Below, in pieces: positions 1 through 42,741 of a DNA stretch of 42,741 nucleotides. The stretch covers positions 1 to 42,741 of the forward strand of contig JACXWD010000024.1 of NCBI GenBank assembly GCA_014764515.1, given 5' to 3'. The notes below the pieces were generated by a model. That model had not been told where the DNA came from. It was given only the letters and a program-made list of their open reading frames with translations, and searched no databases. This DNA comes from Candidatus Polarisedimenticola svalbardensis (lineage in GTDB: Bacteria; Acidobacteriota; Polarisedimenticolia; Polarisedimenticolales; Polarisedimenticolaceae). Position 1 is the stretch's first letter; the number at the start of each line of letters is the position of its first letter. Both the position numbers and the translations under genes were made by a program.

Positions 1-1
1 A

Positions 2-808
2 CTGTCGGTGCAGGTCGATTCCAGACAGCTCGGGAAGATGGAACGGATACCGGCCGGTACCGATCGCCTGCACTGGACCGGCGGGGAAACGGCGGAGGTC
101 GCGCTGTTCCACCGACTGGCCGACAGCGGCACTGCCCTGCTCCTGGAAACCGGCGGCAACGACGCCGACACCGCATCGACCACCGCGATCCGTCTTGCCC
201 GGGCGGCGATCGATTGCGGTGTCCAGAACGTTTCCGTGACCCTCTGCCCGACCTGCCTCCCTTCTCCCCTTCTGGCGGTGCGGCTCCTGGCCGGCCGACT
301 GGAGCGGGCTGGACTGGATGCAGGGATCGTGCTCCTGGATCGGCCCCACGACCGCAATGCCGACCCGCGACTGGGCCCCGGATCCTCCCTGGGCGGGCTA
401 CTGTGCGAAGGGATCGGCGACTCGATCCAGATCGCTCTCCCCGACCCGGTGGAGAGCCACCGCCGGTCGTTCGACATCCTGCAGGCTGCCCGAGTCCGGA
501 TCACCCGAACCGACTTCATTTCCTGCCCGTCCTGCGGCCGGACCCTGTTCGACCTGGAAGAGACTACCGCCCGGATCAAGGAGCGGACGTCCCACCTCAA
601 GGGCCTGAAGATCGCCATCATGGGCTGCATCGTCAACGGACCAGGCGAGATGGCCGACGCCGACTTCGGCTACGTCGGCTGGGGCGAGGACAAGATCGCC
701 CTGTTCGTCGGCATGGAGATGGTGGAGAAAGATATCCCCACAGCGGAAGCGGACGACCGGCTGGTGGAACTGATCAAGTCCCACGATAAATGGGTAGAGC
801 CGGCCTAG
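2..808 (+). CDS. ispG: 4-hydroxy-3-methylbut-2-enyl diphosphate synthase, long form (3' part)
   Basis: IspG (GcpE) reduces cyclic methylerythritol diphosphate to HMBPP in the MEP isoprenoid pathway, using a [4Fe-4S] cluster. The gene is cut by the window edge; 268 residues are visible and open to the first base. The C-terminal cluster domain is unmistakable: a [13 protein letters not shown] motif, then GCIVNGPGE, which give the three cluster cysteines and the ligand glutamate, and the ADADFGYVG signature. The sequence before it ([20 protein letters not shown], then [10 protein letters not shown]) matches the second repeat-like block of the plant/chlamydial long form and is not the short E. 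coli-type barrel, so this enzyme carries the inserted A* domain. Its TAG stop overlaps the stop of the convergent methyltransferase gene in a shared CTAG. Confidence 0.95.
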
Positions 809-1713
809 AGAGCCGGCCGCTGGGCTGCAAGAAGGCCGTCGACGAACAGGATGGTCCCAAACTCGGTCCGACGTTCTCCCTTCCCCATGTAATCGAACCG
901 CAGGCACCACCCATCTTCAAGGAGAAGCTTGCGGATGCCGCGATGGATGGAAACGGAATGGGTGCCGATGATCAGGTGACGGACCCTGGAGTTGATCTCG
1001 GCTCGTGCATCCCGGATCACCTTCAGCTCTTCTCCCTGCAGGTCCATGTGCAGGAGATCGACCTGATCCTGCTGATTCAGGATCGGCCCCAGCCGCATGC
1101 AGCTGACCGGAACCACTTTTTTGGCTGAATGTAGCCTGTCAAGGCTCAATCCGTAGTCTTCGCCCTCATTCTCATCCACCCGGTACGAGGCTGTGCCATC
1201 GTGATCGGATATGGCCCCGCTCAGCAAAGTATGCGCTTCAGGGTTCAGGCCGTTGTTCCTGAAATGCTCCTGCATCCTCCGGAATCGGGTCGCCTCCATT
1301 TCCACACCAACCATCCGTGGAGTCAGGTCGGGCCGGAGGGACAGGGCCCGGGAAGCGCTCACCAACCAGTAGCCGTAACCTGCTCCGAGTTCGAGAACTG
1401 TGTACACAGGACCAGCGGCGGCGGCAATGGAGTCAAGCAGGCAGATGTATTCGAAATAGGTTTGATCCGGAACAGGGTGCGAGGTCTCCAGATTTCCTTT
1501 CGGCGTCGGCTTGAAAAACGATCGGAACCCCGGATCGGTCCGGACGCCGAGGAAATCTACACAGAATTCCCCGTCCGCTTCCCCTCGCCAGGGTTCGATC
1601 CTCAAGATGGCCGGATGATGGTTCCCGTCCCAGGGGGTGGGCGGATTCAGGTGGTTTCGGACTCTCCAGAGGAGGAATTGAATCTGGCGGACGATCCACC
1701 GGATCCTATTCAC
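805..1713 (-). CDS. FkbM-family methyltransferase
   Basis: Predicted SAM-dependent methyltransferase of 302 residues. A Rossmann motif I is seen in [12 protein letters not shown] (about residues 117-128), followed by an acidic end of strand 2 (GVEME), and [12 protein letters not shown], the FkbM-type post-motif where a main-chain-adjacent Asp/Glu pair closes the SAM site. FkbM-like enzymes usually O-methylate sugars or small molecules; the substrate cannot be read here. It starts with GTG, overlapping the stop of the upstream YCII-like gene as GTGA, so the two are probably translationally coupled. The first 50 residues are basic and tryptophan-rich, with no clear signal peptide. It ends tail-to-tail on ispG. 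Confidence 0.8.
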
Positions 1714-1976
1714 TTCTGCAGCTCCTCGAACAGTCTCAGCGACCAGGACGCCATACCGGCCTCGATCAACGGGAACTCCTCGGCGGTGGCCCGGGCGTCC
1801 AGCAGATCTTTCGCCTGGAAAATGGCCAGGAACCCGTCTTCCCGCTCCAGCCGGCCGGCCAGGCGGATCCGTCCAGCCTGTTCCAGTTCCTGGAGCGCAG
1901 CGATCTGCTCCTGAACGGCCGGTCCGGCCTGTTCCGGGGTGGCGGTGATCCGGATGGTGACTGCGTAGAGGGCCAT
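1710..1976 (-). CDS. YCII-like small protein
   Basis: A protein of 88 residues that looks like a dimeric alpha/beta-barrel (ferredoxin-like) YCII domain: an opening beta strand ALYAVTIRI, a helix rich in Glu/Gln (EQAGPAVQEQIAALQELEQAGRI), a second strand, then FLAIFQAKDLLDARATAEEFPLIEAGMASW, the usual strand-helix-strand end. YCII proteins are small putative enzymes or stress proteins with a conserved His/Asp pair; the His is not obvious here, so activity is uncertain. I chose the ATG at 1976 because it gives a family-like N-terminus; in-frame ATGs at 1985 and 2003 are possible and none has a good ribosome site. It overlaps the FkbM gene by 4 bp. Confidence 0.65.
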   Translation of the reverse strand: MALYAVTIRITATPEQAGPAVQEQIAALQELEQAGRIRLAGRLEREDGFLAIFQAKDLLDARATAEEFPLIEAGMASWSLRLFEELQK

Positions 1977-2007
1977 AGGAGCCATCTTATCCCACAGGCT
2001 CATTCCA

Positions 2008-2043
2008 TGGTCACCAATGGAGTCGCTTGGTAGGATAATCCTA
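2008..2043 (+). promoter_or_regulatory. candidate promoter and palindromic operator of the selenoprotein-proDH operon
   Basis: TGGTCA (2008-2013), a 17-bp spacer and TAGGAT (2031-2036) form a sigma70-like promoter. The -10 box lies inside a perfect 13-bp palindrome, TAGGATAATCCTA (2031-2043), which would be a natural repressor site. The region is divergent with the YCII-like gene. Sequence pattern only; no regulator is identified. Confidence 0.4.
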
Positions 2044-2071
2044 TGGCGACACAATCAGGAGGGAGGGAATA

Positions 2072-2290
2072 ATGGAAATTCAAATCGAATACTGCATGGA
2101 ATGAAACTACGAACCAACGGCGGCCGGTCTGGCTGCTGAACTGAAAAAGGCTCTCGGGATTGATGCGGAACTGATCGCCTCCGGCGGTGGCGTCTTTGAA
2201 GTGACCGTGGACGGCAACAAGATCTTCTCAAAGAAGGCGCTGGACCGGTTCCCCGAAGACGGAGAGATCCTGAAGCTGATCGGAGAATGA
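2072..2290 (+). CDS. SelW-like (Rdx family) selenoprotein with in-frame UGA
   Basis: A gene of 73 codons whose reading frame contains TGA at 2102-2104. Read as selenocysteine, it gives a 72-residue SelT/SelW/SelH-type thioredoxin-fold redox protein: strand QIEYC, active site C8-M-E-U11, then NYEPTAAGLAAELKKALG, and the family hallmark GGGVFEVTVDGNKIFSKK, ending RFPEDGEILKLIGE. The CxxU motif, position 8-11, size and the VFEV-x-VDG-x-IFSKK block all fit bacterial SelW-like Rdx proteins. A very strong ribosome site (AGGAGGGAGGG) lies 4 nt before the ATG. A stem-loop follows the TGA (separate entry). The proline dehydrogenase gene starts 3 bp after the real stop, so the two form an operon. The true stop is also TGA, so decoding must depend on context. 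Partners and substrate are unknown. A sequencing error in a Cys codon is the main alternative. Confidence 0.93.
2118..2138 (+). promoter_or_regulatory. bacterial SECIS-like hairpin
   Basis: An 8-bp stem (2118-2125 with 2131-2138, two G-U pairs) closes a 5-nt loop GGUCU (2126-2130). The loop begins 21 nt after the UGA codon, inside the usual 16-37 nt bacterial range. From memory, the E. coli fdhF SECIS apical loop bound by SelB is also GGUCU. The hairpin is inside the coding region, as expected for bacteria, and its codons still spell a normal SelW helix. Confidence 0.85.
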
Positions 2291-2293
2291 AAC

Positions 2294-3199
2294 ATGGGCC
2301 TCTTTGACCGGCTGGTCAGCCTGACACTGCCCGTCGTGCCGAAACCGATCGTCGGCTATTTCTCACGGCGTTACATCGCCGGGGAGAGCCTGGATCAGGC
2401 GTTCGGAGTGGCCAGGCTGCTGCTGGACAAGAACGCACTGGTCACCATGGACATCCTCGGCGAGTTCATAGAGGACCTGTCGGAGGCTGACGCCAATACA
2501 GCCCAGTACGTCGACCTGATCCGAAAGGTCGCAGAACAGCGACTGCCGGACACCAACGTTTCGGTGAAGCTGACCGCCCTGGGCCTCCAACTGGACAAGG
2601 CGGCCTGTCTGGCCAACCTGCGGAAGCTGATGGACGCGGTCCGCGAAACCGGCAAATTCCTGCGCATCGACATGGAAGACTCACCCTGTACCGACGATAC
2701 CCTGGAGCTGTACCGTGTGTTGCGGGATGAGTACCCCGGCATGGTCGGCGTCGTCCTGCAGGCCCGCCTGCGCCGGTCCATGGCCGATATTGACGCCCTG
2801 GTCCATCCCCAGGCGAACTACCGGCTGTGCAAGGGGATCTACCTGGAGCCGGAGGAAATCGCCTTCACCGAACCGGACCCGATCCGCGCCAGTTTCACCG
2901 CCCTGCTGGAGCGGATGATCGAGACCGGAGCGTATGTCGGCATCGCCACTCACGACGAACAGCTGGTGGACGAGGCGATCGCCTTGATCGAAAAGCACCG
3001 CCTCCCGAAGGAGCGCTACGAGTTCCAGATGCTCCTGGGAGTGACCGAGATGTTGCGGCAACGGATTCTGGATGCCGGGCACCGGTTAAGGGTCTACGTG
3101 CCGTACGGTGTGCAGTGGTATCCGTATTCCGTCCGAAGGCTGCGGGAGAACCCGCAGATCGCCGGCTACGCTTTCAAGGCGCTGTTCAACCGAAAGTAA
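2294..3199 (+). CDS. proline dehydrogenase (monofunctional)
   Basis: FAD-dependent oxidation of L-proline to pyrroline-5-carboxylate, feeding electrons to the membrane quinone pool. The protein has 301 residues, typical of the stand-alone bacterial enzyme. The (beta/alpha)8 barrel landmarks are visible: VTMDILGE, VSVKLTALG, LRIDMED, GVVLQARLRR, YRLCKGIYLEP (substrate lysine region), YVGIATHDEQLV, EFQMLLGVTE, and the C-terminal VYVPYGVQWYPYSVRRLREN with the paired arginines that bind proline carboxylate. A GGAGA ribosome site lies 7 nt before the ATG. It follows the SelW-like gene by 3 bp. No P5C dehydrogenase is nearby. Its last 14 bp overlap the convergent DUF2231 gene. Confidence 0.92.
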   Translation: MGLFDRLVSLTLPVVPKPIVGYFSRRYIAGESLDQAFGVARLLLDKNALVTMDILGEFIEDLSEADANTAQYVDLIRKVAEQRLPDTNVSVKLTALGLQLDKAACLANLRKLMDAVRETGKFLRIDMEDSPCTDDTLELYRVLRDEYPGMVGVVLQARLRRSMADIDALVHPQANYRLCKGIYLEPEEIAFTEPDPIRASFTALLERMIETGAYVGIATHDEQLVDEAIALIEKHRLPKERYEFQMLLGVTEMLRQRILDAGHRLRVYVPYGVQWYPYSVRRLRENPQIAGYAFKALFNRK

Positions 3200-3611
3200 C
3201 GCCGATTCCGTATCCGTAGACCAGGTGTCCGCCCATCCAGGCGGTGACCAGCGTCAATCCAACGCCGGCCAGGACCAGGACGGCGTACAGAACCTTCTGA
3301 TCCGCCGGCAACCGGCCCTGGTACCAGCCCTTCCACAGGGCGAGAGCGGCGAACAGGCCCAGCAGCACCAGGCCGAACCGTTCGTGGAGGTGCACATCCG
3401 CCGTACCTCCATTGAAGCCGGCCACCGAGTTCTGGGCAAGAAATCCGGCGGCTACCGTCGGCGCCAGGAACAGGGTGCCGGCCAGGACCAGCACGGCCCC
3501 GGCCCGCTCGCGGGTTTCCCGGCGGGACAGGATCCCCGCCGCCTCCAGGAGGCCGCCGGCGACCAGGAACGCTACGGAGAAATGGACCAGAGCCGGATGG
3601 ATCAGATGCAT
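3186..3611 (-). CDS. DUF2231-like integral membrane protein
   Basis: A 141-residue hydrophobic protein with four predicted membrane helices. It begins MHLIHPALVHFSVAFLVAGG, whose HP-x2-VHF motif is typical of DUF2231 proteins, and ends GLTLVTAWMGGHLVYGYGIGV, matching the family GG-x-LVY-x-YG-x-GV tail. Histidines in the first, third (HLHERFG) and last helices suggest heme or metal binding, known only as a tendency of the family. It lies 19 bp downstream of dnaJ on the same strand and probably shares its transcript. Function unknown. Confidence 0.78.
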   Translation of the reverse strand: MHLIHPALVHFSVAFLVAGGLLEAAGILSRRETRERAGAVLVLAGTLFLAPTVAAGFLAQNSVAGFNGGTADVHLHERFGLVLLGLFAALALWKGWYQGRLPADQKVLYAVLVLAGVGLTLVTAWMGGHLVYGYGIGVTFG

Positions 3612-3630
3612 GAACGCTGCTCCTGCCGGT

Positions 3631-4716
3631 TCAACGGTCCGGATTGAGTCGCCGGAATTCCTCCAGCAGTTCCCGGGAAGCCTTGTCGAGCTTCTCCGGA
3701 GGCCAGATCTGGATCACCGCCACCAGGTCACCGGCCGGTGTGCGACCGTTGGCAGGCACGCCCTTGCCCCGGATGCGGAACTTCTGCCCGCTGCGGGTCC
3801 CGGCCGGGATGCTGATGGTGGTGGCGCCGTCCAGGCCGGGGACGTCAACATTCCCTCCCAGCGCGGCGTTGGCGATCCCTACCGGGACTTCGCAGATCAG
3901 GTTCCTGCCGTCCCTTGAAAATGTTTCGTCGGCGGCAACCCGTACCCGGAAGTAGGCGTCGCCAGGAGGACCACCGTTGACCCCGGCGTTCCCTTTGCCC
4001 GAAAGCAAGACCTTGCCGCCGTCGTGGATGCCGCCGGGCACCCGGACCCGAATCTTGTCTTCGGTGCCCCGCCGCCCCGATCCTGCGCACGGGCTGCAGG
4101 GCGAACCGGGCATCCTGCCCGAGCCGTGGCAACGGGGACAGGCCATGGCGACCTGCATGCCGCCCCTCCCTTGGGCCATGCGGCCGCTTCCGCTGCAGGC
4201 GACACAGCGGTCGCCACCGGACCCCGGTTTGGCGCCACTGCCGGAGCATGCGCTGCACGCCGCCTTGCGGGGCAACCGAACCTCCAGCGTATCTCCCTGC
4301 ACCGCCGCCCGGAACGAGATGCTGAGCTCGAACTCGATATCCTCCCCGCGCTGAGGCCTGCCGGATCTTCCCCGGCCGGCCCCGCGACCGCCTCCTGCGA
4401 ACATGTTGAACAGCTGGCTGAAATCCATCCCGCCGAAGTTCATGTCGTTGACGTCGAAACCCATCCCGCCGAACGGGTTGAAGTCGGCGCCGAAGGCGTC
4501 GTGGCCACCCTGGTCGTAGCGGGTCCGCTTCTCGCTGTCGGAAAGAACGGCGAACGCCTCCGCCACTTCCTTGAAGTTCTTTTCCGCTTCCGGATTATCC
4601 GGGTTGCGGTCCGGATGGAACTTCATGGCCAGCTTGCGGTAGGCGGTCTTGAGCTCTTTCTCGGTGGCGTTTCGGCCAAGACCGAGGATTTCGTAGTAGT
4701 CCCGTCTGGTTGCCAT
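3631..4716 (-). CDS. dnaJ: DnaJ co-chaperone (Hsp40, zinc-finger type)
   Basis: DnaJ stimulates the DnaK ATPase and hands it unfolded substrates. The 361-residue protein has the full class A order: J domain at 1-70 with the HPD motif (KFHPDRN), a Gly/Phe-rich stretch at about 80-125 ([16 protein letters not shown]), four CxxCxGxG zinc modules at about 150-215 ([32 protein letters not shown]), then the beta-sandwich substrate domains ([17 protein letters not shown]). No dnaK or grpE is adjacent, so this may be a second, dispersed copy. There is no clear ribosome site; a -10 box ends 6 nt before the ATG, suggesting a leaderless mRNA. Confidence 0.95.
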
Positions 4717-4722
4717 ACCAAC

Positions 4723-4751
4723 CTAATAAAATCGAAGTGCTCCCCTGTCAA
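4723..4751 (-). promoter_or_regulatory. dnaJ promoter, leaderless type
   Basis: On the minus strand: a perfect TTGACA (4751-4746), a 17-bp spacer and TATTAG (4728-4723), then 6 nt to the dnaJ ATG. Transcription would begin at or next to the start codon. Its -35 box overlaps that of the divergent promoter at 4745-4773 by 5 bp. Confidence 0.6.
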
Positions 4752-4773
4752 GGCTTTGGGAGCGATGTAGAAT
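4745..4773 (+). promoter_or_regulatory. promoter of the secreted-protein gene, leaderless type
   Basis: CTGTCA (4745-4750), a 17-bp spacer and TAGAAT (4768-4773), followed by 6 nt and the GTG start at 4780. The only purine-rich stretch (GGAAG) is about 1 nt from the start codon, too close for a normal ribosome site. Confidence 0.5.
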
Positions 4774-4779
4774 GGAAGA

Positions 4780-5760
4780 GTGAGAATAAAGACCTTAAGG
4801 ACCCTCATCGCCGCGGCTCTGGCGCTGGCCCTGACAAGCGCCGTTGCCACCACCGCTCAGATCCCGGGAGACCCGATGGGGCCTCCGGATCCGATCCCGG
4901 ACCCGCTCCCCAGCCGCCCAAAACCGAAAAAAGAGGACGGAGACAAGAGTAAACCGGCCTGGGAAGAGCTTTATCGTGAATCCGACGCCCCCTGGGAGCT
5001 GCCGGAAGAGATCAATCGCACCCTGGCTTCCCGGGCCGCCGCCTACCAGGAGTTCGCCCGGCGGTTCACCTGCACCGAGACCGCCCGCTCCGCCAAGTAC
5101 CGGGGCGACGAGGCATCCAAAGAGGTCAATCGCAAATATTCCTACCTGCTGACCACGGAGCCGGCTATCGGGTCGTTCAAGGAGAGCCGCTACAAAATCA
5201 ACCGCAACGGCAAGGTGCAGCGCGGAGAGGTCAAGGACGAGGAAAAGTTCCCTCCGGCCTATGCCTGGGTGTACCTGTTCAGCGGATTCAACCAGGGCTT
5301 CTTCGCCTACAGGGACCTGGGGGACTACTACGACGGGTTCGACTGGGTTCGGGAGATCCAGTTCAAGGGCTCCTTCCGCTTCACCGACGGGAAGGACATC
5401 CGGCAGTGGGAAGGGATCGCCCTGGTAGACGCCGCCACCTTCACACCGATCGAGATCCGGGCGGAACCGATCGGCCAGCGGGACCACATTCGCGGCCTGT
5501 ACCGCAGGTGGTCCACTGCCTTCAACCTGGCCGGGTTACGGTTCGCACCGCGGCCGTTCGGCTACAGCTGCCAGGTCAACTTCCGGCTGAGAGAAGCGGG
5601 GCTGACATTCCCCACCCAGTTGCGATACGACACCTTCCGGGCGGTGTCCAACCTGCAGTCCATTCCCTGGAAGGCTTCCACCAGGGATTACACCAACTAT
5701 CGCTTCTTCAACGTGGGCACCACCGAAGATCTGGGAGATACCGCCGGCGAGACGCCCTAG
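4780..5760 (+). CDS. secreted protein of unknown function
   Basis: A 326-residue protein I do not recognise. It has a good Sec signal peptide (MRIKTLRTLIAAALALALTSAVATTAQ, cleavage near residue 27), then a proline-rich linker (residues 30-60), then a soluble domain of about 260 residues rich in aromatic residues and arginine (EFARRFTCTETARSAKYRG, GFFAYRDLGDYYDGFDWVREIQFKG, WEGIALVDAATFTPIEIRAEP, LRYDTFRAV). The repeating beta pattern and the phrase ATFTPIEIRAEP recall periplasmic or outer-membrane-lipoprotein-like beta domains, but I cannot assign a family. Two Cys residues lie in the mature part. Starts with GTG under its own promoter; its stop shares CTAG with the convergent foldase gene. 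Confidence 0.75.
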   Translation: MRIKTLRTLIAAALALALTSAVATTAQIPGDPMGPPDPIPDPLPSRPKPKKEDGDKSKPAWEELYRESDAPWELPEEINRTLASRAAAYQEFARRFTCTETARSAKYRGDEASKEVNRKYSYLLTTEPAIGSFKESRYKINRNGKVQRGEVKDEEKFPPAYAWVYLFSGFNQGFFAYRDLGDYYDGFDWVREIQFKGSFRFTDGKDIRQWEGIALVDAATFTPIEIRAEPIGQRDHIRGLYRRWSTAFNLAGLRFAPRPFGYSCQVNFRLREAGLTFPTQLRYDTFRAVSNLQSIPWKASTRDYTNYRFFNVGTTEDLGDTAGETP

Positions 5761-6848
5761 TTCTCCGCCGGCAGGTCGTCGGGGATCAGATCCGGGTCCA
5801 GCACTTCCACCGTAGCGGCCTTGCGGAGCTTCGCCATCTCAGCCTGCATGACCTGGCCTTTCTTCTCCTCGATCAGCTGAAGCTTCAGCTGGGGCCGGAT
5901 CTCCTCGAACGGGATCGGTTCCGATGGCTTGCGCCCGGTGACCTTCATGATGTTGTAACCGGTGACCGTTTCAAAGACGTCGGAAATGCCGCCGATCTCG
6001 GTGTCGAATGCGACCTTCTCGAAAGCGGGGAACATCACGCCCCGGGGGAACATGCCGAGCGCTCCACCTTTTGCCGCGTTGGGCGCCTGGGAGAACTCCT
6101 TGGCCAGTGCGGCGAAATCCTCGCCGGCCACCGCCCGTGCATGAGCTTCATCGGCTTTTTCCCTGGCTCTCTTGCGCAGCGGTTCCGGATCGGTCTCACC
6201 GGCGTTGCGGAGGATGTAGGAAGCTTCAGTGAGCTCCTGGGTCATGTAAGTCTCACGGTTGGCGTCGTAGTAAGCCCTGGCTTCCTCGTCACTGGCGGTG
6301 ACGTTGCGGGTGAGTAACGTGGCCAGGTTCTGCATCTGCAGCCTCCTGGCGACTTCATCCCGCAGGTCGGCTTCACTGATACCGGCATTCGCAAGGTACT
6401 GTTCGAACTCATCTTCGGTCCCCTGCTGGTCCTTCAGGCTCTGAATCTGATCTTCGAGAGTGACCGGGGCGACCTGGATCGCCCGCTTCTCAGCCTCCTG
6501 CATGAGGATCTGATTGTCCAGGATCAGGTCCAGGGCGAGGATGCGGTGCATCCGCTCCTGCTCCTCGGTGAAGGTGATGCCCTGTGCCGCCATCTGGGCC
6601 ATGTTCACGGAGGCGACCTCGTAGACTTTCTCGGCGGTGATCTCGCCGCCATTGACGATTGCCACCACCTTGTCCGGATCCGGGGCGAGGTTGGGCGAAA
6701 CCGCTTCATCGGCGTTCGGGGCCGTGATCGCGGCCTGCCGATCCGCCTCGGGGATCGCCTCGTCGTCACCGCCGCACGCAGCAAACAGCACCACGGACAG
6801 GATCAGGATGAGGGACAGGATGAAACTGGAACGCCGATTCGTGAACAT
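5757..6848 (-). CDS. SurA/PrsA-type peptidyl-prolyl isomerase lipoprotein
   Basis: Periplasmic folding factor of 363 residues. The N-terminus (MFTNRRSSFILSLILILSVV, then LFAAC) is a lipoprotein signal with Cys near residue 24. Next comes a SurA-N-like helical chaperone region (VAIVNGGEITAEKVYEV, then LALDLILDNQILMQEAEKR), and at about 230-320 a parvulin rotamase domain (EASYILRN, then EDFAALAKEFSQAP, GGALGMFPRG, FETVTGYNIMKV). I start it at the ATG at 6848, with AAGGGG 8 nt upstream, because the open frame further upstream (to 7262) crosses an inverted repeat and reads antisense to the Smr gene. A promoter is seen at 6892-6920. Confidence 0.88.
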   Translation of the reverse strand: MFTNRRSSFILSLILILSVVLFAACGGDDEAIPEADRQAAITAPNADEAVSPNLAPDPDKVVAIVNGGEITAEKVYEVASVNMAQMAAQGITFTEEQERMHRILALDLILDNQILMQEAEKRAIQVAPVTLEDQIQSLKDQQGTEDEFEQYLANAGISEADLRDEVARRLQMQNLATLLTRNVTASDEEARAYYDANRETYMTQELTEASYILRNAGETDPEPLRKRAREKADEAHARAVAGEDFAALAKEFSQAPNAAKGGALGMFPRGVMFPAFEKVAFDTEIGGISDVFETVTGYNIMKVTGRKPSEPIPFEEIRPQLKLQLIEEKKGQVMQAEMAKLRKAATVEVLDPDLIPDDLPAEN

Positions 6849-6891
6849 CTTCAACCCCTTTAGGTAGTTACGGGATACGGCCCGCCGACAC

Positions 6892-6920
6892 ATTCTACGG
6901 TTGATCCGGATCGGCTTCAA
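6892..6920 (-). promoter_or_regulatory. promoter of the foldase gene
   Basis: On the minus strand TTGAAG (6920-6915), a 17-bp spacer and TAGAAT (6897-6892). The predicted transcript has a leader of about 37 nt with a normal ribosome site. The same TAGAAT -10 hexamer is used at 4768 and 39694. Confidence 0.5.
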
Positions 6921-6929
6921 CCGAAGTAA

Positions 6930-7037
6930 CGGGGACAGCAACCGAAACCGGGGTTTTGGGGACACCTTTCTCCGGAAGACCGGAACCGGTATGCTCCTAA
7001 GGTGTCCCCAAAACCCCGGTTTCGGTTGCTGTCCCCG
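6930..7037 (-). repeat. large perfect inverted repeat, REP/MITE-like
   Basis: Two 39-bp arms (6930-6968 and 6999-7037) are exact reverse complements, separated by 30 bp. The outer ends read GGGGACAGCAACCG and CGGTTGCTGTCCCC, the inner ends GGGGACACCTT and AAGGTGTCCCC. A further half-motif, AAGGTGCCTGTCCCC, follows at 7040-7054. GGGGACA...TGTCCCC ends of this kind are known from palindromic elements mobilised by REP-associated tyrosine transposases (from memory); no transposase is in the window. The element fills the divergent gap between the foldase and Smr genes and would form a very stable hairpin in RNA from either strand. Confidence 0.9.
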
Positions 7038-7055
7038 AAAAGGTGCCTGTCCCCG

Positions 7056-7364
7056 ATGGAAGAAGAAGATATTCCTGAAGAAGTGGTGGTGCCGATCGAG
7101 GATTTCATCGATCTGCACCCGTTCCAGCCCCGGGAGATCCGGTCGGTGGTGGAGGCTTACCTTGAGGCGGCCCTGCTCAAGGGGTTCCGGGAGGTTCGCA
7201 TCATCCACGGCAAGGGGATCGGTGTTCAGAGAGAGGTGGTTCGCTCGGTCCTCGCGGCCCACCCTGATGTCGAGAAGTTCAGCGACGGCGGGCCCGCCGG
7301 CGGCGGGTGGGGAGCGACCCGGGTGTTTCTGAGATTCTCAGGCGATGGACCGGACCAGTCTTGA
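7056..7364 (+). CDS. Smr-domain protein
   Basis: A 102-residue stand-alone Smr (small MutS-related) domain, a family with DNA nicking or RNA-cleaving/ribosome-linked roles. The pattern is complete: IDLHPFQPREIRSVVEAYLEAALLKG, the IIHGKGIGVQREVV motif with the catalytic-loop HGKG, then VEKFSDGGPAGGGWGATRVFL. The first 10 residues are acidic. The ATG at 7056 has no ribosome site and sits 1 nt after the repeat half-motif AAGGTGCCTGTCCCC; a GTG at 7002 inside the repeat would only add repeat-encoded residues. Its 3' end overlaps the convergent small gene by 27 bp. Confidence 0.85.
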   Translation: MEEEDIPEEVVVPIEDFIDLHPFQPREIRSVVEAYLEAALLKGFREVRIIHGKGIGVQREVVRSVLAAHPDVEKFSDGGPAGGGWGATRVFLRFSGDGPDQS

Positions 7365-7559
7365 AACCAGCGGGGCGCAGACCTGGTGATCGCACGCCAG
7401 GGGGACCTGCGGCAGGCCTGTGACCGGGCCGACACCGCGATAAGCCTCGGCCAGGGCATGGTACCGGGGGCAACCGGAGCACCGTGTGATCCGTGAAAGG
7501 GCCAGCAAACGGAGACCGTCCAGATCCTCCATGCCAGGTTGTGGCGCTATCTTGAGCAT
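7338..7559 (-). CDS. small cysteine-containing hypothetical protein
   Basis: A 73-residue protein I do not recognise. The ATG at 7559 has a strong ribosome site (GGGAGAAGGA) about 4 nt upstream, which is the main reason to believe the gene. It has four cysteines in two pairs (CSGC near residue 26 and CDHQVC near residue 55), so it may bind zinc or an iron-sulfur centre. The coding end runs 27 bp into the convergent Smr gene. It is divergent from the zinc-ribbon gene at 7663, with AT-rich DNA between them. Confidence 0.55.
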   Translation of the reverse strand: MLKIAPQPGMEDLDGLRLLALSRITRCSGCPRYHALAEAYRGVGPVTGLPQVPLACDHQVCAPLVSRLVRSIA

Positions 7560-7662
7560 TGTTCCTTCTCCCGTAATTCCCTGCTTCATAACTATTAAAC
7601 GCGGCAACACTCGATTTGGTTCACTTCTCGAAGTAAAATTTTTGTGAAGGAGAAAACGAGCC

Positions 7663-7953
7663 ATGTCCGACGACATCAACATCACCTGTCCGTGCTGTGC
7701 CACAAAGTTGCTGCTGGACCGGGAAACCGGCGAGATACTGTCGGAAGAGCGCCCGGCCGCCGATCACGACAAGACGTTCGAGGACGCCATGCGTGACGTC
7801 CAGTCCGGAGCCGACCGCAGGGCCAAGGCGTTTTCCGACGCCCACAAGCGGACCACGAATCTGGAGAGCCTGCTGGAGAAGAAGTTCGAGGAGGCACGTA
7901 AAAAAGCCGCCAAGGACTCGACCAAGCCGGTCAACCCGCTGGATATCGACTGA
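7663..7953 (+). CDS. small zinc-ribbon-like hypothetical protein
   Basis: A 96-residue cytoplasmic protein. The N-terminus has a CPCC motif (ITCPCCATKLLLDRETGEIL), a half zinc ribbon that could form a full site by dimerising. The rest is highly charged and predicted helical (FEDAMRDVQSGADRRAKAFSDAHKRTTNLESLLEKKFEEARKKAAKD), possibly a coiled coil. An AAGGAG ribosome site precedes the ATG. Its stop codon abuts that of the convergent DUF4252 gene. Function unknown. Confidence 0.75.
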   Translation: MSDDINITCPCCATKLLLDRETGEILSEERPAADHDKTFEDAMRDVQSGADRRAKAFSDAHKRTTNLESLLEKKFEEARKKAAKDSTKPVNPLDID

Positions 7954-8508
7954 TCAGTCCTTCAGGTTGTCCAGCCCCGGAAGGTTAAGCGATTCACCGA
8001 GCTCTTCAAGTTTCGACAGATCGATGATCCCGTCAATGTTCACGAACACCAGTTCCCCATCCTGCTTCCCCCGGATCAGGACCGTGACGCCGTCCACCGT
8101 TTCCTCGGTCCCGAAAATCCAGACCGACAGGTTGCCCTCGTCGTCATTGACCCGGGCGATCCTGTCCCACGCCCCCCGCCGGAGGCGTTTTTCTGTGGCC
8201 CGCAACAGTTCCTGGCCACGCAACTGCTTGGCTTCGGTATCCATGGTCAGGATGACCGCATGGATGGAATGCAGTCCGGCCACGGTATCCGCCAGGTCCT
8301 TGTCGGCTCCGGCCAGGCCGGCGGAGATCATCTTCAACAGGGCGCCGGAGATACTGATCTCAAGAGTGAGATCATCTTCGCCGCCCAGGTCGATAAACGG
8401 TTCGGGGTCGACGAAGCCGTTCCCGGCGTTCACGGGGGACAGTCCACCGGCGACTGCCAGCAGGCAGACCACCATACCGATTGCGATGGTGAATTTCTTT
8501 ATTTTCAT
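7954..8508 (-). CDS. DUF4252-like secreted protein
   Basis: A 184-residue protein with a signal peptide (MKIKKFTIAIGMVVCLLAVAGGLSPVNA). The mature part fits DUF4252: LTLEISISGALLKMISAGL, then HSIHAVILTMD, a basic helix (ATEKRLRRGAWDRIARVND), NLSVWIFG, VTVLIRGKQDGELVFVNIDGIIDLSKLEEL. DUF4252 genes often sit downstream of ECF sigma genes in other bacteria, as here: it is the third gene after the sigma and anti-sigma genes, 33 bp from the latter, with its own AGGAGGA site. It may be an output or sensor of that system; the function is not known. Confidence 0.78.
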   Translation of the reverse strand: MKIKKFTIAIGMVVCLLAVAGGLSPVNAGNGFVDPEPFIDLGGEDDLTLEISISGALLKMISAGLAGADKDLADTVAGLHSIHAVILTMDTEAKQLRGQELLRATEKRLRRGAWDRIARVNDDEGNLSVWIFGTEETVDGVTVLIRGKQDGELVFVNIDGIIDLSKLEELGESLNLPGLDNLKD

Positions 8509-8541
8509 GTTCCTGTCCTCCTGATGTGTACCGCGCGGGAA

Positions 8542-9036
8542 CTAAGGCAATCCGATCGTAATTTTCTCAAGGGCCGGCGTGACCTGCCCACCCAGCACTT
8601 CTTCCATGGCGACGGTCTGGCTGCGCTGCAGCGCCTGGCCGGCCATACCGAGGGCGGCCCTGGCCTCCACGGTAGCCCTGGCTATCTCGTCCGGGCTGTA
8701 CTCAGGCTCCCTGTCTAAGAGGCCGAACCAGCTCCCTGCCATAGCCACGGTCAAAACGGCTGCGGCCGCCGCCATCCACCGCCAACGGCCCGGAACGGTC
8801 CCGGACGATCTGCGGACGGTGCGGTCCCAGACTTCCTCCAGAGCTTCGTCGGGCAATTCCAGTTCAGGAAGCGCCGCCAGCCCGTCATGAAGCTCCACCA
8901 TGTCCACCTGGAACCGGCGGCAGGCGGCACACGATTCGAGATGACGCTCCATGGCCGCAAGCTCCCTGCCGTCCATCAAGTGGCCATCGATCCTCTCCTG
9001 GATCGTTGCCTGGGCTTTCTCGCAATTCATGTTCAT
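8542..9036 (-). CDS. anti-sigma factor with zinc-binding N-terminus
   Basis: A 164-residue membrane-bound anti-sigma factor. The N-terminus has the zf-HC2 pattern (NCEKAQATIQERIDGHL, then MERHLESCAACRRF, i.e. C...H-x3-C-x2-C), which binds zinc and caps the ECF sigma factor. A single membrane helix (WMAAAAAVLTVAMAGSWFGLL, about residues 85-105) and a short periplasmic tail follow. It overlaps the sigma gene as ATGA, so the two are made in step. The tail is only about 55 residues, small for a sensor, so the DUF4252 protein may supply the signal. Confidence 0.85.
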   Translation of the reverse strand: MNMNCEKAQATIQERIDGHLMDGRELAAMERHLESCAACRRFQVDMVELHDGLAALPELELPDEALEEVWDRTVRRSSGTVPGRWRWMAAAAAVLTVAMAGSWFGLLDREPEYSPDEIARATVEARAALGMAGQALQRSQTVAMEEVLGGQVTPALEKITIGLP

Positions 9037-9542
9037 GGCGTCACTCCGGCTTCAACAAGTTCCCGGCGCAGCCGGATACGGGCCCGGTGCAGCCTGGCCT
9101 TCACCGTCCCAAGGGGCTGGCTTAGAATCCTGGCGATCTCCTCGTACGAGGTCTGGTGCACTTCCCGGAGAAGCACAACCGTACGATCTTCCTTCCGCAA
9201 TCGTCCCAGCGCGGCCTCGATCGCCCTGCCCAGCTCTCCTGCCGTGGACAGCTTCTCCGGGCCGGGTGTCACATCGGCCACCGGCTCCAGCACCGTATCG
9301 CCGAACACTTCCGACCGGACCTTCTTGCGGCGGGTGCGATCCACGCACAGCCGGTACGTGGTCCTGAGCAGCCAGGCCTTGCTGGAATCGGGGATCACTT
9401 TTTCCCTGTTTTCCCATAGCCGGATCAGGACCTCCTGAGCCACGTCCCTGGCGTCCTCCCTGTTCCCGAGCATGCGGTAGGCATACCCGTGGACCAGATT
9501 CTTGTGGCGGACCACCAGGTCCTGGTAAGTATCGGTATCCAT
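9033..9542 (-). CDS. ECF-type RNA polymerase sigma factor
   Basis: A 169-residue extracytoplasmic-function sigma factor with regions 2 (YAYRMLGNREDARDVAQEVLIRLWEN) and 4 (LRKEDRTVVLLREVHQTSYEEIARILSQPLGTVKARLHRARIRLR). The linker between them is short. I use the ATG at 9542; GGAG is 2 nt upstream, which is close, and a likely autoregulated promoter sits at 9556-9582. The next gene overlaps by 4 bp and encodes its anti-sigma factor. It is divergent from an outer-membrane protein gene, a possible target. Confidence 0.9.
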   Translation of the reverse strand: MDTDTYQDLVVRHKNLVHGYAYRMLGNREDARDVAQEVLIRLWENREKVIPDSSKAWLLRTTYRLCVDRTRRKKVRSEVFGDTVLEPVADVTPGPEKLSTAGELGRAIEAALGRLRKEDRTVVLLREVHQTSYEEIARILSQPLGTVKARLHRARIRLRRELVEAGVTP

Positions 9543-9555
9543 GGCTCCAGTTAAA

Positions 9556-9582
9556 GAACGCCCCGGCTGCAGGGAAGTTGCA
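9556..9582 (-). promoter_or_regulatory. candidate ECF-type autoregulated promoter
   Basis: On the minus strand TGCAACTT (9582-9575), a 14-bp gap and CGTTC (9560-9556) resemble the -35 (GCAAC/GGAAC) and -10 (CGTC) elements that ECF factors use on their own genes. The start would be only a few nt before the ATG. A second weaker GGAAC lies at 9606-9602. Confidence 0.35.
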
Positions 9583-9697
9583 CCCTTATTTGACAGGGAG
9601 CGTTCCCCCTTCCAAAATACCATTCCCACACGGGCCAAACCCGGAAAACCCGGACGATCCGGACTTCCGGACAGTTACCGACAAGGAGTACCAGCTA

Positions 9698-10516
9698 ATG
9701 CGGACGATGATCACAGCCGGCCTGCGGCTTTCCCTCTGCCTGATCCTGCTCGCCGCCGTGGCGATGACACCTCTGGCCGCCCAGTCCAGCCGGACCCCGA
9801 CTACCGACCGGCTGTTCCTCGGCTTCGCAAAAGACGCAACCCTTGCCAACCAGCAGTGGTGGGAAGGCCAACTCGAAATCACCAGCCACGACGACCTGGA
9901 CACCGTCGTCGCCAACCTGGTATTCGCCCTGCGCCCCATCGACAGGTTTGAGTTCGGCGGCAAGGTCGGCTTCGGCGATTCCGACCTGCCCACGCCGTTC
10001 AACGACCTTGAAGGGACCGGCGCCACCGACCTTGAGCTGTGGGGAAAATACGCCCTGGGTTCCCTGGAGGACGGCTCCGACCTGGCGGTGGGAGTCACCG
10101 TGACCGTTCCTACCGGCGATGATTCCGCCGGCCTCGGCCGGGACTCGTTCGACATCGGAGCGTTCTTCACTTCCCGCAAGGCGATGAACGGGTTCGACCT
10201 GGTCGGACATGTCGGCGCGAACTTCCATGGCGACGGCAGAATCCTGGGTGTGGACCTGGACGGCAAGGTTTCCGCCGAACTCGGCGTCGGTTTCATCTTC
10301 CCGATGTCGGAGACCATCAGCCTGGTGGCTGAAGGCCAACTCGAAACCGAGCAGTACAAGAACGCCGGCGATATCGGCGACACCGACACCCGCATCCTGG
10401 GCGGCGTGGACTGGAAGCTGGGCGCCAACGGCATGTTCCGGGGGGCACTGGCCCTAGGCCTCACCGACGGGGCGCCGGACACCCAGCTGATCCTCGGTTA
10501 CGCAGCCAGGTTCTGA
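9698..10516 (+). CDS. outer-membrane beta-barrel protein
   Basis: A 272-residue protein with a signal peptide (MRTMITAGLRLSLCLILLAAVAMTPLAAQ) and a mature part made of short alternating strands (FEFGGKVGFGDSD, LELWGKYALG, LAVGVTVTVPTGDD, FDLVGHVGANFHG, VSAELGVGFIFPM, LVAEGQLETEQY, MFRGALALGLTDG) ending in LILGYAARF. The terminal Phe is the signal for BAM-dependent insertion. VTVPTGDD is common in transporter-like barrels of the phenol-degradation meta-pathway (OmpP1-like) group. AAGGAG lies 9-10 nt before the ATG. It is divergent from the ECF sigma operon and could be under its control. Confidence 0.8.
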   Translation: MRTMITAGLRLSLCLILLAAVAMTPLAAQSSRTPTTDRLFLGFAKDATLANQQWWEGQLEITSHDDLDTVVANLVFALRPIDRFEFGGKVGFGDSDLPTPFNDLEGTGATDLELWGKYALGSLEDGSDLAVGVTVTVPTGDDSAGLGRDSFDIGAFFTSRKAMNGFDLVGHVGANFHGDGRILGVDLDGKVSAELGVGFIFPMSETISLVAEGQLETEQYKNAGDIGDTDTRILGGVDWKLGANGMFRGALALGLTDGAPDTQLILGYAARF

Positions 10517-10523
10517 TCCGCTC

Positions 10524-11207
10524 TCAGCTCTCTAGCCAATCCGGCAGGTCGGCTATCGACCTGATCCGGGGGGCATCCACATCCTGGAACAGGTCGTGCC
10601 GGTCCACGAGGACCGGCGCGATCCCTGCCCTCCGTGCTCCGGCCACATCGACGGCGGGGACATCTCCGGCAAACATCGCAGTAGACGCTTTTACGCCCAA
10701 CCGGTCCAGGGCGATGGCGAAGATCGCCGGATCCGGTTTCTCAACCCCGACACGGTGGGAATCGACTACCGTCTCGAACAGCCCCTCGTACCCTGCCGCA
10801 TCCAGGTCCTGCTCGACCCGGCCCTCGGCGTTGCTGACGACGGCTAAACGATAGCCCTCCTCCCGCAACTTCCGGACCGTAACGACCGCACCGGGGATCG
10901 GATCGACCCATAGCCCCTGCCGGTGGTGCAGCGCCCAGAGTTCGTCCACCAGCGCGGCGTGCTGTTCCCGGGCCAGACCGGCTTCCTTGAGTATGGTGAA
11001 GAAATAGCCGCGCCAGGCGTCCCCGGTCCTGCCGCCGCTTCGAACCTTGTTTTCGATCTCCACCCGGGCCAGGGCTTCGAACCGCGAGAGTTCCCCCGGG
11101 GTGCTGGAACAGCCGCGCTCCTCCAGCATGGATGCCAGCCGGCCATAGTCCAGGTCCAGCAGCACTCCTCCCGCATCCAGCAGGATGGTGCCGTACCGAC
11201 CGCTCAA
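10524..11207 (-). CDS. HAD-superfamily hydrolase
   Basis: A predicted phosphatase of about 227 residues. Motif I is ILLDAGGVLLDLD, motif II VVSNAEG, motif III the lysine in GVEKPDPAIF, and motif IV MFAGDVPAVDVAGARRAG. The order and the helical cap (residues 20-90) fit the subfamily IA phosphatases. In motif I the second acidic residue is not at the usual DxD spacing (DAGGVL in place of DxDGTL), common in this group. I choose the TTG at 11207, which overlaps the upstream stop as TTGA and has GGGG about 6 nt upstream; another TTG at 11222 lacks a ribosome site. Last gene of the leftward run. Confidence 0.82.
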   Translation of the reverse strand: MSGRYGTILLDAGGVLLDLDYGRLASMLEERGCSSTPGELSRFEALARVEIENKVRSGGRTGDAWRGYFFTILKEAGLAREQHAALVDELWALHHRQGLWVDPIPGAVVTVRKLREEGYRLAVVSNAEGRVEQDLDAAGYEGLFETVVDSHRVGVEKPDPAIFAIALDRLGVKASTAMFAGDVPAVDVAGARRAGIAPVLVDRHDLFQDVDAPRIRSIADLPDWLES

Positions 11208-11665
11208 TCTTTGACCCCGCAATGGGGACAGAACTGCTCCTCACCAGGCAGCCGGGCGCCGCAACCGCTGCAGTGCCTGGCTTCTTCTGTTTCCGGCAGT
11301 TCGAACTCCTCTGCTTCGGCCTCGTGAAATCCCAGAAGTCCGGCCACCGCCTGAACCTTCTTGGCGGGAACCCGCAGCCAGTACTCCTCCTGCAGCGGTT
11401 CACCGGGCCGGCAGCCGTGGGCGGGACGTATAACCACTTCCGAGGCCAGGCCGTTGTTCCACAGCAGATCCCTGGACTGCAGCGCTTCCGCCATCTCCAG
11501 GAAACCGCAGTAATCGGCCTTGTGCCCGGACATGTCAGGCGCCAGGGACCCGTCCGGCGAGCCGGATTCGGAACCGGAATCCAGCTGGTCCACCAGGTCG
11601 GTGTCACAGCCTTCGCAGCGGGTGAACCCGTCGCGGAATTGATCGCGGCAGACAGGGCAATACAT
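11204..11665 (-). CDS. double zinc-ribbon protein with DUF2007-like middle
   Basis: A 153-residue protein with a zinc ribbon at each end: CPVCRDQFRDGFTRCEGC (residues 3-20) and CSGCGARLPGEEQFCPHC (about 132-149). The middle (FLEMAEALQSRDLLWNNGLASEVVIRP, then YWLRVPAKKVQAVAGLLGF) resembles the small ACT-like DUF2007 domain, a putative signalling module. GAGGAG precedes the ATG. It lies 10 bp after the M32 peptidase gene. Function unknown. Confidence 0.7.
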   Translation of the reverse strand: MYCPVCRDQFRDGFTRCEGCDTDLVDQLDSGSESGSPDGSLAPDMSGHKADYCGFLEMAEALQSRDLLWNNGLASEVVIRPAHGCRPGEPLQEEYWLRVPAKKVQAVAGLLGFHEAEAEEFELPETEEARHCSGCGARLPGEEQFCPHCGVKD

Positions 11666-11675
11666 GCAAATCTCC

Positions 11676-13202
11676 TCAGGAGCCGGACAGTCGGTAAACC
11701 GGCCTCAGCTTGTCACGCAGATAGCGCATCAACGGCTCATGACTCAGACGTTCCCCGGTAACTCTCTCACCTAGTTCTTCCGCCGGCCAGCGCCGGCCGT
11801 GACGGTGGATCTTCTCCCGCAACCAGTCCAGCAGCGGCTGGAACTCACCGGACCCGATCCGGTTGTCCAGGTCCGGAAGGTCCCTTCGAACCGCCTCCCA
11901 GATCTGGGCGGAGTACAGGTTACCCAAGGTGTAGGTCGGGAAATAACCGATGGCGCCCATGGACCAGTGAATGTCCTGGAGGCAACCCCGGGCGTCATCG
12001 GGAACGGTCAGGCCCAGGTCGGACCGGATGCGCTCGTTCCAGGCGCCGGGCAGATCGGCTGTCGCCAGCTCGCCGTGGAGCATGGCCCGCTCCAGATCGA
12101 ACCGCAGCATGATGTGCAGGTTGTAGGTCGCTTCATCCGACTCCACCCGGATCAGGTTCGGCGCCACGATATTCATGGCCCGGTACACCTGCTCCAGGTT
12201 CAAACCCTTGAGCCCCAGTGTCCTTGACGCCCCGGGCAGAGCCCAGGTCCAGAACGACCGTGACCGCCCGACCTGATTCTCCCACAGCCTGGACTGGCTC
12301 TCATGGATACCCAGGCTGACCGCTTCCGAAAGCGGCCGGCCGTGAAACCGTTCCTTCGGGAGACCCTGCTCGTAGAGGGCGTGCCCCGCCTCGTGCATGG
12401 TGGACCCCAAACCGTCTGCAAACGGCGCCTCCTGGAATCGGGACGTGATCCGGGTGTCACCCGGGGCCAACCCCTCGGTGAACGGATGAGTCGAGACATC
12501 CAGCCTGCCTGCGCTGAAGTCGTATCCGATCGCCTCCGCCACCTCCCGGCTGTACCGGGCCTGCCGGTCCACGGGAACCGGCGTAGTGTGCATCGCCGCG
12601 TCCGGCGGGTCGGGAGCTGCGGCCAGTTCCTCGATAAGTGGCACCAGTTCCCGGCGCAACGGTGCAAAAAGGGCCTCCACCCGGGCGCTCTTCATCCCCG
12701 GCTCGAACTCGTCCAGGAGCGCATCGTACGGCTCGCCCCCGCCATCGCCGTTCAGGCAGGCCGCCTTGCGGCGGTTCAATTCCAGCAGGCTGTCGAGATG
12801 GGGTTGGAAAATTTCGAAGCGGCTCTCTTCCCGGGCCTGTTTCCAGGCGGTCAACCCTCGTGTTCCTGCCAGGGCCAGTTCGGAGACCAGTTCGGTGGGA
12901 AGCTTGCAGGCGTTGTCATAATCCCGCCGTATTTCCCGCAGGTCCGCCTGGAGGCTCTCGTCCTCCCGAACTTCCGCCTGTTCCCCGGCTGCCGCCACCA
13001 GGTCACCCAGTGACGGATCGGTCGCCTTGCTGTGGATCAGGGTTGAGAGCAGCGCCATCTCCTCGCCACGAAATTCCGCCGCCGCCGGCGGCATCATCGT
13101 TTCCTGGTCCCAACTCAGGGTTGCCTGCACCGACCTCAACGTGCCGATCTCTCGTAACCGGACCGCCACCGCTTGCAGCGCACTCGTTCTCTTCCCGCTC
13201 AT
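11676..13202 (-). CDS. carboxypeptidase, M32 (thermostable carboxypeptidase Taq) family
   Basis: Metal-dependent carboxypeptidase of 508 residues, the usual M32 size. The zinc site is intact: HEAGH at 270-274, in [15 protein letters not shown]. Downstream [17 protein letters not shown] supplies the third ligand Glu with the family HESQSR motif, and [11 protein letters not shown] and [24 protein letters not shown] are further M32 signatures. Cytoplasmic; likely peptide turnover. It overlaps the GDP-fucose synthase gene as ATGA, so it is co-translated with the polysaccharide genes, although no link in function is evident. Confidence 0.94.
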
Positions 13203-14158
13203 CCGTCCAGCTTTTCAAGATAATTGCGGTACGCCGCGGCCAGGCCGGCCGGGAGTTTCCAGGAGGGTTGCCAGCCCAGCCGGCGCAGGAGGCTTCCGTC
13301 CAGCGCCTTTCTGGGGACGCCGTCCGGCCTGGTGTGGTCGAACCTGAGCTCTCCTGCATACCCGACCGCAGCCTTGACCAGCTCCGCCATCTCCCGGATG
13401 GTCACTTCCTCGCCGGATCCCACGTTGATGTGGGAGAGCCGGGGCCGTGTGGCTGCGGCCCACGTTTCCGGGGCCAGGTTCATGACGTGGAGGGCCGCCG
13501 CCGCCATATCGTCGACATGGAGGAATTCGCGCTGCGGCTCTCCGCTGCCCCACACCGTCACTGCAGGATCACCGGCGATCCGGGCTTCGTGGAAACGCCG
13601 GATCAGCGCCGGCACGACATGGCTGTAATCCGGATCGTAGTTGTCGTTCGGTCCGTAGAGATTGGTCGGCATGACGCTGCGGAAATCGGTTCCGTGCTGG
13701 AGGTTGTAGGCCTCGCACAATTTGATCCCCGCCACCTTGGCAACGGCATAGCTCTCGTTGGTCGGCTCCAGCGGCCCGGCCAGAAGTGCGTCCTCCGTCA
13801 TCGGCTGACTCGCATCCCGGGGGTAAATACAGGAGCTGCCCAGGAACAGCAACCGCCGAACACCGGAACGGAACGCTTCATGGATGACGTTGGCCTCGAT
13901 CATCAGGTTCTGGTAGATGAAATCCGCCGGGAACCTGATGTTGGCGCCGATCCCGCCTACCCGGGCGGCGGCCAGGATGACCTGGTCCGGTTTTTCGTCG
14001 TCGAAGAACCGCCGGACCACCTGCTGGTCCGTCAGGTCCAGTTCCCCCCGGCTCTTCACAATCAACCTGGAGTAGCCGTCCGCTTCAAGGCGGCGGAGGA
14101 TGGCCGCGCCGACCATACCCTGATGGCCTGCAAGAAAGATCCTGGCTTCAGGATCCAT
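13199..14158 (-). CDS. fcl: GDP-L-fucose synthase
   Basis: Converts GDP-4-keto-6-deoxy-mannose to GDP-L-fucose (epimerase and NADPH reductase in one site). The protein of 319 residues matches the E. coli enzyme in length and in nearly every block: [14 protein letters not shown] (NADPH binding), [25 protein letters not shown] (Ser of the catalytic triad), [21 protein letters not shown] (Tyr-x3-Lys), [45 protein letters not shown] chose the ATG at 14158 to fit that length; ATGs at 14191/14194 would overlap the epimerase gene. GDP-mannose 4,6-dehydratase, which makes the substrate, is not in the window. Confidence 0.93.
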
Positions 14159-14180
14159 GGCGCCTGCGCTGTCCAAGCGG

Positions 14181-15293
14181 TTATTGCTCATCATCGTCCA
14201 TCAGGATTTTTACGATCCTGTCCGCCGCCCTGCCGTCCCAACGGTCGGGCACCTGGTATTCCCGATCCGGATCGGCAAGCACTTTCCCGGCTGCGGACAG
14301 AATGTCTTCCTTCCTGTTGCCGACCAGGACGTTGGTGCCCATTTCACAGGTGATCGGGCGCTCCGTGTTGAATCTCAAGGTGATGCACGGCACTCCCAGC
14401 ACCGTCGCTTCTTCCTGGATGCCGCCGCTGTCGGTCAGGATCATCTTCGCATTCATGTTGAGATGGAGAAAATCCAGGTAGCCGATCGGTTCGATCAACC
14501 GGAAACCACGGCCGGCGCCGGCGTTTTCAAGGTAGTGCCCGAGGTCGAACTGCCGGACCATTTTCTCCGTACGCGGATGGATCGGAAAGACGATCGGCAG
14601 CCGTTCTGAAACCTGGTGCAGCGCCTCCAGAACCCCCTCCAGGGTGTCCCGGTCATCCACATTGGACGGTCTGTGAAGAGTCAGGACCGCATACTCTCCC
14701 GGCGTGACATCCAGGCCTTCGGGAAACGGCAGCTTCGATGCCCGCTCACTGTGCTTCAGGAGGGTGTCGATCATCACATTGCCGACGAAATGGATTTTCT
14801 CCTCAGGCACTCCCTCCTGGACCAGGTTCCGGTCGGCGAGAAGGTCGGTGGTAAAGAGGTAATCGCACAACACGTCGGTGCAGAGACGGTTGATTTCTTC
14901 CGGCATCGCCATGTCCCGGGACCGCAGGCCGGCTTCTACATGGGCCACCCGGATCCCCAGCTTCTTAGCGGTGATGGTGCATGCCATGGTGGAATTGACA
15001 TCCCCGACCACAACCACCAGGTCCGGCGCCGTATCCCGACAGACCTTCTCGAACGCCATCATGACCTTGCCGGTCTGTTCGGCGTGGGTTCCCGATCCGA
15101 CTTCCAGGTCGATATCCGGCCGGGGCATGCCCAGGTCTTCAAAGAACGCCTTGCTCATCTTGCGGTCGTAATGCTGCCCGGTATGAACCAGAAGGTGCTC
15201 GATGCGGTCGGGGAACCGGTTCATGGCATCGATCAGCGGGGCGATCTTCATGAAATTGGGTCGCGCCCCGACTACGTTGATGATTTTCAGCAT
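14181..15293 (-). CDS. wecB: UDP-N-acetylglucosamine 2-epimerase (non-hydrolysing)
   Basis: Interconverts UDP-GlcNAc and UDP-ManNAc for surface polysaccharides. The 370-residue protein has the GT-B-fold landmarks: [59 protein letters not shown] (catalytic acidic residues), [41 protein letters not shown] and [20 protein letters not shown] precedes the ATG by 5 nt. It is 7 bp after the glycosyltransferase gene. The related L-FucNAc 2-epimerase (WbpI/FnlC type) cannot be excluded, since a WbuB-like transferase is its neighbour. Confidence 0.92.
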
Positions 15294-15300
15294 CCCATCC

Positions 15301-16527
15301 TCAGTTCAACTGCGATTCAATGATCGCCAACATTTTCTGCGCCAGGGCGGCCCGGTCATACTGCTTCGCCGCCTCTGCGCAATGGCGTTTCATGTCCTGG
15401 AATCGTTCCCTGTCCTGTTTCAACGCCAGTATGCGCCGGGCGAGCTCCCCGGCGTTTTCCGGTTCAAACACTTCACCTGCTCCGGTAGACCGGACAATAT
15501 CCGCCGATTCACCCTGAACACCAAGCAGAATCGGAAGTTCCATCCCCATGCTTTCGAAAATCTTGGATGGGATCACGGTGCGGAACAGGTCGGTTTTCTT
15601 GAGATGGATCACCGAAACGTCCAGCAGGGACCAGTACCGCACAACTTCATTCTTCGGAACGGAATCGAGAAAAATCACGTTCTGCAGGCCGATCTCCGCC
15701 GCCCGGGCCACCAGGTTGGCCTTGTTGGCGCCGTCACCCAGAAACAGGAACGTGACGTCCCGACCGTCAGGGTCGGACGCCAGTTCCCCGGCGGCCTCCA
15801 GCAAGGTTTCGAGACTGTGGGCCAGGCCGTGGGTGCCGATATAACCGGCCACGAACCGGCCAGCCAGGTGGTGCTTCTCGAGGAGTTCCCGATCCTTGTC
15901 CATCGGCCTGAACCGGCCCGGGTCTAGGCCGTTGGTGACCACGTGGATCTTGCCCCCATCGATTCCCCGTTCGATCAGTATTTTTTTAAACGAGTTCGTC
16001 ACCGAAACCACTGCCGACGCCTGGCGGTAAAGGAACAGCTCCAGCTTTTCCAGGAACCGGATCGGGAGCGAGTCTTTCATCGCTCCCACCGCCTTGATCG
16101 ATTCAGGCCACAGATCCCGCAGTTCGAAAACGAACGGCACTCGTCGGAGCCGGCTGACCAGCCAGGCGGCGCAGACCGTAAAAAACTGGGGAGAGGTGCC
16201 GACGACCACGTCCGGCTTCCGCACCCAGGGGGCGGCCAGGGAAGCGCTGAACATGTAACTGAGGTAATCGAGGGTTCTCTTGATGAACCCCTGGTTGGCC
16301 GTAATGTAACTCCAGACCCGCAGGACCCGGATACCGTCCATCTCCTCCCATCGCCACGGCCGGTTCCGAAATCCCGGGTAGACCTTGCCGGTAGGGAAAT
16401 TTGGGAAACAGGTCACAACGGTGACCTGGTGGCCGGAACGGATCCACTCCAGGCAGTGCTCGTACGTCCTGCTGGCCGGAGCGTTGACCTCCGGAGGGAA
16501 ATTGTCTGTCAGGAAAAGTATGTGCAT
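15301..16527 (-). CDS. glycosyltransferase family 4, WbuB-like
   Basis: Retaining GT-B transferase of 408 residues. The N-terminal domain opens MHILFLTDNFPPEVNAPASRT and contains GHQVTVVTCFPNFPTGKV, PDVVVGTSPQFF and FELRDLWPESI, which together are typical of the WbuB (putative L-fucosamine transferase) group. The C-terminal donor domain has NGLDPGRFRP, AGYIGTHGLAHSLETLLEAA, FLFLGDGANKANL, and SVIHLKKTDLFRTVIPSKIFESMGMELPILLG with the conserved Glu of the E-x7-E motif. Likely adds a sugar to a lipid-linked repeat unit at the inner membrane face. It begins 1 bp after the heparinase-like gene. Confidence 0.88.
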   Translation of the reverse strand: MHILFLTDNFPPEVNAPASRTYEHCLEWIRSGHQVTVVTCFPNFPTGKVYPGFRNRPWRWEEMDGIRVLRVWSYITANQGFIKRTLDYLSYMFSASLAAPWVRKPDVVVGTSPQFFTVCAAWLVSRLRRVPFVFELRDLWPESIKAVGAMKDSLPIRFLEKLELFLYRQASAVVSVTNSFKKILIERGIDGGKIHVVTNGLDPGRFRPMDKDRELLEKHHLAGRFVAGYIGTHGLAHSLETLLEAAGELASDPDGRDVTFLFLGDGANKANLVARAAEIGLQNVIFLDSVPKNEVVRYWSLLDVSVIHLKKTDLFRTVIPSKIFESMGMELPILLGVQGESADIVRSTGAGEVFEPENAGELARRILALKQDRERFQDMKRHCAEAAKQYDRAALAQKMLAIIESQLN

Positions 16528-16528
16528 G

Positions 16529-18178
16529 CTATCGCCAACTGAAATCGGTTACGAGTTCAGGTCCGGTGAGCCGGACCAACAAACCGGTGGAAGGAAGACT
16601 AACTCCGAACTCAGGGTGCCAGGTCGTCTCCACCAGCCGGCATTCACCCCCGGCAACGGTGATGCGGATCTCCCTGTCCCCGGCGAGTGACAGAACTGCG
16701 CCTCCACCCTCTTCGAGACAGGCGGCTCGAACATTCGGATGGAGATGGAACATGGCCCGGGCCTGCCTGAATTCTCCCTCGATATGATCGGTCACCGTGA
16801 ACCGCTCCGGAACGCTCCTGAAAGCCCTGCGATGCACCGGCTTCCCTTCCAGCCGACGATAGCCGTCATGGGAACCGTTCACCTCCACGCACCCCGAGTC
16901 GTCCTCCCGGCAGGAAACCGGACCGGGGTGCGCCCTCCGGGCGACCCGGAACCCGCTCCAGACTTCGCTGGAATCGGCGGCGTCGATCTCTACCGTGTTG
17001 TGTGCCGCAGTTCCGCGTTGTCGCAGGCGTTCTTCACCGGTGCCGTAACACGAAGTTCCACTGTCTACGATGACGCGCTCCCCGAACAACGACATCTCGA
17101 AGGTCAGGGAATCGGCGTGGGAATGGCCCGGAAGGTAATCGGGCCCGATCCTGCCTACATCCAGGAAGGCGACCATCTCGCCGCACATCAGTCGTATGTA
17201 ACCACTGGACTCACGAAAATCGACGGCACTCTCCTTCGGCGCCTTGTCAAAACCGAGCCTTTCGCCGTAGCCGGCGATTTCCGCCGGAGTTCCCGAGATC
17301 CCGAAGGCGGAATCGTTGAGAAGGGCTATCTCCCCGTCCGGGTGGGTCATGGCCTCCAGCCAGGAGAGCATCGGGCCGGCAAGGCTTGCCAGCCGATCCA
17401 CGAAACCGGTTGGCAGTGCACCTGGATAGGCTCGCGCCAGGTTCTGCAGATCCAGGATGTCCTCCAGGATGATGGCGTGATACATCGGACTGAGTTCGAA
17501 ATGCCCGCCGTCATCGAGGATCTGTTCTCCGAACTGGGCATCCAGGATCCGAACGCCTTCCGCCCTCCAGGACTCCGCCTCGCTGCCCTCAAAATAGACG
17601 CCGGCGAACACCAGGGCCTTGGCGTTGGCCATGAGGTGGTTGCCCAGCAGGTGCCATTCCACCTGCCGCTTCAACCAGCGGGCCTGAACGGCCAGGCTGT
17701 CGACCCATGACTGCTGAGCAGCGTTCCCCTCCAGGAAGTACCGGATCCAGTTGACGATCCGCAGGGAGACCGGGTAGGGCTCCCACCCGTTGCCCGGGCC
17801 GGGCCGGTTTTCGTGAATCCAGCGCTCTATCAACGCGGTATGCCAGGCCCTGCGATCGTCACCTCCTTCGGCGTTGAGATCGTCAAAGTAATGCAGGTTG
17901 TACAGCCAGAGTTTTTCGACGTCGGCACGGTTCCAGTCCGATGCTGCCGGCATGTTCCTGGTCTGGTTGAGGAACCGGAAGCGCTCGGGGCCGGACATTC
18001 GGGCCGGCCTTCGGACACCGGCTGTCCACATCCCCGCCTGCTTCCTCAACGATGGTGCGGGAGAGAGGTCTGGGCGGACCTTCCGCATCCGGTTCCGAAC
18101 CCTGCCGTAAACCTGGATCGGCTTCAGGTAACGGACCGAATGAAAATACAGCGGCAGCTTGTCCAGCAAATGGTCCAT
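16529..18178 (-). CDS. heparinase II/III-family protein
   Basis: A 549-residue protein with an N-terminal (alpha/alpha) toroid (YNLHYFDDLNAEGGDDRRAWHTALIERW, GNAAQQSW, HLLGNHLMANAKALVFAG, MYHAIILEDILDLQNLARAY) and a C-terminal beta-sandwich of the heparinase II/III type (LPGHSHADSLTFEMSLFGERVIVDSG, RQRGTAAHNTVEID). Members of this group that are embedded in polysaccharide loci next to bi-domain oxidoreductases and WbuB-like transferases have no signal peptide, as here, so a role in assembly, not degradation, of surface glycan is likely (inference). The His of GHSHAD and Tyr/His of the toroid are present. Confidence 0.87.
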   Translation of the reverse strand: MDHLLDKLPLYFHSVRYLKPIQVYGRVRNRMRKVRPDLSPAPSLRKQAGMWTAGVRRPARMSGPERFRFLNQTRNMPAASDWNRADVEKLWLYNLHYFDDLNAEGGDDRRAWHTALIERWIHENRPGPGNGWEPYPVSLRIVNWIRYFLEGNAAQQSWVDSLAVQARWLKRQVEWHLLGNHLMANAKALVFAGVYFEGSEAESWRAEGVRILDAQFGEQILDDGGHFELSPMYHAIILEDILDLQNLARAYPGALPTGFVDRLASLAGPMLSWLEAMTHPDGEIALLNDSAFGISGTPAEIAGYGERLGFDKAPKESAVDFRESSGYIRLMCGEMVAFLDVGRIGPDYLPGHSHADSLTFEMSLFGERVIVDSGTSCYGTGEERLRQRGTAAHNTVEIDAADSSEVWSGFRVARRAHPGPVSCREDDSGCVEVNGSHDGYRRLEGKPVHRRAFRSVPERFTVTDHIEGEFRQARAMFHLHPNVRAACLEEGGGAVLSLAGDREIRITVAGGECRLVETTWHPEFGVSLPSTGLLVRLTGPELVTDFSWR

Positions 18179-18183
18179 TCCCT

Positions 18184-20319
18184 CTATTGAGCCGTCGCCA
18201 CCAGACTGTCGGCGATGGCGATGGTTATTCCGGAGACTTCATCGATCTCTTCGAACGGGATCGGAGCCGGGCCTCCGCTGCGGACGGCGTCCAGGAATGC
18301 GGCTACGGCGGCATCCTGACCCTTGTCCTGGGTTCGGAGCTTCATCCGCTTAAAACCTGGCCAGCCGAATCCGGTCAGGCACCGGAAGTTGTCCAGTTGG
18401 AGTATCCCGCCGTTGCAGAACAGTTCAATCCGCTCCTTCGGAAACGATTTGTCGCCGTTGGCCAGGTAGTGCACCGTTCCGAACGATCCATCCTTGAACG
18501 AAAGGGTGATGGAGGCCTTGTCGTCCCGGATGCCGCCGCTCCCGGAGTCTCCCATCCCGATTGCCTGCCAGGACTGGATCGGTGAACCGGCCAGGTGCCG
18601 CATCAGGTCGATGAAGTGGCATGCTTCGCCGACGATCCGGCCGCCGCCGATGCGGCGGTCCTGGGTCCAGTGCTCCGCCGGAATTTCCCCGGCGTTCACC
18701 GTCATGATGAATCCTGCCGGTGCGCTCCGGTTATCCAGCAGCTCCTTCATCTTGCGGATGTGTGGAGCAAAACGGCGATTGAAACCGACCATCAGGATGC
18801 CGGTCCCCGGGGTGGAACGTGCGTTCCGGATCCTGCCCAGTTCTTCCGCAGAAATGGCGAGCGGCTTCTCGACGAACACATGTTTGCCCGCCTGCAGGGC
18901 CTGCTCGACCTGCTCCGCATGGAGGTTATGCCGGGTGGCGATTACGACGGTATTGATGTTCTCGTCGGCCCAGACCAGGCCCTCATCGCTGACCGCTTTG
19001 GAGAACCCCGACTTGCGGCCGTGATGCACACCGCTGACCCCGGAACTGCTCACAACCGTCTCGAGTACGGCGCCGTGCTTGCGGAACGCCGGCATCAGAA
19101 CTCTGGAGCCGTAATTCCCTGCGCCCAGAAACGCGACACGGGGCTCCCCCTTCGTCGAACCGCCCTCCCTGGCCGGCTGCAGCGCTACCGAACGTTCCCC
19201 GGCTCCGATCTCCCTGGATCGTTCCGGGTAATCGATCACGATTCCCAGGGTTCCCGGCCGGTTCAAGCCGGCATACGCCTCGGCGCCCTTGTCGATCGGG
19301 TAACGGCTCGAGATGAGCGGCGTAGTGTCCAGCGCTCCTGACGCCATCATATCCAGCACGGCCTCGAAATTGCGCTGCTCGGTCCAGCGCACAAACCCGA
19401 TCGGATAATCGCGCCCCTTTTCCTCATACTCCGGATCGTAGCGACCCGGACCATACGAAGCGGAGACCTGGAACGAGAGCTCCTTTTTGTAGAAGTCGTC
19501 CCTGGACAGGTTCAGTCCGACCACGCCGACCAGAACGATGCGGCCGCGCTTGCGACACATGTTGGCGGCCTGGTGGACCGGATCGTTGCTCTTGGTGGAG
19601 GCGGTGATCAGGACTCCATCCACACCGTTGCCTCGTGAAAACCGCTCCGCCGCCGCCAGGGGATCCTGTCCGGAGGAGAGGTTGACGACCTCGGCGCCGA
19701 ACCCGGCCGCCAGCTCGCATCGTCCCGGATCGGGATCGATGCCGAGTACCCGGCAGCCGTTGGCCCTGAGCAGTTGCACACAGAGGAGGCCGATCAGGCC
19801 CAGACCGGTGACGACGACATTCTCCCCCAGGGTAGGTCGCAGCAACCGGATGCCCTGAAGACCGATCGCTCCCAGGACGGCGAAAACCGCCGAGTCCTCC
19901 GTGACGCCGTCCGGAACCCTGGCGACCAGGTTTCCAGGCACCCGAACGACCTCGGCATGGTTGCCGTTGGAAACCACCAGATCCCCGGCGGCAAACCCCG
20001 GGGCGCCGGATTCCAGAACCGTGCCCACATTGCAATAACCCATGGGCAACGGCAGATCCAGCTTGCTTCGGACCGCTTCGACGGTCGGCGCCAACCCGTC
20101 GGTCTTGACCTTGTTGATGACCATCCGGACCTTGTCCGGTTGCTGGCGGGCCTTCTCGATCCAGCCGGCTTTCCCGAAATCCACCAGCATCCGTTCTGTG
20201 CCGGCGGAAACCAGGGTCCTGCGGCTGGCGATCAGAACATGACCCGGCAGGTTTTTGGGAGACGGCACATCCACCAGAGAGGTCTCGCCATTGGACAGGT
20301 TCTGCAATATTTGCTTCAC
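18184..20319 (-). CDS. bi-domain oxidoreductase (zinc-type alcohol dehydrogenase fused to Gfo/Idh/MocA)
   Basis: A 711-residue fusion. Residues 1-360 form an MDR/zinc-dehydrogenase-like domain (GYCNVGTVLE, GDLVVSNGNHAEVVRVP, NVVVTGLGLIGLLCVQLLRANGCRVLGID, GVDGVLITAS, RGRIVLVGVVGL). Residues 395-711 form a Gfo/Idh/MocA domain (RVAFLGAGNYGSRVLMPAF, VVIATRHNLHAEQVEQALQAGKHVFVEKPLA, LMVGFNRRFAPH, GGGRIVGEACHFIDLMRHL), so there are two nucleotide-binding folds. The fusion is known from surface-polysaccharide loci, where it presumably oxidises or isomerises a nucleotide sugar; the substrate is unknown. Starts with GTG, with GAGGAAG 3-5 nt upstream. It is the first gene of the leftward run, whose promoter must lie in 20320-20408. 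Confidence 0.9.
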   Translation of the reverse strand: MKQILQNLSNGETSLVDVPSPKNLPGHVLIASRRTLVSAGTERMLVDFGKAGWIEKARQQPDKVRMVINKVKTDGLAPTVEAVRSKLDLPLPMGYCNVGTVLESGAPGFAAGDLVVSNGNHAEVVRVPGNLVARVPDGVTEDSAVFAVLGAIGLQGIRLLRPTLGENVVVTGLGLIGLLCVQLLRANGCRVLGIDPDPGRCELAAGFGAEVVNLSSGQDPLAAAERFSRGNGVDGVLITASTKSNDPVHQAANMCRKRGRIVLVGVVGLNLSRDDFYKKELSFQVSASYGPGRYDPEYEEKGRDYPIGFVRWTEQRNFEAVLDMMASGALDTTPLISSRYPIDKGAEAYAGLNRPGTLGIVIDYPERSREIGAGERSVALQPAREGGSTKGEPRVAFLGAGNYGSRVLMPAFRKHGAVLETVVSSSGVSGVHHGRKSGFSKAVSDEGLVWADENINTVVIATRHNLHAEQVEQALQAGKHVFVEKPLAISAEELGRIRNARSTPGTGILMVGFNRRFAPHIRKMKELLDNRSAPAGFIMTVNAGEIPAEHWTQDRRIGGGRIVGEACHFIDLMRHLAGSPIQSWQAIGMGDSGSGGIRDDKASITLSFKDGSFGTVHYLANGDKSFPKERIELFCNGGILQLDNFRCLTGFGWPGFKRMKLRTQDKGQDAAVAAFLDAVRSGGPAPIPFEEIDEVSGITIAIADSLVATAQ

Positions 20320-20408
20320 GGCTTCCTCATCGTCTTGTACTCGCCCATTGTAATCAAACAGCAGCCTTTATGGACGTGCCCTGCAGCTGAAAAAGCGAAG
20401 GATCTTCA

Positions 20409-23198
20409 GTGCGAAGAAAGCATAGCAGCCCGGCCCTTAATTCAACCATGGTCACCGAATTCGGTGTGGGCTATCCTCAGTCCATGGTCGGGAAGTTCAG
20501 GAAACGGGAATCCGGGAGGCGCAGGGACCCCCTGTTCGACACCAGCGACCTGGAAGACCAGCTGTTGGCCGGCAAAAGCTCCACACTCTGGCTGGGCAGG
20601 TACTCCAGGCGCAAAATCATGGAGTCTTTCGAGCATCACGGCATCCTCGGTCACTTGAGGGGGCTTGGTTATCACGACGCCCGCCTGGCACTCTCCCAGG
20701 TCGAGCCCTTCCGCCAATCCCTGCGGCTCTACGAGGGCATGGACGATCCGGCTCATCTCCTGATGGAGCTGCGGGTCCACGACGGTACGCTGCGACCTGC
20801 CACACGCCTTGAAGATGGACTGGGCGAGCGGTTGCCCCGGGTGCTGACCATTGACTGGCTGACCATGCAGAGACCAGGTGGACGGTTCACGACCCGCCGC
20901 CCTCCGTTCCCCGGGCAGGACCATCCGGGCCTGGGGATGGCACGTCCCCTGATGAGAATGCTGCTCGCACTGGCCAACAGCATGGAACTTGAAGGGATCG
21001 TCAACCACCCGAACTATTACCACAACGCCTGGCTCTACCGGGAAGGGTTCCGGTTCTACGACCCGATGGACCAGGCCCGCATGAAGGCGATCCACAGGGA
21101 TCTGGCCGGACTGTCTCCTGTGGAGATCGCCTGGGCGGTGGAACTCGGTTGCGTCCGGGCATTGGCCACCGATCGCTGGTTCAGCTGGGAGTCCGGTCTC
21201 CAGATTTTGCCGATTTCACGCCGGATGAAGGATTTCATCGATTCAGAGAACCATCGTCGGCAAACGGCGGAGCTGTTCAAGGAGAAGCATTACACTCTGG
21301 ATGAGGACTGCTTCCGGCTACTTTACAAGGAACGGATAGAGCGGTTTCGTGGCAGAATTGATGAGCCTGCCGCCGATTCTCGCGAGCCGGCCGTCCCCGA
21401 ACCGGGAGGTGGACCTATGAGTTACGCATCCATTCACGAGATGTTCCGGTCCGTCTGCGAGGCCAACCCGGACAAGGTGGCTTACCGCCGGAAAATGGCC
21501 GGCGAATGGATAAGCGTCACGTGGAAAGAACAGAGCGCCACCTGCGACAGGGTCTCCCGGGCCCTGATGGCTCTGGGGCTGAACCGCGGCGACAGGGTCT
21601 GCGTGCTCAGTAATACACGGCTCGAGTGGGTCCAGGCCGACTTCGGCATCAACTCGCCCGGGTTCGTCACCGTGGGCATCTACCCCTCGAACCTGGCGGA
21701 GGATTGCGCCTATATCATCGAACACTGCGGCGGCCGGGCTATTTTCGTCGAAAACACGGACCAGCTTGACAAGCTGATGACCGTGCGGGACCGCACCGAT
21801 ACGCTCGAGCATTACATTATGTTCGACGGTCCATCGAACCGTTCGCGGAATGTTTTGAGCTGGGACGACTTCCTGGCCCTGGCCGACGAAGTCGAAGCCG
21901 AGCGGTTCCACACAATGGCGTCGGCGGTAGCCCGGGACGACCTGGCCGCACTGGTGTACACCTCCGGCACCACCGGAAATCCCAAAGGAGTCATGCTGTC
22001 CCACGGCAATCTCCTGTTCGCCAGTGATTCGGTGTCCGAAGCCCTGCCGATCGAGGATTATTTCGAAACCCTGCTGTTCCTCCCCCTGGCCCACGTTTTC
22101 GCCCGGCTGATCGCCTATGTCTGCGTGCGCAATGCACTGCCGTTGGCATTCGCCGAGGGCATCCCGCAGGTCGGGGAGAACCTCAAGGAGATCCGGCCCC
22201 ACTTCATCGCCAGCGTGCCCCGAATCTTCGAGAAGGTTTACGACAAGATCACTTCCGGCGTTCAGGAAGCCGGAGGGGTGAAGGAGAAGCTGTTCAACTG
22301 GGCCATTGGCGTCGGGATGGAGGCTGGAAAATACCGTCAGGCCGGCAAACCTCTGCCGGGGATGCTGGGGTTCAAGCACAAACTGGCCAACAAGCTGGTT
22401 TTCGCCAAAATCCACGCCGCCCTGGGTGGCCGGCTGCAATGGGCTATCTCCGGTGCAGCCCCCCTGAGCAAAACGATCGGTGAATTCTTCCACGCCTGCG
22501 GCATCCTGCTCCTCGAGGGTCTCGGCATGACCGAGAACACCTCGTTCAGCAACGTGAACCGGTCAGACCATTACAAGTTCGGAACGGTCGGCAAGGTCGG
22601 ACCGGGCATCGAGATGAAACTGGCCGAGGACGGGGAGATCCTGTTCCGTGGCGAACATGTGATGCAGGGGTACTACCGCAGCGCAGAGGCGACTGCCGAA
22701 GCCATCGATTCGGACGGATGGCTGTATACCGGGGATATCGGCGAAATCGACGACGAGGGGTTCCTGAAAATAACCGACCGCAAAAAGGATCTGATCATCA
22801 CTGCGGGAGGCAAGAACATCGCCCCCCAACGTGTGGAGCAGGCGCTCAAACTTTCCAAGTACATCAACCAGATCGTCGCCTACGGCGATCGCCGCAAATA
22901 CCTGACTGCCCTGGTCACCCTGGAAGTTGAGAACGTCAAGGCCTGGGCGGCAGAATCCGGCCTGTCCTATGGCGATCCATCGGAGCTCTGCACCAGGCCG
23001 GAAGTCCAGGAGCTCGTCGAGGCCGAGATTGAGTCCTTCAACCGGAACCTGGCCTCCTTTGAAACGGTGAAAAAGATCCGGATCCTGCCTGGAGAGTTCA
23101 CCGTGGAGTCGGGAGAGCTGACCCCATCCCTGAAAATCAAGCGCAAGGTGGTCCTGGGCAACTACCAGGCCCTCCTGGACGAGATGTACACAGATTAG
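20409..23198 (+). CDS. GNAT-like domain fused to long-chain acyl-CoA synthetase
   Basis: A single 929-residue frame. Residues 337-929 are a long-chain fatty acid:CoA ligase (AMP-forming): P-loop YTSGTTGNPKG (about 517-527), FLPLAHVFARL, AISGAAPLS, EGLGMTENTSF, GWLYTGDIGEIDDEGFLKITDRKKDLIITAGGKNIAPQRVE. Residues 1-320 are not part of this family; HPGLGMARPLMRMLLALAN followed by NAWLYREGFRFYDP (about 172-220) looks like an acetyl-CoA-binding GNAT motif, suggesting an acyltransferase. The join (EPAADSREPAVPEPGGGP) is a Pro/Glu linker. The codons for GGG in it form a strong ribosome site 7 nt before the ATG at 21417, so a free synthetase may also be made. Start GTG at 20409 with AAGGA 6 nt upstream; ATGs at 20448 and 20484 are alternatives. 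Confidence 0.85.
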   Translation: MRRKHSSPALNSTMVTEFGVGYPQSMVGKFRKRESGRRRDPLFDTSDLEDQLLAGKSSTLWLGRYSRRKIMESFEHHGILGHLRGLGYHDARLALSQVEPFRQSLRLYEGMDDPAHLLMELRVHDGTLRPATRLEDGLGERLPRVLTIDWLTMQRPGGRFTTRRPPFPGQDHPGLGMARPLMRMLLALANSMELEGIVNHPNYYHNAWLYREGFRFYDPMDQARMKAIHRDLAGLSPVEIAWAVELGCVRALATDRWFSWESGLQILPISRRMKDFIDSENHRRQTAELFKEKHYTLDEDCFRLLYKERIERFRGRIDEPAADSREPAVPEPGGGPMSYASIHEMFRSVCEANPDKVAYRRKMAGEWISVTWKEQSATCDRVSRALMALGLNRGDRVCVLSNTRLEWVQADFGINSPGFVTVGIYPSNLAEDCAYIIEHCGGRAIFVENTDQLDKLMTVRDRTDTLEHYIMFDGPSNRSRNVLSWDDFLALADEVEAERFHTMASAVARDDLAALVYTSGTTGNPKGVMLSHGNLLFASDSVSEALPIEDYFETLLFLPLAHVFARLIAYVCVRNALPLAFAEGIPQVGENLKEIRPHFIASVPRIFEKVYDKITSGVQEAGGVKEKLFNWAIGVGMEAGKYRQAGKPLPGMLGFKHKLANKLVFAKIHAALGGRLQWAISGAAPLSKTIGEFFHACGILLLEGLGMTENTSFSNVNRSDHYKFGTVGKVGPGIEMKLAEDGEILFRGEHVMQGYYRSAEATAEAIDSDGWLYTGDIGEIDDEGFLKITDRKKDLIITAGGKNIAPQRVEQALKLSKYINQIVAYGDRRKYLTALVTLEVENVKAWAAESGLSYGDPSELCTRPEVQELVEAEIESFNRNLASFETVKKIRILPGEFTVESGELTPSLKIKRKVVLGNYQALLDEMYTD
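21404..21419 (+). promoter_or_regulatory. internal ribosome-binding site and start codon
   Basis: GGGAGGTGG (21404-21412) is followed by ATG at 21417-21419, in frame with the acyl-CoA synthetase domain. From GGAGG to the ATG is 7 nt, ideal spacing. It would yield a 593-residue synthetase of normal family length beginning MSYASIHEMF. Confidence 0.55.
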
Positions 23199-23239
23199 GA
23201 TTTTTCGGGGCTTTTTGTACCTCATTTGGGGCAAAAACC

Positions 23240-23250
23240 GGGACGGTCCC
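23240..23250. repeat. short palindrome between acyl-CoA synthetase and ECF sigma genes
   Basis: GGGACGGTCCC (5-bp arms, 1-bp centre) lies in the 88-bp gap 23199-23286, followed by CCTTTCTGTT. It could be a protein site or a very weak terminator. It faintly recalls the GGGGAC ends of the repeat at 6930. Low confidence in any role. Confidence 0.25.
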
Positions 23251-23286
23251 CCTTTCTGTTAATGATTTCTCCTATGAGGCGTTGAT

Positions 23287-23868
23287 ATGGGTGAGAAAGA
23301 TAGGAAGGAGAAGGAAGTGCAGGCAGCAGCCCAACCAGTAGCCGGCTTGAGTGCAGCCCAGGAGATGGAACAGATCTTCCGGGACCACCACAAGCGTGTC
23401 TACCAGGCGGCGTACCGGGTAACCGGCAATGCCATGGACGCCGAAGATGCGGTTCAGACCGTATTCATGCGGCTGGTCCGGCGGAAGGACCGCACCCACC
23501 TCTCGGAGAATCCCGGGAGTTACCTGCACAGGGCGGCGATCAACGCTTCCCTGGACATCATCCGGGCGAAGAAAAACGCCCGGTCCTCTTCCATCGAGGA
23601 GTTCGCACCGGCCATGCCGGATCCGGCGGCGGCCAGTCCCGAACGGGACCAGACCGACCGGGAGATCCGGGAAGTGATTCGGGCCGCTCTTACCTCTCTG
23701 AACCCACGCACTTCCGAAGTATTTGTTTTGCGGTACTTCGAGGGTTACGGAAATCATGAGATCGCGACCATGCTGGGAACATCCCGGAGCACCATCGCGG
23801 TCATGCTTCACCGGGCGCGCATCCGGCTGAAGGAAGAGATCCGGTCCCTTGCAGGAGATATGTTATGA
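23287..23868 (+). CDS. ECF-type RNA polymerase sigma factor
   Basis: A 193-residue ECF sigma factor. Region 2 is FRDHHKRVYQAAYRVTGNAMDAEDAVQTVFMRLVRR, then SYLHRAAINASLDIIRAKK; region 4 is ALTSLNPRTSEVFVLRYFEGYGNHEIATMLGTSRSTIAVMLHRARIRLKEEI. A 20-residue charged extension leads the protein. GAGG is 7 nt before the ATG. The stop overlaps the start of the next gene as ATGA, and that gene encodes a membrane protein with an anti-sigma-like N-terminus, so the pair is a regulated unit. It heads an operon that ends with two ABC transporters. Confidence 0.9.
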   Translation: MGEKDRKEKEVQAAAQPVAGLSAAQEMEQIFRDHHKRVYQAAYRVTGNAMDAEDAVQTVFMRLVRRKDRTHLSENPGSYLHRAAINASLDIIRAKKNARSSSIEEFAPAMPDPAAASPERDQTDREIREVIRAALTSLNPRTSEVFVLRYFEGYGNHEIATMLGTSRSTIAVMLHRARIRLKEEIRSLAGDML

Positions 23869-26552
23869 GCACTCAGGAAAAAGACCAATTCGACGACCTT
23901 CTGGACCAGACACTGGACCGGATCCGGAACGATGAGCCGGAACAGGCCGCTATCGAAGGCTCCGCTGATCGCACCTGGCAGGCGATGAGTGAGTTCCTCG
24001 AAGATGAGCAGAACCGGTCGCCCCAGGCGATCGAGCTTCGTCATTGTGAGGATTACCGCCAACTGATCCCGGCGTACATAGCCAGGGAACTGAGCGAGGA
24101 CAGGGCCCTCCTGCTCAAGGATCACAGCCGGGACTGCCTGCCCTGCCGCAAGGCGCTGAAGGCTGCCCGGAACGATTTGATCGCAACAGGGACGGGACGG
24201 CGCACCGTGAAGTCTGCAGGAAAATCTGAAAACAAAGGCCGCTGGAAGACCGAACTGACCTGGAGCCTGGCTGCCGCCGTCATCATCGGGGTCGCTCTGA
24301 TCGGCTTCGGGGTCAACACCGGGTTCTTCTCCATTGAGACCGACGGTATGCTCCGCGTAGAAGCGGTAGACGGCGCACTCATGGAAGTGTCCCAGGCCAA
24401 CACCGCCCAGCTGGCGGCAGGCCAGACCCTTGAAGACGGGGAATGGATCCGCACCGCCAAGGGCTCCGGCGCCAAGGTCTCCCTTGAGGACGGCTCCCTG
24501 GTGGAGCTGGCTGAACGGTCCGAAATGTATGTTTCCCGCAAGGGCGGCGACGACACCATCCACCTGACCCGGGGCAGCATTATCGTGCAGGCCTCACAGC
24601 AGGGCTCCGGCCACCTGTTCGTTGAGACCGACGACTGCGACGTGGCGGTAACCGGCACGGTATTCGCCGTCAGCAATGGTCTAAAAGGCAGCCGCGTCTC
24701 GGTCATCGAAGGAGAAGTGGTGGTCCACCACGGCTCCCGGACCGACACCCTCATACCGGGCCAGCAGGTCACTACCGCCAACAATCTCTACCCGATTCCA
24801 GTGGCCAGGGACATCGCCTGGAGCAGCGATTTCGACAACCACCTGACCATGCTCTCCGAAATCACACAGTTCCAGGATGAGTTGAGGGGGCGCCTGCCAC
24901 AGGACCGGCTCCGCAACAAGACCGACCTGCTGGATATGGCTCCTTCCAACACGGTGCTGTACGTGGCGGTCCCGAACCTGACCAAACACCTGTCCCAGGC
25001 CCACCAGCTCATGAAGGAACGGATCAGCGAAAACCCGGATCTGGCCCAGATGTGGGACTCCCAGATGGGTGGCCGGAAGACCGAGGAGCTGATCGCCACC
25101 ATCATGGACCATGTGGAAAAATACGGCTCCCAGATCGGCGACGAGGTCGTCCTGACCTTGCAGCACGACGGCCGGGAAGTCACTGCTCCGGTGGTTCTGG
25201 CCCGGGTCGACAATCCTGAACGGCTCCGGGAGCAACTGGAAGAGGATCTTGCCCTGCTGAAGGACCATACCGGCTCGGACAATCCGTTGGTCCTGCTATC
25301 TCAATCGATGTCGGCAGGAACGGCGGTTCCTGAAAACTCCATGCTGGTTTCCCTCCGGGGCAACCTGCTGGTGCTCTCGCCGGACCTTGAGGCACACAGG
25401 TCCATGGCAAGCCGCACCGGCGGCTTCCACGGTAGTCCATTCCACAGCAGCCTTGCCCAGGTTTACCGGGACGGAGCCGGCATCGTCTTCGGCGCCGACC
25501 TCAAGACACTGATGCAGATGGAAAGCCACGATACCGACGCCTCCACCGTGCTTGGGATCGACAACATCCAGCACCTGGTAGTGAACCGTCGCGAAGTCGG
25601 CGAAAAGACGCTGACCGAAGCTGCCCTGACCTTCGCCGGCCAGCGGGCCGGTATGGCGGCATGGCTGGCCGATCCGGGGCCGATGGGCGCCCTTGAGTTC
25701 GTCTCCCCTGACGCAACGGCGGTAGGCGGGTTCGTGGTCAAGAACCCGGCCTCCCTGGTGGAAGAGCTGTTCGAGATGATGCCGATTGAAGGCAGGCAGG
25801 AGTTCCTGGACAAGTTCCGGGAGGAAACCGGCCTGGACCTCCTGGCCGACGTGGTCGCGCCGCTGGGTGGCGAAGTCCTGTTCGCCCTGGACGGCCCGGT
25901 CCTTCCCAAGCCAGCCTGGAAGCTGGTTTTCGAAGTCTATGATCCGGTGGCGATGCAACGCACCATCCAGGTTGCAGTGGAGCAGCTCAACAGTTCGGAT
26001 TCCCCGGAACAGGTCAGCCTGAAGAAGACCGAGGTCAAGAGACAGACCTACTGGGCGTTGATCCCCACCGCCGGCCCCCAGGTGCACTACACCTTCCTGG
26101 ACGGCTACATGGTCGTGGGCCCGAGACGGGTGTTCCTGGACCGTGCGATCCGGTACCGGGATTCCGGCCTGACCCTGGCCTCCTCCAGCAGGTTTGCCGA
26201 CCTCCTTCCCGAAGACGGTCGCATGAACTTCTCCGCCATGATCTACCAGAACCTCGGGGCGATCCTGGGGCCGCTGGTGAACAGCGCCTCCGGAATGACC
26301 CAGAACCTCTCGCCGGAACACAAAGCCGGCCTGCAGCAACTGGTGGAAAACATGGAACCGAGCCTGTATCTGGTCTACGGCGAGAAGGACCGCATCGTCC
26401 TGACCGGCTCGGACCGTACCGGCCTCCTGGGCACCGATTTCGGGAACCTGTTCAACCTGGGAAGCATCCTGCAACTGGGCGAACTGATGGAACAGGCGGA
26501 GGGTGAACCGGAAGAACCCGTGTATGATGGCGGCTCCGGCGGCGAAGTTTAA
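23865..26552 (+). CDS. giant FecR-domain membrane protein with anti-sigma-like N-terminus
   Basis: An 895-residue protein with an unusual order. Residues 60-110 hold a zinc-finger-like anti-sigma motif ([13 protein letters not shown], then [14 protein letters not shown]). One membrane helix follows (about 131-155, [20 protein letters not shown]). Residues 180-290 are a FecR domain ([73 protein letters not shown]). The remaining 600 residues, predicted periplasmic, resemble DUF3352-type proteins ([61 protein letters not shown]) with a family assignment I hold at low confidence. Probably senses an envelope state and restrains the sigma factor. The tail is acidic and glycine-rich. Confidence 0.82.
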
Positions 26553-26577
26553 TCAGATTCCGTCGGACGGGAAGGCG

Positions 26578-27510
26578 ATGAGCGCGGTCATCGAACTGGA
26601 CAAACTGGGGGTAAGTCTGGCCGGCAGGCCTATCCTGTCCGACCTGTCGGTATCGATCTCGGGCAGGTCCATCGGCCTCCTGGGACCGAACGGTGCGGGT
26701 AAAACCACCCTGCTGCATACCCTGCTCGGCTTCCACAAGGCCTCCGCCGGCACCGCCCGGGTATTCGGCAAGGATATCGGCACCGAAGCCAAGGCTCTGC
26801 GGGAGATGACCGGCTACATGCCGGAAAACGAATCGTTCATCGCCGGCATCTCCGCCGTGAAGTTCGTCAGGCTGATGGCGGAACTGTCCGGTATCCCGCC
26901 CTGGGGCGCCCTGGAACGGGCCCATGAAGCGCTGTACTACGTCGGCCTGGGCGAGGCGCGTTACCGCAACCTGGAAACCTACTCCCTGGGGATGAAACAA
27001 CGGGTCAAGCTGGCCCAGGCGATCGTACACGCCCCAAAACTGATCATCCTGGATGAGCCGACCAACGGACTGGACCCGCCGGCCAGGCTGCGGATGATCA
27101 AGCTGATCCGGGAGATCCGCGAGTCGGGCAAGGTCCACCTGATCCTGTCCTCCCACCTCCTGCGGGACGTTGAAGAGTGTTGCGACGAGGTCCTGGTCCT
27201 GAAGCAGGGCCGGATCGCCGCCTACTGCAACCTGGAAGAGGAACACAAGTCCAACAAACGGTTCATCGAACTGGAAGCTCACGGCGGCTCGGACAAGATG
27301 GCGGAGGCGCTGGGAGACCGGGGCATCGAATGGGCATCCAGCGGCAAGGACAGGATCAAGCTGATCCTCCCCGAGACCCTGAGGATCCACGACCTGTTCC
27401 GGATCGCCGACGAGAGAGGGATCCAGATCCGGCGTCTGGACCACAAGCGCGACTCCCTTCAAGACATCTTCATGAAGGCGATGGAGGGCGAGTCCGTTGG
27501 CGGTCTATGA
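26578..27510 (+). CDS. ABC transporter ATP-binding protein (first of two)
   Basis: A 310-residue ATPase of the ABC-2 export type. Walker [11 protein letters not shown]-loop region YMPENESF, signature [15 protein letters not shown] (a common SxGMKQR variant), Walker [15 protein letters not shown]-loop LILSSHLL. The C-terminal 90 residues are the usual regulatory tail. I choose the ATG at 26578 (GGGAAGG just upstream), since an earlier ATG would overlap the FecR gene by 50 bp. The permease gene overlaps its 3' end. Substrate cannot be read from the sequence. Confidence 0.92.
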
Positions 27511-28366
27511 GCGCAACTACAAGGGGTACCAGGGCGAGCTGACCCCCCACTGGGCCCGGTTCCTGGTGCTGCCCCGCACCACCTTCCGGCTGGTGTTCGC
27601 CTCGAAAATGTTCCTGATTTTCTTCATCGCCTCCCTGCTGGTTCCGCTGGTGATGGCGTCCTGGGTCTACCTGAGTCACAACATGGGGATCGTGGAAAAA
27701 GCGTTCAACATCCAGTTGGACGGTTTCGCCCAGGTGAACGCCGATGTCTTCCTGGCGTTCATGGGCGTCCAGATCATGCCGATGGGGTTTGTCCTGGTGC
27801 TCATAGTCGCTCCTTCGCTCGTCTCCGCCGACTTGGCCAACAATGCGCTGCCGCTCTATCTGGCAAGACCGTTCAACCGCACCGACTACATCCTGGGCAA
27901 GATGTCGGTGCTCATCATCCTGCTCTCCGCCGTGACCTGGATACCCCACGGGCTGGTGTTCCTGCTGCAGTCCTATTTCTCCGGCTGGCAATGGTTCGTG
28001 GACAATATCCGGATCGGAATCGCGATTTTCATCTTTTCGTGGGTCTGGATCCTGACCAGTTCCCTGGTCGCCCTGGCTCTCTCGGCCCTTCTGAGAACGA
28101 AGAGGGTGATCCGGCTCAGCCTGTTCGCCGTGTACATCATCTTCTCCGGGTTCGGCATGTTCCTTTACGGAGCGCTGAAGCTGCCTTACGGCCTGAACCT
28201 GAGCCTGGTTATCACCCAGCAGCGTGTGGCGGAAGGCCTGTTCGGCACCCAGGCTGAAATACCGGATATGTCGGCCTTTTCAGCATGGGTCAGCCTCATT
28301 GTGTTCTGCGCCATTTCGGTCTACATCCTGTTCAGGAAAATCCGGGCCTACGAAGAGGTCAAGTGA
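27497..28366 (+). CDS. ABC-2 type transporter permease (first of two)
   Basis: A 289-residue membrane protein with about six helices, in the ABC-2 permease style: a cytoplasmic N-terminus ([30 protein letters not shown]), helix 1 [22 protein letters not shown], a periplasmic loop, then [39 protein letters not shown], where the ARPxxRxxYxxGK coupling-helix pattern is typical of ABC-2 and gliding-export permeases. Starts with TTG, GGAGGG 8 nt upstream, overlapping the ATPase gene by 14 bp. Works with the ATPase at 26578. Confidence 0.88.
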
Positions 28367-29325
28367 GTACGATGGACGGACTCGGGAACAACCTGGTCGT
28401 CTTCCGGAACGTCTCCAAGTTCTACGGCGACGTCCTGGGGGTGAACCGGGTCGATCTTTCCATTCCTGCCGGCATCACCAGCCTGGTCGGCCCCAACGGC
28501 TCCGGCAAAACCACACTGATGAACCTGATGACCGGACTGATCCGGCCGACCCAGGGCGAGATCGAGATGCTGGGCTACCGGCCGGACCGGCCGGAGAACT
28601 GCTTCCATCACATCGGGTATTGCACCCAGTTCGACAGCTTCCCCGCCGGAGTGACCGGCCGGAAATTCATCCTCGGCTACCTCCGCGTTTTCGGATACGA
28701 ACCGGCAGAAGCCAATCGTCTTACAGAAGAGGCCCTTGTAAAAGTCAACATGGCCGACGCGGCCGACCGCAGGATCGCCGCCTACTCCAAAGGGATGCGC
28801 CAGCGCATCAAGCTGGCCCAGGCGATAGCCCACCGCCCGGATATCCTGATCCTGGATGAGCCGTTGAACGGCCTGGACCCGATGGCCCGGGCCGAAATCA
28901 TCGACCTGTTCCGGCTACTGGCGGACGAGGGCCAGCACATCATCATTTCCAGCCACATCCTTCATGAAGTCGATATGATCTCCCACCGGGTGCTGATCCT
29001 CAATCAGGGCTACGTCATGGCCGACGGGGACATCCGCTCGGTCCGGACCGAGATGAAAACCCACCCGCGGCAGATTCTGATCCGGTGCGACAAGGCAACC
29101 TTGCTCGCTTCCTCCGCCCTGCAATTCAACCATGTGGTGGAAATCAAGATGCACGAGGACCGCCAGGGGGTTCTTATCAGCACCCAGGACGCCGAAGCGT
29201 TTTACGGGATACTGAACCGGATCATCCTGGAGCATGACATCAACGTGGAAAGCGTAACCGCCGCCGATGAAGATGTATTCGCCGTGTACCGCTATCTGGT
29301 GACCGAGGAAGGAGACAACCAGTGA
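28363..29325 (+). CDS. ABC transporter ATP-binding protein (second of two)
   Basis: A 320-residue ABC-2-type ATPase: VFRNVSKFYGDVLGVNRVDLSI, Walker A GPNGSGKTT, signature YSKGMRQRIKLAQAI, Walker B ILILDEPLNGLDP, H-loop IIISSHILHEVD. Its C-terminal domain is also regulatory (MKTHPRQILIRCDKATLLASS). I use the GTG at 28363, which overlaps the permease stop as GTGA with GAAGAGG about 4-5 nt upstream; an ATG at 28372 is possible. The two ATPases are clearly related, so the operon may encode one four-gene transporter or two parallel ones. Confidence 0.92.
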   Translation: MSTMDGLGNNLVVFRNVSKFYGDVLGVNRVDLSIPAGITSLVGPNGSGKTTLMNLMTGLIRPTQGEIEMLGYRPDRPENCFHHIGYCTQFDSFPAGVTGRKFILGYLRVFGYEPAEANRLTEEALVKVNMADAADRRIAAYSKGMRQRIKLAQAIAHRPDILILDEPLNGLDPMARAEIIDLFRLLADEGQHIIISSHILHEVDMISHRVLILNQGYVMADGDIRSVRTEMKTHPRQILIRCDKATLLASSALQFNHVVEIKMHEDRQGVLISTQDAEAFYGILNRIILEHDINVESVTAADEDVFAVYRYLVTEEGDNQ

Positions 29326-30164
29326 CCGGCCTCCCCGAACAGGGATCGATGGCGTTGTGGTTGCGTCAGATCCGGGCCGTCATCAGCCTGGAGTGGCAGC
29401 GGTACCTCTTCGGCCGCCGGGCGATCCCTCTGTACCTTTTGGCGCTGATGCCGGTGGCCGGCTTCGTGGCGAACCTTACCGTCCGGACTTTCGGAGTCGA
29501 ACCGCTTGAGACCTCCGAGGCGATGACCGTCTTTTCCTGGTCCTTCAATCTGTTGACCTTGCGGTTCGTCGTGTTCTTTGGTTGTGTCACCATTTTCACC
29601 AACCTTTTCCGGGCGGAGATCGCCAGCAAAAGCCTGCATTACTACTTCCTGGTCCCGATCCGGCGGGAGGTGCTCACCATCGGGAAGTACCTGGCCGGCC
29701 TGATCAGCGCCATGATCCTGTTTTCACTCTCTACGATCATGTCCTACATGCTGCTGTTCGCCTCTACCGGCAGCGAGGCGATGTCCCGGTGGTTCAGCCA
29801 GGGGAACGGGATTTCCCACATGCTGGCCTACGTCGGCATCACGATCCTGGGGTGTCTCGGTTATGGCGCCGTGTTCCTCGGCATCGGAGTGTTCTTCAAG
29901 AATCCGGTAATCCCCGCGGTGCTGTTTTACGGGCTCGAGATGGCCAACTTCATGCTGCCGGTCCTGCTGAAGAAGTTCAGCGTGGTTCATTACCTCAATT
30001 CGCTGATGCCGGTTCCCATCACAGAGGGTGCGTTTTTCGCCGTCATCGCCGAGCCGACACCGGCCTGGATCGCGATAATCGGCATCCTGGTGTTCACGGC
30101 CCTGGTACTGACCGCCACCGCCCTGGTCGTGAGACGGATGGAAATCAAGTACACCACCGAGTAG
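29322..30164 (+). CDS. ABC-2 type transporter permease (second of two)
   Basis: A 280-residue membrane protein with about six helices (PLYLLALMPVAGFVANLTV, FVVFFGCVTIFTNLF, YLAGLISAMILFSLSTIMSYMLL, MLAYVGITILGCLGYGAVFLGIGVFF, AVLFYGLEMANFMLPVLL, WIAIIGILVFTALVLTATALVV). LFRAEIASKSLHYYFLVPIRREVLTIGKYLAG is the ABC-2 coupling pattern. It pairs with the ATPase at 28363 through a GTGA overlap. Last gene of the ECF/FecR operon; no hairpin terminator is seen after it. Confidence 0.88.
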   Translation: MTGLPEQGSMALWLRQIRAVISLEWQRYLFGRRAIPLYLLALMPVAGFVANLTVRTFGVEPLETSEAMTVFSWSFNLLTLRFVVFFGCVTIFTNLFRAEIASKSLHYYFLVPIRREVLTIGKYLAGLISAMILFSLSTIMSYMLLFASTGSEAMSRWFSQGNGISHMLAYVGITILGCLGYGAVFLGIGVFFKNPVIPAVLFYGLEMANFMLPVLLKKFSVVHYLNSLMPVPITEGAFFAVIAEPTPAWIAIIGILVFTALVLTATALVVRRMEIKYTTE

Positions 30165-30173
30165 ACCGCAGGC

Positions 30174-30851
30174 TCACTCCCCGCACGGGTCCATGGCGCC
30201 GGTGAACCGCTCTACCGCCGAAAGGTCGGCCGGCCCTCCCAACAGCGCGGTAACCCATGGCATCGGCGAGATCGCCGTTCGTACAGGCGCCGTCTTGAAC
30301 CACATCCCGGCGCGCTGCCGTCCGCCTTCCACGCACTGGAACGACAGTTCGGCGAAAACCCCGTCCAGACGCCTGTGCCCGTGGATCAGGCTTCCCCGGG
30401 CCGACCGGTAGCCGATCTCGACGCCGGAATGGTGGATGGTGCCGTCCTGAAGGCGGTCACCAGGCTCAAGGCCCAGTTCGCCGGGCCACATGTTCAGGAG
30501 GTCCACCAGGGTTATCTCCTTACCCCGGGATTCCATGTAGAGGAACAGCCCGGAGTCGAACCTGTCGATCCTGCCGTTCTCCCCTGGAGGCGCATCCGAC
30601 AGCACCACCCCGCGAAGTATGCCAGGCATCTTCATGGCCGCCATGGCGTGGTAACCGCCGGGCAGGCGATCCCCTCCCAGGATCTCCAGTGCCTGCTCCA
30701 GCCGGGCTGCCGGGTTTTCGGCATCGGTCTGATGGTCCCGATAGGACCGCCAGGCGAACACCGCTACCGCCACAATCGAGCCCAGGATCGCCAGCACCAG
30801 AAGCAGGCAGCCGGCCTGGATCAGCCTGCGCCGGAAACCGCCCTCACCCAT
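30174..30851 (-). CDS. membrane-anchored protein of unknown function
   Basis: A 225-residue protein I do not recognise. One N-terminal membrane helix (LIQAGCLLLVLAILGSIVAVAVFAW) anchors a domain facing the periplasm. That domain has ENPAARLEQALEILGGDRLPGGYHAMAAMKMPGILRGVVLSD, RFDSGLFLYMESRGKEITLVDLL and HSGVEIGYRSARGSLIHGHRRLDGVFAELSFQC, suggesting a beta-rich fold. The ATG at 30851 overlaps the DUF4126 gene by 8 bp, so the two are probably coupled. Convergent with the ABC operon. Confidence 0.7.
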   Translation of the reverse strand: MGEGGFRRRLIQAGCLLLVLAILGSIVAVAVFAWRSYRDHQTDAENPAARLEQALEILGGDRLPGGYHAMAAMKMPGILRGVVLSDAPPGENGRIDRFDSGLFLYMESRGKEITLVDLLNMWPGELGLEPGDRLQDGTIHHSGVEIGYRSARGSLIHGHRRLDGVFAELSFQCVEGGRQRAGMWFKTAPVRTAISPMPWVTALLGGPADLSAVERFTGAMDPCGE

Positions 30852-31434
30852 CTTTGCGGCTGCCCGGCAGTCCCAGCCTGCCCTTGCGGACCTGGACGTA
30901 AACGAACACCAGGGTAAAGACCAGCACAAGGACCACTACCGGCGGCACGATGAGCGAAAGGACCGAGCCGGCCAGGGAGGCGGTGTCTTCGGCAACCGAA
31001 AGGATCGGATTGGCGACACCGGCTGTGGAAACGGTGGAAACGAGCCGGGTCTTGGCTTTCACCACGTGGACCGTGCCTGCTGTGCCGCTGCCCAGGATCA
31101 GCGCCAGAACGGTTGTCTGGAGCGGCGAGAGATCGGTAACTACCGAGGCCACCAGGATGGTGCCGGCCACCGGTTTCACGAACACCTGGATCATGTCCAG
31201 GAAATTGTCCACTGCAGGAAACTTGTCCGAAAGCACTTCGACCAGGACCGCCACGGCGAGAACGCACAACGCAGGCCAGTCCGAAAGCCACGAGAAACTG
31301 TCCGACAATGGCACCCAGCCGACCCGCCCGGCCACCCCGACTACCAGGAGAGGCAGAAACGCCCGCAGGCCTGCCGATGCGGCCAGACCGATCCCCATGA
31401 GGATCTGAAACAGGAGTTGGGGAACCAGGTCCAT
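30844..31434 (-). CDS. DUF4126-like integral membrane protein
   Basis: A 196-residue membrane protein with about five helices. The opening MGIGLAASAGLRAFLPLLVVGVAGRVGWVPL and the conserved KFPAVDNFLDMIQVFVKPVAGTILVASVVTD match DUF4126, as do GSGTAGTVHVVKAKTRLVSTVSTAGVANPILSVAEDT. The short-residue helices with Gly-Thr and the charged pairs in the membrane are typical. Role unknown; likely envelope. It is 9 bp downstream of a small gene at 31444 and upstream of a membrane-anchored protein gene. Confidence 0.82.
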   Translation of the reverse strand: MDLVPQLLFQILMGIGLAASAGLRAFLPLLVVGVAGRVGWVPLSDSFSWLSDWPALCVLAVAVLVEVLSDKFPAVDNFLDMIQVFVKPVAGTILVASVVTDLSPLQTTVLALILGSGTAGTVHVVKAKTRLVSTVSTAGVANPILSVAEDTASLAGSVLSLIVPPVVVLVLVFTLVFVYVQVRKGRLGLPGSRKDG

Positions 31435-31443
31435 ATGACAATC

Positions 31444-31668
31444 TTAACGCAGATGGCCCAACCTGGAGACGACCGTCTCAACCTGCTTTCGAAAGGTGCG
31501 GGTGTCGCACTTTTCCAGCGCCTCCCTGGCATCCCCCAGCCGGTCCCCGAGTTCCACATGTCCCAGGTCCCGGCAACCCTGCTCCGCTTCCTGGAGCTTG
31601 GTCTGCAGGCTGTCCATTTCCCCCACCGAAAGTGAGTTCAGGAGTGCTATCAGGTTCGATTCATCCAT
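31444..31668 (-). CDS. small helical hypothetical protein
   Basis: A 74-residue, mostly helical, soluble protein (ESNLIALLNSLSVGEMDSLQTKLQEAEQGCRDL, then LGDAREALEKCDTRTFRKQVETVVSRLGHL), rich in Leu, Glu and Gln, likely a coiled coil. There is no good ribosome site. It lies in line between the CBS gene and the DUF4126 gene on the same strand, with short spacing. I cannot assign it. Confidence 0.55.
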   Translation of the reverse strand: MDESNLIALLNSLSVGEMDSLQTKLQEAEQGCRDLGHVELGDRLGDAREALEKCDTRTFRKQVETVVSRLGHLR

Positions 31669-31694
31669 GAAGGTCAGGATAGCAGAGAGCAGGA

Positions 31695-32117
31695 TCAGAC
31701 AGCCTCGGCCTGAGGGGAGCCGTGGCACATGGCCCGGCAGATATCGATGGAAGAGACCATGCCGGACAGCCTTCCACGTTTGACCACCGGAAGCCGGTGG
31801 ATGTGCAGCTTGCACATCATTTCCGCCATGTCGTGGACCGGAGTGTCCTCGTTGGCACAGATCGGCGGGGATGTCATGACGTCCTTCACCCGGGTGATCT
31901 CGGTCCTCTCTCCTACCCGCTCGTTCAGACCCGATCGGGTCCGGCTGCCGAAAAAGACATCGACCTGGCTTATGACGCCAACAAGGAAACCTTCCCGGTC
32001 AACGACAGGCGCCCCTGAAATGTGCTCCTGCATCAACAGGTCCAGCACATCCTCCAGTGCCGTATCATCCTGCACCGTAATCACTTCCACCTGCATCAGG
32101 TCTCTGGCGATCATCAT
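31695..32117 (-). CDS. CBS-domain pair protein
   Basis: A 140-residue protein made of two CBS motifs, which bind adenine nucleotides: first about 3-60 (VITVQDDTALEDVLDLLMQEHISGAPVVDREGFLVGVISQVDVF), second about 80-135 (VKDVMTSPPICANEDTPVHDMAEMMCKLHIHRLPVVKRGRLSGMVSSIDI). Stand-alone CBS pairs usually act as energy sensors regulating a partner. The ATG at 32117 has GAGGG about 6 nt upstream; a frame further upstream lacks support. It is divergent from the M1-like gene across an AT-rich region. Confidence 0.88.
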   Translation of the reverse strand: MMIARDLMQVEVITVQDDTALEDVLDLLMQEHISGAPVVDREGFLVGVISQVDVFFGSRTRSGLNERVGERTEITRVKDVMTSPPICANEDTPVHDMAEMMCKLHIHRLPVVKRGRLSGMVSSIDICRAMCHGSPQAEAV

Positions 32118-32138
32118 GAATACCCTCGGCGCGCTTGC

Positions 32139-32152
32139 TTGTTGAACAACAA
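32139..32152. promoter_or_regulatory. candidate operator palindrome in the CBS/M1-like divergent gap
   Basis: TTGTTGAACAACAA: 6-bp perfect arms around a 2-bp centre, in the most AT-rich stretch of the window (32138-32210). A regulator site is plausible; no binding protein is known. Confidence 0.3.
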
Positions 32153-32185
32153 ACAATTTATCTATTCATTTAATACCACCAAGGT

Positions 32186-32202
32186 ATAGTTATGACAACT
32201 AT
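32186..32202. promoter_or_regulatory. second inverted repeat in the CBS/M1-like divergent gap
   Basis: ATAGTT (32186-32191) and AACTAT (32197-32202) are exact reverse complements with 5 bp between them. A TATAGT -10-like hexamer (32185-32190) overlaps the left arm, so binding here could block a rightward promoter. Confidence 0.3.
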
Positions 32203-32229
32203 TATTTGTATTCGAGTTCGAATTTCCGC

Positions 32230-33804
32230 ATGATCCATATCTTCTTTGACGCAGGGACCGGGTTCCGATACCTTCATGAGGTGCGTGAACCGATAGCACG
32301 GTCACGGAGACGGAGCTGGCCCGCCGTTGCAGCGCTGGTGCTCTCTCTGGTCCCTCTTTCGAACATCAACGCGTCCGGTGACGCCGGATTAACGGTCGTC
32401 GGGATGGATGTCCGGGTCGAGTTGCGTCCGGAACAGGGCCTGATGACGGAAACAGCCCGGATCACCCTGGAAGGATCTTCCGGGCCGGTGGTTCGGTTCC
32501 GGCTCAACCAGGCTCTCCTGGTGGAAAGGTCCCGGGCCGGAGAAGGGGTCGCCGGCCACAGCCAGACCGGTGACGAGCTCACCGTCACCATGACCCCTCC
32601 CATGGAAAACGAGCGGCGAACGTTGACCTTGGTGATGACCGGTCGACCCCGCTACCTGGGCGCCGATCGGATCACGGAAAACGGGGCCGTGCTCGGCGGG
32701 GCGGACCACTGGATTCCGACCTTGCCGTTGACGGCAGCCATGGTCAACCTCGAGGTGGTGGCTCCTCCCGGCTGGGCCGTACTGGGCTCGGGAGAACCTG
32801 CCGCCGGGCGGACCGGGGACGTCCACCGGTTCCAGACGATGCGGCCGGTCCGATCCGTCGGTCTGGCGGCAGGGCCTGGTCTCAGGACGACAGTGGCGAC
32901 CCTGGCCCGGACACCGTTGCGGGTAATCGGCGACCAGAGTCGCGACGCCTCCGGACTGGCGTCGATTTTCGCCGATCCGATGACCTGGCTCTCCGGAACC
33001 GTAGCCCCTTACCCGTTTGAAAGCTTGAACCTGGCGTTCGTGCCCGGTATCAGGCGTCCGGCGTATGCAGGTGGATTCATCGCCATCCCGGCGGACCAGG
33101 CAACCACAACCCTTGCCGACGGCGCCGACCTCATCGCCTCGTTATGGTTCGGACAGCATCTGGCCGGCGACGGCCCCTGGATGGAAAGCCTGGCGGCCTG
33201 GCAGGCCATGGCCTATGCCCGGGATCGGGGACAGGGCGTGCCTTCCCGGCTCGCTGCACAGCGGGATCGCTACCTGTCCATGTCCGGCAACAGGGATGTT
33301 GCGATCAGCAGAGCCGATGGTGATACTACCGGGGCGGTGATCCGCGGGAAAGGGTCCTCCGCCTGGGACATGATCCGGATGACCTGCGGCAACAGGCATT
33401 TCCAGGCCCGGATGGCCGCCATGACGGCAGAACCGTTCGGCCCCCCGCTGGAGCTTGCGGCGGTGCGGGCACGGTTCGCAGCCGGCACTACCGAACCGGT
33501 GGAAATGGTATTCATCGACTGGTTCGACCGGATCGGCCTGCCCCGATTCACAACCGCACTGAAAACGCTCCCCACATCTCGCGATGAATGGCGGGCCGAC
33601 CTCTCCATCAAGCAGTTGGGGAGGGCGTACACGCTGAGCCTGGATGTGGTTTTCCATGGAGCAGGGCAGGAACGCAGGGAAACGATCCGGATCGACCAGC
33701 ACACAACCCAATTGCTCTTCGTCCTGCCGTTCCAGGCGCTCCGGGTCGAACTGGACCCTCTGGGCAGGATCTTCAAACAACCGACCTTTACAAGGAAGCA
33801 ATAA
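32230..33804 (+). CDS. M1-aminopeptidase-like protein without a zinc site
   Basis: A secreted or anchored protein of about 524 residues. After a signal segment (RRRSWPAVAALVLSLVPLSNINA) it follows the M1 fold: an N-terminal beta domain, APYPFESLNLAFVPGIRRPAYAGGF in the GAMEN region, and where M1 enzymes have HExxH-WFG...W-NEG it reads DLIASLWFGQHLA...WMESLAAW (from residue 300). Both His are Asp and Ser, the Glu of HExxH is Leu, and the third ligand Glu is Ala, so it cannot bind zinc in the usual way. Later M1 landmarks are kept (KGSSAWDMIRMTCGNRHF, FIDWFDRIGLPRF, then a beta tail to RVELDPLGRIFK). The start is unsure: no ribosome site; the GTG at 32281 gives a shorter signal peptide. Confidence 0.72.
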   Translation: MIHIFFDAGTGFRYLHEVREPIARSRRRSWPAVAALVLSLVPLSNINASGDAGLTVVGMDVRVELRPEQGLMTETARITLEGSSGPVVRFRLNQALLVERSRAGEGVAGHSQTGDELTVTMTPPMENERRTLTLVMTGRPRYLGADRITENGAVLGGADHWIPTLPLTAAMVNLEVVAPPGWAVLGSGEPAAGRTGDVHRFQTMRPVRSVGLAAGPGLRTTVATLARTPLRVIGDQSRDASGLASIFADPMTWLSGTVAPYPFESLNLAFVPGIRRPAYAGGFIAIPADQATTTLADGADLIASLWFGQHLAGDGPWMESLAAWQAMAYARDRGQGVPSRLAAQRDRYLSMSGNRDVAISRADGDTTGAVIRGKGSSAWDMIRMTCGNRHFQARMAAMTAEPFGPPLELAAVRARFAAGTTEPVEMVFIDWFDRIGLPRFTTALKTLPTSRDEWRADLSIKQLGRAYTLSLDVVFHGAGQERRETIRIDQHTTQLLFVLPFQALRVELDPLGRIFKQPTFTRKQ

Positions 33805-33825
33805 CCGACACGACGCAAACCTTGC

Positions 33826-33831
33826 TATAGT
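33826..33831 (+). promoter_or_regulatory. candidate -10 box of the nucleotidyltransferase gene
   Basis: TATAGT, with a CCGACA -35-like hexamer at 33805-33810 (15-bp spacer, short). The ATG follows 13 nt later with no ribosome site, so the mRNA leader would be only about 6 nt. Confidence 0.3.
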
Positions 33832-33844
33832 GTTGGCCTACAAC

Positions 33845-35611
33845 ATGTTGAACACACTTCGCAGACTCCTCGGCCGGAGAGGGAAAAAACCTTCCGGTCC
33901 CCCCGTATCCTCAAGTAAACCATCGACCTCGGCCGGCGGCGGCAAGCCACGGGTACAGCACGGCCCCACGGTTACCCACTCTCCTATCAGTGAAAATGAT
34001 CTGGATCCGGATGCCGTCAAGATCGTGCGCCGCCTGACCCGGTTCGACCATACCGCCTACCTGGTCGGAGGCTGTGTCCGGGATCTGCTCCTGGATCGAC
34101 GTCCAAAGGACTTTGATATCGGGACCTCGGCCACGCCGAGACAGGTCAAACGGATATTCAGAAACAGCAGGATCATCGGTCGACGGTTCCGCCTCGCTCA
34201 CATCTACTTTCAAAACAGGAAGATCATCGAGGTGGCGACTTTCCGGGCCATGGCCGAACAGGACCAGCCCGGGGAGGACCGACCCACGGATGAAGGGCAG
34301 GAGAAGGATCTCCTGATCCGGGACGACAACGTCTTCGGAACCCTGGAGGAAGATGCCCTGCGAAGGGATTTCACTATCAACCAGCTGTTTTACGACCTGG
34401 TGGGACAGAACGTCATCGATCATGCCGACGGGCTGGCCGATCTGAGGCGCCGGTACGTGCGCACCATCGGAGATCCGTCGGTCCGCTTCCGCGAGGATCC
34501 GATCCGGATATTGAGAGCGATCAAGTTCGCGGCACGACTCGACTTCAAAATCGAGGACGGCACCCTCGCTGCCCTGAAAGCCGCGGTTCATGAGATTCCC
34601 AAGGCTGCCCCGCCCAGAGTGCTGGAAGAGATCAACCGGTTCTGCGCCGGAGGCGCTTCCCGGCGTTCGTTCGAGCTCCTTCGGGAAACCGGCGTGCTTG
34701 ATGTCATCCTTCCCGAGTTTGCCGGACATTACCGCCGGGACCGGGACGCTGTCGAGACTCTCGACAAGCTCCTGACCGCCATGGACCGGCGCACAGCCGA
34801 CGGCCGGGAAGCCGAAACCGGAGAGATCCTGGCGGTTCTCGCTGTGCCGATCCTGTTCGAGCGCCTGGGATGGAAACGGAACGGCACCGCCTCCTGGCCC
34901 CAGGGTGTCGATATGCACCGGGTCGTGGACGACCTCATTCGACCCCTGGCCCAGCGCCTGCGGATCTCCCGCAAGGACCAGGAACTGTGCCGCACGCTGG
35001 TGATGACCCTGTTCCGCATGGTCCCCCACGGAAAAACCCGGCCGAACGTTCGCCGGGCGATCCTGAGCCGGGAATGCCTTCCGTCGGCGCTCTGGATTCT
35101 CACGGCCCTGGGCGAGATGCTGGGCGGCGAGTTCAAGGAGTCGGCTGCGATCTGGGGGCGGGAGCCTACGGGGAGCGGCGGTGAGGGCGAGAGCCGGCAG
35201 ACCGGCGACAGGCCGGCAGGCGCCGGCAGGAGCCGCTCGTCCAGGCGGCGGCGCTCAAGAGGCGGCCGCAAGGGAGAAGAATCCGGGGGTGAGAAAGAGA
35301 CGCGCGGGAAGAGCGAGTCTCAAGCGAGGAAACCGGCCGGGAAAAAAACAACCTCTCCACCCAAGCCGGATCCGAACATGCCCTCCCCCTGGAGTGACAA
35401 TTATTTCTTCGCCGCCCTGCCGACCGTACCTGAAGGTGCGGATGCACCTGCGCCCGAGACGGAAGACCGGCCGGCAGAGGATCAACCCTCCGAGGAGACC
35501 ACCGCCACAGACAGGTCTCCAGAGGACGGCGACGAAGCCCCCCCGAAGAAGAAAAGACGTCGGAGACGACGCAGACGGAAACCTGCGGGAGAACCGACCG
35601 ATCAGGAATGA
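33845..35611 (+). CDS. pcnB: poly(A) polymerase / CCA-adding-type nucleotidyltransferase with basic tail
   Basis: A class II nucleotidyltransferase of 588 residues. The catalytic domain is clear: HTAYLVGGCVRDLLLDRRPKDFDIGTSA (GG and DxD-type acidic residues), RRFRLAHIYF, IEVATFRAM, FGTLEEDALRRDFTINQLFYD, then RTIGDPSVRFREDPIRILRAIKFAARLDF. PcnB adds poly(A) to RNA and marks it for decay, in contrast to CCA-adding enzymes with the same core; a long C-terminal tail favours PcnB but does not prove it. The last 180 residues are disordered: RSRSSRRRRSRGGRKG, lysine-rich, an acidic stretch, a conserved-looking SPWSDNYFFAALP block, and a final run of nine Arg. Convergent 10-bp overlap with the antiporter gene. 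Confidence 0.88.
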   Translation: MLNTLRRLLGRRGKKPSGPPVSSSKPSTSAGGGKPRVQHGPTVTHSPISENDLDPDAVKIVRRLTRFDHTAYLVGGCVRDLLLDRRPKDFDIGTSATPRQVKRIFRNSRIIGRRFRLAHIYFQNRKIIEVATFRAMAEQDQPGEDRPTDEGQEKDLLIRDDNVFGTLEEDALRRDFTINQLFYDLVGQNVIDHADGLADLRRRYVRTIGDPSVRFREDPIRILRAIKFAARLDFKIEDGTLAALKAAVHEIPKAAPPRVLEEINRFCAGGASRRSFELLRETGVLDVILPEFAGHYRRDRDAVETLDKLLTAMDRRTADGREAETGEILAVLAVPILFERLGWKRNGTASWPQGVDMHRVVDDLIRPLAQRLRISRKDQELCRTLVMTLFRMVPHGKTRPNVRRAILSRECLPSALWILTALGEMLGGEFKESAAIWGREPTGSGGEGESRQTGDRPAGAGRSRSSRRRRSRGGRKGEESGGEKETRGKSESQARKPAGKKTTSPPKPDPNMPSPWSDNYFFAALPTVPEGADAPAPETEDRPAEDQPSEETTATDRSPEDGDEAPPKKKRRRRRRRRKPAGEPTDQE

Positions 35612-36768
35612 ATCCCTGCCCCGGCCGGCTGCGGCCGGGTAACCAGCATCCGGAACAGGATCGGGGCAACCACCGCGGTGACCACCGCCAGCAGGATGAT
35701 CTGGGCTTCCAGCGTACGGTCCAGCAAACCGAGACGGGTGCCTAGTTCGGCCATGGCGATAACCAGGCTCATCCGGGTGGAGAGCAGCACGCCTGCGGCC
35801 AGTACGTTTCTCAGTGACTGCCCCCTGAACAGCAACACCGAGGCGGCCAGAAGCTTCACCAGCACGGCGGCGGCCAGAAGTTTCAACGCCGCCAGCAGGA
35901 CCCCGGGCTCCATCAGCGCCCGCAGATCGAATTGCACACCGACATGGATGAAGAAGATCGGCACCAGGAACCCGTAGGAGAAGCCGGACATCTTCTGTTC
36001 CAGGTGGCCCCGGTGCCGGAACACCAAGGCGAATACCGTCCCTGCGAGGAAAGCTCCCAGAATCGGCTCCACCTTCAGAGGATAGGACAATCCTACAAAC
36101 ACAAACATCAAGGCCAGACAGGCACGGATCCCGATCTCTTCCGGGTCATCCCGGGCGAACATGCGTTCAACCTTTTCCGGGTACCACCATGCGAAGCGGC
36201 GCAGTGCCATCAACACCAGGGCGATCAAAAGGAACAGCACCGGGAAATTCAACAGATGCCAACCTGCTCCGTGTTCCGTCACCATGGCGAAAATCGCCGC
36301 CGCCACCAGAGTCAGGAAATCGGCGGCAAGAGCCGACATCAGGATCGACTGGCCCAGCGTACTGCCGGACATCCCGGTCGAACGCAACGTCGGAACGACC
36401 AGCCCGACCGATGTGGTGGCCAACAGCAGGGTCATGAACCGGCCGTGGCCGAGGAAGCCGGCCGACAGGTTGGCCAGGAACAGGGTCAGGCCGAAGACGG
36501 CCAGGGCGGTGAAGACCTGAACCTTGCCCTGCCGCTCCATCTGATGCAGGTCGATTTCGAAACCGGACAGGAACATCAGCAACAGGAAGCCGAGTTCCGC
36601 CAGGAAGGCAAAAACTTCGGTGCTGTGGATGAGGCCCAGCAGCGAGGGACCGACGATGATCCCGAAAACGATCTCGAGAACGATGGCCGGGACACGAAAG
36701 TGATCGGCGATGAACGGAAGCAGAAACGCAGCCAGGGCGATAACGATGATGCTGATGGCATCTTCCAT
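35602..36768 (-). CDS. CPA2-type cation:proton antiporter (KefB-like)
   Basis: A 388-residue membrane protein with about 12 helices. The start (MEDAISIIVIALAAFLLPFIADHFRVPAIVLEIVFGIIVGPSLLGLI) and the discontinuous-helix motif SVGLVVPTLRSTG, then SALAADFLTLVA with the ion-site Asp, fit CPA2 Na+(K+)/H+ antiporters, as do EPILGAFLAGTVFALV and IFFIHVGVQFDLRAL. It lacks a C-terminal RCK domain, which is instead provided by the next gene upstream; the two overlap at TGATG. No ribosome site of its own, so translation is coupled. Confidence 0.9.
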   Translation of the reverse strand: MEDAISIIVIALAAFLLPFIADHFRVPAIVLEIVFGIIVGPSLLGLIHSTEVFAFLAELGFLLLMFLSGFEIDLHQMERQGKVQVFTALAVFGLTLFLANLSAGFLGHGRFMTLLLATTSVGLVVPTLRSTGMSGSTLGQSILMSALAADFLTLVAAAIFAMVTEHGAGWHLLNFPVLFLLIALVLMALRRFAWWYPEKVERMFARDDPEEIGIRACLALMFVFVGLSYPLKVEPILGAFLAGTVFALVFRHRGHLEQKMSGFSYGFLVPIFFIHVGVQFDLRALMEPGVLLAALKLLAAAVLVKLLAASVLLFRGQSLRNVLAAGVLLSTRMSLVIAMAELGTRLGLLDRTLEAQIILLAVVTAVVAPILFRMLVTRPQPAGAGIHS

Positions 36769-38222
36769 CAGTCCGGGTCCCGAACCGGCACCAGCAGGAC
36801 GGAGACTTCGGTCAGACGGGCCAGCATGCCGGTGATCACCAGCCGAGGCCAGGGGCGCCAGGCTTTGGAATCCAGGGCCAGGACCAGAAGATCACAGTCC
36901 CCCGCCCGGCTCAGGAATTCCCGCACCGGGTTGCCCCTTACGATCTCGCTTTCCACCCGAACCTCGTGGACAGCTGCGTCGTCCTCCAACCAGGTGACGG
37001 CGTTCCGGGCTTCAGTGGAGGCGTCGGGACCCGACATGAATACCGGATCTTCCACGGCCAGAGCCTGAAGCTTCGCCTTGGTGTAGACCGCCATGTCGAT
37101 TGCGGCCCGGGCGGCGGCCCGGCCTCCTGCAGTCGTCCTGGCCGGCACCAGGATGCGGCGGTACGGCTGGCTGCCCCTGGCAAGGAGGATCGGTTTCCCG
37201 GTCCGGTGCAACAGTCGAAGCGCTTTGCGCCCTTGCCACCAGCCGATCGTTCCCTTGCCCGCCGGAGTCGGAACCACCAGCAGGCCAACACTTTCCTCCC
37301 GGGGCAGCAGGTGCAGCCTGCCGGCCGGGCGGCCTTTAACAGGCTGAGGTCGGATCTGGACTCCGTCTGCGGACTTGATGGCCTCGACCAGCACTTCGGC
37401 GGTCGCCCTGGACTGTTCCGGGTCGGAAATGGAGCCGGGATCCCGATGGAGAATCACCATGGAGGTCGCTTTACTGTTGCGGGCGATGTACATCGCCTCG
37501 GCCAGTACTCCGGATACGTCGCTCGGCTTCTCCACGCACACGGCAACCCGTTTGCCGAAGTCCAGGGGGAACCGGCCCTGGCCTGAAGTGAACGTCCGGA
37601 CGATATCCGAAAAATCGGTGCCGGCCCCGACAACGGTGACCCGGTCTCCGGTCATAAGACTGGTTTCCCCGTGGGGGATGATCAGTTCGCCCTTGCGCAG
37701 CAGGGCGCCCAGGATCCAGGTATGGGAGTGGATTTCGGCCAGGGTCTTCCCACGGACCGGTGAGTCTTCCGCCACCAGGAATTCCATCGCCTCCGCCTTG
37801 CCCTCGGCGAAGGACATCGACCTGAGTCGGCGGGACTCCATCTGCTGCTCAACCCTTCGGGCCGAAAGAGTATCTGAAATCACCACCGGCACCCCGAGCC
37901 GGCGGTACTCTCCTTCACGCTCCGAATCGGCGCAGACGGCAATGATCCTGGAGATCGATGCGGCGGCGGCCAGGCGACAGGCTTCCAGGTTGGTATCGTC
38001 GTCGCCCACGGCGGCGATGAGCGCGTCGGTTGATTCGAGGCCGGCCCGGATCAGCACGACCCGGCTGGAGCCGTCGCCGAGAAAGATCGAGACGGGACGG
38101 ACCGTTTCCATCCGTTCCAGAAGTTCGGCGGAAACATCGACGACGGTTATCTTCCACCGCTCCCCGAGCCTGCGAACCAGGTCCCGGGCGATCCCGCCCG
38201 CACCGACAATAAGCGCCCTCAC
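36768..38222 (-). CDS. RCK (TrkA-N/TrkA-C) protein with universal-stress-protein domains
   Basis: A 484-residue cytoplasmic regulator. Residues 1-120 form an RCK-N Rossmann domain (MRALIVGAGGIARDLVRRLGE, then SIFLGDGSSRVVL and LIAAVGDDDTNLEACRLA), 140-215 a TrkA-C domain (AEAMEFLVAEDSPVRGKTLAEI, then GDRVTVVGAG). From about 230, two universal-stress-protein-like halves follow (KRVAVCVEKPSDVSGVLAEAMYIA; YRRILVPARTTAGGRAAARAAIDMAVYTKAKLQALAVE). RCK domains bind NAD(H), nucleotides or ions and gate a partner membrane protein, here the antiporter overlapping its stop. Starts with GTG, GGAGGA 7-8 nt upstream. An antiporter normally fused to RCK is here split, with USP added. Confidence 0.88.
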   Translation of the reverse strand: MRALIVGAGGIARDLVRRLGERWKITVVDVSAELLERMETVRPVSIFLGDGSSRVVLIRAGLESTDALIAAVGDDDTNLEACRLAAAASISRIIAVCADSEREGEYRRLGVPVVISDTLSARRVEQQMESRRLRSMSFAEGKAEAMEFLVAEDSPVRGKTLAEIHSHTWILGALLRKGELIIPHGETSLMTGDRVTVVGAGTDFSDIVRTFTSGQGRFPLDFGKRVAVCVEKPSDVSGVLAEAMYIARNSKATSMVILHRDPGSISDPEQSRATAEVLVEAIKSADGVQIRPQPVKGRPAGRLHLLPREESVGLLVVPTPAGKGTIGWWQGRKALRLLHRTGKPILLARGSQPYRRILVPARTTAGGRAAARAAIDMAVYTKAKLQALAVEDPVFMSGPDASTEARNAVTWLEDDAAVHEVRVESEIVRGNPVREFLSRAGDCDLLVLALDSKAWRPWPRLVITGMLARLTEVSVLLVPVRDPD

Positions 38223-38257
38223 GCCAAATCCTCCGGAGGTCGAGGGCGTAGTCTAAC

Positions 38258-39601
38258 CTACAGCGGCTCCAGACGGGCGCTGAAATGCCTTAATTGAGGC
38301 GGCGCCGTAACGACCCTGTACCCTTTCAGCGCCTCCTTCTTTTTCGCCACCACCCGGGCGACCTCAACCACGTAATCGATATGGCTCTGGGTGTACATCC
38401 TGCGCGGGATCGCCATGCGGTACAGCTCGAGAAGAGCCTGATCGTCGAACATCAGGCTTCCGATCTCGCAGCCCCTGATGCCGCCTTCGTAAAAGAAGGC
38501 ACAGGCCACCGCATGGCCCGGGAACTGTTCCGGCGGGATATGGGGCAGGAACGCCCCGGCATCGACATAGATGGCGTGCCCCCCCGGCGGTTCCACAATC
38601 GGGATGCCGGCCTTGATCAATCCCTTCCCAAGGTAGCGCGTGGAAGCGATGCGGTAGTTCAGGTAATCCTCCTCGACTACCTCCCGCAGTCCGATGGCGA
38701 TCGCTTCCAGATCCCTGCCGGCCAGGCCACCGTAGGTCGGGAACCCCTCGGTGAGAATCAGGAGCTCTTCCTCGTGGCGCGCCAGGTTGTCGTCGTTGGC
38801 CGCCAGGAAGCCTCCGATATTCGCCATGCCGTCCTTCTTGGCGCTGAAAGTTGCGCCGTCGGCCAGCCGGAACATCTCCTGGGCAATCGATTCCACGCTG
38901 CGGTCGGCGTAGCCTTCCTCCCGCGTCTTGATGAAGAACGAATTTTCGGCAAACCGGCACGAGTCAAGATAAAACGGAGTCTCGAACTCATGGCAGATCT
39001 CCGACGCGGACCGGATGTTCCCCATGGAAGCCGGTTGGCCTCCCCCGGAGTTGTTGGTCACTGTAAGGATGACGCAGGCCACGTCCAGATTCTTGTCGGC
39101 CAGCAGTTCACGCAGACGATCCAGGTCGATATTGCCCTTGAACGGAAACTGGCTGCGAGGATCCCGGGCTTCCGGGACCGGGATATCGATCGGTTTGCCG
39201 CCCAGGTACTGCACATTGGCCCGGGTCGTATCGAAATGGGTGTTGCTCACCACAACCCGGCCCGGCAGGTTGAGGCACGAGAACAGGATCCGTTCCGCCG
39301 CCCTCCCTTGATGGGTCGGAATCACGTGACGGAAGCCGGTCAGTTCCTCGACCCGTTCACGGAACCTGTGCCATGACCGGGCGCCGGCGTACGACTCGTC
39401 ACCTCGCATGATCCCGGCCCATTGCTCCGACGACATGGCGCCGGTTCCCGAATCGGTAAGGAAGTCGATGAGAATATCTTCCGCATTGACCTTGAACAGG
39501 TTCCAGTCGGCAGCCTTGAGCACCGCCTTGCGTTCCTTCTTCGTGGTCATCCGGATCGGCTCGACGCTCTTGATCCGGAACGGTTCGATGATCGTTTTCA
39601 T
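38258..39601 (-). CDS. tnaA: tryptophanase
   Basis: PLP enzyme splitting L-tryptophan to indole, pyruvate and ammonia. The 447-residue protein tracks TnaA throughout: DFLTDSGTGAMSSEQWAGIMRGDESYAGARSW, VIPTHQGRAAERI, ILTVTNNSGGGQPASMGN, FYLDSCRFAENSFFIK, the PLP lysine in FSAKKDGMANIGG (K255/K256), LTEGFPTYGGLAGRDLEA, GHAIYVDAGAFLPHIPPEQFPG, MAIPRRMYTQSHIDYVVE, RHFSARLEPL. Tyrosine phenol-lyase is related; GTGAMSSE and the C-terminal block fit TnaA better. GGAGCAACC precedes the ATG. Divergent from the TetR gene. No tnaC-type leader or tnaB is seen; a gene for tryptophan uptake is absent. Confidence 0.92.
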   Translation of the reverse strand: MKTIIEPFRIKSVEPIRMTTKKERKAVLKAADWNLFKVNAEDILIDFLTDSGTGAMSSEQWAGIMRGDESYAGARSWHRFRERVEELTGFRHVIPTHQGRAAERILFSCLNLPGRVVVSNTHFDTTRANVQYLGGKPIDIPVPEARDPRSQFPFKGNIDLDRLRELLADKNLDVACVILTVTNNSGGGQPASMGNIRSASEICHEFETPFYLDSCRFAENSFFIKTREEGYADRSVESIAQEMFRLADGATFSAKKDGMANIGGFLAANDDNLARHEEELLILTEGFPTYGGLAGRDLEAIAIGLREVVEEDYLNYRIASTRYLGKGLIKAGIPIVEPPGGHAIYVDAGAFLPHIPPEQFPGHAVACAFFYEGGIRGCEIGSLMFDDQALLELYRMAIPRRMYTQSHIDYVVEVARVVAKKKEALKGYRVVTAPPQLRHFSARLEPL

Positions 39602-39670
39602 AGGTTGCTCCAGCAGGAATACTCCATTGTGCCCGAATCAAGGTAGCTGGCCCTGAAATCTCCCGTCACC

Positions 39671-39699
39671 TGGAAATAAGGAGAGTAGTTGTGTAGAAT
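39671..39699 (+). promoter_or_regulatory. tetR promoter, leaderless type
   Basis: TGGAAA (39671-39676), a 17-bp spacer and TAGAAT (39694-39699), then 6 nt to the ATG. The AAGGAG at 39678-39683 is too far (22 nt) to serve as the ribosome site. Confidence 0.45.
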
Positions 39700-39716
39700 T
39701 GAACAATGGTTCAATT
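39697..39716 (+). promoter_or_regulatory. candidate TetR autoregulatory operator
   Basis: A perfect palindrome, AATTGAACAATGGTTCAATT (8-bp arms, 4-bp centre), overlaps the -10 box and the start codon of the TetR gene. TetR proteins bind such sites as dimers, so this is likely its own operator, controlling the regulator and the two downstream molybdenum hydroxylase genes. Confidence 0.65.
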
Positions 39717-40332
39717 ATTAAACAGCCGTTCCAACGCCGAAAACCGGATCCAGCGCAGGGCGGAAGGCAGGCGCCAGGAAATCCTCCGGGCAGCGGCCCG
39801 GGTATTCCGGCGAAGAGGGTTCGATGCCGCCGGCATGCGGGAAATCGCCGAGGAAGCCGATCTTTCCCCCGGGAACCTGTACCACTACTTCAAAGGCAAA
39901 CAGGAAATCCTGTATTACTGCCAGGATCGAGCCCTGGACACCATGCTGGCCACCCTGGAACAGGCCGCAACCGGTGAAACCGTTTCCCTCCGACTGACCC
40001 AGGTTCTCACGGCCCATGTGCGGTGCATTCTGGACGACATGGAAGGTGCGGCGGCCCACCTGGTGGTGGACGCGTTTCCATTGGAGCTGCGGAGACCGAT
40101 CGTGGCCAAGAGGGACCGCTACGAAACAGGCGTCCGGAAACTGGTGGAAGAAGGTGAACAAAGCGGCGAATTCAGCGTGCAGGAACCCGTTATCATCACC
40201 CGTGCGATCCTCGGGGCCCTGAACTGGACGGCCCAGTGGTTCGATCCCGATGGAAGGAAAAATCCCGGGGAAGTGGCGGAGATCATCGCCGCCTACCTGG
40301 TCCGCGGCCTCAGGGGAGAAACGAGAACATGA
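39706..40332 (+). CDS. TetR-family transcriptional regulator
   Basis: A 208-residue repressor. The helix-turn-helix is at about 20-65 (RRQEILRAAARVFRRRGFDAAGMREIAEEADLSPGNLYHYFKGKQEILYY), and the rest is the helical ligand-binding domain, with RAILGALNWTAQWFDPDG near the end as in fatty-acid- or acyl-CoA-responsive TetR proteins (weak hint). A palindrome spans its start codon. It overlaps the 2Fe-2S subunit gene as ATGA, so it is the first gene of the molybdenum hydroxylase operon and probably represses it. Tryptophanase is divergent. Confidence 0.9.
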   Translation: MVQLLNSRSNAENRIQRRAEGRRQEILRAAARVFRRRGFDAAGMREIAEEADLSPGNLYHYFKGKQEILYYCQDRALDTMLATLEQAATGETVSLRLTQVLTAHVRCILDDMEGAAAHLVVDAFPLELRRPIVAKRDRYETGVRKLVEEGEQSGEFSVQEPVIITRAILGALNWTAQWFDPDGRKNPGEVAEIIAAYLVRGLRGETRT

Positions 40333-40859
40333 GCGAGAGAACATCCCTCCTCCAGATCGGGGGAGCCGTTCATAACAGGGACAAGATCCGGATGACCCTG
40401 ACGGTGAACGGCGAGGACAGCGAAATACTGGCCGACGGAACCGCCACCCTGCTGGAAGTCCTGCGGGAGGAGCTGGGCCTGCCCGGAACGAAGCATGGCT
40501 GCGAGCTTGGAGAGTGCGGAGCCTGCACCGTGCTCCTGGACGGCGAACCGGCCCTGTCCTGTCTCCTTCTGGCGAGACAGTGCGAAGGTCTGGACATCAC
40601 CACCATCGAGGGTATCTCCCACGGGAACGAGCTCCATCCGCTGCAGGATGCTTTCGCCGATCTGGGCGGCTCTCAGTGCGGATACTGCACCCCGGGCTTC
40701 ATACTCAGCAGCGCGGCGCTCCTTGAGCGCAAACCGGATCCCTCCCGTGCCGAAATCACCGAAGCGTTGTCCGGCAACCTGTGCCGCTGCACCGGCTATA
40801 ACCAGATATTCGAATCGGTGGAAGAGGCGGCCAGGAAAATCCGGGAGGAGAATTCATGA
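40329..40859 (+). CDS. molybdenum hydroxylase, [2Fe-2S] subunit
   Basis: The small electron-transfer subunit of a xanthine dehydrogenase-family enzyme, 176 residues. A plant-type 2Fe-2S cluster is at C58, C63, C66 and C78 ([23 protein letters not shown]), and the second cluster at C117, C120, C152 and C154 ([14 protein letters not shown], then [12 protein letters not shown]). The first 20 residues are an extension; the family-like part begins [16 protein letters not shown] lies 9-10 nt upstream of the ATG. Its stop overlaps the next gene as ATGA. No FAD subunit is seen between the two, so it may lie beyond the window or be absent. Confidence 0.93.
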
Positions 40860-42741
40860 GCGGCAAGAAATTCAACCTGGTGGGCAAAGCCCGCCGCAGG
40901 GTGGATGGCCGCGCCAAGGTAACCGGGCGAACCGTCTTCGCCGACGACCTGGTTCTTCCGAGGATGGTGTTCTGCAAGCTTGTCCGGTCGCCCCATCCCC
41001 ACGCCAGGGTCCTGTCGGTGGACGGTTCCCGTGCGATGAAAATCCCCGGCGTGCTCCTGGTGCTCAGCGGCCGGGACACACCCAACGAGTACGGCATCCT
41101 CCCGGTCAGCCAGGACGAAACCGGTCTGGCTACCGAAAAGGTCCGGTACGTCGGCGACCCGGTGGCTGCGGTGATCGCCACCTCCGAACGGGTCGCCGAA
41201 GAAGCGATGGAAATGGTCCAGGTGGAGTATGAGCCGCTGACCACAATCGCAGAGCCGGAAGATGCCCTGGCAACGCCGGAGCCCCGGATCCACGACTACG
41301 GCGAAGAGGGCAACATCCACAAGCGCGTGCACTTCAGGTTCGGCGACGTGGATGAATCCCTGGCCGCCTCGGATCATGTATTCGAGAACAGTTTCCATTT
41401 CATCGGAAACACCCACGCCGCGATGGAGCAGCATGCCTCGGTGGCGGATATCGACCGCAACGGCAAAATTACCCTGTGGTCCAGCACCCAGTGCCCCCAT
41501 TACGTCCACCGCGCCCTCCAGAAGACACTGGATATCCCCGCCGACCGGATTCGGGTGATCGCATGTCACAACGGCGGCGGCTTCGGCGGAAAATCGGACA
41601 TCCTCAACCATGAAATCGTGGTGACGGTGGCCGCGCTGAAACTCGGCCGGCCGGTGAAGTGCACCCTGACCCGGGAAGAGGTGTTCTACGCCCACCGGGG
41701 CCGGCACCCGGTCAAGATGAAGCTGAGAACCGGCGTCAACAGCGACGGTATCCTCCAGGGCATGGACCTGCAGACCGTGGTAGATGGTGGCGGTTACGGA
41801 TCCTACGGGGTAGCCAGCCTGTTCTACACCGGCGCCCTGTCCACGGTGACCTACCACCTGCCCCGCTACCGTTTCCGTGGTGTGAGGACCTTCACCAACA
41901 AGCCGGCGTGTGGGCCCAAGCGAGGCCACGGCACTCCCCAGCCCCGGTTCGGTCAGGAGGTCCAGCTCGACATGATCGCCGAGTCGCTGAACCTGGATCC
42001 GGCGGAGCTCCGCCTCCGCAACCTGGTGCAGCCGAACAGCCTGACCGCCAACTATCTCAAGGTCGGCACCATCGGCCTGGGCGACTGTATCCGGAAGGTC
42101 ACCGAGTCCTCCGGCTGGAACGACAAGTTCCGAAAGATGGGCGACGGCCGCGGTTTCGGACTGGCCTGTTCGTCCTACCTGTGCGGCGCAGGCCTGGCCA
42201 TTTACTGGAACAAACTTCCCCAATCCGGCGTGCAGCTCCAGATCGACCGGTCCGGCCGGGTAACGGTGTTCTGCGGCGCCACCGAGATCGGCCAGGGCTC
42301 CGACGACGTTCTCCTCGGTATCGTGGCGGAAATCCTCGGGATTGATCCGATGCACATGACCGCCGTCACCGGCGACACCGAACTGACCCCGGTAGACCTG
42401 GGCTCCTATTCAAGCCGGGTGACCCTGATGATGGGCAATGCGGCGATCCAGGCTGCCGAGAGGGCCCGGGACATGATCGGCTCGGCGGTTGCAAAGAAAC
42501 TCGATCTCCCGGAGAAGAGGCTGGTGTTCGCCGGCGGCCGGGTGTTCGATCACGAGGACCCGGAAAAAGGTATGGACTGGCGGGACGCTGTCTGGGCCGG
42601 GGAGGAAATGCACGGCACCCTGGGTACCGTCGGCTCCTACACGCCGCCCAGGCCGGCTGCGAAATTCAAAGGCGGCGGCGTCGGGCCATCTCCAGCGTAC
42701 TCCTTCACTGCGTGCGTCACCGAGGTGGAAGTGGACCGGGA
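40856..42741 (+). CDS. molybdenum hydroxylase, molybdopterin-binding large subunit (5' part)
   Basis: The catalytic subunit of a xanthine dehydrogenase/aldehyde oxidase-family enzyme, running off the window with about 628 of the usual 750-780 residues. The start GKARRRVDGRAKVTGRTVFADDL, then VRSPHPHARVL, VRYVGDPVAAVIATSERVAEEA and HNGGGFGGKSD (molybdopterin contact, about 237-247) are family hallmarks. GPKRGHGTPQPRFGQEVQLDMIAESLNLDPAELRLRNLVQP recalls 4-hydroxybenzoyl-CoA reductase alpha and related aromatic hydroxylases. CGATEIGQGSDDVLLGIVAEILGID follows. The catalytic Glu near the C-terminus is outside the window. Substrate is open: a purine, an aromatic acyl-CoA or a nicotinate-like compound. 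Confidence 0.92.
   Translation, partial: MSGKKFNLVGKARRRVDGRAKVTGRTVFADDLVLPRMVFCKLVRSPHPHARVLSVDGSRAMKIPGVLLVLSGRDTPNEYGILPVSQDETGLATEKVRYVGDPVAAVIATSERVAEEAMEMVQVEYEPLTTIAEPEDALATPEPRIHDYGEEGNIHKRVHFRFGDVDESLAASDHVFENSFHFIGNTHAAMEQHASVADIDRNGKITLWSSTQCPHYVHRALQKTLDIPADRIRVIACHNGGGFGGKSDILNHEIVVTVAALKLGRPVKCTLTREEVFYAHRGRHPVKMKLRTGVNSDGILQGMDLQTVVDGGGYGSYGVASLFYTGALSTVTYHLPRYRFRGVRTFTNKPACGPKRGHGTPQPRFGQEVQLDMIAESLNLDPAELRLRNLVQPNSLTANYLKVGTIGLGDCIRKVTESSGWNDKFRKMGDGRGFGLACSSYLCGAGLAIYWNKLPQSGVQLQIDRSGRVTVFCGATEIGQGSDDVLLGIVAEILGIDPMHMTAVTGDTELTPVDLGSYSSRVTLMMGNAAIQAAERARDMIGSAVAKKLDLPEKRLVFAGGRVFDHEDPEKGMDWRDAVWAGEEMHGTLGTVGSYTPPRPAAKFKGGGVGPSPAYSFTACVTEVEVDR

Follow-up and report, generated by a model that had tools for sequence, protein, structure and literature searches.

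A selenoprotein of the SelW-like (Rdx) family is almost certainly encoded at positions 2072 to 2290 of the forward strand of the window, the 42,741-nucleotide stretch of Candidatus Polarisedimenticola svalbardensis DNA examined here, with UGA at codon 11 read as selenocysteine (Sec). The reading frame opens with ATG at 2072, passes through an in-frame TGA at 2102-2104 and terminates at a second TGA at 2288-2290. The product is 72 amino acids long (MEIQIEYCMEUNYEPTAAGLAAELKKALGIDAELIASGGGVFEVTVDGNKIFSKKALDRFPEDGEILKLIGE) and carries an N-terminal redox motif, C8-M-E-U11, in which the UGA occupies the second redox position; the cysteine codon, TGC at 2093-2095 (forward strand), was invariant among aligned relatives. 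An earlier sequence-only reading had given exactly these coordinates and this motif and had assigned the protein to the Rdx family. Profile searches, for which Cys was substituted for Sec, supported the assignment: matches exceeded the cut-offs of Pfam PF10262 Rdx (64.7 bits vs 22.6; E 9e-18, residues 2-70), NCBIfam TIGR02174 (57.5 bits, cut-off 34.2) and the equivalog model NF041051, 'SelT/SelW/SelH family (seleno)protein' (97.9 bits, cut-off 88). Because the Pfam Rdx match is accompanied by a TGA kept in every close relative, the frame is not a product of chance.

Two further arguments for translation made by the sequence-only reading, a ribosome site ahead of the gene and a frame conserved past the TGA, held up on comparison. 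A Shine-Dalgarno-like AGGAGGGAGG can be read in the sequence on the forward strand at about 2057-2066 (approximate limits), and GGAG, GAGG or AGGA occupied this site in all but one of the 10 genomes of the order. Between the window and a sister genome, 22 of the 28 nucleotide differences in the gene fell at third codon positions, as did 19 of the 24 differences located 3' of the TGA. This bias indicates that the frame is under protein-level selection.

Judged by its family, the product is a CxxU redox protein, and its most likely function, as predicted from the sequence, is that of a thiol/selenol redox protein. To our knowledge, no physiological partner has been established for the family. 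The AlphaFold model of the product (pLDDT 91.4) adopted the thioredoxin-like Rdx fold, and its best matches in the PDB were the SelW-family structures 2fa8, 2obk and 2oka (TM ~0.9); mouse SelW, 2npb, ranked lower. Vertebrate selenoprotein W also carries a CxxU motif and shares the thioredoxin-like Rdx fold. The window protein is shorter than 2npb, with 27% identity in the structural alignment, and has a bSECIS-type hairpin directly after the UGA, whereas the vertebrate gene has a eukaryotic SECIS in the 3'-UTR. The proteobacterial Rdx structures 2fa8, 2obk, 2oka and 2p0g have the same fold at 29-38% identity in structural alignments, and presumably carry CxxC where the window protein has CxxU. 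The closest likeness is to the bacterial SelW-like selenoproteins covered by PF10262, TIGR02174 and NF041051, which the window protein resembles in size, fold, CxxU motif, UGA with bSECIS and model scores above cut-off (PMC1088965, PMC2398784, PMC13188914); it differs from them only in its host, an order of Acidobacteriota, and in a conserved proline dehydrogenase neighbour.

Conservation of the TGA was assessed in two sets of genomes. A search reading through stops found the SelW gene in 37 of 60 relatives; all of the best 29 of these 37 matches had one TGA inside the match, and one also had a TAA at its end. Among the 60 relatives, a stop-free Cys form (CxxC) was confined to a different family of the class, and within the window's own order all 10 genomes examined carried the TGA form. 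Among named species genomes, drawn from a second collection, 80 of the 80 nearest relatives had TGA at the Sec codon; these were picked by similarity to the query, so the count gives no Cys/Sec ratio for the whole SelW family. They span Acidobacteriota, Desulfobacterota, Gemmatimonadota, Planctomycetota, Bacillales, Actinomycetota and others. The assembly that contains the window is a lone draft of 180 contigs, which could raise suspicion of a pseudogene or of a TGC or TGT wrongly read as TGA. The same TGA, however, appears in independent assemblies from many phyla, among them those of named isolates (Desulfopila aestuarii and several Bacillus, for example), and the substitutions are biased to third positions. 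Since every one of the nearest relatives shows the in-frame TGA in this column, sequencing error is ruled out, and the probability of error or pseudogene taken together is negligible. One genome of the order also carried a second, distant SelW-like gene with an in-frame TGA (L170, G007:C18:34018-34224; 37% identity).

The genome encodes all four components of the Sec machinery that the sequence-only reading had proposed to look for, including selB and selC, on whose absence its reading would have fallen. One tRNA-Sec (selC) with anticodon UCA scored above the Rfam cut-off (C143:84218-84312, 73.3 bits), and matches were found for SelB (326 bits, cut-off 242), SelA (485 bits) and SelD (366 bits; L048:1501-2439, G000:C54:14872-15810). 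SelD itself contains an in-frame TGA, giving CAGUAS, and is thus a second predicted Sec gene of this genome. Among the 60 relatives, tRNA-Sec was above cut-off in 53 and SelB in 51. These results bear on the possibility that UGA has been reassigned in the lineage, for example to Trp, which would make codon 11 an ordinary sense codon and would account for an in-frame UGA there. The genome has a true tRNA-Sec and SelB, the non-TGA homologue L046 has Cys and not Trp at the aligned position, and TGA terminates the SelW gene itself as well as 13 of the 26 non-overlapping window ORFs of at least 200 aa. The use of UGA as an ordinary stop makes a code change unlikely, as the sequence-only reading had reasoned from the many genes ending in UGA, and we consider reassignment barely credible. 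All three alternatives, a changed code, a sequencing error and a pseudogene, were rejected.

Selenocysteine decoding in bacteria calls on a cis element, which the sequence-only reading had not described and which we located as a bSECIS-type hairpin at 2118-2138 of the forward strand. It consists of an 8-bp stem, CGGCGGCC/GGCUGCUG, and a 5-nt loop, GGUCU, and lies 14-34 nt 3' of the UGA; 21 nt separate the UGA from the loop, and the MFE is -14.0 kcal/mol over the 44 nt counted from the UGA. Published bSECIS rules ask for a loop of 3-9 nt with a G within its first two positions, an upper stem of 4-16 bp, 16-37 nt from UGA to loop and an MFE of at most -7.5 (PMC13188914); stem, loop, spacing and MFE of the SelW hairpin all fall within these constraints. 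When compared with synonymous-codon randomisations, the hairpin of the window itself had an ordinary folding energy (z -0.11, not significant), and support for the hairpin is therefore comparative.

In an alignment of 29 sequences, 91.6% of cells at the hairpin positions paired, two-sided changes occurred in 5 of 7 pairs and the loop contained GU in 28 of the 29. Shifting the partner by 1-3 bases dropped pairing to 29-57%. Because the hairpin lies inside coding sequence, significance was assessed by a codon-preserving shuffle, in which codons were permuted among sequences sharing the amino acid in each column, so that proteins and column codon usage were kept. Whether run on the 29 or on 104 distinct sequences, none of the 1000 shuffles reached the observed total pairing. 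At the two wobble-wobble pairs, 21-33 and 24-30 (C-G to G-C in 10/29), two-sided changes likewise went beyond every shuffle in either set; the exact rarity is overstated because the shuffles ignore relatedness, but the two-sided changes nevertheless recur across phyla. On the evidence of these alignments, protein-level selection cannot explain the covariation at wobble-wobble positions, and the wobble-position test provides a clean demonstration of RNA-level selection on a SECIS hairpin.

These elements suggest a conventional route to the protein, in which we infer Sec insertion itself, the redox chemistry and the substrate. SelA would convert tRNA-Sec using selenophosphate made by SelD, SelB would bring the charged tRNA-Sec to the ribosome upon recruitment by the hairpin behind the UGA, and codon 11 would be decoded as selenocysteine. 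How SelB recognises a SECIS differs in part between species. The predicted product would be a small protein of thioredoxin-like fold whose C8-x-x-U11 pair could form a selenenylsulfide, and it may act as a thiol/selenol oxidoreductase or as a peroxide-scavenging redox partner. A competing reading takes the UGA as a real stop, with a downstream restart giving a truncated protein, or with the hairpin merely regulating the proline dehydrogenase (ProDH) operon. It draws on the start of ProDH 3 nt after SelW and on the fact that Sec decoding is here read from sequence. The C-x-x-UGA motif and hairpin are nevertheless kept in lineages without an adjoining ProDH, the UGA stands exactly at the redox position of the SelW family, and the spacing and loop of the hairpin fit the bSECIS rules. 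A real stop is accordingly very improbable, and decoding of the UGA as selenocysteine is strongly preferred.

The ProDH gene, at 2294-3199 of the forward strand (Pfam PF01619, 110.5 bits), is probably part of the same operon. A tight link between the two genes had been put forward as support for translation of SelW; the 3-nt gap, and the fact that ProDH immediately follows SelW in nine of the ten genomes of the order, bear out the link itself. The tenth genome, G004, of the same family, had no detectable ProDH in a 9-kb stretch around SelW, and among the relatives searched outside the order ProDH was not found beside SelW within the flanking DNA examined. The pairing is thus a lineage trait that says little about the function of the family, and we rejected it as general evidence for SelW function. 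Within the order, the linkage weakly suggests a redox or protective link of SelW to the flavoenzyme. That the two form a functional unit, with the selenoprotein as dedicated redox partner or protector of proline dehydrogenase, seems doubtful; such a unit, if true, would give the first partner for a bacterial SelW, and our literature search found nothing on a SelW-ProDH link. The conserved neighbour offers a testable hint at a bacterial SelW partner.

SelW-like selenoproteins with CxxU have been on record in bacteria since at least 2005, for some twenty years, and are covered by public models. They were reported as 48 sequences from the Sargasso Sea (PMC1088965), catalogued within 2005-2008 (PMC1794560) and found as the most numerous selenoprotein family in GOS, with 427 sequences (PMC2398784); reviews of 2022 and 2026 give the family as PF10262 with CxxU (PMC9312934, PMC13188914). 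Given these catalogues, the window SelW adds to an already known family. The loss of the gene to ordinary gene calling, noted by the sequence-only reading, is an annotation problem of a familiar sort and not a new biological kind; missed SelW genes are on record in the annotation of Epsilonproteobacteria (PMC4607533). The present analysis corrects the annotation of the window gene and contributes a well-supported instance of Sec decoding in Acidobacteriota.

In three Verrucomicrobiales MAGs (L107, L111, L120), the Cys8 codon of SelW was also TGA. An order-wide search of 387 Verrucomicrobiales genomes gave a SelW match in 71 and U-x-x-U at exactly these codons in 14 (L140-L148, L150, L152, L153, L161, L162). 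A UxxU form of SELENOW has been described in amphioxus and in an alga (PMC7539508), whereas the 2022 and 2026 reviews give the bacterial family as CxxU with one Sec and do not list UxxU (PMC9312934, PMC13188914); our literature search found nothing on a bacterial two-Sec SelW. When 12 of the 14 UxxU genomes were tested, tRNA-Sec was above cut-off in 9 and SelB in 7; those with no tRNA-Sec or SelB match may be incomplete assemblies. The SelW tree needed about four changes of the UxxU label (bootstrap 3-4), but the form could still have a single origin. The motif was mostly UGMU, and a single bSECIS-like hairpin followed the second UGA. The loop of this hairpin stands ~21 nt from one UGA and ~30 nt from the other. 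Both distances satisfy the spacing rule, so a single SECIS might be enough for the two Sec codons. The UxxU form would make it possible to test whether one SECIS can serve two UGA codons nine bases apart.
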